Source: Verrucomicrobiota bacterium
GTDB lineage: Bacteria; Verrucomicrobiota; Verrucomicrobiia; Chthoniobacterales; UBA10450
Reading direction: 5' to 3'
DNA length: 41,348 nt
Assembly (NCBI GenBank): GCA_003218395.1
Contig: QHNJ01000030.1
Location: forward strand, 1 to 41,348
The translations under genes and the position numbers were made by a program. Each line of letters begins with the position of its first letter. Position 1 is the stretch's first letter. Shown in pieces: positions 1 to 41,348 of this stretch. The notes below the pieces were generated by a model, which was not told the DNA's origin, did not search any database, and saw only the letters and a list, made by a program, of their open reading frames with translations.

Positions 1-36
1 GGCGTCTTGAACTGATAAACCTCAACATTAAATCGT

Positions 37-543
37 ATGACTCCACGACTTGTCATCTCCGTATCTGTCGGGTTGGTTTTTGGGCCCGTGCTACCGCCAT
101 TTGCTGCCGGCGAACATCCAAGCCTCCCGCAGCAACCGCAACTGCAACAGTTGCCACGGGGAACAACGACATCTCAGCCGAGCAGCGCCCAGACCATGGA
201 GGTGAGCAAGGCCGATATCTCTGCTGGATTCAAAAAATACATCGACAGCTCCGCCAAGAAATCAGCTGACAAAAAGTTTCATGTGAAGTATCGCGGCAAA
301 GATCTCTCGCTCAATTTGATCAAGGTCCATGACGATCGTCTCTCGAGTCTCGGCGCGGGCAAATACTTCGCCTGTGTCGATATGAAAGGTACCGACGGCA
401 GAATTTACGACATTGATTTCTTCATGACCGTCAGCGCCCGGAACTTGAAGATCACAGAAACTTCCGTTCACAAGATCAACGGCAAACCGCTCTACAACTG
501 GAAAGAAGAACACGGCGTGTGGAGAAAAGTGCGCGTATCGTAA
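37..543 (+). CDS. Small secreted protein of unknown function
   Basis: A 168-residue protein that I do not recognise. The N-terminus has a signal-peptide pattern: basic residue at 4, hydrophobic stretch at about 5-23, and an AAG-type cleavage region near residue 24. A Pro/Gln-rich, low-complexity linker follows (about 27-50), which suggests a flexible tether in the envelope or periplasm. The folded part (about 55-168) is mixed charged and aromatic and ends in a Trp-rich stretch (YNWKEEHGVWRKV) that looks like a small beta-rich domain. No catalytic motif is visible. The gene stands alone upstream of metG and is followed by a repeat-filled spacer. Coding status rests on the signal peptide and sensible composition. 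Confidence 0.6.
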   Translation: MTPRLVISVSVGLVFGPVLPPFAAGEHPSLPQQPQLQQLPRGTTTSQPSSAQTMEVSKADISAGFKKYIDSSAKKSADKKFHVKYRGKDLSLNLIKVHDDRLSSLGAGKYFACVDMKGTDGRIYDIDFFMTVSARNLKITETSVHKINGKPLYNWKEEHGVWRKVRVS

Positions 544-563
544 AAGCGAGCGTGGTCATTAAC

Positions 564-630
564 CGCGGATGACGCAGATTCCGCGGATTTCCTGCCGCCG
601 AATCGATTCCAGTCCGCGTAATCCGCTGTC
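564..630. repeat. Inverted period-9 repeat array in the spacer before metG
   Basis: Three adjacent degenerate 9-mers of the pattern CGCRGATnn lie at 564-572, 573-581 and 582-590. After about 22 bases come two 9-mers in the opposite orientation (613-621 and 622-630, TCCGCnnnn). The spacer can therefore fold as an imperfect hairpin. The same 9-mer family occurs on the minus strand at 40258-40284. The rest of the 137-bp spacer (544-680) shows nothing else. Confidence 0.6.
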
Positions 631-680
631 TAGCGAATAAGCGGGTTGCGCCGCGCTCCCGAGTCCGTCAGTTTGGCGAC

Positions 681-2300
681 GTGCCGAAAACGTTTTTCAT
701 AACTACGGCGATCTACTACACCAATTCACCGCCGCACGTCGGGCACGCTTACGAGAAAGTGCTCGCCGATGTGATCGCGCGCTATCGTCGACTCAAGGGT
801 GAGAAGGTCTTTTTCTTAACTGGCGTCGATCAGCACGGCCAGAAAGTCCAACAATCTGCTGCGAGAGCAGGTGTTCCTCCAGCTGAGTTTGTCAAGGACA
901 TTACGCAAAAGTTTATCGATCTTGGGAAGAAACTCGATGTGCAATATGACGAGTGGGCGGAGACGACGAGCGATCGTCACAAGAAAGTCGTTCAGGGAAT
1001 CTTGCAGCGACTGTTCGACGCAGGCCAAATCTATAAGGACAAACAAGCCGGCTATTATTCAGTTCGCCAGGAACAATTCCTGACTGACAAAGAACGCGGA
1101 CCCGATGGCGAATTTGGTCCCGAGTGGGGACAGGTCGACTTTCGCGAGGAAGAAAACTACTACTTCAAACTAAGTCAGCATAGGGATTGGCTTCTGTCGT
1201 ACCTCGATAATCGCAAGGACGCTGTCATTCCCGGTTTTCGTCAGACAGAATTGCGAAATGCTGTCGAGAAACTGATCGGCGATCTCTGCATCTCGCGTCC
1301 GAAATCGCGGCTCGACTGGGGAATTGAGCTTCCGTTCGACAAAGATTTTGTCACCTATGTGTGGTTCGATGCGCTGACCAACTACATCAGCTTCGCCGAC
1401 TACGATGCCAGTCACTCATCTCTCAACTCTCAATCCTCAACTTTCCGAGATAGGTGGCCTGCGCTGCACATCATCGGTAAAGACATTCTTGTTCCAGCGC
1501 ACGGCATTTACTGGCTGATCATGCTGCACGCCATTGGTTTCCCGGACGAAGCGATGCCGCAATTGCTCGTCCACGGCTGGTGGAATCTCGGCGGCGCAAA
1601 GATGAGCAAGAGCGCGGGGAACATCATCGATCCGTTCATACTCGCTGAGAAATACGGCGCAGACGCGCTCCGATATTATTTGATGAGCGACATCGCTACC
1701 GGCCAGGATGCAGACTTTTCCGAGGAGCGTCTGGTCGAACGCTACAATGTGGATCTCGCTAATGATCTTGGAAACCTCCTGAATCGAGTAATAACGATGA
1801 TCAATCGCTACCGCGATGGAGGACTAAGTTATGTGGAAAAGATCGCTGGTATCCTTCCATTCGCGGTATCAATAGAGCAGCAGATTCGATCGTTTAAAGA
1901 AGAGTTCGAAGGCGGACCGCCACAATATCCAAACATCGAACCATTTCACGTTGAATTGGGCGTTCGTGCGGCTCGTGCAATTAGTCTCCGCTGCAATCGT
2001 TTTGTTGATGACGTTGAACCCTGGAAACTAGCGAAATCAACTTTAAATACAGATGTGCTTCGGCTGAATGCGGCTCTCTACGCTTTAGCTGATACGATTC
2101 GCGTGCTTGCGATTCTGATTTCACCTGTTGTGCCCCAGGCTGCGCATGGAATTTTCGATCAACTGAATTGGAAAATGGAGTTGAGCGGAAAAGAAGAGCG
2201 CTTTTCACTCGCGGATGCAGAGTGGGGGAAATTGCCGGATGGACATGTCGTCGGCAAACCGGTGCCGCTGTTTCCGCGGATTGAGCCGGATCAAATCTAA
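681..2300 (+). CDS. metG: Methionyl-tRNA synthetase
   Basis: Charges tRNA-Met with methionine in the cytoplasm, using ATP. A class I synthetase of 539 residues: the HIGH-type motif reads H19-V-G-H22, and KMSKS is at 307-311 in the context GGAKMSKSAGN. An anticodon-binding helical domain follows (about 350-510). The connective region around residues 125-165 has no cysteines, so this is a MetRS without the zinc knuckle. It also lacks the C-terminal tRNA-binding (EMAP/Trbp111-like) extension. The start is GTG at 681, fitting the conserved N-terminus (PKTFFITTAIYYTNSPPHVGH). Residues about 244-254 (SHSSLNSQSST) are encoded by a heptanucleotide tandem repeat and look like an extra loop. The TAA stop is also the start of a period-9 repeat array. 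It converges with folC. Confidence 0.97.
   Translation: MPKTFFITTAIYYTNSPPHVGHAYEKVLADVIARYRRLKGEKVFFLTGVDQHGQKVQQSAARAGVPPAEFVKDITQKFIDLGKKLDVQYDEWAETTSDRHKKVVQGILQRLFDAGQIYKDKQAGYYSVRQEQFLTDKERGPDGEFGPEWGQVDFREEENYYFKLSQHRDWLLSYLDNRKDAVIPGFRQTELRNAVEKLIGDLCISRPKSRLDWGIELPFDKDFVTYVWFDALTNYISFADYDASHSSLNSQSSTFRDRWPALHIIGKDILVPAHGIYWLIMLHAIGFPDEAMPQLLVHGWWNLGGAKMSKSAGNIIDPFILAEKYGADALRYYLMSDIATGQDADFSEERLVERYNVDLANDLGNLLNRVITMINRYRDGGLSYVEKIAGILPFAVSIEQQIRSFKEEFEGGPPQYPNIEPFHVELGVRAARAISLRCNRFVDDVEPWKLAKSTLNTDVLRLNAALYALADTIRVLAILISPVVPQAAHGIFDQLNWKMELSGKEERFSLADAEWGKLPDGHVVGKPVPLFPRIEPDQI
1420..1440 (+). repeat. In-frame heptamer tandem repeat inside metG
   Basis: Three consecutive 7-mers: CTCTCAA, CTCTCAA, TCCTCAA (21 bp, so frame-neutral). 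They encode part of a Ser/Asn/Gln-rich loop between the conserved MetRS stretches ALTNYISF and DRWPALHIIGKD, where most homologues have a short turn. Confidence 0.6.
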
Positions 2301-2372
2301 CCACGTAGAGCACGGAGGAACACGAAGCCGGAAGTTCTTCTTGCTCTTCGCGAGCTTCGTGTTCTTCGTGTG
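2298..2372. repeat. Inverted period-9 arrays between metG and folC, possible bidirectional terminator
   Basis: The element begins with the TAA stop of metG and runs as degenerate 9-mers with a CACG core (302-310, 311-319, 320-328 after 2000). It then returns as 9-mers with a CTTCGnGnn core at 2346-2354, 2355-2363 and 2364-2372. The inner arms contain a perfect 11-bp inverted repeat, 2318-2328 with 2354-2364 (GAACACGAAGC), and a 25-nt loop. It lies between two convergent stop codons, so it could act as a terminator for both, but no strong T-tract follows on either strand. Confidence 0.6.
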
Positions 2373-2382
2373 AAACGCTAGA

Positions 2383-3645
2383 TTACTGGGCGCATTCTTC
2401 GAACGCGGCGGGCTCGCCGCGCAGGTGGGCGAGGACTTCACCCGCGAAATGAAGTGAGCCCGTAATCAGAATTGGATTTGGTTTTGAGCGCGCGAACGCC
2501 AGTGCTTCGCCGATCGATTCCGTGATGGAGTAGGGGAGTGATGGAGTAATGGTAGACAATACCTTTGCCAGCTCGTCCGGCGGAGCAGCGCGCTCACTGC
2601 GGATTTTCGGCAGGAAGACGTAATCGCTGATCGGCGCGAGCGCCTCGCATATTCCGCGCAAATCCTTATCCGAAAAAATTGCCAAAATGAGCATGGCTCG
2701 CTGATCACCAAAAGTCTCTCGCCATGTTTGCGCGAGAACATATGCCGCAGCCGGGTTATGTGCGCCGTCAATCACAATGCGATCATTCCAGTGTTGGAAA
2801 CGGGCAGGCCAATCAACTGACGCAAGTCCACGTGCAATCGACGAATCGTTGATGTCGATGTTGGCGACGCGCAGCGCAGCGATCGCAAGAGCCGCATTTT
2901 GCTTTTGATAAGATCCCGCGAGAGCGATCGGCGTCTTGTCATAAGACGCAGTCACGAACTCGATTGGCGCTTCACATTCCGCAGCTCGCCCACGGATCAT
3001 TTCTTCCGCTTCCGGTCTCTGCGGAGCGCAAATAACCGGAACCTTCGGCTTCATAATCCCAGCTTTTTCGGTCGCGATTTCTCGAAGCGACCGGCCCAGC
3101 CATTTTTCGTGATCGAAATCGATCGACGTAATAACCGAGACATCTGATTGGACGGCGTTCGTCGCATCGAGTCGGCCACCCATGCCGGTCTCCAGGACGA
3201 CGATGTCGATCTTTTCTTCCGAAAAATATTTCAGAGCAAGCGCGGTAATGATTTCAAAAAACGTCGGATGAGGGTTCCAATCGGCAACGAGACCGCGAAT
3301 TGCCGTCAGGCCATTTGCGACCGCGTCTTGCGAAATCATTTCGCCATTGACGGAAATACGTTCGCGAAACGTGACGAGGTGAGGGGATGTGAATAGACCG
3401 GTGCGACGTCCGTGTTCGCGCAGAATCGAATCGATCATGGCACAAACCGAACCTTTGCCATTCGTCCCAGCGACGTGAATTACTCGGCTTCCCCGAAGGT
3501 CGATATGTAGCTCAGCGATAAGTCGCCGAATATTTTCCAGGCCAAGCTTGATCCCGAAGCGCTGAAGGCCATAGAGCCAGGCGAGCGCCTCTTTGTATGG
3601 TAGAGGAGGTCGCGGCATTTCCCGCCTTGGCGGGACCACGTTCAC
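2383..3645 (-). CDS. folC: Bifunctional folylpolyglutamate / dihydrofolate synthase
   Basis: Adds glutamate to dihydropteroate and to reduced folates, ATP-dependently, in the cytoplasm. The 420-residue protein has the Mur-ligase-like P-loop (HVAGTNGKGSVCAMI, about residues 57-71) and the family signature TGLFTSPHLVTFRERI just after it. A DGAHNP motif marks the start of the C-terminal domain. The start is GTG at 3645, overlapping the accD stop in a GTGA arrangement; an ATG nine codons later is an alternative. Translational coupling to accD is likely. An octamer repeat at 2524-2547 encodes residues around 367-374 (ITPSLPYSITES). Last gene of the minus-strand CPBP-comF-accD-folC cluster. The accD-folC pairing is common in bacteria. 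Confidence 0.96.
   Translation of the reverse strand: MNVVPPRREMPRPPLPYKEALAWLYGLQRFGIKLGLENIRRLIAELHIDLRGSRVIHVAGTNGKGSVCAMIDSILREHGRRTGLFTSPHLVTFRERISVNGEMISQDAVANGLTAIRGLVADWNPHPTFFEIITALALKYFSEEKIDIVVLETGMGGRLDATNAVQSDVSVITSIDFDHEKWLGRSLREIATEKAGIMKPKVPVICAPQRPEAEEMIRGRAAECEAPIEFVTASYDKTPIALAGSYQKQNAALAIAALRVANIDINDSSIARGLASVDWPARFQHWNDRIVIDGAHNPAAAYVLAQTWRETFGDQRAMLILAIFSDKDLRGICEALAPISDYVFLPKIRSERAAPPDELAKVLSTITPSLPYSITESIGEALAFARSKPNPILITGSLHFAGEVLAHLRGEPAAFEECAQ
2524..2547. repeat. In-frame octamer repeat inside folC
   Basis: Three 8-mers with the core nnnGGAGT on the plus strand (GATGGAGT, AGGGGAGT, GATGGAGT; 24 bp, frame-neutral) lie inside the folC coding sequence. They fall in a variable stretch of the C-terminal domain, just before the conserved end of the protein (PILITGSLHFAGEVL). 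Confidence 0.45.
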
Positions 3646-4487
3646 GGCGCGACGGCGAAGTAGCTGAGCAATCGACTGATCTGCTCGCGCATTTTTTTGC
3701 GGTGCACGATCATGTCGATCAAACCGTGTTCCTGAAGAAACTCGGCGGTCTGAAATCGTTCCGGCAAATCCTGATGCGTAGTTTCTTTGATTACGCGGGG
3801 CCCAGCGAAGCCGATCATGCTCTTCGGTTCAGCGATAATGACATCGCCTAACGAAGCGAAACTGGCCATGACGCCAGCAGTAGTGGGATTTGTCAGAACA
3901 GAAATGTACGGAAGCCGCTGTTCGGCATGATGCGCGAGCGCCCCCGCCGTTTTGGCCATTTGCATCAAGCTCAACATTCCTTCATACATGCGCGCGCCGC
4001 CGGAAGCGGCGACGATGATGACAGGCGAGTGTTCGGCAGTTCCATATTCAATCGTGCGCGTAATTCTCTCACCAACAACCGAGCCCATCGTCGCCGCAAG
4101 GAAGCCGAAATCCATGACTGCGATGGCGACCTTATAGCCGTCAAGGATTCCGTATCCGCTGATCACAGCATCGAGGAGATTGGTGCTTTCCCGGTATTTT
4201 TTGAGCCGATCTTTGTAGCTGGCCATTCCTTGAAAGCGCAAAATGTCGACCGATCGCAGGTCGGCATCCATTTCTACGAAAGTGTCCGGATCGAGCAGAT
4301 TCTCGATCCGCTCCTTGGCCGATTGGGCAAAGTGATAATCGCAGCGCGGACAAACGCGCTGATTTTGCGCAAGCTCGATCTCCGGCACCACTTCCGAACA
4401 GCCAGGACATTTCTGAAAAAGGCCCTGCGGAATTTCGCGTTTCTTGCGATTTTGCGCTTTGATTGCTGGTTTTTTGAAGATGGCCAT
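3642..4487 (-). CDS. accD: Acetyl-CoA carboxylase carboxyltransferase subunit beta
   Basis: Transfers the carboxyl group from carboxybiotin to acetyl-CoA, making malonyl-CoA for fatty acid synthesis; works as an alpha2-beta2 complex with AccA. The 281-residue protein starts with a zinc ribbon (C27, C30, C46, C49). The crotonase-like carboxyltransferase core follows, with the oxyanion-hole region VVAASGGARMYEGMLSLMQMAKT and later TTAGVMASFASLGD. An upstream in-frame start at 4559 would add 24 atypical residues and run into comF; the ATG at 4487 gives the usual N-terminus (MAIFKKP). It starts 5 bp after the comF stop and overlaps folC by 4 bp. accA is not in the window. Confidence 0.96.
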   Translation of the reverse strand: MAIFKKPAIKAQNRKKREIPQGLFQKCPGCSEVVPEIELAQNQRVCPRCDYHFAQSAKERIENLLDPDTFVEMDADLRSVDILRFQGMASYKDRLKKYRESTNLLDAVISGYGILDGYKVAIAVMDFGFLAATMGSVVGERITRTIEYGTAEHSPVIIVAASGGARMYEGMLSLMQMAKTAGALAHHAEQRLPYISVLTNPTTAGVMASFASLGDVIIAEPKSMIGFAGPRVIKETTHQDLPERFQTAEFLQEHGLIDMIVHRKKMREQISRLLSYFAVAP

Positions 4488-4492
4488 GGAAA

Positions 4493-5221
4493 TTACGCGC
4501 GCGCGGCCGTGACCGCATGAACGGAGATTGCGCCCGCGCGCTTCAAAACACGGGCGCACTCACTCAGTGTGGAACCGGTTGTCAGGACGTCATCGATCAA
4601 CAACACGCGTAATCTTCGCACGTCAGCGTTTTTTCGTAAACGAAACGCCTTATGCAAATTTTCCATGCGTTCAGCGCGGTCGAGGGAAGTTTGTGTCGTC
4701 GTGTACCGAATGCGCTCGAGCGCCGGTTTGGATTGAATTGATATCTCTGCACTAAGCAATTCTGCGAGCAAACTCGCCTGATTAAAACCTCGCTCTCGTT
4801 GGCGAGTTGGATGTAATGGCACAGGAATAATAATGTCGAAGCGACGGTTGCTCAGCCGTTCGTCATCCAAGGCGGCATAGAGCCAGCGTGCTACGAGATG
4901 ACGCAGGTAAATCTGACGCCCGTACTTAAAGGTGTGAATGATCTGGCGGACGATCCCGCGACTGCGATAGGCGGCGACGGCCGTATCGAAATAAATGGTG
5001 CGGTGGGCACAGTTGGCGCATGTAAACGTGCCCGTGATTGCGCCTTCAAATGGTTCGGAGCACTTCTGGCAAAACGGCGCGATCACGCGGGCGGTCTTTG
5101 CTTCGCACTGATCGCAAAGATATTCACTGGCTCGGACATTTGCGCCGCAGATGGTGCAAACCGGTGGATAGAGAAGCGATGCGATCGCACCTATTCCATC
5201 AAGCTTTGGGAGCGCGACCAT
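4493..5221 (-). CDS. comF: ComF-family amidophosphoribosyltransferase-like protein
   Basis: A 242-residue ComF-type protein. The N-terminus carries paired CxxC motifs (C22/C25, C36/C39, C51/C54, C68/C71), fitting zinc ribbons. The C-terminal two thirds is a phosphoribosyltransferase fold with IIIPVPLHPTRQRERGFNQA and the PRPP loop VLLIDDVLTTGSTL (about 206-219). Family members support DNA uptake during natural transformation, although the biochemical reaction is unsettled. The start codon lies inside the end of the upstream CPBP gene (23-bp overlap), so the genes are probably translated together. Confidence 0.93.
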   Translation of the reverse strand: MVALPKLDGIGAIASLLYPPVCTICGANVRASEYLCDQCEAKTARVIAPFCQKCSEPFEGAITGTFTCANCAHRTIYFDTAVAAYRSRGIVRQIIHTFKYGRQIYLRHLVARWLYAALDDERLSNRRFDIIIPVPLHPTRQRERGFNQASLLAELLSAEISIQSKPALERIRYTTTQTSLDRAERMENLHKAFRLRKNADVRRLRVLLIDDVLTTGSTLSECARVLKRAGAISVHAVTAARA

Positions 5222-6080
5222 ATTTCAACCAGGCTCGCATTATTACCCACGTCAAGCCGGTCACGCCAAGCGGCACAATGCCCACGAGCAGATTTTCTCC
5301 CAACCACGGGAGAGCAAGAGTCTCTTGCCTGGCCACCCGATTGAACGTGCCGCTGGCAAAAATCCAGCCGACATGCAGACCAATTGGCAGCCATAACGAG
5401 CGAGTCAACACGCGCGCATGGGCGAGAATCCAACCGATTAGAAATAATGTTGCGAATGCCGAGACCAACATCGTCGCATTGCTAAACTGGCCAAATGAAT
5501 GGGCAATGGAATTCAAGCCGGAGGCCCATGTCACGATTGTGGATGTGCGCTCTGGTGCCTTTAGAAAATGGATAACGGAAAAGATGGCCGATGTCGCAAA
5601 GATCGACATGTACTGCCGTCCAGTTTTTAACAGAACGCCAAGGACGATCCCTCGAAAAAAAGCTTCTTCGATAAGCGGAACAGCTATTGCAGCCCCGAGC
5701 ATCTTGCTAAATCGAACCCAGGCAAAGCTGTGTCGAAACGCGTACACATCGAACGCGATAAGCAAAGCACCGCAGCAGAGCAGGGGAATCGCCGAGAGAA
5801 GGATTCCCGCAAAAACATCGCGGCTCCAGCGGGGATTCGGCGCAAGACCCAAATCAACCATGCTTCGCACATTGCTAACTCGAAGAAACGGCCAAAGTAG
5901 TACCGCAGCAGCGATCAGGATTGCGCGATGAAAAAATGTTTCGAAATCGAATTTTGCCAGGAAAGGAAACAAGCCCCGCGCTACAAGCGATTGGCCGGCC
6001 CAAAACAGAAATGGAGCGAGGAGCGCTCCAATGAGAATGGTCGCGGCAAAATAGGCCGCCAGTCTAGCTGCGTCTTTCAA
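5199..6080 (-). CDS. CPBP-family intramembrane glutamic protease
   Basis: A 293-residue polytopic membrane protein with about eight hydrophobic segments. It has the CPBP (Rce1/Abi) motifs: E138-E139-x3-R143 (EEAFFRG), the FxxxH motif ending at H171 (FSVIH) and a third His, H236, in LHVGWIFASG. In known members these residues line the catalytic site of a membrane-embedded protease. The substrate cannot be read from sequence. The start appears to be TTG at 6080; I see no ATG that keeps the first transmembrane helix. First gene of the minus-strand cluster, with only 26 bp separating it from the divergent small gene at 6107. Confidence 0.85.
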   Translation of the reverse strand: MKDAARLAAYFAATILIGALLAPFLFWAGQSLVARGLFPFLAKFDFETFFHRAILIAAAVLLWPFLRVSNVRSMVDLGLAPNPRWSRDVFAGILLSAIPLLCCGALLIAFDVYAFRHSFAWVRFSKMLGAAIAVPLIEEAFFRGIVLGVLLKTGRQYMSIFATSAIFSVIHFLKAPERTSTIVTWASGLNSIAHSFGQFSNATMLVSAFATLFLIGWILAHARVLTRSLWLPIGLHVGWIFASGTFNRVARQETLALPWLGENLLVGIVPLGVTGLTWVIMRAWLKYGRAPKA

Positions 6081-6106
6081 GCCTGCTAATGTAAGGTTTT
6101 ACAGCA

Positions 6107-6367
6107 ATGCCGAGTCAACACATATGGACGGAGAAAGATCGACACGGGGAAAAGCGCGAAGTGCGCGCCACGAAATTCGGCGGCGTGTGGCGTTTCCAAT
6201 CGAAAATCGCTGGTGAAACTAAATGGACCTACTACGATTTTCCACTTCTCCAGGATTTGCTCAGCTTGAAGGGGATCGTTGTCCGAAAATATCAGCGACG
6301 ACGCGCGTCAATCGAAGATGTTGCCTCGATAGACAAATTAATTGAGGAGCAAAGCAGCAATGAGTGA
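6107..6367 (+). CDS. Small conserved-looking protein of unknown function
   Basis: An 86-residue, strongly charged, aromatic-rich soluble protein with no signal peptide. The pattern EKREVRATKFGGVWRFQSK followed by TYYDFPLLQDLLSLKGIVVRKYQRRRAS looks like a small alpha/beta domain, possibly nucleic-acid or protein binding given its many Arg/Lys. I cannot assign a family. It is divergent from the CPBP gene and lies 65 bp upstream of bioA, so it may be the first gene of the bioA-tlyA-nadK unit. Confidence 0.6.
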   Translation: MPSQHIWTEKDRHGEKREVRATKFGGVWRFQSKIAGETKWTYYDFPLLQDLLSLKGIVVRKYQRRRASIEDVASIDKLIEEQSSNE

Positions 6368-6432
6368 CCGGTCTTCGCGAAGCTTGGCGCAGTATTTCTG
6401 CATGAGAAAATTAATCCAAGTTCGAAGCGTTC

Positions 6433-7764
6433 ATGACTAAGTGGAAGACCGAAGCACTGATCGACTGGGACAAGCGGTTCGCTTGGCATCCGTTCACCGA
6501 TATGCGTGAATGGTGTGCTCCTGAGAATGAGCCGCTGGTTTTGGTCGAGGGGCGCGGTGCTTTGCTGCGTGACAGCCGGGGCCGCGAATACATCGACGGC
6601 AATTCATCGATCTGGACGAACATCCACGGCCATAACCATCCGCACATCAATGCAGCAATCCGACGGCAACTTGATCGTGTAGCGCACACTTCATTTCTCG
6701 GCTTCACCAACCCCGCTGCGATCGAACTCGCGTGTGCGATCGTCGATTTTTTCCCGAAGGACTCATTGAGCAGAGTCTTTTTCTCCGACGATGGTTCGAC
6801 CGGAATCGAGGTCGCCTTAAGGATCGCCGATCAGTATTGGCGGCTCCGACATTCGAGAAAGCATCAGTTCATCGCTTTCAAGAGTGGTTATCACGGTGAT
6901 ACGGCAGGCGCGGCGAGCTTGGGAGCAGCAGCCATGTTTCAAATTGGGCCTTCGCACTGGAATTTCCCAGCCATTCAGGTGCCAGGCGTGAAGGCGCTGG
7001 AGGCCATTTCACCAGCCGAGGTAGGAAAGATTGCAGCCGTGGTGATCGAGCCGCTGATTCAGGGAGCGGCCGGGATGCGCCTTTGGCCGGCCGGCACCTT
7101 GCGGGCTGTTCGGGAGTGGTGCGATCGCACCGATACGCTGCTTATTGCCGACGAGGTCATGACCGGTTTTGGGAGAACTGGTCGGATGTTTGCTATTGAA
7201 CACGAAGAAGTAGTTCCAGATATAATTGTTCTAGCTAAAGGCTTGAGTGGTGGGTATCTTCCGATTGCTATTACTTTAGTATCGGAAAAAATATTTTCAT
7301 TTTTCGATGGGTCGGTTGCCGACCGTAAAGCGCTTGCATACGGGCATAGCTATACCGGAAACGCGCTTGGATGCGCTGCGGCCAAAGCCAGCCTCGAGGT
7401 TTTTGAAAACGAGCGGGTCTTGGAAGCTTTACAGCCCAAAATCCGGCATTTAACGGGGAGGCTCAGCAAACTGGCGGAGCTTCCTGGCGTGCTCGAAGTG
7501 CGGCAGTGCGGGTTTATTGCGGGAATAGAGATCGAAGAGGCGCCACAGCAGAGGATGCCAAGTTTTGCCGCAGAGGTCTGCATGGAGGCTCGGCGGAACG
7601 GACTCCTCACAAGACCGGTCAGGAACGTCATCGTGTTGATGCCGCCACTGTGCACGACCGCTGCTCAGTTAACGCAAGCTGTAGAAGCGCTTAGCGCGTC
7701 AATCATGGGAGTCGGGCGCCGCAGGTCAGCCAGGGCGAAAAATGTCGAAAAGGTTACGACTTGA
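6433..7764 (+). CDS. bioA: Adenosylmethionine-8-amino-7-oxononanoate aminotransferase
   Basis: Converts 7-keto-8-aminopelargonate to 7,8-diaminopelargonate in biotin synthesis, with S-adenosylmethionine as amino donor and PLP as cofactor. A class III aminotransferase of 443 residues. It has the BioA-typical N-terminal W-H-P-F-T motif (about 18-22), GHNHPHI, FFSDDGSTGIEVALR, the DEVMTGFGRTG stretch and the PLP lysine K269 in LAKGLSGGYLP. The last 20 or so residues are Arg-rich and overlap tlyA by 23 bp. The other biotin genes are absent here. The stretch at 7215-7310 is locally AT-richer than its surroundings but stays in frame and conserved. Confidence 0.95.
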   Translation: MTKWKTEALIDWDKRFAWHPFTDMREWCAPENEPLVLVEGRGALLRDSRGREYIDGNSSIWTNIHGHNHPHINAAIRRQLDRVAHTSFLGFTNPAAIELACAIVDFFPKDSLSRVFFSDDGSTGIEVALRIADQYWRLRHSRKHQFIAFKSGYHGDTAGAASLGAAAMFQIGPSHWNFPAIQVPGVKALEAISPAEVGKIAAVVIEPLIQGAAGMRLWPAGTLRAVREWCDRTDTLLIADEVMTGFGRTGRMFAIEHEEVVPDIIVLAKGLSGGYLPIAITLVSEKIFSFFDGSVADRKALAYGHSYTGNALGCAAAKASLEVFENERVLEALQPKIRHLTGRLSKLAELPGVLEVRQCGFIAGIEIEEAPQQRMPSFAAEVCMEARRNGLLTRPVRNVIVLMPPLCTTAAQLTQAVEALSASIMGVGRRRSARAKNVEKVTT

Positions 7765-8482
7765 CCAACTTCTCCTGGAGAAGGGTTTATTCGCCAGCCG
7801 CGAGCAAGCGCAACGCGCCGTGATGGCTGGCGAGGTTAAGGTCGGCACTCGGATTGCGGCAAAACCATCTCAGCTTCTCGAACCAGAGACAGCGATCACA
7901 GTGAGGCCTACGCAAAAATATGTCGGGCGGGGCGCGTTGAAGCTCGAAAGCGCTCTCGATCATTTCAACATCGACGTGCAAGGAAGGATTGTGCTGGATA
8001 TCGGCGCATCCACTGGCGGTTTTACGGATTGCCTGCTGCAGCGTGGCGCCGCAAAGGTTTACGCCGTCGACGTCGGGCATGGCCAACTCGACTGGAAACT
8101 TCGGAACCATCCGCATGTGATCGTCCTGGAAAAATTGAATGCGCGATTTCTCTCACGCGAGCATATTCCTAAGCTTGTCGATCTTTGCGTGATTGATGTC
8201 TCATTTATTTCGCTGACTTTAATCTTGCCGAACGCGTTCGACTTGATAACTCCAAGGGCTGTAATTCTGGCGCTGATCAAACCGCAATTCGAATTGCAAC
8301 GTGCGGATGTTGGGAAGGGCGGGGTCATCCGCGATCCAGAGTTGCAGCAAAAGGCGCAAGACAAGATCGTTGCCTTTGTGACCAGTCTTGGCCATGTCGT
8401 GACGGGAATCGTTCCGTCTGCTATTAAAGGCACGGACGGTAATCAGGAATTTTTTGCATGCCTCCAAAAACGATCGGGTTAA
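7742..8482 (+). CDS. tlyA: TlyA-family rRNA (cytidine-2'-O)-methyltransferase
   Basis: A 246-residue protein with an N-terminal S4 RNA-binding domain (about 3-62: RLDQLLLEKGLFASREQAQRAV) and a FtsJ-type SAM-methyltransferase domain (about 60-240). The SAM loop is LDIGASTGGFTDCLL, and KPQFELQRADVGKGGVIRDP is also characteristic. Known members 2'-O-methylate cytidines in 16S and/or 23S rRNA; the old name is hemolysin A. It overlaps bioA by 23 bp and nadK by 25 bp, implying translational coupling. A tlyA-nadK neighbourhood is common in bacteria. Confidence 0.93.
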   Translation: MSKRLRLDQLLLEKGLFASREQAQRAVMAGEVKVGTRIAAKPSQLLEPETAITVRPTQKYVGRGALKLESALDHFNIDVQGRIVLDIGASTGGFTDCLLQRGAAKVYAVDVGHGQLDWKLRNHPHVIVLEKLNARFLSREHIPKLVDLCVIDVSFISLTLILPNAFDLITPRAVILALIKPQFELQRADVGKGGVIRDPELQQKAQDKIVAFVTSLGHVVTGIVPSAIKGTDGNQEFFACLQKRSG

Positions 8483-9324
8483 TCGCGCATCCAGGTAAGC
8501 CGGGCATTGCCGATTTGGTCAATGTCATCGCCCAGCAATTCGGCCGCTTTTCGATTTCAGTCTTAGTCGAAAAAGAAACCGCAGCCATTGCTGGCAATAA
8601 ATCGGGGCATTCGATGGCAGAATTGGGGGCTGCGGCGGATCTTCTAGTGGTAGCCGGAGGCGACGGAACAATTCTACATGTGGTTGGGCAACTCGGCGAA
8701 GTCCTCAAGCCAATCTTCGGCATCAACGTGGGCTCGCTCGGTTTCCTGACCTGCGCGAATTCTTCCACCTATCGCGAAGCAGTGGAAGGCATCGCGAAAG
8801 ATCGGATTAACTTTAGTCAACGAGCGCTACTCGAGGCGCGGGTGAAGCTCGGCGAGAAGCAAACCGCCAAAATGATCGCGCTGAACGACGCCGTGTTAAG
8901 CCGCGGCGAGCTTTCGCGCCTCGTACTCCTGTGCACGCGGGTCAACGGCGAGCCGCTCACCGAATTCAATGCGGACGGTCTGATTGTTGCGACGCCGACC
9001 GGTTCCACGGCGTACTCGCTTTCTGCCGGCGGGCCGATTCTCGATCCTGAGTCTGGCGTTTTCGTGATCACGCCGATCTGCCCACATGTTTTGACGAACC
9101 GATCGATTATCGTCTCAGAAGGATCGACAATCGAAATCGAAGCGAGCGATCCGGATTATCCAGTCTTTCTGACACTGGACGGCCGCAAGCCCATACATGT
9201 GGAGCGAGGATCGATAGTCACCATTCGCAAGGCGAAGAAGACGCTGCCGCTGGCGGCCCTGCCCCACGCCTCATTCTTCAGCGTGGTCCGGCAGAAATTG
9301 AAATGGAGCGGCAGCAACTTATGA
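8458..9324 (+). CDS. nadK: NAD kinase
   Basis: Phosphorylates NAD+ to NADP+ at the 2'-hydroxyl, the main entry to the NADP(H) pool. The 288-residue protein has the GGDGT motif at 67-71 (VVAGGDGTILHVV), the second conserved motif NADGLIVATPTGSTAYSLSAGGP, and DGRKP near the C-terminus. Its length is normal. It is the last gene of bioA-tlyA-nadK. The following 153-bp spacer contains the promoter of the next gene, and I see no clear terminator hairpin. Confidence 0.96.
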   Translation: MPPKTIGLIAHPGKPGIADLVNVIAQQFGRFSISVLVEKETAAIAGNKSGHSMAELGAAADLLVVAGGDGTILHVVGQLGEVLKPIFGINVGSLGFLTCANSSTYREAVEGIAKDRINFSQRALLEARVKLGEKQTAKMIALNDAVLSRGELSRLVLLCTRVNGEPLTEFNADGLIVATPTGSTAYSLSAGGPILDPESGVFVITPICPHVLTNRSIIVSEGSTIEIEASDPDYPVFLTLDGRKPIHVERGSIVTIRKAKKTLPLAALPHASFFSVVRQKLKWSGSNL

Positions 9325-9418
9325 CACCGCGGAGCCAGCGAATCGCAGCAAGCAAGGTGGCCGTATTCGCCTAATATTTCCGCACGCAGCTGTAGCGGAG
9401 CGCGGATGAAAAATAGTC

Positions 9419-9447
9419 TTGCATTGCTTATTAATAATTGTTAATAA
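9419..9447 (+). promoter_or_regulatory. Putative sigma-70-type promoter of the DUF5069 gene
   Basis: TTGCAT at 9419-9424 and TAATAA at 9442-9447 are separated by 17 bp, in an AT-rich patch (9411-9456) that stands out from GC-richer surroundings. A strong Shine-Dalgarno sequence (AGGAGGT, 9462-9468) follows 9 bp before the ATG at 9478. Pattern match only. Confidence 0.4.
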
Positions 9448-9477
9448 ATTGCAACAAATCCAGGAGGTCTTGTAAAA

Positions 9478-10011
9478 ATGGGCTCCCATATGAGAGAGTT
9501 CGGTCTCCGTAGTCCCTACGACAAGGTGGGCGGTTTGCTTTATTTCGGCCGGATGCTGGACAAAATTCGTAGCCATGCCAAAGGAGAATTGCCTCTCGAA
9601 TATGAAGTAAATCTTGGAAAAGGCTTCGACGAAAAATGCCTCACCTTTCTGCGAGTTAGATACGAAGCAGTAATCGATTACGTGAATCTGGGCCTCACGG
9701 AGGGGGCGATTTTAGAGTCGTGTTTTGGAATGGGACACCGGCCGACCGAGGGTGAAATTTATATGTGGAATGAATTTATGCGAAAGCGAGGCTGGAATGA
9801 CGATCTTTCCGAAACGCTGGAATGCGAGAAAAAAAAGGAAGCCATGCTTTCGAGGTCGGAGATACAAACAATGTTTCAATTCATGGATGCCGATGAAGGG
9901 CGCCTAGTCAACGATAACCATATCCATATAAATGGCTGCTCGCGCTTAAGCATGGCAGGCCGAAGAGGGCGTCTCACACCCGCTATAGGAACGCCCTTGG
10001 CGAAAAGATAG
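9478..10011 (+). CDS. DUF5069-family protein
   Basis: A 177-residue cytoplasmic protein of unknown function. Residues about 5-142 match the DUF5069 pattern: LRSPYDKVGGLLYFGRMLDKIR near the N-terminus, NLGKGFDEKCLTFLRV, then a helical part ending in MFQFMDADEGR, where family members usually stop. The remaining 35 residues are atypical and could be read-through after loss of the original stop. The start at 9478 is supported by the best Shine-Dalgarno site in the window (AGGAGGT, spacing 9). The gene is monocistronic, with its own putative promoter. Confidence 0.8.
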   Translation: MGSHMREFGLRSPYDKVGGLLYFGRMLDKIRSHAKGELPLEYEVNLGKGFDEKCLTFLRVRYEAVIDYVNLGLTEGAILESCFGMGHRPTEGEIYMWNEFMRKRGWNDDLSETLECEKKKEAMLSRSEIQTMFQFMDADEGRLVNDNHIHINGCSRLSMAGRRGRLTPAIGTPLAKR

Positions 10012-10558
10012 AAAACTCCCGCGCTCAACAAGGTGAGGAGCATTGGCGTCGACAGTCGCGCCAGGTTGAATTTGGTGCAAGGTAACCGCGTAGGACCTCG
10101 CGGTGCTGCTTGGTCCTGCTTTCGGGTCCGTCGTCATTAACTCTCGGAGCGATTGGCTCCAATATTAAGCGCGCCGTTCATCATGGGAAGCTCCGGTCGG
10201 CCCAACTCTCGCCTTTGCGATCGTGCCGGACCTAAAACCGCTTAGAATCAGTTAGTTGTCTCACGAGAGTCCGTCGAAACGTCTAATTGATAGGGACAAA
10301 CTATAGTTTCTACTGTCATAGCATATAAAATCTTACGGCGCGAACGGGCGCACTTGGTCGCCGAACGTGGCGTCTCAAGTGACCAGGGTTATGAATTTTC
10401 GATAGTCAAATTCCGATCGACTCGCTGACATCGCTGCTGCATCGGCTAAATCACAGCCTGCCAACGCCAGAAGGCAATGTCTCTGGCGCCCTCGCCCTTG
10501 ACGTTACCATCGCGAATGTTAGCATCGCCGGAACTTTGACGTTAACCTGAAAAACACC
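10012..10558. other. 547-bp spacer without a convincing gene
   Basis: No RNA gene or full ORF is recognisable. Visible items are a 5-bp hairpin (GGAGC/GCTCC, about 10146-10160), a perfect 12-bp palindrome AAACTATAGTTT at 10298-10309, and an open but start-less frame 10395-10550. The last residues of that frame (GNVSGALALDVTIANVSIAGTLTLT, listed here only as positions 10476-10547) have the alternating Thr/Val/Gly look of a beta-rich secreted protein end. It may be the tail of a lost gene. Confidence 0.4.
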
Positions 10559-11038
10559 ATGAATACTTCCCGCAGCGCTCTCATCTTTTGTCTCACGATT
10601 GGCCTCCTGATTTTCGCCTCACTAAAACCGAGTCATGGGGCGCAGCAGGAAATCTCGGGCAGTATCCAGGAGATGATGTCACCGGAGGAGTTCAGGGCGG
10701 CAGGCCTAAATAAGTTGTCGCCGGAAGAGCTGCAAAAGCTGGATGCCTGGTTGCAAGGTTATCGACAAGCTGCCGAAAAAAAAGCTACTTCGCGCGCAGA
10801 GCGCACAAAGCTCGATCTTCTTGTGAGTCGTGTGGATGGTTCCTTTGACGGATTGACCGGCAGGACAGTGATTCGTTTGGAAGACGGAACAGTATGGAAG
10901 CAGGCAAATGCTGACGACCGATTTCGGCCTCGAGTAACTGATCACCCCGCAGCCGCTGTCATTCACTCGTTGTTTGGTTATAAAATGCGCATTGAAGGGA
11001 CACCGGAATTTTATGTCGATCCGGTGCGCAACCCTTAG
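10559..11038 (+). CDS. Secreted protein of unknown function with a helical LSPEEL motif
   Basis: A 159-residue protein with a signal peptide: Arg-containing n-region, hydrophobic core at about 7-22 and probable cleavage after SHGA near residue 28. The mature part contains FRAAGLNKLSPEELQKLDAWLQGY (about 45-69), a pattern seen in small secreted bacterial proteins. A C-terminal small beta domain follows (about 90-150: FDGLTGRTVIRLEDGTVWKQ, then YKMRIEG). The function is unknown. It converges with lysC and the stops interlock: TTAG at 11035-11038 gives TAG on this strand and TAA on the other. Confidence 0.75.
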   Translation: MNTSRSALIFCLTIGLLIFASLKPSHGAQQEISGSIQEMMSPEEFRAAGLNKLSPEELQKLDAWLQGYRQAAEKKATSRAERTKLDLLVSRVDGSFDGLTGRTVIRLEDGTVWKQANADDRFRPRVTDHPAAAVIHSLFGYKMRIEGTPEFYVDPVRNP

Positions 11039-12291
11039 CTTGCGCTAGGCGGCTCCGGGGTGCTGGCGGCGGGCATCAATCGCGCTAAACCGAACTCTGC
11101 GTGTATTAGTTGGGCCGCACGCTCCGCGTCTTTTTCATCGATAATGACTGCGATTTTGATCTCCGAGGTGGAGACCAACTGAATATTGATCCCACCCCGG
11201 CCCAGGCATTCGAACATTCGCGCGGCTACACCAGAATGTGATCGCATCCCAATCCCGACGACGCTCAATTTGGCGACGCTGCCTGCCGTGTTCAAGCGTT
11301 TCGCGCCCACTTCGCTCACCACCGGCATCAAAATTTTTCGAGCATTCTCCAATTCGTCCTCGTGAATTGTGAATGAGATGTCGGTCGTTCCGCCGATCGA
11401 GGCATTTTGCACAATCATGTCCACGATGATGTGCGCCGCAGCAACATTCGAAAAGATCCGGCCGGCAACGCCTGGTTCGTCCCGTACCCCGGCGATCGTG
11501 AGTTTTGCCTGGTGGCGGTCGAGACTAATGCCACGAATAACCACGTCCTCCATGCTCGGGGTCGCTTCCTTGGCAATTGTTCCGGTGCTCGTTTTGAAAC
11601 TCGACCGCACCTGGAATTCGACTCCGAATTTTTTTGCAAACTCCACCGCCCGCGATTGCATCACCTTCGACCCGGCACTAGCCATCTCGAGCAACTCGTC
11701 ATAGGCAAGCTCGTCGAGTTTTTTTGCGTCAGTCACGATGTGCGGATCACACGTGAAGACACCATCGACATCGGTAAAAATCTGGCAGACATCCGCGTTC
11801 AGAGCCCCGGCCAGCGCGACCGCCGTCAGGTCCGACCCGCCCCGGCCAAGCGTTGTTGTTTCTCCTTCCGGCGTCTGACCCTGGAAACCGGCAACGATGA
11901 CGATGTAATCGTCCGACAACAACTCATGAATTTGCTTTGGACTGATATTTGCGATCCGCGCGTTAGTGTGGTTGCGGTCGGTTAAAATTCCTGCTTGGGC
12001 ACCTGTCAATGAAATCGCTCTCCCACCGAGCGCGTTGACTGCCATAACGGTTAGGGCGACAGCCGCATGCTCGCCGGTTGCAAGCAGAATATCGAGTTCA
12101 CGCTCGGTCGGATGCGCTGAGATTTCGCGCGCCAGTTTGATCAGTTCATCAGTCACTCCCGCCATCGCCGAGATCACCGCCACCACGCGGCATCCTTCGC
12201 GTTGTGTCTCAACGAGCCGACGCGCCACGTTGCGGATTCGCTCAGGAGTCCCGACCGAAGTGCCGCCGTATTTTTGAACAACCAGGCGCAT
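11035..12291 (-). CDS. lysC: Aspartate kinase
   Basis: Phosphorylates aspartate, the first step to lysine, threonine and methionine. The 418-residue monofunctional enzyme has the N-terminal motif VQKYGGTSVG, the kinase-domain stretch GRGGSDLTAVALAGALNADVCQIFTDVDGVFT, and two C-terminal ACT domains (about 265-405) that usually bind lysine and/or threonine for feedback control. An upstream TTG at 12303 would add four residues; the ATG at 12291 gives the canonical start. It lies 86 bp downstream of thrC, probably one threonine-pathway operon. I see no attenuator in the gap. Confidence 0.95.
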   Translation of the reverse strand: MRLVVQKYGGTSVGTPERIRNVARRLVETQREGCRVVAVISAMAGVTDELIKLAREISAHPTERELDILLATGEHAAVALTVMAVNALGGRAISLTGAQAGILTDRNHTNARIANISPKQIHELLSDDYIVIVAGFQGQTPEGETTTLGRGGSDLTAVALAGALNADVCQIFTDVDGVFTCDPHIVTDAKKLDELAYDELLEMASAGSKVMQSRAVEFAKKFGVEFQVRSSFKTSTGTIAKEATPSMEDVVIRGISLDRHQAKLTIAGVRDEPGVAGRIFSNVAAAHIIVDMIVQNASIGGTTDISFTIHEDELENARKILMPVVSEVGAKRLNTAGSVAKLSVVGIGMRSHSGVAARMFECLGRGGINIQLVSTSEIKIAVIIDEKDAERAAQLIHAEFGLARLMPAASTPEPPSAS

Positions 12292-12377
12292 GTCAGGAGT
12301 CAATTATGGAGCAACAACGCGAACTGCGAAACGGCATCGTTTCCGCTTTAGAATCGAGCATGTCAACTATGGTTGCC

Positions 12378-13484
12378 CTAGAGTCCGATCGCGCGCCGTA
12401 CATCGTTTACCGTCGCCGCGACTGGCTCCACCCTTCCCATTCGCTGCATGATTACATCGGGATCTTTCAATCCATGTCCGGTAACGGTGCAAACAATCCG
12501 CCTTCCTTCCGGAATTTCTTTGAATGAATACGCCGCCTCCTGTGAGTTGCAGCATTTGAAAAATCCAGCAATGGCCGCCGCGCTCGCGGGTTCGACAAGA
12601 ATTCCTTCGTGCCGCGCCAGCCATATTTGTGCAGCGACAATCTCTTCATCGGGAATAATATCGACAGCCCCACTGGATTCGGCGATCGCCGCGCGGGCTT
12701 GCTTCCAGCTCGCCGGATTGCCGATTCGAATGGCGGACGCAATCGTTTCCGGTTTATTGATGATTCGGTCGTGAAAAATCGGCGCCGCGCAAGCGGCTTG
12801 GAAACCAATCATCGCCGGTAACTTCGTTGATCTTTGGCGCGATTGATATTGCCGGTACCCCGTCCAATACGCGGTGATGTTTCCGGCGTTACCGAGCGGC
12901 AGCAAATGAAAATCGGGCGCATCTCCCATCACATCGACAATCTCAAACGCAGCGGTCTTTTGACCGGCAATCCGATTGGGATTGATCGAGTTCACCACGA
13001 TAAAATCATCGCGTTCGCTGATCTCGCGCACGATTCGAAGCGCATCGTCAAAATTGCCATCAATAGCAACGATTTTTGCGCCGCAAGCAAAAGCCTGCAG
13101 CAATTTGCCGCTCGCAATTTTTCCCGCAGGCAAAATCACTACGCACGAAATTCCGGCGCGCGCCGCATACGCCGCCGCGGAAGCCGAAGTATTTCCCGTT
13201 GAAGCGCAGATGATAGCGTTTGCCTTGCCCTCCATCGCTTTGGAGACAGCCAAGGTCATGCCGCGATCCTTGAAGGAACAAGTCGGATTGATGCCTTCGT
13301 TCTTCACAAAAACATCGCAGCCACGACCGATCCGCTTACTTAGTCGTGAAGAATAGATGAGCGGCGTGTCCCCTTCGTCCAGAGAAACGATCGGCGTCGA
13401 TTCAGAAACCGGCAGATATTCGCGGTACTGCTCGATCACTCCCCTGCCCTGCTTCAGCTTTGATCTTGTCGCATCCATCAACAT
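12378..13484 (-). CDS. thrC: Threonine synthase
   Basis: PLP enzyme converting O-phosphohomoserine to threonine. From the ATG at 13484 it is 368 residues; the frame stays open to a TTG at 13541, but that would leave only 6 bp to the divergent gene. The N-terminal signature GVIEQYREYLPV is present. The PLP lysine is K72 in NPTCSFKDRGM, followed by CASTGNTSASAAAYAARAG and the phosphate-binding PLGNAGNITAYWTGY. This is the short threonine-synthase type. It forms a unit with lysC and is divergent from the dehydrogenase fusion; the 63 bp between the ATGs presumably holds both promoters. Confidence 0.94.
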   Translation of the reverse strand: MLMDATRSKLKQGRGVIEQYREYLPVSESTPIVSLDEGDTPLIYSSRLSKRIGRGCDVFVKNEGINPTCSFKDRGMTLAVSKAMEGKANAIICASTGNTSASAAAYAARAGISCVVILPAGKIASGKLLQAFACGAKIVAIDGNFDDALRIVREISERDDFIVVNSINPNRIAGQKTAAFEIVDVMGDAPDFHLLPLGNAGNITAYWTGYRQYQSRQRSTKLPAMIGFQAACAAPIFHDRIINKPETIASAIRIGNPASWKQARAAIAESSGAVDIIPDEEIVAAQIWLARHEGILVEPASAAAIAGFFKCCNSQEAAYSFKEIPEGRRIVCTVTGHGLKDPDVIMQRMGRVEPVAATVNDVRRAIGL

Positions 13485-13547
13485 TTCTATTCGAAGCAAA
13501 TCCGCGCGATTGTCGATCTGTAAGTGCGGTTGTAAGATCAAAGCCGT

Positions 13548-16500
13548 ATGCCTGTACTCAGCAAAGAAGATAAGCTGCGACTCTTAACCACGATTCTGGA
13601 GAGCCGGCATGCAGACCTACGCGAGCAGAATTTGAATCGCCAGGGCAAAGGACACTTTCACGTTTCCGGAATGGGCCACGAAGCGCTAGCAGCGGTTTCA
13701 TTTCTCATGGAGCCGGATGATTATATGGTCCCATATTATCGCGATCGCGGGCTTATTCTCGGTCGCGGGATGACGACACGCCAACTTGGTTTCGAATATT
13801 TCGCCAAACGCAATACCGGAAGCGGCGGGCGGCAGATGCCATCGCATTACAGCCACGCGGATTTACATATTTGGAGTGTGCCGACGCCAACTGGTTCACA
13901 GCTTCTCCCTGCATGCGGGATTGCTTGGGGAATCCAGCTCGATGGCAAAAAAAATCTTGTTGTTACGACAGTCGGCGACGCCGCGACCCGACAAGGCGAT
14001 TTCTTCGAGGCTATTTCTTTCGCAAAAGAAAAAAAATTACCTGTTCTCTTCGTCGTTGAAGACAACGGCTATGGCATCAGCATGCCCACACGGGAGACGA
14101 ATCCGCTCGTGCTCGGCGTGCTTCAAGCCAGCGATTGGCAGCAAATCGATGGTCGCGATGTCCAGAAACTCTACGACGCAGCAAGCGTGGCGATGGAGGG
14201 AATCCGTGCTGGCAAAGGCCCGGCGTTTTTCTGGATTAAGATGGAGCGGCTTTCCAGTCACACCAGTTCGGACGACCAAAAACTTTATCGCAGCCCGGAA
14301 GAATTACGGGAACTCGAGAAATGCGATCCACTGAAATGCTGGAAGGATCAACTGATCGAGGAAGGTGTAATCACCGCCGAGGAATTTGTAAAGATCGATA
14401 CGGAAATAAAGGAACGTATCCGCCGGGAGTACAGTGATGCAGAGAAGGCCGAGGATCCGTCGCCTAATGAGCTTCTCGCGAATGTCGCGAAACCGCCGCA
14501 AAGGATTGATAAAGAAATCCTGCCGGCAGGGAAATACCGCATCGGTGACACCGTAAACAAAACATTGCGCGCTGGTCTCGAAGAAGATCCGCGACGCATC
14601 ATCTTCGGCGAAGACATTGAAGATCCAAAAGGCGGCGTGTTTCGCCTTACGCAAAAGCTTTCAACCGAGTTCCCGAAACAAGTCTTCAATTCGCCGCTCG
14701 CTGAGTCAACCATTCTCGGTGTTGCCTGCGGCCTAGCCTCCTACGGCAAACGCCCGGTCTTTGAGTTGCAATTTATCGATTTCATTTATCCAGGATTCAA
14801 CCAGCTCGTCACCAATATCTCGACCTTGCGCTGGCGATCCTTCGGCAATTGGAAATGCCCTGCCGTGATTTATGCGCCGTATGGTGCATATCTGCCCGGC
14901 GGCAGCTTGTGGCACAGTCAGGCGAACGAATCGGCGCTCGCACATTATCCCGGTCTGAGCATCGTCATTCCGAGCACGCCCAAAGACGCAGCTGGATTGC
15001 TTTGGACATCGATGCATGCCGAGGATCACGTGATCTTTCTGATTCCCAAACATCTGCTCTGGGCCGAACACGAATATGCAGAGCCAATTCGTGCTGTCCC
15101 GTTGGGTCAGGCTTGCAGGCGCACGAGGGGCTCTGACCTCACGCTGGTTGCATGGGGCAACACGATCGAGAAATCTCTCGAAGCAATCGCGAGAATCGAA
15201 CACGAAATGAGCGTGGAGTTGATCGATCTGCGTTCGATCATGCCCTGGGACCGCGACACGATTGAGGAATCAGTGCAAAAAACCCGGCGGCTCGTGGTTG
15301 TGCAGGAAGACACCGAAAATTGCAGCGTGGGTCAGATGATCATTTCGCATGTGACCGGCAAACCGGAACTTTGGAATGAGATGATCAGCCCGCCGATTCT
15401 CGTCAGCAAAGCCAACGTCATGATTGGCTACAATCCGATCTACGAATACTGTGCGCTGCCAGATGTGGAGCGTATCGTCGCCGCACTCAAACGCTCTGTT
15501 GCAAAAAAACAGGAACGCGCAGTTGCCGTAGAGGCGGCTGTCCCCAGCGGCAAAGAAGCCGAGATTGTGCGTGAGGCCACCCGCCCCTACACCGCAGGCA
15601 TGGGCAAGCAACGCGCGCAAAGCATCATCGTCCCGGTGATGGGCGAAGGAATTCGGAACGCCAAAATTGTTTCGCTTTTGAAAAAACAGGGGGACGCTAT
15701 CGCACTTGACGATCCACTTTGTGAAGTTGAGACCGACAAAGCGGTCTATCCAATAGAGTCGTCGTTCGCCGGCGTAATGGGCGAATGGAAAACAAAAGTA
15801 GGTGAAACGGTCGAGATCGGTCAGGAACTCGGTACTATTCTCACCGGTGAAGCGTCGCCCGCGGATCAATTTCAAGCTACAGCAAAGGCTTCAGGCGATG
15901 GTGTAGAGGCGGCTGTCCCCAGCCGCAAAGAGACGCGACCTGCGCCTGAGGACACGCGCTCCTACACCAGAATTGCACCTGCCCTTTCGCCCACGATCAC
16001 GCGCAAACTGAGCCACGTGATTCCTGCTAACTTGCAAATCGATGCGCGCTGGGATGCAATTCGCAAGGCGCGCGATGCAGCTAAAAAGAAAAATGGAAAG
16101 AACGCCCCCTCGCCTTCCGTGATGATCGCGTGGGCAGTCGTGCGCGCCATGGAAAAACACGCGCCGTTCCGTCGATTAGTTCTCGAAAACGATCAGATCA
16201 TCGAAAACGATAATTTCGATCTCGGCGTTGCGGTTGCCCTGGAAGGCGATCGCCTCGCCACTGCGGTCATTGTCGATGCAAACAAGAAAAGCTGGCCTGA
16301 ATTTGTAAAGATTTATAGCGCTACTGTCGATGCAACCCGTAGCGGCCGTGTCGATGCCATGAACGCACCGGTCGTGATCACAAGTCTCGGCGCGTTTGGC
16401 GTGAAAGCCGGCGCGCCGATTGTAGTGCCGCCATCGATCGGCACGCTTTTCGTCGGCACAGCCCATCGCGAATTGATTCCAAACGGGAAGAAAAACGAAA

Positions 16501-16655
16501 CCGCCGAAGTCGTCACGCTTTCACTTACGTTCGATCACCGCGTCGTTAACGGCGCCGGGGCGGCCAACTTCGTCCACGAAATCAAAGAGCAGATCGAGGA
16601 TTTCAAAGTTCCGTCTGGAGAGGCGAGCACAACTGCGTCCGCGGATCAGCGCTGA
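13548..16655 (+). CDS. 2-oxoacid dehydrogenase fusion: E1 alpha + E1 beta + lipoyl + E2 core in one chain
   Basis: A single uninterrupted 1035-residue frame. Residues about 1-310 are E1 alpha, with the thiamine-diphosphate motif GDAATRQGDFFEA ... NGYGIS at about 142-176. About 325-650 are E1 beta (NSPLAES, YGKRPVFELQFIDF). About 690-770 are a lipoyl domain with lipoyl lysine K731 in EVETDKAVYP. About 810-1020 are an E2 acyltransferase core. E1 alpha-beta fusions are known; adding the lipoyl and E2 parts makes nearly the whole complex one polypeptide. I see no E3-binding peripheral-subunit domain. The E2 motif usually written HRxxDG reads H997-R-V-V-N1001-G, an Asp-to-Asn change. Both interdomain linkers contain a 65-bp repeat in the same frame. 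The substrate (pyruvate or branched-chain 2-oxoacid) is undecided, and E3 is not in the window. Confidence 0.9.
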   Translation: MPVLSKEDKLRLLTTILESRHADLREQNLNRQGKGHFHVSGMGHEALAAVSFLMEPDDYMVPYYRDRGLILGRGMTTRQLGFEYFAKRNTGSGGRQMPSHYSHADLHIWSVPTPTGSQLLPACGIAWGIQLDGKKNLVVTTVGDAATRQGDFFEAISFAKEKKLPVLFVVEDNGYGISMPTRETNPLVLGVLQASDWQQIDGRDVQKLYDAASVAMEGIRAGKGPAFFWIKMERLSSHTSSDDQKLYRSPEELRELEKCDPLKCWKDQLIEEGVITAEEFVKIDTEIKERIRREYSDAEKAEDPSPNELLANVAKPPQRIDKEILPAGKYRIGDTVNKTLRAGLEEDPRRIIFGEDIEDPKGGVFRLTQKLSTEFPKQVFNSPLAESTILGVACGLASYGKRPVFELQFIDFIYPGFNQLVTNISTLRWRSFGNWKCPAVIYAPYGAYLPGGSLWHSQANESALAHYPGLSIVIPSTPKDAAGLLWTSMHAEDHVIFLIPKHLLWAEHEYAEPIRAVPLGQACRRTRGSDLTLVAWGNTIEKSLEAIARIEHEMSVELIDLRSIMPWDRDTIEESVQKTRRLVVVQEDTENCSVGQMIISHVTGKPELWNEMISPPILVSKANVMIGYNPIYEYCALPDVERIVAALKRSVAKKQERAVAVEAAVPSGKEAEIVREATRPYTAGMGKQRAQSIIVPVMGEGIRNAKIVSLLKKQGDAIALDDPLCEVETDKAVYPIESSFAGVMGEWKTKVGETVEIGQELGTILTGEASPADQFQATAKASGDGVEAAVPSRKETRPAPEDTRSYTRIAPALSPTITRKLSHVIPANLQIDARWDAIRKARDAAKKKNGKNAPSPSVMIAWAVVRAMEKHAPFRRLVLENDQIIENDNFDLGVAVALEGDRLATAVIVDANKKSWPEFVKIYSATVDATRSGRVDAMNAPVVITSLGAFGVKAGAPIVVPPSIGTLFVGTAHRELIPNGKKNETAEVVTLSLTFDHRVVNGAGAANFVHEIKEQIEDFKVPSGEASTTASADQR
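15527..15591 (+). repeat. In-frame 65-bp palindromic repeat, copy 1 (E1 beta-lipoyl linker)
   Basis: Starts CGTAGAGGCGGCTGTCCCCA and ends in CCCGCCCCTACA, giving imperfect inverted ends. It aligns without gaps to copy 2 at 15902: 28 of the first 30 bases agree, the centre diverges, and the ends agree again. It encodes about residues 660-682 (VEAAVPSGKEAEIVREATRP), exactly between the E1 beta and lipoyl domains. Confidence 0.85.
15902..15966 (+). repeat. In-frame 65-bp palindromic repeat, copy 2 (lipoyl-E2 linker)
   Basis: Same length and same reading frame as copy 1. It starts TGTAGAGGCGGCTGTCCCCA and ends CGCGCTCCTACA, so the ends form TGTAG/CTACA. It encodes about residues 785-807 (VEAAVPSRKETRPAPEDTRS) between the lipoyl domain and the E2 core, where an E3-binding domain would normally sit. 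Confidence 0.85.
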
Positions 16656-16756
16656 GCACTGTGTCGTCAGTTACGTCCAAAATGCTCTTTCGGTTCGTAG
16701 CTTTAGTACGTCAATTCTCATGACCCAACTAATCAATTTCACCGGGAGCGAATCTT

Positions 16757-17250
16757 ATGGCAGGAAAACTTGATGGGAAAAAAGTGGCCATCCTTGTGGC
16801 GGATGGTTTTGAGCAAGTGGAAATGACAAAGCCGCGTCAGGCACTCGATGAAGCTGGCGCAGAAACGAAAATCGTTTCGCTAAAGTCCGGCAAAATCCAG
16901 GGCATGCATCATGCCGACAAAGGTGACAGGTTCGATGTCGATCTTGCAGTGGACCAAGCGCGCCCCGAAGAATTCGACGCACTCATGATTCCGGGTGGGT
17001 TGTTAAATCCTGATGCGTTGCGAGCAAATGAGAATGCGCTTGAATTTACGCGTCATTTCCTCCGCGAGGGAAAACCGGTGGCGACCATCTGCCATGGACC
17101 GCAAGTGCTCATCAGCGCGGGTCTGGTCCGCGGCAGAACCATGACCTCTTGGATGACATTCGAGCGTTTAACAAGAAGATGATCAAGGAATTCTCCGAAG
17201 GCCGGCATAAAGCTATGGCCACGGCAGGGTTAGTTGTGCTCGAAACTTAA
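16757..17250 (+). pseudogene. Broken DJ-1/PfpI-family gene (internal deletion and frameshift)
   Basis: Residues 1-132 are a normal PfpI/DJ-1 domain: VAILVADGFEQVEM, the ALMIPGG strand and the nucleophile elbow ATICHGP with C112. Family members continue with about 50 more residues. Here the frame passes from RGRTMTSW into an out-of-family tail and stops at 17182. The genuine C-terminus is found in another frame directly afterwards (about 17142-17250: DDIRAFNKKMIKEFSEGRH and on to LVVLET). About 25-35 residues between the two parts are missing. A short direct repeat, ATGAC, flanks the junction (17141-17158), which fits a slippage deletion. Members of the family act as glyoxalases/deglycases or stress proteins; this copy is probably inactive unless the lesion is an assembly error. 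Confidence 0.85.
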
Positions 17251-17309
17251 TGATCCCTATTGGCACGGCTGCTGGCAGGTGCGTTTGATTGCCAATGCCG
17301 TAACATAGC

Positions 17310-17377
17310 GCAGGCACCCTGCCTGCCGTCAGCGCCCCAGGCTGAAGCATGCTCGACCAAACAGGCAAGATGCCTGT
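17310..17377. repeat. Pair of 7-bp hairpins after the pfpI remnant
   Basis: Two similar hairpins with 3-nt loops: GCAGGCA-CCC-TGCCTGC at 17310-17326 and ACAGGCA-AGA-TGCCTGT at 17361-17377. They share AGGCAnnnTGCCT, so they look like two copies of one dispersed element rather than terminators, since no T-tract follows. The rest of the 197-bp spacer before pgsA (17251-17447) contains nothing else I can name. Confidence 0.6.
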
Positions 17378-17447
17378 GTCACACATCCGGGCCAAATTGC
17401 TTGCAAGTTTGGCTGAGGCTTTCACCTTTTGACGTCACTCCCGCCTT

Positions 17448-18053
17448 ATGACGACTGCCAACAAAATCACAGTTGTCCGGATTTTGATGATTCCGGCTTT
17501 CGTCACGATGGCTATCTATTATGGGCAAAGCATCCAACGGGGCGCGCCTCTGGAGTGGCAACGCTTCACGGCCATCGCCATTTTCCTGATCGCTGCAGTG
17601 AGCGATGGCCTGGACGGGTTCGTAGCTCGCCGCTACAATCAGAGGAGCTCGCTTGGAGTCATTCTTGACCCGATTGCTGACAAAGGCTTGCTTCTGAGCG
17701 GCATCATTACGCTAAGCATCAGCAACTGGAGCGAAATTGATCCTGATTACGGGAGATTTCCAGCATGGTTTCCTGTTCTTGTCATCTCGCGCGATGCCGT
17801 CATCCTCGTTGGCGCCATGGTGTTATATTTGCTTAACGGCAAGGTGCAGGTGAAACCACGGTGGCCTGGGAAAGTCGCAACTGTTTCGCAAATGATCGCG
17901 ATTGGATGGGTGATGTTGCAATTTCACTTTATTCCTCTGTTCTACATCGTGATCGGTGCTGGATTGTTCACGCTTGTTTCCGGCGTTGTTTACGTTTCGG
18001 ACGGAGTGCGACAGCTGCAAGCTGAAGGGCACGCCCACGCGACAAAACATTGA
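17448..18053 (+). CDS. pgsA: CDP-diacylglycerol-glycerol-3-phosphate 3-phosphatidyltransferase
   Basis: Makes phosphatidylglycerophosphate from CDP-diacylglycerol and glycerol-3-phosphate, the committed step to phosphatidylglycerol and cardiolipin. It is a 201-residue integral membrane protein with four or five hydrophobic segments. The CDP-alcohol phosphotransferase motif D-G-x2-A-R-x8-G-x3-D-x3-D is complete (DGLDGFVARRYNQRSS then GVILDPIADK). Related CDP-alcohol phosphotransferases are hard to separate, but size and the motif context favour PgsA. It is 18 bp upstream of der and probably cotranscribed. Confidence 0.85.
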   Translation: MTTANKITVVRILMIPAFVTMAIYYGQSIQRGAPLEWQRFTAIAIFLIAAVSDGLDGFVARRYNQRSSLGVILDPIADKGLLLSGIITLSISNWSEIDPDYGRFPAWFPVLVISRDAVILVGAMVLYLLNGKVQVKPRWPGKVATVSQMIAIGWVMLQFHFIPLFYIVIGAGLFTLVSGVVYVSDGVRQLQAEGHAHATKH

Positions 18054-18071
18054 GGCCAGCGTTTTCGCGCG

Positions 18072-19460
18072 ATGAACGGCACGAACAAATCGCCGAATGT
18101 CGCGATCGTGGGACGGCCCAACGTGGGCAAATCGGCGCTATTTAATCGCCTGATTGGTCGCCGCATCGCCATCGTGCACGATCAACCTGGGATAACGCGC
18201 GATCGAATCTCGGCTGTCTGTACGCGCGGCACTCAGCCATTTGTCGTATGGGATACCGGCGGCGTTGCCGGCGTAGGCGAGTCCAAATTGACCACGCAGG
18301 TTCGCCGCGCAGTCGAAGGAGCCATTCGAGAGAGCGACATTCTGCTTTTTATCGTTGACGCAAAACATGGCTTGTCTCCGGTCGATCAGGAACTCGCCCG
18401 CATGCTGCGCAAATCACGTAAGCCGGTCGTGCTTGTCATTAATAAGATCGACAATGACAAACAGGAAAATCTGGTAGCAGATTTCGCGTCGCTCGGATTT
18501 TCACGGAGCCAATCTGTTAGTGCCGAACACAATCGCGGAATCTCGGAATTACTCCGGGCAATAGATCAACTTGTCCCTTTGTCCTTCGCTTCGGCAGAAA
18601 TCAAATACGGAACATCACACATCAAACATCCTCTCGCCATCGCGATCATCGGCCGGCCAAATGTCGGCAAATCTTCGCTGATCAATTCGATTGTGCGAAG
18701 CGAGCGCGCCATTGTGAGCGAGCTGCCGGGAACAACGCGCGACGCCGTCGATATCTCTTATCAGCGGGACGGTCAGGAATTTCTCTTTATCGATACCGCC
18801 GGGATCCGCAGACGTAGTAAACATTCCAGTTCAGTCGAAGTCTTCAGCGTGATGCGCGCGGAACGGAGCATTCGTCGCGCCGACCTTTGCGTGCTCATTG
18901 TCGATCTTACGATGGGGGTGACGGCGCAGGACAAACGGATTGCCGGATTAATTCAAAAGGCGCGCAAACCAGCAATTGTTGTTTTGAACAAGTGGGATTT
19001 GATCAAACCGAAACGCAAGGAAAAGCAGACGATGGCGCAACTTGTAGATGAAACGCGCGCGCGAATTTTCTTTCTCGATTACGCGCCTGCCTTGATTGCG
19101 TCCGCGCTTACGGGCGAAAACATCGGCAAATTGTTTACGCTCATAGAACACGTTCGACGTGCAGCGCAGCAGCATGTGGGCACGGGAGTTCTAAATCGAT
19201 TGTTGCGAGCAGCCTTTGCCGCCAATCCGCCAGCGATCATTTCCGGTCATCGCCTTAAGTTGTTTTACGCAGTGCAAACCAGTGGGAACCAAGACCGACA
19301 GCTCCAGCCTCTAGAGTTTGTTCTCTTCGTGAATGATCCCCGTTTGTTCAGCGAAGCGTATCGTCGCTATTTGGAGGCTCGCATTCGCAAAGCGCAAGCT
19401 TATCCCGGGCTTCCGATAATCTTGAGGTTACGTCCGCGTAGCGAGACGCGCGAAAAGTAG
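18072..19460 (+). CDS. der: Ribosome-assembly GTPase Der (EngA)
   Basis: Double-GTPase needed for maturation of the 50S ribosomal subunit. The 462-residue protein has a first G domain (P-loop GRPNVGKS at 14-21, DTGG, NKID), a second G domain (GRPNVGKSSL, then DTAGIRRRSK, NKWD) and a C-terminal KH-like domain. The linker between the G domains contains KYGTSHIKHP, encoded by a heptamer repeat (18611-18631), instead of the usual acidic linker. Otherwise complete and of normal length. Confidence 0.96.
   Translation: MNGTNKSPNVAIVGRPNVGKSALFNRLIGRRIAIVHDQPGITRDRISAVCTRGTQPFVVWDTGGVAGVGESKLTTQVRRAVEGAIRESDILLFIVDAKHGLSPVDQELARMLRKSRKPVVLVINKIDNDKQENLVADFASLGFSRSQSVSAEHNRGISELLRAIDQLVPLSFASAEIKYGTSHIKHPLAIAIIGRPNVGKSSLINSIVRSERAIVSELPGTTRDAVDISYQRDGQEFLFIDTAGIRRRSKHSSSVEVFSVMRAERSIRRADLCVLIVDLTMGVTAQDKRIAGLIQKARKPAIVVLNKWDLIKPKRKEKQTMAQLVDETRARIFFLDYAPALIASALTGENIGKLFTLIEHVRRAAQQHVGTGVLNRLLRAAFAANPPAIISGHRLKLFYAVQTSGNQDRQLQPLEFVLFVNDPRLFSEAYRRYLEARIRKAQAYPGLPIILRLRPRSETREK
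18611..18631 (+). repeat. In-frame heptamer repeat in the Der interdomain linker
   Basis: Three 7-mers, AACATCA, CACATCA and AACATCC (21 bp, frame-neutral), lie exactly between the two GTPase domains, at residues about 180-187. Confidence 0.5.
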
Positions 19461-19593
19461 GCGTCGATCTTACGCGATAGCCGTCGTCCTATGGGTAGCG
19501 CCGGCCTTTCCGCAATTTCGACGCGGCAGGCAACCAATCAGCTGCAATTCTTTGATCGAACATTCTCCTCGCCGGCGTGTCTCACCACACCGT

Positions 19594-20448
19594 ATGAAAT
19601 CGACGCAGGAGATTACGCAGGAGGTGCGAGAACTGGGCCAATGGATTCCGCCGCTCCGGCAACAGGTTGCTCACGTTGTGGTTGGCCAGAAGTATTTGGT
19701 CGACCGCCTTTTGCTCGGTCTGCTCGCCAATGGTCATATCCTGCTCGAGGGCGTTCCTGGGCTGGCCAAAACGCTGACTGTTAAAACAATGGCGGCATGC
19801 ATTCAAGACGAAATCAATCGTGCACCGGCCAAGGTGCAGAGCGCGCTGCTCGAAGCGATGCAGGAGCGGCAGGTCACCATTGGCGAACAAACTTATCCGC
19901 TTTCCGACCCGTTTCTCGTTCTCGCGACACAAAACCCGATTGAACAGGAAGGAACGTATCAACTGCCCGAAGCGCAGCTCGATCGCTTCATGTTCAAATT
20001 AAACATTGGTTATCCGCAAAAATCCGAGGAGCGAACGATTCTCGACCTAATGGCGACTTCGGCGCCGGATTTGCGAGTAGATCCGGTGATTGAGCCTCAG
20101 CAGATCATCGCGGCACGAGACGTGGTCAACAGCATTTACATCGACGACCGCGTGAAAGATTACATCGTCGATGTCGTCTGGGCGACGCGCGAACCCGCAG
20201 CGTACAATCTGCGACTCGAGGGACTTATTCGTTACGGCGCTTCTCCTCGCGCGACGATTTATCTCGCGCTCGGCGCGCGCGCTCACGCGTTCCTGAACGG
20301 CCGCGGATACGTTACGCCGCAGGACGTGAAGAGCATCGGCCCTGACGTGCTACGGCACCGCATCATCGTCAGCTACGAAGCCGAGGCAGAAGCGGTTACA
20401 AGTGAGACGATCATCGAGCGGATTTTTGCAGGGCTGCCTGTGCCCTGA
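19594..20448 (+). CDS. MoxR-family AAA+ ATPase lacking the Walker A-Walker B segment
   Basis: MoxR ATPases act as chaperones for VWA proteins such as those encoded downstream. The 284-residue protein has Walker A GVPGLAKT at 53-60, then DEINRAPAKVQSALLEAMQE, sensor 1 (ATQNPIEQEGTY), and the C-terminal lid with GASPRA and DVLRHRI. In homologues about 40-45 residues, including the conserved FTPDLLPAD stretch and the beta-strand leading into Walker B, lie between Walker A and DEINR. Here KTMAACI runs directly into QDEINR (junction near 19804), an in-frame deletion. The AAA core strand is lost, so ATPase function is doubtful. An upstream in-frame start at 19552 exists, but the ATG at 19594 fits the family N-terminus. 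First gene of the Bat operon. Confidence 0.85.
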   Translation: MKSTQEITQEVRELGQWIPPLRQQVAHVVVGQKYLVDRLLLGLLANGHILLEGVPGLAKTLTVKTMAACIQDEINRAPAKVQSALLEAMQERQVTIGEQTYPLSDPFLVLATQNPIEQEGTYQLPEAQLDRFMFKLNIGYPQKSEERTILDLMATSAPDLRVDPVIEPQQIIAARDVVNSIYIDDRVKDYIVDVVWATREPAAYNLRLEGLIRYGASPRATIYLALGARAHAFLNGRGYVTPQDVKSIGPDVLRHRIIVSYEAEAEAVTSETIIERIFAGLPVP

Positions 20449-20451
20449 ACG

Positions 20452-20486
20452 GAGTGGGAGAGATGATTGGTGAGAAGTGAGAAGTT
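20452..20486 (+). repeat. Heptamer array, left flank of the four-helix-bundle gene
   Basis: Five consecutive degenerate 7-mers from 20452 to 20486. Most end in GTG or ATG (for example ATTGGTG, AGAAGTG). The array begins 4 bp after the moxR stop and ends just before the GTG start at 20493. It is the inverted counterpart of the array at 20954-20988. Confidence 0.6.
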
Positions 20487-20492
20487 TTTACT

Positions 20493-20956
20493 GTGATTGC
20501 TAGGTCATTTCGAGACTTGAAGGTTTACCAAGCAGCTCGAGACGCAGCAGGAACGATATTCCTCTTAAGTCGCCAATTTCCTGCCGAGGAACGTTATTCT
20601 TTAACCGACCAGATTCGGCGAAGTTCGCGTGCGGTAAAAGCAATGATCGCGGAGGCGTGGGGCCGACGTCGCTACAAGGCCGTGTTTGTCAGCAAGCTCG
20701 ATGAGGTCTCGGCGAAGCCACAGAGGGCCAGTCCTGGTTAGACGATGCGCAAGATTCCGGCTATCTTCTCCCTGAGCAATTCGACGTGCTTGATTCCAAA
20801 TACGTTTCGATAGGTCAAATGCTTTCGCGTATGATCGACCGTGCGGACGACTTCTGTAAGCATTCTCCAGCGACAGATTATCGAGCGATTCTACGCGTAG
20901 AAGAGACGGACGCGACCGTTGAACAGTCATCCAACATCGAAGAGTTTTTCGCATAA
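20493..20956 (+). pseudogene. Four-helix-bundle (23S rRNA intervening-sequence type) protein, frameshifted
   Basis: The N-terminal part (FRDLKVYQAARDAA ... LTDQIRRSSRAVKAMIAEAW) matches the small four-helix-bundle proteins first found in 23S rRNA intervening sequences and now seen scattered in many genomes. The frame breaks near 20713: supplying one missing G restores EATEGQSWLDDAQDSGYL and a further 70 or so residues to a TAA at 20954. The repaired protein would be 154 residues, longer than the usual 115-130, with a tail ending SSNIEEFFA. Known relatives form pentamers; their role is unclear. It sits between moxR and the DUF58 gene, which are normally adjacent, and has inverted heptamer arrays on both sides, which suggests a mobile cassette. 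Confidence 0.8.
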
Positions 20957-20988
20957 CCACTTCTCACTAATCACAAATCACCTCTCAC
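20954..20988 (-). repeat. Heptamer array, right flank of the four-helix-bundle gene
   Basis: Five consecutive 7-mers of the form nnnnCAC: TAACCAC, TTCTCAC, then TAATCAC, AAATCAC and CTCTCAC. The first three bases are the stop codon of the repaired four-helix-bundle frame. In the opposite orientation the units read GTGnnnn, matching the left flank. Confidence 0.65.
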
Positions 20989-20993
20989 TTCCG

Positions 20994-21881
20994 ATGGACG
21001 CGGCGGAAATCTTGAAAAAAATCAGGACACTGGAAATCAAGACACGCGGTCTGGTCGAGACTGCGTTCGCCGGCGATTACCACAGCGTCTTCAAAGGCCG
21101 TGGAATGAATTTTGAAGACGTGCGCGAATATCAGCCGGGCGATGAAATTCGCACAATCGATTGGAACGTCACCGCGCGGCTGGGCACGGCGTTTGTGAAA
21201 AAATTTACGGAGGAGCGTGAGCTTACGGTCATGCTCGTTGTCGACGTCAGCGCCTCGGGAAATTTCGGAAGCGTCTCCCAGTCCAAGCGCGAGCTGGCTG
21301 CAGAGGTCGCTTGTTTGCTGGCCTTCAGCGCGATCCGAAATAACGACAAGGTTGGTCTCGTTCTCTTCACTGATCGGGTTGAACTTTTTATTCCGCCAAA
21401 AAAGGGCCGTTCGCACACATTGCGGCTCATCCGCGAGATTCTGTTCTTCGAACCGCGGGGACGCGGGACAGAACCGGCGCTGGCGCTCGATTATCTGAAT
21501 AAAATCGTCACCCGCCGCGCAGTCGTCTTTTTTATTTCAGACTTTCAAGCACCCGATTTTTCGCGAGCGCTGGCGGTGAGCGGACGACGACACGATTTTG
21601 TGGCCATCCACATTCATGACGAACGAGAAAAGGTTCTGCCGAACATCGGCATCATTACCCTGGAAGATGCCGAGACCGGCGATCAAATCGAGATCAACAC
21701 GGCTGATCGTACAACACGGACGCGTTTTTCCGATCTGGTCAATGAACACGAAACAGAACTTTCGCGCACGCTTCGACGGAACAATATTGACGGAATCGCC
21801 CTGCAAACCGGGAGGGACTATTTACCGCCGCTGCGGTCGTTCTTCAAACAACGCGAACGTCGGCTGGCTATTCGGTCGTGA
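20994..21881 (+). CDS. DUF58-domain (VWA-like) protein of the Bat operon
   Basis: A 295-residue cytoplasmic protein with the DUF58 signature GRGMNFEDVREYQPGDEIRTIDWNVTAR (about residues 34-60) and a VWA-like fold. The first VWA motif reads VVDVSASGNFG, a D-x-S-x-S metal site. DUF58 proteins are normally encoded directly after moxR and are thought to be handled by the MoxR ATPase. The ATG at 20994 is preferred over an upstream in-frame start at 20919, which lies inside the four-helix-bundle gene. The GTGA overlap with the next gene implies coupling. Confidence 0.9.
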   Translation: MDAAEILKKIRTLEIKTRGLVETAFAGDYHSVFKGRGMNFEDVREYQPGDEIRTIDWNVTARLGTAFVKKFTEERELTVMLVVDVSASGNFGSVSQSKRELAAEVACLLAFSAIRNNDKVGLVLFTDRVELFIPPKKGRSHTLRLIREILFFEPRGRGTEPALALDYLNKIVTRRAVVFFISDFQAPDFSRALAVSGRRHDFVAIHIHDEREKVLPNIGIITLEDAETGDQIEINTADRTTRTRFSDLVNEHETELSRTLRRNNIDGIALQTGRDYLPPLRSFFKQRERRLAIRS

Positions 21882-22411
21882 ACAACGTTGGTATGTCGAT
21901 CTTGATTCCCGCCTTCCTGGCAGAAGAATTTCACGATATTGCACCGCCCGTTGATTACTCTCTGATTCCACCCTGGCTGATTTTTCTCGGAGTGTTTGTC
22001 TCACTCACGATCATCGGGTTGATCGCCTGGCTTGTCGCAAGGGCCCTGCGACGACGTTCGGCACCGATTCAATCACCGCGCGAGCGCGCTCTGGCAATCC
22101 TCGAGCAAATGCAGGCCGAGATTGAAACGATTAAGCCGTACCGGTTCAGTATTCGCGTTTCCGACATTCTTCGGCGCTACGTGACGGAACAGTTCAACCT
22201 ACCAGTGACCCGGCAAACTTCCGTGGAATTTCTCGCCGGGCTTAGAAAGACATCGCCGTTCTCGGAAGACGAAAAATCGCTGCTCGAAGATTTTTTGAAC
22301 CGATGCGATTTGATCAAGTTCGCGCGTTACGAAGCGACCTACTCTGACAGTCAATTGTTGCTGGAAGAAGCGATCCGTTTTGTTCAAGGAGGCCAACTTG
22401 CGCCTGTTTGA
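21878..22411 (+). CDS. Single-pass membrane protein of the Bat operon (DUF4381-like)
   Basis: A 177-residue protein with one strong transmembrane helix (about 31-55: PPWLIFLGVFVSLTIIGLIAWLVARAL), a basic stop-transfer (RRR) and a soluble helical cytoplasmic domain (about 60-170). The domain has the pattern YRFSIRVSDILRRYVTEQF and VTRQTSVEFL, seen in the small DUF4381-like proteins encoded between DUF58 and BatA genes. GTG start at 21878 overlaps the previous stop (GTGA); an ATG at 21893 is an alternative. The exact function is unknown; it is probably part of the membrane assembly made by the Bat proteins. Confidence 0.75.
   Translation: MNNVGMSILIPAFLAEEFHDIAPPVDYSLIPPWLIFLGVFVSLTIIGLIAWLVARALRRRSAPIQSPRERALAILEQMQAEIETIKPYRFSIRVSDILRRYVTEQFNLPVTRQTSVEFLAGLRKTSPFSEDEKSLLEDFLNRCDLIKFARYEATYSDSQLLLEEAIRFVQGGQLAPV
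22386..22392 (+). promoter_or_regulatory. Strong ribosome binding site that sets the batA start
   Basis: AAGGAGG at 22386-22392 lies 5 bp before a TTG at 22398. It favours that TTG over the ATG at 22380, which sits upstream of the site and has no comparable signal. Confidence 0.6.
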
Positions 22412-23450
22412 TTTGTGGTCGGCAAATAGCGCATTGACGTTCGCCCGCCCGTGGCTGCTGTTGCTTCTGCTGGCGATCCCGTTGCTTGCATATTTGCGCG
22501 GGAAACGCGGACCCGCCGCCGCGTTGACTTATTCATCCACAGCGACCCTTCACGCAATTGGGAAACAGAGCGCGGCGCGCGTCGGCAAAATTCTGCGAAT
22601 GTTGCTGCTGGCGTCGATCGCAGTTTTTGTCGTCGCACTCGCGCGTCCGCAGCTTGGGAAGAGTCTTACTCAGGTAGAGGCGAGCGGGATCGACATTATC
22701 CTCGCGCTCGATGTCTCCGGATCGATGTTGACGAAAGATTTTACAATCGGCGGCCAGGAGGCGACGCGCGTGGATGCGATCCGTGAAGTAACACGGAAAT
22801 TTATCGAAGCTCGACCGAATGATCGCATCGGCATCATTGCGTTTGCGGGCCGTCCTTATGTCGTTAGTCCAATGACCCTGGATCACGATTGGCTTTTGCA
22901 AAATCTGGAAAGAGTGCGCATTGGGCTCGTTGAGGACGGCACCGCAATTGGGTCGGCCATGGCAGCAGCAGCCAACCGGTTGAACGATAAACGCGCAAAG
23001 AGCCGGGTGCTCGTGCTCTTAACGGACGGAGAAAATAATGCGGGGAAAATTCCGCCCAATACGGCCGCCGAAGCAGTGAAAGCGTTAAAAATTCGCTTCT
23101 ACGCCATCGGGGCCGGAATCAATGGAATCGCTCCGGCGCCGATATTCACTTCAAGAGGTCCATTAACCGATGTCTTGGGCAATTTGCTTTATGAAAATCA
23201 ACCTGTGGAATTTAACGAAACGGGTTTAAGGGAGGTCGCGAAAATTGCAGACGGACAATTCTTTCGCGCGACCGATACCAAATCGCTCGAACGAATCTAT
23301 GACGACATCGACAAGCTGGAAAAATCGACCGTGAGTGTGAAAAAATATCAGCAGTACCGCGACCTATTTCCCCTATGTCTCATGAGCGGATGTGGATTGC
23401 TGCTCGCGCAGATTCTATTGTCGCAAACAATCTGGAAGAAATTGCCGTGA
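22398..23450 (+). CDS. batA: BatA-type VWA membrane protein
   Basis: A 350-residue aerotolerance (Bat) type protein. It has two N-terminal transmembrane helices (about 15-32 and 64-84 from the TTG start), a VWA domain with an intact metal-ion site D105-V-S-G-S-M110, the conserved TDGENNAG stretch, and a C-terminal membrane helix (about 325-345). Its VWA domain should face the periplasm. BatA works with BatB and other Bat proteins in envelope or oxidative-stress functions whose details are unsettled. The start was chosen by the ribosome binding site at 22386. It overlaps the previous gene by 14 bp. Confidence 0.88.
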   Translation: MRLFDLWSANSALTFARPWLLLLLLAIPLLAYLRGKRGPAAALTYSSTATLHAIGKQSAARVGKILRMLLLASIAVFVVALARPQLGKSLTQVEASGIDIILALDVSGSMLTKDFTIGGQEATRVDAIREVTRKFIEARPNDRIGIIAFAGRPYVVSPMTLDHDWLLQNLERVRIGLVEDGTAIGSAMAAAANRLNDKRAKSRVLVLLTDGENNAGKIPPNTAAEAVKALKIRFYAIGAGINGIAPAPIFTSRGPLTDVLGNLLYENQPVEFNETGLREVAKIADGQFFRATDTKSLERIYDDIDKLEKSTVSVKKYQQYRDLFPLCLMSGCGLLLAQILLSQTIWKKLP

Positions 23451-23488
23451 AAACCGGATCCAGCGACTTAACGATTTAACGAAATTCT

Positions 23489-25696
23489 ATGAGCTTTGGC
23501 GCACCAGAGTGGCTTTGGGGATTACTTTTGATCCCGATTCTGATGGCGTTCTTTATTCGCGCAGAGCGTCTCGGACTCAGACGCTTGCAGGAGTTTGTTT
23601 CAGCGCGGTTGTTGCCGCAACTTGCCGGAACGGTAAATCGTCCGCGGCGGGTAGTGAGATTTGCGCTGCAGTTGCTCGGCCTTTCGTTCGGTCTACTCAG
23701 TCTGGCACAGCCGCGCTGGGGTTATACGTTTGAGGATGTAAAACGGAAAGGTCTGGATCTTCTAATCGCAGTGGACACATCGCGCAGCATGCTTTCCAAT
23801 GACATACAGCCTGACCGGCTTGAGCGTGTCAAGCTTGCGGCCCAGGATTTGATCAATGAGTTGCAAGGCGATCGCGTTGGCCTGATCGCTTTTGCTGGCC
23901 GCGCCTTCTTACAAGCACCGCTCACGATTGATTACGAAGCGGTGATGGAATCGATCAATAATCTCGATGCCAAGACGATTCCTGAAGGCGGCACGAACAT
24001 CTCGAGCGCCATTACCCTCGCTACGCAGAGCTTCGGGAAAAGCGCAACAGGAAATCGCGCCCTCATCATTTTTACCGACGGCGAAGAATTAAGCGGAGAT
24101 GCCGTGAAAACCGCCAAAATCGCGGCCGACGCAGGCGTGCGCATTTTTACGATCGGTGTGGGTACCCCGCAAGGTTCGCTTATTCCAATAACCGGCGAAA
24201 ACGGCGAAACGGCTTTCGTTAAAGATTCCGCCGGTCAGGTCGTGAAATCTAAGCTGGATGAAAAACGTCTGCGCGAAATCGCCCAGACTACGGACGGATT
24301 TTATCTCCATTTGGAAAACGGGCCACGCACGATGCAACAGATTTACGACGAAGGACTGGCAAAGATGCAAGCCGCTGAGATCGACGTGCGTTTTTCGCGC
24401 CGCCCGATTGAACGTTACGAATGGCCGCTAGGCGCGGCGCTCGTCCCTCTCGCATTGTCGATCTTGATTGGCGAACGCAAGCGCGTACGCGAGCGAATTC
24501 ACGTTCCCGCGCCCGTAAAAATGACAGCTGCGACGGGTGCGCTGCTGATCATTCTCTGCCAGTTGGCTTTCGCGGCGACTCCAGGGCTGGAAGCGTATCG
24601 TGACGGGAAGTTCGAGGATGCTTACAGCCAGTTTCAGGAAACGTTAAAATCGCATCCGCAATCGCGTGCTGAGGACAAACTTCAGTTCGATTCAGGTGCA
24701 GCCGCCTACAAGCTCAAAGATTATGGCAAGGCGTTGGAATCGTTTAGTCAGGCGTTGCTCTCTCCCGAAACGCGACTGCAGAGCAAGAGCCATTACAATC
24801 TCGGCAACACACTTTACCAGCGTGGCGAAACACAAAAAAGCGACGACAAAAAGCTTAGCGACTGGACAAACGCGCTCGATCATTACGAGCAGACGCTCAA
24901 GCTGGAACCGCAAGACAAAGAGGCGAAAGAAAACTACGATTACGTAAAGAAGAAAATCGAGGAACTAAAAAATAAGAAAAACCCGGAGCAACAACCTTCC
25001 CCTTCTCCATCACCGCCGCAGAAGAACAAACAAGACAAACAGAATCAGCAATCCGGCTCAGGCGCAAGCGATCAGCAGCAGCAGGAGAAACAACAACAAC
25101 AACAGAAACAGCAAAACCAGCAGCAGAGCGCTCAGGGACAGCAACCGCAAAAAGATCAACGACAACAGTCCAAGGATCAACAGTCACCAGGCCAATCTGG
25201 CAGCGACAAAGATCAAGAGGAGAAAAAGCAAAAGGACCAAGCTCAGGCAAAGAACGAACCACGAAAAAATCAGCAACAACAACCCGGTGAAAGCCCCTCT
25301 CCTTCGCCAGGCGCGGAAAAGCAGCAAGCGAATCAGCCCTCACCATCGCCCGGAGAACGGCAGGATGAACAATCACCCAGCCCGGGCGAAGGAGAAAATG
25401 AAACGCCCTTGCCTTCGCCGGGAGAAGGTGAAGGTGGAGAGGAGAATCCGACACCATCCGCCACGCCGGAGGAATCGCCGCAGAGGAAATTCGCTGGCGA
25501 ATTGAAAGGAGCTGGCGGAGACAAATCGGCAAAACCGCCAGACAAAGATGTGCAGGCTGCCCAGGCCAAAGCGGAAAAGGAGGGGCAGATGAGCGAACGT
25601 CAAGCCGAGGCGCTTCTTGAATCGATGAAAGATGAGGAGGCTCGCGTTCAACTTGATGAACGCAAGGCAACGCGTCATGTCTATAACGACTGGTAG
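23489..25696 (+). CDS. BatB-BatC fusion: VWA domain, TPR repeats and low-complexity tail
   Basis: 735 residues. Residues about 1-75 hold two membrane helices. About 85-290 are a VWA domain with metal-site motif D96-T-S-R-S100 and FTDGEELSGDA. A third helix lies at about 311-325 and a fourth hydrophobic segment at about 350-367. About 370-480 are two to three TPR motifs (AYSQFQETLK, AYKLKDYGKALESFSQAL, HYNLGNTLYQRG). About 490-670 are an extreme Gln/Lys/Pro/Ser-rich tail with repeated PSPGE units, and a conserved-looking helix ends the protein (ALLESMKDEEARVQLDERK). In many genomes the VWA (BatB) and TPR (BatC) parts are separate genes. A short octamer repeat (TTAACGAT/TTAACGAA, 23468-23483) precedes the ATG. 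Confidence 0.87.
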   Translation: MSFGAPEWLWGLLLIPILMAFFIRAERLGLRRLQEFVSARLLPQLAGTVNRPRRVVRFALQLLGLSFGLLSLAQPRWGYTFEDVKRKGLDLLIAVDTSRSMLSNDIQPDRLERVKLAAQDLINELQGDRVGLIAFAGRAFLQAPLTIDYEAVMESINNLDAKTIPEGGTNISSAITLATQSFGKSATGNRALIIFTDGEELSGDAVKTAKIAADAGVRIFTIGVGTPQGSLIPITGENGETAFVKDSAGQVVKSKLDEKRLREIAQTTDGFYLHLENGPRTMQQIYDEGLAKMQAAEIDVRFSRRPIERYEWPLGAALVPLALSILIGERKRVRERIHVPAPVKMTAATGALLIILCQLAFAATPGLEAYRDGKFEDAYSQFQETLKSHPQSRAEDKLQFDSGAAAYKLKDYGKALESFSQALLSPETRLQSKSHYNLGNTLYQRGETQKSDDKKLSDWTNALDHYEQTLKLEPQDKEAKENYDYVKKKIEELKNKKNPEQQPSPSPSPPQKNKQDKQNQQSGSGASDQQQQEKQQQQQKQQNQQQSAQGQQPQKDQRQQSKDQQSPGQSGSDKDQEEKKQKDQAQAKNEPRKNQQQQPGESPSPSPGAEKQQANQPSPSPGERQDEQSPSPGEGENETPLPSPGEGEGGEENPTPSATPEESPQRKFAGELKGAGGDKSAKPPDKDVQAAQAKAEKEGQMSERQAEALLESMKDEEARVQLDERKATRHVYNDW

Positions 25697-25707
25697 CGAC
25701 GAGCAGA

Positions 25708-25735
25708 GTTGATGGTTGATAGTTAATGGTTGATG
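25708..25735 (+). repeat. Heptamer array in front of batD
   Basis: Four consecutive 7-mers, GTTGATG, GTTGATA, GTTAATG and GTTGATG, fill most of the 48-bp gap between the batB/C stop and batD. The array ends at the GGAG ribosome binding site of batD, so it may have moved in without breaking expression. Confidence 0.65.
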
Positions 25736-25744
25736 GAGATGTCG

Positions 25745-27595
25745 ATGCACCGATCACGGATTCCCATGGCGGTTTTGCTTGGCGCGTTGATCGCGTTTGC
25801 AGAAGACAATCGAGCGTTTGCTGAACCGCCGAGCGTGACGGCAGTCTTGAGTAACTCGGAGGCCGTTGTCGGCCAAATGGTCGAGTTGCAAATCAAGGTA
25901 ACAGGGGCGGGAAATGCGCAACCACCGGAGCACATCTCGATCGATGGTCTGGAGATTCACGCGACCGGAACATCGCGCCAATTCGAAATGCGCAATTTCA
26001 CGACCACCTCGAGCGTGACTTATAATTACGCAATCCTGCCGCTCAAAGCGGGCCAGTTTGCGATTCCGTCCCAGACAATCCTCGTCGGCGGCAAATCGCT
26101 GCGGACACCGGAATTGACATTGAACGTTGCCGATTCACCTGGTCGTTCATCTGCCTCTCGCCCGGCTCAGAATGCGCGACCGGGTAATGCGAGCAAACTC
26201 GTTTTTGCCGAATTGATCGTCCCGAAGAAAACTGCCTTTGTCGGCGAGATCGTCCCTGTTCAGATTCGGCTCGGATTTGATCCGCGCACCCATCCAAGGC
26301 TGATCGACCTTCCCGAAATTACCGGACAAGGATTTACTGCGCACAAGTTGCAGCAATCCGGAGAGAATCGGGAGACGATTAGCGGCAGAACTTACGATGT
26401 TGTGACATTTAAGACTGCGATCGCTGCGGCCCGCGCGGGAAATTTTGAAATCGGACCGGTTAAGGCAAAGGCGCAGGTGTTGACCCCGCGAAGGCCAAGT
26501 TCGCCGCGCTCGCGTTCGCCATTCGACTTGTTTAATCTGGACGATCCGTTCTCCGATCCTTTTTTCTCCGATCCATTTGGCGAAGTTGGCGAGCGGCGCG
26601 AGATAGAAATCAACAGCGAACCTGTAGCTTTCGACGTAAAACCGTTGCCGCAAAACGCGCCGGCGAATTTTTCAGGGGCGATCGGGAATTTCACAATGAC
26701 AACGGATGCGAAGCCCAAGAGTGTTCAAGTGGGGGATCCAATTACGGTTACAACGACGATCTCCGGACGCGGCAATTTCGATCGAGTCAATGCGCCCGGG
26801 ATTGAGGACGAGCACGGCTGGCACAAATATCCGCCATCTTCCAAGTTCAAGCAGGACGATGATGTCGGCATAAGCGGCACGAGAACTTTCGAAACAGTGC
26901 TTTCACCCAACGAAAAGAAGCAAAGCATGCCAGTGATGGCATTTTCCTATTTCGATCCAGTGAAGGAGCAATATGTGACCCTGCGTAGCGATCCGATTGC
27001 GATCAATGTGCAAGGTGGCGCACTGGCAGATGCAGGTGCGGCCGTAGTCCCGCCGGGGTCACCGCCCCCGGCTGCAGTTGCTGCTCCGACGCCGGTCCAG
27101 AAGCCGCAGGATATTTTGTATCAACTGACGGAACGGTCCACCGTAGCACAATCGTTCGGGCCACTTTACGCTCGCCGGCTTTTTTGGACGGTCCAGTTGG
27201 TTCCATTGCTTGCGTTGATTGGATTTGCCGGATGGAAAATTCGGCAAGCCAGGATCAATAATCGCGAGGCACGACGCATCGCTGCGCTGCAGCATGAAGC
27301 TGTCGAACTAATGCGCAAATTGCATCGTAGCGACGCGTCGCCGCGAGAGTATTATGCAGAGGCTTCCAGAGTCGTTCGGGTAAAAGCTGCCCTAGCGCGC
27401 AATGTGGATCCAAACACGGTCGATCTGGAAACGGCGGCCGATACATTTGGACTAAACGGCGATTCGCGTGAGCGGTTGCGCCGGTTGTTCGAACAAAGCG
27501 ACGAGTTGCAATACAGCGGAACCCACAACGGATCGGAAAAGATTTCCCCGGAGAGTCGCCGCGACGTGCTGGAATTGATTGAACATTTGAAATGA
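25745..27595 (+). CDS. batD: BatD-type oxygen-tolerance protein
   Basis: A 616-residue envelope protein: signal peptide (about 3-26, cleavage near RAFA), two to three immunoglobulin-like beta domains typical of BatD (SVTAVLSNSEAVVGQMVELQIKV at the first; FVGEIVPVQIRL; VQVGDPITVTTTISGRGNFD), a transmembrane helix at about 484-504 and a helical cytoplasmic C-terminus. Of several in-frame starts (TTG 25730, ATG 25733, 25739, 25745), the ATG at 25745 has GGAG at 25735-25738 and gives the best signal peptide. It probably exposes its beta domains in the periplasm next to BatA/BatB. It shares ATGA with batE. Confidence 0.87.
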   Translation: MHRSRIPMAVLLGALIAFAEDNRAFAEPPSVTAVLSNSEAVVGQMVELQIKVTGAGNAQPPEHISIDGLEIHATGTSRQFEMRNFTTTSSVTYNYAILPLKAGQFAIPSQTILVGGKSLRTPELTLNVADSPGRSSASRPAQNARPGNASKLVFAELIVPKKTAFVGEIVPVQIRLGFDPRTHPRLIDLPEITGQGFTAHKLQQSGENRETISGRTYDVVTFKTAIAAARAGNFEIGPVKAKAQVLTPRRPSSPRSRSPFDLFNLDDPFSDPFFSDPFGEVGERREIEINSEPVAFDVKPLPQNAPANFSGAIGNFTMTTDAKPKSVQVGDPITVTTTISGRGNFDRVNAPGIEDEHGWHKYPPSSKFKQDDDVGISGTRTFETVLSPNEKKQSMPVMAFSYFDPVKEQYVTLRSDPIAINVQGGALADAGAAVVPPGSPPPAAVAAPTPVQKPQDILYQLTERSTVAQSFGPLYARRLFWTVQLVPLLALIGFAGWKIRQARINNREARRIAALQHEAVELMRKLHRSDASPREYYAEASRVVRVKAALARNVDPNTVDLETAADTFGLNGDSRERLRRLFEQSDELQYSGTHNGSEKISPESRRDVLELIEHLK

Positions 27596-28335
27596 AAAAC
27601 TACGCAAGATTACTCGCATTTCTTCTCTGCGCGGTTTCGACTTCGTCGGCGTTTGCGCAATTAGATAGCGACTTTGCAAAGGCGAACCAGGATTACGCAC
27701 AGGGCAATTTCAAGGAGGCAATCTCCGGTTATAAAACCCTGGTCGGCTCTGGGCAATGGAGCGCAAACCTGCTTTATGATCTCGGCAACGCTTACTTCCG
27801 CACAGGCGATTTTGGGCACGCGATTCTCAATTATGAGCGCGCGCTCGCGCTGGAGCGACATCATCCCGAAGCGACCGCCAATTTGCAGATCGCGCGCGAT
27901 GAAGCGCGTGCGCTGGAGATGCAACAAAGCTGGCCGGAACGCTATCTCCAATTTGCCAATAGCAATCAATACAGCATCGCGGCAGCTGTTGCTTTTTGGG
28001 TTGGAGTTTTTTGTATTGTCAGACTGATCTTCGGTCGCCGGCGATCGGCCGCCACGATCGCCTTGTCGATTCTTTCGCTCTTCATCTTCGCCATCGCGAC
28101 TTTGGCGGTTTATGGACTCGACCACGGCAGCAAAGGCCGTGCGCTGGCGATTGTGACGGGCCAAGACGTGCAAGCGCGCCTTGCGACGGCCGACACTGCG
28201 AACAGCGTCCTAGCGCTGCCTCCAGGTAGCGAAGTAAAAATCCTGAGCACTCGCGGCGACTGGGTTTATGCAGTCTTGCCGAATAAGTTGCGGGGCTGGA
28301 TACCGGTTAAAAGCACGGAATTGGTGCGCTTGTAA
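27592..28335 (+). CDS. batE: BatE-type TPR/SH3 membrane protein
   Basis: 247 residues: signal peptide (about 1-23, cleavage after SAFA), two TPR motifs (about 24-100: ANQDYAQGNFKEAISGY, LLYDLGNAYFRTGDFGHAILNYERAL), two transmembrane helices (about 130-144 and 155-174) and a C-terminal bacterial SH3 domain (about 183-247, ending GWIPVKSTELVRL). This order matches BatE. ATGA overlap with batD indicates coupling. It is the last intact gene of the Bat operon; a decayed gene follows. Confidence 0.85.
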   Translation: MKNYARLLAFLLCAVSTSSAFAQLDSDFAKANQDYAQGNFKEAISGYKTLVGSGQWSANLLYDLGNAYFRTGDFGHAILNYERALALERHHPEATANLQIARDEARALEMQQSWPERYLQFANSNQYSIAAAVAFWVGVFCIVRLIFGRRRSAATIALSILSLFIFAIATLAVYGLDHGSKGRALAIVTGQDVQARLATADTANSVLALPPGSEVKILSTRGDWVYAVLPNKLRGWIPVKSTELVRL

Positions 28336-28431
28336 ACGGCGATCTCCGGACCGCCGAAAGCCGAGCAAACAATCAGAAATTGACGCTTCAGCATTTGCTC
28401 GGTTGAGAAGACGGCAAATGCTTACATCTTT

Positions 28432-29880
28432 GATGTTACGCATGAACCCGGAAATGGAGATCGGCACCGACAAAAAGGCTCTTCAGATTAACCTGAATGC
28501 CAATAAGTATGGAACGTTTGCCGAGATCGGCGCGGGCCAGGAAGTGGCGCGCCGGTTTTTCCACGTGGGTGCTGCGGCCGGCACCATCGCCAAGACGATG
28601 TTGGCCTACGATATGACCCTTCAGCGACGCAATTTACGGTCCCACGGATCGTTACGTCAGCCGCATCCGCCTCCAAACAATGCTCAACCATGAGTACGAT
28701 CTTCTGGTGGAACGGCTTAACAAAAGGCTTGGAGCGGAAAAAACATTTTTCGTTTTCGCAGATACAGTTGCGGCGCGCAGTTTTAAACGGCACAATGAAT
28801 CACACGGCTGGCTGGGCGTGCGATTTCAGTCTGAAAAACGCGGCGACCCAAGCCAGATTATTATCCACGTGCGGATGCTTGATGAAGCAAACGTTGACCA
28901 ACAAGAAGTGCTTGGGGTCATCGGGGTGAATCTGCTCTACGGCGCGTTTTATTATCACGAGCCGGAAACACTAATTTCATCGCTTTAGGAAAACCTCGCT
29001 CCGGGCCGGATCGAAGTGGACATGATCAAATTCTCAGGATCCGCCTTTAAACGAGTCGACAATCGGCTAATGAGTTTGCAGCTAGTCAGCCAGGGCTTGA
29101 CGAACGCAGTGATGTTTAGGGCAGACGGAGAGACCGTGCAGCCTGCCGAGGTTTTTTTCAAAAAGGCGATCTTGGTCGAACGAGGGAGTTTTCGACCTGT
29201 CACCTACGCCACGAACGACATGCTGGACGGTGCGCGCCGCGTCTTTCTCGCGCAGTCAGGTTGTTCGGAAGAAGATCTCGTCGTCCTCATGAAAATGACG
29301 CTTGAGAATTTGCTTGCTGAAGGGCAGCTCAATCACGCTGATTTTCTCACGCGCGTGGATATTCTCGGCGCGCTCGGACGGACGGTCTTGATCTCGAGAT
29401 TCGGCGAGTATTATCGGCTCGCCGGCTATCTCTCTCGTTACACGAACAAGATGATCGGCCTTGTCGTGGGCGTACCCAGCTTGATGGAGATCTTCGACGA
29501 AAAATATTACTTGAATCTCGAGGGCGGAATTCTCGAAGCGCTTGGGCCGAATGTTTAAGGGAGGACTAAAGCTTTACGTTTATCCGATGATCGATGAAGC
29601 GACAGGAAAGATTGTCAGCGCAAAACAGGTCAAGGTCGCGTCGAACCTGCGCTCCCTGTTTCATTATTTGATCGATAATCAATACATCGAGGAGATTACC
29701 GACTATCATCCCGATTATTTGCGGATCTACCCGCCGGACGCGCTGGCTAAATTGCAGTCCGGAGACAGCCGGTGGGAGCGAATGGTTCCGTCGGAAGTCG
29801 TACGGATCATTAAAGAACGTGAATTTTTCGGTTACCGTAAAGCCCTTGCCGCGCAGTCCGCGTTATCGGGTGTTTCCTGA
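28432..29880 (+). pseudogene. Decayed gene for a conserved protein of about 480 residues
   Basis: Three fragments join into one continuous protein: MNPEMEIGTDKKALQINLN up to AKTMLAYDM (first frame), then SDAIYGPTDRYVSRIRLQTML up to LISSL (second frame), then ENLAPGRIEVDMIKFSGSAF up to EGGILEALG, and finally RMFKGGLKLYVYPMID to the end. Lesions: one extra base near 28622, an in-frame TAG at 28986-28988 where a Leu or similar codon is expected, and one extra base near 29549. I know this as a soluble conserved protein family without an assigned function; the repaired sequence shows no membrane segment or signal peptide. The start could be 28418, 28432 or 28444. Three independent lesions make true decay more likely than sequencing error. 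Confidence 0.8.
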
Positions 29881-29886
29881 ATCCAC

Positions 29887-30108
29887 ATGAAGATCGCTGC
29901 CGTTAAAATCTCCTGTTTGCTCGGTGATCCCGACGCAAATCTTCTCAAGGTTCGCGACTTTCTCGTCGAGCTGAGAAGGCTGGCGCGGAGCCGATTGTTT
30001 TTCCAGAAATCATTGATACCGGATACTCGACGCCGGTAATTCAAGCCAACGCCGCTTCTTGGACTGATGGATTCGTTGCTGAACTCCAAGAAATCGCCAG
30101 GAGGAATG
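29887..30108 (+). pseudogene. Remnant of a carbon-nitrogen hydrolase (nitrilase family)
   Basis: The first 35 or so codons from ATG 29887 (MKIAAVKISCLLGDPDANLLKVRDF) are a nitrilase-superfamily N-terminus. The frame then shifts near 29965-29975, and EKAGAEPIVFPEIIDTGY continues in another frame; E of FPE would be the catalytic glutamate. It runs to VAELQEIARR near 30108 and stops matching. The catalytic Lys and Cys regions are absent, so at least two thirds of the gene is gone. The break coincides with a short direct repeat (AATGACGAA twice, 30104-30123), a plausible deletion endpoint. It directly follows the other decayed gene, as if both belonged to one discarded unit. Confidence 0.75.
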
Positions 30109-30189
30109 ACGAAGCAATGACGAATCCAAGGCGAGACACGCGTATAAATGTTTCGTTCTGGAGCAACAACGCGGCTAAAACTCGGCCAG

Positions 30190-32220
30190 TTACGTAGCGC
30201 TGATCCGCACGAATTCGCTTTCGTGCAAGGCCACCCGTCTGGTCCCGCGTAGAAGCTGCCACCACTGTCGTGCCGAGCCAAGCACGATCAGGAAGACGAG
30301 CCCGAGAAAGAAAACAGCAACCAGAGCGTCGAATTGCCAGACGCTTGCTTGCCGTGCCAAATCAGCGGCCTTTGCCGGATCGGCAATTCTCGCTGCCTCA
30401 CGCAAAAGCGATTGCGCGCCACTTAAAAAACCGAGTTTGGGATCCGGGGAGAAGACCTTCAGATAACCAGCCGAAAACGTGACCGCACACATAAAGCAAA
30501 GCGGCAGCACCGTGACAAAAAGATATTTCGCCTTATGCATTTTGATCAGAATCGTCGTACCAAGGCAGAGCGCGACGACTGAAAGCAATTGATTAGCCAA
30601 TCCGAAAAGAGGCCAAAGTGAGTTGATGCCACCAAGAGGATCGATGACCCCAACATACAAAAACCACCCCCACGCCGCGACCAGCAAGACACTTGAAAAA
30701 AGGTTCGCGCTCCATGAACGCGTATTGCCAAGGGGACGCCAGAGATTGCCTAAGAAATCTTGAAGCAAAAACCGTCCCACCCGTGTTCCGGCATCAATCG
30801 TTGTGAGAATGAACAGGGCCTCAAACATGATTGCGAAGTGGTACCATAGCGCGAGTGCCGTTGGTTTGGCCGAGATTCGCGCGAACATGTGCGCCATACC
30901 AACGGCGAAAGTCGGCGCGCCCCCTGCACGACTGAACATGGTGGATTCCCCGAGATCTGCGGCGAGCCGCGTCATTTGTTGTTCTGTAACCGGAAACCCA
31001 GAGGCGGTTACTCTTTCGACCACTTCGGCCGGCGTCCCCTTTGAGTTAATCGCAAAGTATTCGCCTGGCTGGAGCACGCAGGCCGCGATCATCGCCATCA
31101 AAGCGACCATCATTTCGGTCACCATTGCGCCGTAACCGATGCTACGTATTCGCGATTCACGCCTCACCATTTTTGGCGTTGTGCCCGAGGCAATGAGAGA
31201 ATGGAAACCTGAAACTGCACCGCAAGCGATCGTGATGCATACAAAAGGAAAGACCGGGCCAGCAAATACGAGACCGCTGCCGTCGATGAATTTTGTGATC
31301 GCCGGCATTTGCAATGTCGGATTGATCAGCAGCACGGCGGCGGCGAGCATCGCAACCGTGCCAAGCTTCAAAAACGTGCTCAGATAATCGCGCGGCGTAA
31401 GCAACATCCACACCGGAAGGATGGAGGCGGCCAGTCCATAAATCATGATCGCCCATGCGAGCCATTTCTGGTCATGTCGAAACCACGCTTCAATCGCGGG
31501 AAAGTGCGCGAGGAATTGTCCGCCCCAAACCCCAAACGCCAAGCCGAGCAATCCGAAAATGGTGACCGCCATCACGCTCACTTTTCCCGTGCGCAAGCCA
31601 ATTCCCATGATCAACGCTACGGGTATGGTCATCGCGATGGTGAAAACGCCCCATGGACTTTGCGCGAGAGCTTGAACCACGACGAGCGCGAGCACTGCTA
31701 GCAAAATAATCATGATCGCCAACACACTGATCAAGGCGAGCGCACCGACGCCGCGTCCGATTTCTTCTTTCACCATCTGACCCAGCGTTTTGCCGCGGCG
31801 CCGGATCGACGCGAAAAGGACGATCATATCGTGCACGCCGCCGCCTAGCGTTGCGCCGATCAAGATCCAGAGCGTGCCGGGCAAGAACCCAAATTGCGCT
31901 GCCAGCACCGGGCCCACCAGCGGCCCCGGACCAGCAATCGCGGCAAAATGATGCCCGAAAACCATCCAGCGGTTCGTTGGCACATAATCTTTGCTGTCGT
32001 TTTGCAGAATAGCTGGCGTGGCTCGTTCGTCATTCAGCACCAATACTTTTGCCGCCAGCCATTTGCTGTAAAAACGGTAGCTGATGCAAAGCGCGCAAAG
32101 ACCCGCCACAATGATCCACAGGGCACTGATACGTTCGCCGCGTGAGAGCGCCAAAATGGCGATCGCCCACACCCCTAGCCCCGAAACGGCAAACCAGAGC
32201 AGTTTTTTCCAGACGCTCAT
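30190..32220 (-). CDS. cstA: CstA-family carbon-starvation/peptide transporter
   Basis: A 676-residue polytopic membrane protein, with some 16-18 hydrophobic segments. The CstA hallmarks are present: VPTNRWMVFGHHFAAIAGPGPLVGPVLAAQFG near the N-terminus, GGGVHDMIVLFASIRRRGKTLGQ, and CGAVSGFHSLIASGTTPKM in the middle. Characterised relatives (CstA, BtsT/YjiY) import pyruvate and/or peptides during nutrient limitation. The usual small partner gene (ybdD/DUF466) is not adjacent. It is divergent from the methyltransferase gene with 59 bp between starts. Confidence 0.92.
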   Translation of the reverse strand: MSVWKKLLWFAVSGLGVWAIAILALSRGERISALWIIVAGLCALCISYRFYSKWLAAKVLVLNDERATPAILQNDSKDYVPTNRWMVFGHHFAAIAGPGPLVGPVLAAQFGFLPGTLWILIGATLGGGVHDMIVLFASIRRRGKTLGQMVKEEIGRGVGALALISVLAIMIILLAVLALVVVQALAQSPWGVFTIAMTIPVALIMGIGLRTGKVSVMAVTIFGLLGLAFGVWGGQFLAHFPAIEAWFRHDQKWLAWAIMIYGLAASILPVWMLLTPRDYLSTFLKLGTVAMLAAAVLLINPTLQMPAITKFIDGSGLVFAGPVFPFVCITIACGAVSGFHSLIASGTTPKMVRRESRIRSIGYGAMVTEMMVALMAMIAACVLQPGEYFAINSKGTPAEVVERVTASGFPVTEQQMTRLAADLGESTMFSRAGGAPTFAVGMAHMFARISAKPTALALWYHFAIMFEALFILTTIDAGTRVGRFLLQDFLGNLWRPLGNTRSWSANLFSSVLLVAAWGWFLYVGVIDPLGGINSLWPLFGLANQLLSVVALCLGTTILIKMHKAKYLFVTVLPLCFMCAVTFSAGYLKVFSPDPKLGFLSGAQSLLREAARIADPAKAADLARQASVWQFDALVAVFFLGLVFLIVLGSARQWWQLLRGTRRVALHESEFVRISAT

Positions 32221-32279
32221 GTTATTGGCAGTTTAATTGAAATTGTTGCGATGCGCCAGAACGTGCGATCTATCTGTGG

Positions 32280-33020
32280 ATGCGATTCAGTCACAAGATT
32301 AAGAAGCTTGTAAGCGGCCCGGGATTAGCCAGCGCACGGAAACATACGCTCCGGATTTTGCGTCTGAATCGATTTCCGCTCGAGACAAAGCGCGTTATTG
32401 AGACAATCGACCCAGCCGCTTTTGAGCAGATTCGCCGCCGGCACGCTGTGGAAAATCCCGGCGAACATTGGCCGAAGTATCTCGAACTTGACCGTTGGAT
32501 CGCCATCAGCATCCGACGGATACGCGAGATCGAGCTCGATTTGGCACGCCGGAAGCGCATTCTCGACCTTGGGTGCGGTGCGGGGTATTTTCTCTACATC
32601 GCCCAACTGCTGGGACATTCCGGACTCGGGCTCGATGTGGACTGCGTGCCCATGTTTTCAGACATCACTCGCCTCCTCGGCGTTCGTCGTGTGATCCAGC
32701 GAATCCGAGCTTTCGATCCCCTACCCGACCTCGGGGCAAAGTTCGATCTCGTCACCGCCTTCATGATCTGTTTCAACAACCACAAACAAACCAATCTTTG
32801 GGGTGTGCCAGAGTGGGAATTTTTCCTCGACGACCTTTCCAGGCATCTTGCGCCGCGCGGCCGCGTCTGGCTTGAGTTAAACTGCGAGTACGATGGAACC
32901 TTTTATACGCCGGAGCTAAAAGCATTCTTTCAGCGACGTGGCGCCAGGATAGACGAACACAAAATAATGTTTACTTCAGGCCTTCCCGCGCCTGCCTCAA
33001 CTTTGCCAGTTGCTCACTAA
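32280..33020 (+). CDS. SAM-dependent class I methyltransferase, substrate unknown
   Basis: 246 residues with an N-terminal basic helical region (about 1-90) and a Rossmann methyltransferase domain: motif I ILDLGCGAGYFLY (about 96-108), an acidic end of beta-2 (GLGLDVD), and motif IV-like KFDLVTAFMICFNNHK. It resembles methyltransferases acting on small molecules or lipids/glycans, but no closer assignment is possible. The C-terminal 16 residues overlap the end of valS by 50 bp on the opposite strand, so the natural stop may have been elsewhere. Confidence 0.75.
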   Translation: MRFSHKIKKLVSGPGLASARKHTLRILRLNRFPLETKRVIETIDPAAFEQIRRRHAVENPGEHWPKYLELDRWIAISIRRIREIELDLARRKRILDLGCGAGYFLYIAQLLGHSGLGLDVDCVPMFSDITRLLGVRRVIQRIRAFDPLPDLGAKFDLVTAFMICFNNHKQTNLWGVPEWEFFLDDLSRHLAPRGRVWLELNCEYDGTFYTPELKAFFQRRGARIDEHKIMFTSGLPAPASTLPVAH

Positions 33021-35619
33021 AATCTTTTAGACGTCGTCGATGCTCTTCGACCACAGCTGTGGGAGCGCGATCGACAAAGGACTTGTTTTTTAACTTGCCT
33101 TCGACTGTTCGCAGCTCGCTTTCGATCTTTGCAATTTCCTTATCCAGGCGCGCGCGTTCCCCTGCTTTGTCGGCCGCGGAAACGGCCAAGAAAATCTCGC
33201 CGAGCGGCGTGACCGCGACGGGATTGCCAGCCTGCGCTTGATACTTCGGATCCAATGTTACGTCTTCGGAGTTTAATAGCCGTGCGATGGTCGGAATTTC
33301 GGCAGAGATCGATTTCGTATTTGTGCGTAAAATAAAACGCATCTTCCTGTTGGATAGAAGCTTGGCTTCTGTCCGAAGATTGCGGCCAGCCTGGACTGTA
33401 TCGTAAATATCCCGAACAAGCCGTCGCTTGGGCGTCAGATCGACATCCTCCAAAGAGGTTCGTTCTGGCGGCGGCGCGAATTGAATTGAATCCTTTCCGA
33501 GACCGAGCACCGACCAAAGTTCCTCCGTGATGTGCGGCATGAATGGATGGAGCAATCGCAGAAACGTCGAGAGCACGACGTCCATCACGGCCAACGCCGA
33601 TTTCTTTCGTGACGCGTCGTTGCCGAAGATTTCCGTTTTGGCTGCTTCAATGAACCAGTCGCAATAATCGCTCCAGAAAAAATCGTAAAGGCGCTGTGCG
33701 ACTGCATTGAATTGATAGCCACGATAACCTGCATCGATTGCGTCGATGGCATCGTTCAGCCGCGCGAGAACTTCGATGGCATAAATGGATAAGTGTTGAT
33801 TGTCGATCTTTGGCACGGCGTCGCTCGGGCCATGCATTTGCCGAAAGCGAGCAGCGTTCCAAAGTTTGGTCGCGAAGTTGCGCCCTTCTTGGATTTGCTT
33901 TTCATCGAAGCGGATGTCCTGGCCGCTTGGCGCAATGCGCATGAGACCAAAGCGCAAACCGTCCGCGCCATACTTGTCGATCAGCTCGAGCGGGTCGGGC
34001 GAGTTGCCGAGCGATTTTGACATTTTGCGACCGTGCTTGTCGCGGATCAATCCTGTGAAATAAACATCGTGAAATGGGATACTGTCTTCGGCGCGGTCGG
34101 ATTTTCCCGGCTTAAATTCGAGGCCAGCGATAATCATTCGAGCGACCCAAAAGAAAATAATGTCCGGCGCGGTTACCAGAACGCTGGTTGGATAAAATTT
34201 CTTCCGTGTTTCTTCATCCATGGTTTCGTAAGCCCAAAGCCAAGACGAAAACCATGTGTCCAGCGTGTCGGGATCCTGCGTCCAGTTTTCAGGATCAGCG
34301 GGAGGTGCAACGCCGACATAAATTTCGGATTTCGGATTTCGGATTTCGGATTTTTCTTTCCTATACCACGCCGGTATCCGGTGCCCCCACCAGATCTGGC
34401 GGCTAATGCACCAGTCGCGAATGTTCTCCAGCCACTGCGCGTAAACCCTTTCCCAATGTGCAGGGAAGAAGCGGATAAGATGGTCGCGCACCACGGCCAG
34501 AGCTTCCTTCGTTTTCGGATAGCGCAGGAACCATTGTTCGCTGATCCGCGGTTCAATCGGCACGTCGCTTCGTTGGCTGAATCCGACATTGTTTTCGTAT
34601 GCCTCCGTTTTCGAAAGGAGACCTTTTTCCTCTAATAATTCAGCCGCTTTTTTGCGCGCCTCGAATCGATCGAGGCCGTCCAACTCCGGAACGACCGGAC
34701 AATTGATTTTCCCATCAGGATACAAAACATCGACGACTGGCAGGTTATGGCGCTGTCCAATCTCGAAATCGAGTGTGTCATGTGCGGGGGTGACTTTTAA
34801 AACGCCTGTGCCGAACTCGGGATCGATCGCTTCGTCGGCGATGATCGGAAGTTTTTCCCGCGCGAGCGGACGCCAGGCATGTTTGCCGATCAAATCGACA
34901 TAGCGCTTATCGCTGGGATGAGCTGCCACAGCTGTATCGGCCATGATCGTTTCCGGCCGAGTGGTCGCGACTTCAATGAAACGTCCGCGCTCTTCCGCGA
35001 TTTCGTAGCGAACGTAGTAAAGGTTCCCCTTCTGCGGTTTGGAAATGACTTCCTCGTCGGAGACCGCCGTCTGCGCCGCCGGATCCCAATTAATCATCCG
35101 GCGCCCGCGGTAGATTAATCCTTTGCGGTAAAGATCAACGAAAACTTTTTGGACAGCGCGAACGTAAGCATCATCCAGTGTATAGCGTTGCCGCGACCAG
35201 TCGCACGAGCATCCCAGTCGTTTCAGTTGTTCGATGATGATGCTGCCATGTTTATCCTGCCAATCCACGACGCGGCGCAGGAATTCCTCGCGACCCAGAT
35301 CGTGGCGCGTTACGCCTTCGTTTTTGCGCAACCACTTTTCAACTGCTGTTTGGGTAGCAATGCCCGCGTGATCGGTTCCCGGCAGCCAGAGCACTTCGAA
35401 GCCCTGCATTCGCGCGCGTCGGGCAAGGATATCTTGGATGGTGTTGTTTAAAACGTGACCGAGCGTGAGCACGCCGGTGATATTCGGCGGCGGGATGACA
35501 ATTGAGAATGGTGGCTTCGGGGACGCGGGATTGGCGGTGAAATAGCCCTCCGCCAGCCAGCGCGCATACCATTTTTCTTCAACGGCTTGCCGTTCGTAAG
35601 CCTTGGAAAGTTCTGCCAT
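32971..35619 (-). CDS. valS: Valyl-tRNA synthetase
   Basis: Charges tRNA-Val and edits misactivated threonine. 882 residues, class I: the HIGH-type motif is in PPPNITGVLTLGHVLN (about 43-58), the CP1 editing domain follows (TTRPETIMADTAV), then WWGHRIPAWY, KMSKS in GRKMSKSLGNSPDP, an anticodon domain and a C-terminal coiled-coil arm (about 810-882). Residues about 422-433 (EKSEIRNPKSEI) are encoded by a four-unit heptamer repeat and lie in a loop after WGHRIPAWYRK. Zinc-type cysteines in this region are absent. The gene seems complete and functional apart from that inserted loop. Confidence 0.97.
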   Translation of the reverse strand: MAELSKAYERQAVEEKWYARWLAEGYFTANPASPKPPFSIVIPPPNITGVLTLGHVLNNTIQDILARRARMQGFEVLWLPGTDHAGIATQTAVEKWLRKNEGVTRHDLGREEFLRRVVDWQDKHGSIIIEQLKRLGCSCDWSRQRYTLDDAYVRAVQKVFVDLYRKGLIYRGRRMINWDPAAQTAVSDEEVISKPQKGNLYYVRYEIAEERGRFIEVATTRPETIMADTAVAAHPSDKRYVDLIGKHAWRPLAREKLPIIADEAIDPEFGTGVLKVTPAHDTLDFEIGQRHNLPVVDVLYPDGKINCPVVPELDGLDRFEARKKAAELLEEKGLLSKTEAYENNVGFSQRSDVPIEPRISEQWFLRYPKTKEALAVVRDHLIRFFPAHWERVYAQWLENIRDWCISRQIWWGHRIPAWYRKEKSEIRNPKSEIYVGVAPPADPENWTQDPDTLDTWFSSWLWAYETMDEETRKKFYPTSVLVTAPDIIFFWVARMIIAGLEFKPGKSDRAEDSIPFHDVYFTGLIRDKHGRKMSKSLGNSPDPLELIDKYGADGLRFGLMRIAPSGQDIRFDEKQIQEGRNFATKLWNAARFRQMHGPSDAVPKIDNQHLSIYAIEVLARLNDAIDAIDAGYRGYQFNAVAQRLYDFFWSDYCDWFIEAAKTEIFGNDASRKKSALAVMDVVLSTFLRLLHPFMPHITEELWSVLGLGKDSIQFAPPPERTSLEDVDLTPKRRLVRDIYDTVQAGRNLRTEAKLLSNRKMRFILRTNTKSISAEIPTIARLLNSEDVTLDPKYQAQAGNPVAVTPLGEIFLAVSAADKAGERARLDKEIAKIESELRTVEGKLKNKSFVDRAPTAVVEEHRRRLKDFSEQLAKLRQAREGLK
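34323..34350. repeat. In-frame heptamer repeat inside valS
   Basis: Four perfect tandem copies of TTTCGGA (28 bp, plus-strand reading), continuing into a T-run. On the coding strand it gives the peptide K-S-E-I-R-N-P repeated in register with the 7-bp unit. The frame is kept because the flanking bases compensate. Confidence 0.8.
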
Positions 35620-35726
35620 CGGGCAATCATCGAAGAGGCAACAGCAATTGCAAGAATGACGGAGACGGTGTCAAGCCGCTATCTTCCTTGTACTGCTTCG
35701 AACAACGGTTGGCCAGGCTTTTCGGA

Positions 35727-37121
35727 TTAGTGAAACGTAAAGCCGACATAAGTGCCAGCGCTGATTCCGAGCAGACCAAGCAACGTCGCACTGAACGCCG
35801 GCATGGCCAATTCATTGTAAACATTTGCGACAAACATTATTCCCAGGATAAGTGTCCAGACAAAAATCTGGAAGCGGTGAAAGCTGATAAGGTTGTTTTC
35901 GGCGAGCAGATCATACATCACCCCCTTCCAGGTCGGCCATGCGAAGTAGGCACTTTGCCAGCGGTAATTCGCGAGCCGTTCCCGCACTTCATTCTGCTGC
36001 CGTTCATTGTCGTCTAGCGCGTGCTTGTCCGACGGGGATAGTAAGGCGCGTGCTTTCTGTAGCGCCTCCAGCTCTTTCTGAGTGTCGGCTCGCAGTTTCT
36101 TCAGCTCTGCCAGCACTTCGAGGTGTGGCCGTGTGACATCGACGATCGGCTGATTGCCGGAAGAGTCTGCCGAAATTGGTTTGCTGGCGTCGACGAAGGC
36201 GGAGCCCAATGCCGTGCCAGCACTAATCCCAATCAGTCCCAGCACCGAGGTATTAAGTGTATCCATGTCGCCGGTCACGATCCAAAGAAAGAAATAGGAG
36301 GCGATCACGAGAAAAAACCAGAACGCCATCTGTCCGCGTGCCAGGCTGTACGGCCTCTGACCATCCGGCCGGCGTGGCGCAGATGCATCGCGAATAATAT
36401 GCGTATGCCGTGCCAGTGCGAGAAAGGCGATCAGCGCGCCAAGAATAACGATCAAGCCGAAGGCAGTGCGAAATTTCGGAATGACTGTCAAATAAAACTG
36501 CTGATCCTTCTTTCCGGTGTTTTTGTCAGGAGTCAGCTCCGAATTCATTTCCTCGCCATTAGCGAATCCTACCGACACGATCGCCTTGCGCGTGAAGACC
36601 GGTTGGTTGAGCACGTGCGACCACCCCAGCTTCGAGTCCTCATTGCGGACAAGCGAAAAGCCGACCGTCGTATCCGTAGTTTCGACGGGAGGCACTCCCC
36701 CCATCGACCACGTGTTTTCATGCCAGTAAATTGGGGAAACGCCCTTGAGCGGGATATGATCGAGATAAAGGATTAGATCCCTTACCTCGGAATTTTCGGG
36801 TTTCTTTTTCTTCTCTTCGAGAGATTTCACCCAGTCCTTGAAATTAATAACATCGACCCAAATGTCGTCGCCGCGTTGCGCGTAAATGTCGTTGATGCCT
36901 CGCTGTTCCTCCCCCCACTTATGCACTCCCACCCAGCGCACAGAAGGAGGCTCGGGTGTTGGTGAGGGCGCTGGTGAGATTCCGGCCGCGCTTGTCGCCG
37001 CAGGCGTTGCTGAAGGCACGGGCGTTTGCTCTGCTGCCAGCTGCGTGGTCGGAAAACGCAGAACTAACCCACAGAAACCAATCAAGAATAAAAAACCTAG
37101 ACCCGGGTGTTGCTGTTTCAT
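35727..37121 (-). CDS. Membrane protein with a duplicated LGLxGISAGT helix, function unknown
   Basis: 464 residues: signal peptide (about 1-30), a Pro/Ala/Thr-rich linker, an extracytoplasmic domain (about 60-215), then four hydrophobic segments (about 220-238, 266-284, 291-310 and the pair at 416-464). Two segments repeat the same motif: SVLGLIGISAGTALGSAF (about 292-309) and TLLGLLGISAGTYVGFTF (about 446-463). Between them lies a charged helical region with coiled-coil character (about 330-385). SLARGQMAFWFFLVIASYF precedes the first copy. I cannot name the family; the duplicated Gly-rich helix suggests internal pseudo-symmetry. Transcribed towards the repeat-free 107-bp gap before valS. 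Confidence 0.75.
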   Translation of the reverse strand: MKQQHPGLGFLFLIGFCGLVLRFPTTQLAAEQTPVPSATPAATSAAGISPAPSPTPEPPSVRWVGVHKWGEEQRGINDIYAQRGDDIWVDVINFKDWVKSLEEKKKKPENSEVRDLILYLDHIPLKGVSPIYWHENTWSMGGVPPVETTDTTVGFSLVRNEDSKLGWSHVLNQPVFTRKAIVSVGFANGEEMNSELTPDKNTGKKDQQFYLTVIPKFRTAFGLIVILGALIAFLALARHTHIIRDASAPRRPDGQRPYSLARGQMAFWFFLVIASYFFLWIVTGDMDTLNTSVLGLIGISAGTALGSAFVDASKPISADSSGNQPIVDVTRPHLEVLAELKKLRADTQKELEALQKARALLSPSDKHALDDNERQQNEVRERLANYRWQSAYFAWPTWKGVMYDLLAENNLISFHRFQIFVWTLILGIMFVANVYNELAMPAFSATLLGLLGISAGTYVGFTFH

Positions 37122-37452
37122 CAGGACCTTCGATTAGTTCGCTTCGGTCATATTTATTTTGCGGACTCTCCTGAACGCAGCCACGAATAAAGAGAAGCCA
37201 TTTCCTCTCAACAAGAAGACTGACTTATTTGTCTCGTCAGCCATATGGCAAGGATGCCTCGGTGGACTGCATGATGACAAGTCCTTTTATCGACTGGTTC
37301 TGAGATGCGGCGGCGGCTTTTCCAGTTGCAAGCTCGGCGACACAATCGGCTTGCGAGCTCCCTGTTACGCCATCACGTTGGGGTGCATGCAGATGATCAC
37401 AGGCTTACTCACTCTCCCCTTTCTGGCGGTAGTGATCGACGGCACCGAGTAG
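37122..37452. other. 331-bp spacer upstream of murI with a doubtful small ORF
   Basis: A plus-strand frame from a TTG at 37159 to a TAG at 37450-37452 (97 codons) ends exactly one base before the murI ATG. Its composition (many Cys/Gly, no recognisable domain, weak start) does not argue strongly for a gene, though the last part is hydrophobic. It may simply be the murI upstream region including its promoter. Confidence 0.3.
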
Positions 37453-38271
37453 ATGGACGAAAGGCCGATCGGTGTTTTTGATTCCGGAACTGGCGGCCTG
37501 ACTGTTGTCAAGGCGCTGCGTGACCTGTTGCCTGACGAAAAGATTTTTTACCTTGGTGACACCGCGCGCGTCCCATACGGCGGAAAAAGTGCCAGTACCG
37601 TTGAGCGCTACAGCCTCGAGATTGCCGACATACTCATTGAGGAAAACGCAAAAATCGTTGTGGTGGCGTGCAACACCGCTTCTTCTCTGGCCTTACCGAA
37701 ACTGGAGAAACATCTTCCCGTGGCGGTCATTGGCGTCATTCGGCCCGGGGCGCGTGCGGCAGTCGCGGCCACACGCAACGACCACATCGGAGTGATCGGA
37801 ACGCGCGCAACGATCAAAAGCGGCGCTTACGAACGCGAATTGCGTGCACTGAATCCTGACATTCGGATTTCGGTGCGCGCTTGCCCATTGCTCGTTCCGT
37901 TAATTGAGGAGGCGTGGCTGAATGATGAGCTCACGGATCGCGTCATCGGCCGTTACCTTGAACCGCTCGTGCGGGAAGGGATCGACACGCTCGTGCTTGG
38001 CTGCACGCATTATCCATTACTTGTCGACGCACTTTCTCGCGCGCTCGGCGAGAGGGTGAAACTCGTAGATTCGGCTCACAACTGTGCGACCGCGGTACGG
38101 GAACTTTTGGATCGGCAAGAATTTCGCGCGCCATCGGGAACTCTGGGTGGTTTGGAAATCGCGTTAACCGATACCCCGGACAACTTTCTGCGCGTGGCCC
38201 GGGAGGCGTTGCAACTGGAGATCGGCGAAATCCAATTACGCGAAGTCTTACACGGCGCGGCCACTCTGTAG
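37453..38271 (+). CDS. murI: Glutamate racemase
   Basis: Interconverts L- and D-glutamate for peptidoglycan. The 272-residue protein is complete: N-terminal IGVFDSGTGGLTVVKAL, DTARVPYGGKS, the catalytic cysteines C73 (VACNTASS) and C184 (LGCTHYPLL), all in the usual places. The TAG stop (38269-38271) is part of the TGTAG end of a dispersed element that fills the spacer to the convergent YjbR-like gene. Confidence 0.96.
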   Translation: MDERPIGVFDSGTGGLTVVKALRDLLPDEKIFYLGDTARVPYGGKSASTVERYSLEIADILIEENAKIVVVACNTASSLALPKLEKHLPVAVIGVIRPGARAAVAATRNDHIGVIGTRATIKSGAYERELRALNPDIRISVRACPLLVPLIEEAWLNDELTDRVIGRYLEPLVREGIDTLVLGCTHYPLLVDALSRALGERVKLVDSAHNCATAVRELLDRQEFRAPSGTLGGLEIALTDTPDNFLRVAREALQLEIGEIQLREVLHGAATL

Positions 38272-38362
38272 GGACGGCCTGCGACCGCCGAAACGCACGC
38301 TGTTGAATTTCGAAATGCAAACTTGCGTTGCTTTCGTTTTCGGCTCATAGAGCGCCGCTACA
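38267..38362. repeat. TGTAG...CTACA element between murI and the YjbR-like gene
   Basis: A 96-bp stretch starting TGTAGGGACGGC at 38267 and ending GAGCGCCGCTACA at 38362. The two ends are inverted (TGTAG/CTACA), like the 65-bp repeats in the dehydrogenase fusion. The stop codons of both convergent genes (TAG 38269-38271 and TAG 38360-38358 on the minus strand) lie inside the terminal pentamers. Confidence 0.55.
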
Positions 38363-38705
38363 GTCTTTTGCGCTGCCCCTTCGGCAAACTTTTGACCACA
38401 AGCTCGTACGAGTGATCAATCATTTTGCGCAACTCCGTGTCCGGAATGCCGCTGTCGAGCTCGACCGTGTTCCAATGTTTTTTGTTCATGTGATAGCCGG
38501 GCCGGATCTGCTCGTATCGATCGCGCAATTCGAGAGCCAAGTCCGGATCACATTTCAAATTCGCCGTCGCTGGGACTTCATCGAGTGGCGCAAGCGCGAA
38601 TATTTTACCGGCCACTTTGAAAACGAGAACGTCTTCGCCGAACGGTGTGCTCTCGATTGCAGCGAGCTTGCTAAGGCAGTACTCGCGGAAGATTTCCAGA
38701 TCCAT
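38358..38705 (-). CDS. MmcQ/YjbR-family protein
   Basis: 115 residues from the ATG at 38705, cytoplasmic. It matches the MmcQ/YjbR (CyaY-like fold) pattern: MDLEIFREYCLSKLAAIESTPFGEDVLVFKV at the start, KIFAL, then IRPGYHMNKKHWNTVELD and the C-terminal helix LRKMIDHSYELVVKSL. Family proteins have been described as DNA-binding, but their role is poorly known. The start overlaps the glyS stop in a TGATG arrangement, so the gene is coupled to glyS. It ends in TGTAG supplied by a dispersed element. Confidence 0.88.
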   Translation of the reverse strand: MDLEIFREYCLSKLAAIESTPFGEDVLVFKVAGKIFALAPLDEVPATANLKCDPDLALELRDRYEQIRPGYHMNKKHWNTVELDSGIPDTELRKMIDHSYELVVKSLPKGQRKRL

Positions 38706-40126
38706 CAAGAAATCCGCGACCTAAGAATGTCCGGCAGATCGTTGATCGCGACCCGTTCCTGTTTCATCGAATCGCGCTCACGCAATGTCACGGTGTCGCG
38801 AAGTGCCGCATCCTTCTCCCCCAGCGTTTCGAAATCGACTGTCACGCCGAAAGGCGTGCCAATTTCATCCTGGCGTCGATAGCGACGGCCGATCGCTCCA
38901 CTCTCGTCGTAAAAGATGAACATGTGCGGACGAAGGAGATCGACAATCTCTTTCGCCTTTGCGACAAGCTGCGCATTGTTCCTGAGCAGCGGAAATATAC
39001 CGCACTTAATCGGCGCGATGCGCGGATGGAAACGCAGAACTATACGCTTCTCCATCTTGCCCTTTTCATCGGGCGCTTCGTCTTCCGAATATGCTTCACA
39101 GATCAGTGCCAGCACTGTGCGGTCGACTCCCGCGCTCGGCTCGATCACGTGAGGAACAAATCGCTGCTTCGTTTCCTCATCGAAATAATCGAGCGATTTG
39201 CCACTGGCTTTGATGTGCTGCTGCAAATCGTAGTCGGTCCTATAAGCGACGCCTTCGAGCTCTTGCCGGCCGAATGGAAAATCATATTCGATGTCGTAGG
39301 TTCCTTTTGAATAGAAAGCGCGCTCGTCATCGGGAACTTTTCGTGCGTGCAATTTGTCGCGCAGAATACCGATATTTTCATAGAACTTCAGCCGCTCCTC
39401 GAGCCAGTAATCGAGCAAGTTCACCCCCTCCTCTGCCCGGCAAAAATACTCGAGTTCCATCTGCTCAAATTCACGCGATCGAAATGTGAAATTGCGCGGA
39501 TTAATTTCGTTGCGAAACGCTTTGCCAATTTGCGCGATTCCGAATGGCAATTTCTTGCGAGAAACTTCGAGCACGTTTTTGAATTGAACGAAAATCGACT
39601 GTGCCGTTTCCGGGCGCAGATAAGTAATCGACGATTCGTCTTCAGTCGCGCCCACGTACGTCTTGAACATCAAGTTGAACGGGCGCGGTTCAGTTAAATC
39701 TTTGCCACCACAGTTCGGGCATTGTCGCACGCCTTTTCTCTCAATCACTTGGTCGGCGCGTAAGCGCGCCTTGCAAGATCGACAATCGACCATCGGATCG
39801 CTAAACGTGTCTTCGTGGCCGCTCGCCTTCCAAACGGCGCGGTTCATCAGGATCGACCCATCCATGCCGACCACGTCGTCGCGCTCATGCACCATCACGT
39901 GCCACCAATAATTCTTGAGGTTGCGTTTCAATTCGACGCCAAGCGGTCCGTAATCCCAGGAGCCGTTGAGGCCGCCGTAAATTTCGCTCGACTGGAAAAT
40001 GAATCCGCGCCGCTTACACAAGCTGGCGATCTTTTCCATGTCCGCCACGGGACGGATTCGCTGCGGCGAACTCGCCGCGCCGTAGCTCTGCGAAGGCGGG
40101 CGCTGCGCGTCTGTCTTGGAATCCAT
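38705..40126 (-). CDS. glyS: Glycyl-tRNA synthetase, homodimeric type
   Basis: Charges tRNA-Gly in one chain (the alpha2 GlyRS type, not the alpha2-beta2 glyQ/glyS type). 473 residues, class II: motif 1 region GFIFQSSEIYGGLNGSWDYGPLG, a four-cysteine zinc-type site (CRSCK ... CPNCGGK), motif 2 AQIGKAFRNEINPRNFTFRSREFEQMELE, motif 3 EPSAGVDRTVLALI, and the C-terminal anticodon-binding domain. The first 28 or so residues before VADMEKIASLCKRRGF are an unstructured extension; an in-frame Met at residue 30 is an alternative start. Confidence 0.96.
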   Translation of the reverse strand: MDSKTDAQRPPSQSYGAASSPQRIRPVADMEKIASLCKRRGFIFQSSEIYGGLNGSWDYGPLGVELKRNLKNYWWHVMVHERDDVVGMDGSILMNRAVWKASGHEDTFSDPMVDCRSCKARLRADQVIERKGVRQCPNCGGKDLTEPRPFNLMFKTYVGATEDESSITYLRPETAQSIFVQFKNVLEVSRKKLPFGIAQIGKAFRNEINPRNFTFRSREFEQMELEYFCRAEEGVNLLDYWLEERLKFYENIGILRDKLHARKVPDDERAFYSKGTYDIEYDFPFGRQELEGVAYRTDYDLQQHIKASGKSLDYFDEETKQRFVPHVIEPSAGVDRTVLALICEAYSEDEAPDEKGKMEKRIVLRFHPRIAPIKCGIFPLLRNNAQLVAKAKEIVDLLRPHMFIFYDESGAIGRRYRRQDEIGTPFGVTVDFETLGEKDAALRDTVTLRERDSMKQERVAINDLPDILRSRIS

Positions 40127-40140
40127 AAATCGCCTCTATT

Positions 40141-40288
40141 GAGCCACAGATTTACACAGATTACACGGATTGCCTGCAACGAAATCTGTAGCCCCGAAAG
40201 CATTCGGGGTGCCGGCCGCATTTCCTAAACTCCGCAGGCGGCACGCCTGCCTCTAGAGCATCTGCGTCATCCGCGTGATCTGCGGTTA
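40141..40288. repeat. Nested repeat cluster between glyS and the OsmC gene
   Basis: Left part (about 40145-40171): period-9 units CACAGATTA-like on the plus strand. Centre (40187-40256): an element starting TGTAG, with a hairpin CCCCGAA/TTCGGGG, and ending GCAGGCGGCACGCCTGCCTC. Right part (40258-40288): three 9-mers of CGCRGATnn type on the minus strand, beginning with the TAA stop of the OsmC gene at 40286-40288. Inverted 9-mer arrays thus bracket a TGTAG element. Confidence 0.65.
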
Positions 40289-40738
40289 CGTTTGCGCCTC
40301 AATTGTGATTTCGGTCTTTACAGAATTGGCGATGAAACATTGCTCGTGCGCCATATGATTTATCTCTTCGATCTCTTCGGGCGTGGGCTGTTTATCACCA
40401 GAGAATTTGAGCCGCGGCCTTAACGTCACGCGCGTAATCGCCAATCTGCCTTCCGCATTTTTTTCCATGTGGCCGACGGCTTCATCGACATATTCATCGA
40501 GCACGAACTTTTTCTTTGCCGCCACGGCAAGGAACGTGAGCATTTGGCAACTTGAGAGCGACGCTACAAATGCCTCCTCCGGATCGACAAGTTTTGGATT
40601 GCCCAGGTAGGCTGGAGCAGCCGATGCTTGCATTTCGTGCCCACCCTCAAATTTCCAGGTGTGATCGCGTGAATATTTCTGATACTCAAACGGCGTATCG
40701 CCGCGTTTCCAGGTAAGAGTAATTTTGTGTTCGGACAT
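40286..40738 (-). CDS. OsmC-family peroxide/organic hydroperoxide reductase-like protein
   Basis: 150 residues with the OsmC/Ohr pattern: an N-terminal beta domain and the two redox cysteines, C64 in FVASLSSCQMLTFL and C134 in HEQCFIANSV. The acidic EEIEEINHMAHEQC helix is typical. Family members reduce organic hydroperoxides with thiol partners; this one looks closer to the general OsmC/YhfA branch than to Ohr. Start ATG at 40738. The stop codon is contributed by a period-9 repeat. Confidence 0.88.
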   Translation of the reverse strand: MSEHKITLTWKRGDTPFEYQKYSRDHTWKFEGGHEMQASAAPAYLGNPKLVDPEEAFVASLSSCQMLTFLAVAAKKKFVLDEYVDEAVGHMEKNAEGRLAITRVTLRPRLKFSGDKQPTPEEIEEINHMAHEQCFIANSVKTEITIEAQT

Positions 40739-40743
40739 GTCTC

Positions 40744-40777
40744 TAAATAAAATGCGACGCCTTGTAGGGCAAGCGTC
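40744..40777 (-). terminator. Probable intrinsic terminator after tRNA-Val
   Basis: Read on the minus strand, GACGCTTG and CAAGGCGTC pair with one bulge around the loop CCCTA (40777-40756), followed by GCATTTTATTTA. It lies between tRNA-Val and the OsmC start, so it would end the tRNA transcript. Confidence 0.5.
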
Positions 40778-40790
40778 AGCCCACAGAGAA

Positions 40791-40862
40791 TGCGCGATGC
40801 TGGTTTCGAACCAGCGACCCCTTGCGTGTGAAGCAAGTGCTCTACCACTGAGCTAATCGCGC
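40791..40862 (-). tRNA. tRNA-Val (anticodon CAC)
   Basis: A full cloverleaf on the minus strand: acceptor GCGCGAT/ATCGCGC, D arm GCTC-AGTGGTA-GAGC, anticodon arm CTTGC-TTCACAC-GCAAG with anticodon CAC, a 5-nt variable loop, and T arm GCTGG-TTCGAAA-CCAGC. The discriminator base is A; the CCA end is not encoded. It decodes GUG. Confidence 0.95.
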
Positions 40863-40875
40863 GCGTGGCGATAGC

Positions 40876-40903
40876 AATTAGAAGTTAGAAATCAAAAATT
40901 ACA
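40876..40903 (+). repeat. Heptamer array beside tRNA-Val
   Basis: Four consecutive 7-mers, AATTAGA, AGTTAGA, AATCAAA and AATTACA, in an AT-rich patch 13 bp upstream of the tRNA-Val 5' end and just before a partial tRNA on the other strand. Confidence 0.55.
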
Positions 40904-40939
40904 AGGCCGGCAACTCCACAACGCTAGATTTGTTGAGCG

Positions 40940-40983
40940 GTCGCCGCGGCGACAAGTCGCAGGTTCGAACCCTGCATCGCGCA
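40940..40983 (+). pseudogene. 3' part of a second tRNA (T arm and acceptor strand)
   Basis: A perfect T arm GCAGG-TTCGAAC-CCTGC at 40959-40975 is followed by ATCGCGC and A (976-983 after 40000), the same acceptor 3' strand as tRNA-Val. Just upstream is a GC palindrome (40940-40953, GTCGCCGCGGCGAC) where a 7-nt anticodon loop should be. No D arm or matching 5' acceptor GCGCGAT is found in the 80 bp before it. So this is a tRNA fragment, either from deletion or as the att end of a former integrated element. Confidence 0.65.
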
Positions 40984-41348
40984 TTTTCTGCCGCTTCCGG
41001 ACTCTGCGGGACAGATGCGGACTCTGAGGGACTAACGGTCTCGCCTCCAGCGGTTAATGAAACCGGCCGCTGCACGACGGCGGGAGACGTACATACAGTG
41101 CACGTTCAAGCAATGACATGACCCCATCGCGCCCCTTCAAAATCCTCTTCCTCTGCTAGGAAAACCCAAGGGCATACAACAAGGTAATTTGCTTGTCCGA
41201 TTCCATTCCCTCAGCGAATCCAAACAAGTTCCGTCACCAGAGAAAGGCAAAGGACAACGTTGTCCCTTTGGTTTCCGATCAAGTCGTTTCGTCTTTTACC
41301 CACGTCGTAGCGTGAGTAGCGGCGCCGCCGAAATCGCACTTGGAAAAA
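40984..41348. other. 365-bp right-end region with a short direct repeat
   Basis: No convincing gene. A 20-bp unit occurs twice in tandem at 40998-41017 and 41018-41037 (core CGGACTCTGnGGGAC, one mismatch). A plus-strand frame 40930-41121 exists but has unlikely composition and covers the tRNA fragment. The last 100 bp carry an operator-like palindrome (separate entry) and probably precede a gene beyond the window. Confidence 0.4.
41252..41265. promoter_or_regulatory. Operator-like perfect palindrome
   Basis: GGACAACGTTGTCC is a perfect 14-bp palindrome centred on a CG step, extended by CAAA/TTTG on the two sides with a one-base offset. The shape resembles LacI-family operators. The regulated gene would lie beyond the right end. 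Confidence 0.3.

Follow-up and report, generated by a model that had tools for sequence, protein, structure and literature searches.

Why should the same palindromic repeat lie twice, in one and the same reading frame, in both interdomain linkers of a fused 2-oxoacid dehydrogenase, and did it take any part in making that fusion? The stretch of DNA that raises this question (the window; 41,348 nt) is contig C164 of a draft genome of 2.95 Mb, which comprises 335 contigs and is 88% complete and 2% contaminated. The named relatives of the dehydrogenase gene belong to "Candidatus Udaeobacter" and to other metagenome-assembled genomes of Chthoniobacterales/Spartobacteria, which makes a soil verrucomicrobium the most likely source. 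We consider it very probable that inverted REP doublets (REPINs), non-autonomous elements presumably moved by a REP-associated tyrosine transposase (RAYT), landed repeatedly in the disordered linkers of an already fused enzyme, where those compatible with the reading frame were tolerated and were subsequently replaced or buried by new ones, with the length of the linker held near 55 residues.

Two REP doublets within a dehydrogenase gene

The host gene (positions 13548 to 16655, forward strand) encodes a 1035-aa fusion of E1alpha, E1beta, a lipoyl domain and an E2 acyltransferase core, in that order, as revealed by translation and by Pfam and NCBIfam matches. Pfam places E1 at residues 19 to 306, the transketolase C domain at 520 to 610, the lipoyl domain at 693 to 764 and the E2 core at 804 to 1020, with the E1beta part covering about residues 334 to 650; an E3-binding domain (PSBD; E3/E1-binding) was detected by neither Pfam nor NCBIfam. 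This single-chain architecture is common to Chthoniobacterales and Opitutae-type genomes. In an AlphaFold2 model built with 27 homologues, the long interdomain stretches of very low confidence are the two linkers (pLDDT below 50 at residues 655 to 688 and 768 to 803), and some low-confidence stretches also occur within E1beta. On the basis of this model, both fusion linkers are predicted to be disordered.

The first copy of the repeat, REPIN 1 (15527 to 15591, forward strand; residues ~660 to 682), lies in the E1beta-lipoyl linker, and the second, REPIN 2 (15902 to 15966, forward strand; residues ~785 to 807), lies in the lipoyl-E2 linker. Alignment, folding and translation confirmed both positions, and with them the initial annotation, which had described a palindromic 65-bp repeat present twice in the same frame. 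Its assignment of the copies to the two domain joints agreed with Pfam as well, the peptide of the second copy just touching the start of the E2 core match at residue 804. The copies, 65 bp each, align without gaps and are identical at 50 of 65 positions, reaching 97% identity over the first 29 nt, and the 21-mer GTAGAGGCGGCTGTCCCCAGC, of which the window has two copies, was never observed in 100 dinucleotide shuffles. Both copies are palindromic, with folding z-scores of -2.1 to -4.8 across the two strands, and the minimum-energy fold of each doublet is a long hairpin on both strands. Within the 1035-aa ORF, both are read in the frame GTA GAG GCG GCT GTC CCC AGC.

Each copy consists of two REPs in inverted order, a REP here being a GTAG foot followed by a short hairpin (GTAG-AG-GCGGCTG-TCCC-CAGCCGC). 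The foot is present on all four arms, three of which pass the 7-bp stem test. The left REP of REPIN 1 (15528 to 15551, forward strand) has the foot and a hairpin with one stem mismatch; the right, inverted REP (15567 to 15590, reverse strand) is degenerate, with four mismatches to the arm of the repeat class that we call A, and is the one arm that fails the strict hairpin test. In REPIN 2, the left REP (15903 to 15926, forward strand; GTAGAGGCGGCTGTCCCCAGCCGC) has a perfect 7-bp stem and is followed by the right, inverted REP (15942 to 15965, reverse strand; GTAGGAGCGCGTGTCCTCAGGCGC). Both segments are inverted REP doublets of class A and belong to the GTAG superfamily, in which the tetranucleotide stands at one end, next to a stem of 5 to 13 bp with a short loop. 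Bertels and Rainey (2011, PMC3116915) gave such doublets the name REPINs, and the superfamily of GTAG REPs has been described before (Di Nocera 2013, PMC3733652).

Two spacer sites of the window had been named as carrying the same ends. One of them, at 40187, indeed holds a REP hairpin (40188 to 40209), which is part of an intergenic composite REPIN (40187 to 40256, forward strand) composed of a left REP (GTAGCCCCGAA..) and a class B-like right arm ending in CTAGA. The other, 38267 to 38362, failed the hairpin test and was rejected as a further repeat site. A third in-frame REP, of class CD, had been overlooked; it lies at 27044 to 27076 (forward strand) in a Pro/Ala-rich stretch of a BatD-like ORF (25730 to 27595).

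Dispersal, reading frame and turnover of the repeats

Copies of the repeat are present elsewhere in the same genome, as expected of the dispersed element that had been supposed. The class A arm was found at 12 places with at most 3 mismatches (reversed control, 0), a loose doublet pattern gave 26 matches compared with 4 for the reversed control, and a second class, CD, gave 16 arm matches. About one-quarter of 41 elements sampled from this genome lie in frame within genes. The genome also contains Y1-transposase genes, one of which (L020, contig C3) encodes a RAYT (NF047646; 84.9 bits, with an NCBIfam cut-off of 80), while a second scored 74 bits for the RAYT family (cut-off, 80). The RAYT gene of L020 is flanked on both sides by class A-type REPINs, an arrangement called a REPtron, and the downstream REPIN, 65 bp long, shares 53 aligned identities with the second window copy, the maximum in 500 shuffles being 44. 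Because of this RAYT association, it is unlikely that the element is a MITE of a DDE transposon.

The fusion was present in 70 of the 83 genomes of the family, and we read its linkers at 30 loci of the genus and 26 loci of other genera. The strict REP-hairpin test was passed in linker 1 at 22 and in linker 2 at 25 of the 30 genus loci (shuffled mean, ~2; maximum, 5) and at 20 and 12, respectively, of the 26 others. At least six repeat classes occur in the linkers, namely A (TCCY loop), B (TGTC-type loop), CD (GTAGCCG...CGG), E, F and G, the last of which has a GGAG foot and was found in genus g6; a class was assigned at 6 mismatches or fewer, and shuffled linkers gave a best match of 6 in 5 of 560 cases and of more in the others. 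Much of both linkers consists, as first proposed, of a dispersed palindromic element kept in frame. On a gene tree of 56 species computed without the linker columns, the minimum number of class changes is 16 for linker 1 and 21 for linker 2; both counts are approximate given low-support branches and labels permitting up to 6 mismatches. Class changes occur between well-supported neighbours, e.g., L045/L047 (CD, B) and L024/L046/L050 (A, A).

Several linkers retain traces of former occupants. In linker 1 of L024, L046 and L050, half a CD REP (GTAGCCGCGGGCGCTG in L024) runs directly into a class A REPIN; in linker 2 of L026 and L024, an older REP immediately precedes a class A REPIN; and L063 and L070 combine class G with a remnant CD arm. 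A 30-bp palindromic insert encoding the peptide FAEATADK or FTEATADK is nested in a class CD element in linker 1 of L043, linker 2 of L044 and linker 1 of L128. Judged from their sequences, these scars look like successive insertions accompanied by partial loss of earlier content. We also noted that the 30-bp insert is a further coding-compatible repeat and, separately, that linker 1 of L127, 67 codons long, contains a tandem pair of class A left REPs.

All 75 classified GTAG linker elements start in codon phase 0 (GTA G..), and the intergenic REPINs of the window's own genome are spread evenly over the three phases (7/7/6). From foot to foot, elements of classes A and B measure 0 mod 3, a single exception aside, and those of CD measure 2 mod 3. 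One phase is excluded since GTAG contains TAG. An open frame cannot by itself account for the choice of GTA, because the TGT-AG frame is open as often as the GTA frame in intergenic copies (18 of 20 and 15 of 20, respectively). The uniform phase would thus reflect either selection against the TGT-AG phase or a retained left foot, inherited or recombined in place.

Retention of the foot would fit an alternative in which REPINs recombine at their conserved feet, through homology or microhomology (gene conversion), and the classes turn over in this way rather than by new RAYT-driven insertion. Exchange between conserved feet is expected to leave the start phase uniform and the left foot fixed, and 24 of the 28 classified genus copies in linker 1 indeed share one codon position for this foot (nt 45, with 42 or 48), whatever their class. 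However, the junctions 3' of CTAC in linker 2 vary by class, lying about 36, 33 and 34 nt from the same anchor, and the persistence of old REP halves beside new REPINs in L024, L026 and L046 has the look of insertion plus partial loss. We regard recombination as a genuine possibility for the turnover, albeit not the one that we favor.

Under the preferred explanation by repeated insertion, RAYT would move REP-bounded single-stranded units (for the biochemistry of TnpA_REP, see PMC8266576), and REPINs and their relatives would keep landing in the two disordered linkers of the prefused enzyme. In the GTA-G frame, this GC-rich element encodes an Ala/Val/Pro-rich and cysteine-free peptide. Insertions in this frame would be tolerated because the encoded peptide resembles ordinary E2 linkers, and other insertions would be removed. 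Coding insertions would generally survive where a linker-like peptide is tolerated and the frame is kept, which would make fusion linkers ideal sites. Later REPINs presumably insert within or next to older ones, or are swapped by recombination, as the exact step of replacement, while selection would keep the linker near its length and the exchange would probably be neutral for enzyme function.

Constraint on the linkers and age of the fusion

The repeats could also be kept for a function of their own, either through an effect of their hairpins on the mRNA (pausing of ribosomes, or processing of the transcript, at domain boundaries) or because their peptide is needed. The hairpins do lie at domain boundaries of a large multidomain protein, and most members of the genus carry REP hairpins in their linkers. 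Several observations nevertheless argue against such a function. Hairpin arms have in many cases decayed in place (the right arm in linker 1 of L021, as well as L027, L031 and L044), linkers are REP-free in sister genera (L057, L064, L071 and L074 in the strict hairpin test) and in Opitutae-type homologues, and REPs also occur in unrelated genes. Moreover, of the eight close pairs compared, most had a clearly higher dN/dS in the linkers than in the domains, the exceptions being L031/L032 and L025/L033, whose linkers had low dN/dS and were about as constrained as the rest of the protein. On this sequence evidence, neither peptide nor hairpin looks strongly conserved, with the composition staying linker-like, and we consider a retained function very improbable.

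The exact location of the REPINs at the domain joints of the genus might suggest that a dispersed element gave rise to the gene fusion or made it possible. This is contradicted by homologues at about 52 to 64% identity, mostly Opitutae-type, which are fused with ordinary linkers. All 23 Opitutae-type homologues in this identity range (most of the analyzed loci numbered L180 and above; L204 excluded) share the fused architecture and have ordinary Ala/Pro-rich linkers in which GTAG REPs are absent. REPs were likewise absent from four loci of another family of the order (L117 to L120, with L120 lying on the same contig as L207). Linkers with and without REPs are of similar length, with medians of about 54 to 58 codons, near 55 residues. 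Since the Opitutae-type homologues carry the same fusion with REP-free linkers of similar length, the repeats came later, and the fusion is, as far as these sequences tell, older than they are. Most likely, the linkers existed before the repeats, which entered them and displaced their content instead of enlarging it. The proposal of the initial annotation that the repeat helped to build or tolerate the fusion must accordingly be divided: a part in building it is very hard to sustain, and tolerance of the repeat by the fused protein is borne out by the raised linker dN/dS and by the predicted disorder.

Hardly any weight can be given to convergence of Ala/Pro-rich linker peptides with no element at the DNA level: although the composition of linkers with REPs (17.5% Ala, no Cys) and REP-free linkers (22.1% Ala) is alike, closely similar 60- to 65-mers with GTAG/CTAC feet and hairpins lie in intergenic DNA and around the RAYT gene, which refutes it, and the linker peptides of the distant homologues are unrelated.

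Repeats and transposase domains in other proteins, and known systems

In-frame REPs are not confined to the dehydrogenase. At least nine of the sampled genes of the window's own genome contain them, in-gene status being defined by a codon-usage score trained on window genes and by family matches, not by annotation. The cases supported by family matches are tRNA-guanine transglycosylase (Tgt), RNA uracil methyltransferase, a UvrD-type helicase, PutA, SucB, YchF, alanyl-tRNA synthetase, a nucleoside-recognition membrane protein and a BatD-like protein. The REP lies between the two enzyme domains in PutA and between the lipoyl and E3-binding domains in SucB (L109, 887 to 2155), and in Tgt and YchF it forms an additional segment compared with solved structures. 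Another locus, L114, is by eye presumably IspG. L103 and L111 were inspected and left out of the in-gene count. L081, in-gene by score, was likewise left out; its REPIN lies just before a prepilin-like N terminus, and the true start may lie downstream of the repeat.

A search for RAYTs in the genus revealed entire RAYT domains within long host ORFs. In RecG (L245 to L258 and L261 in the genus; L018, 118 to 2895, on contig C334 of the window's own bin), at least 13 genomes have a stretch of about 250 to 330 residues with a RAYT domain, read without interruption in a single open frame. The empty site, read in nine loci, is a short segment of 41 to 55 residues, and in L265 the insert has REP ends and no transposase. 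In all eight inspected RecG loci containing a RAYT or only a REPIN, the insert has GTAG or GGAG hairpins at one end or both; the two inspected empty loci have none. Where it could be computed, dN/dS of the RecG-embedded RAYT was 0.06 to 0.14, and the domain is therefore under selection. The C334 copy may be a contaminant, because its protein is 100% identical to that of another genome (G017, contig C63) and a second RecG in the own bin (contig C129) is empty.

In CarB, a RAYT-type domain lies in frame in at least eight genomes of the genus, giving ORFs of 1326 to 1376 aa compared with 1071 to 1122 aa in many others without it (loci L240, 1935 to 6020, reverse strand, and L275 to L300), where presence and absence rest on match coordinates. 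Two single cases, recognized from sequence, are an in-frame RAYT domain in a MetH-like ORF of 1619 aa (L241, 1037 to 5893, reverse strand) and another in an AlaRS-like ORF of 1181 aa (L242, 1743 to 5285, forward strand). We tentatively suggest, with less than even confidence, that Udaeobacter-type bacteria harbor ORF-preserving mobile elements, i.e., REPINs and RAYT-encoding REPtrons that lie in frame in housekeeping proteins (RecG, CarB, MetH, AlaRS and the E1-E2 linkers). The transposase would then be made as an inserted domain of a host enzyme, and indispensable genes would serve as long-term refuges against loss by simple disruption.

In the soil bacteria "Candidatus Udaeobacter" and their relatives, mobile DNA can thus be read as a working protein linker, repeatedly and at the same two places, in a natural case with many replicates, REP-free controls and visible scars. 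This makes testable the invasion of coding DNA by selfish repeats, the evolution of linkers whose length is held while their sequence is fairly free, and the role of coding sites as refuges. A single genus contains RecG and CarB sites with and without an in-frame RAYT domain, which gives experiments direct access to the function of RAYT. Gene callers and alignments for these bacteria have to reckon with REPs inside genes as well as outside them.

The elements are not of a new kind: a paper of 2013 had already described intragenic GTAG REPs kept in frame, most abundantly in the verrucomicrobium Opitutus terrae (PMC3733652). In O. terrae and others, in-frame REP dimers, sometimes two per gene (uvrA), encode 20 to 30 aa; different REPs lie at about the same recB site in two Xanthomonas species; and the authors already proposed insertion in flexible linkers (PMC3733652). 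In the main text of that paper, we found no phylogeny of turnover within one gene and no mention of a dehydrogenase. A limited search of open papers yielded nothing on Udaeobacter REPs and, on tyrosine transposases with RecG, nothing beyond a single mention of RecG. New, in that we did not find them described, are the recurrent turnover of REPIN classes at the same site in one gene across genus and family and the complete in-frame REPtrons in housekeeping genes.

The parallel drawn earlier with Rickettsia palindromic elements holds as a functional analogy, both being palindromic repeats kept in frame within proteins. In kinship it does not: the intragenic repeats RPE-4 and RPE-6 of R. conorii have a CGTC foot (PMC3733652), which the present elements lack, whereas these have GTAG feet and an associated RAYT and belong to the GTAG REP/REPIN superfamily. 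They resemble the intragenic GTAG REPs of O. terrae in being verrucomicrobial REP dimers in frame inside genes, and REPIN/GTAG REP and RAYT systems in general in their GTAG foot, 7- to 9-bp hairpin, inverted doublet of about 60 to 77 bp with a variable middle, several classes per genome and RAYT gene flanked by the same class. Unlike those systems, however, they lie in frame between the domains of a core enzyme, in its linkers, in the majority of the species of a genus, and other classes have repeatedly replaced them at the same site.
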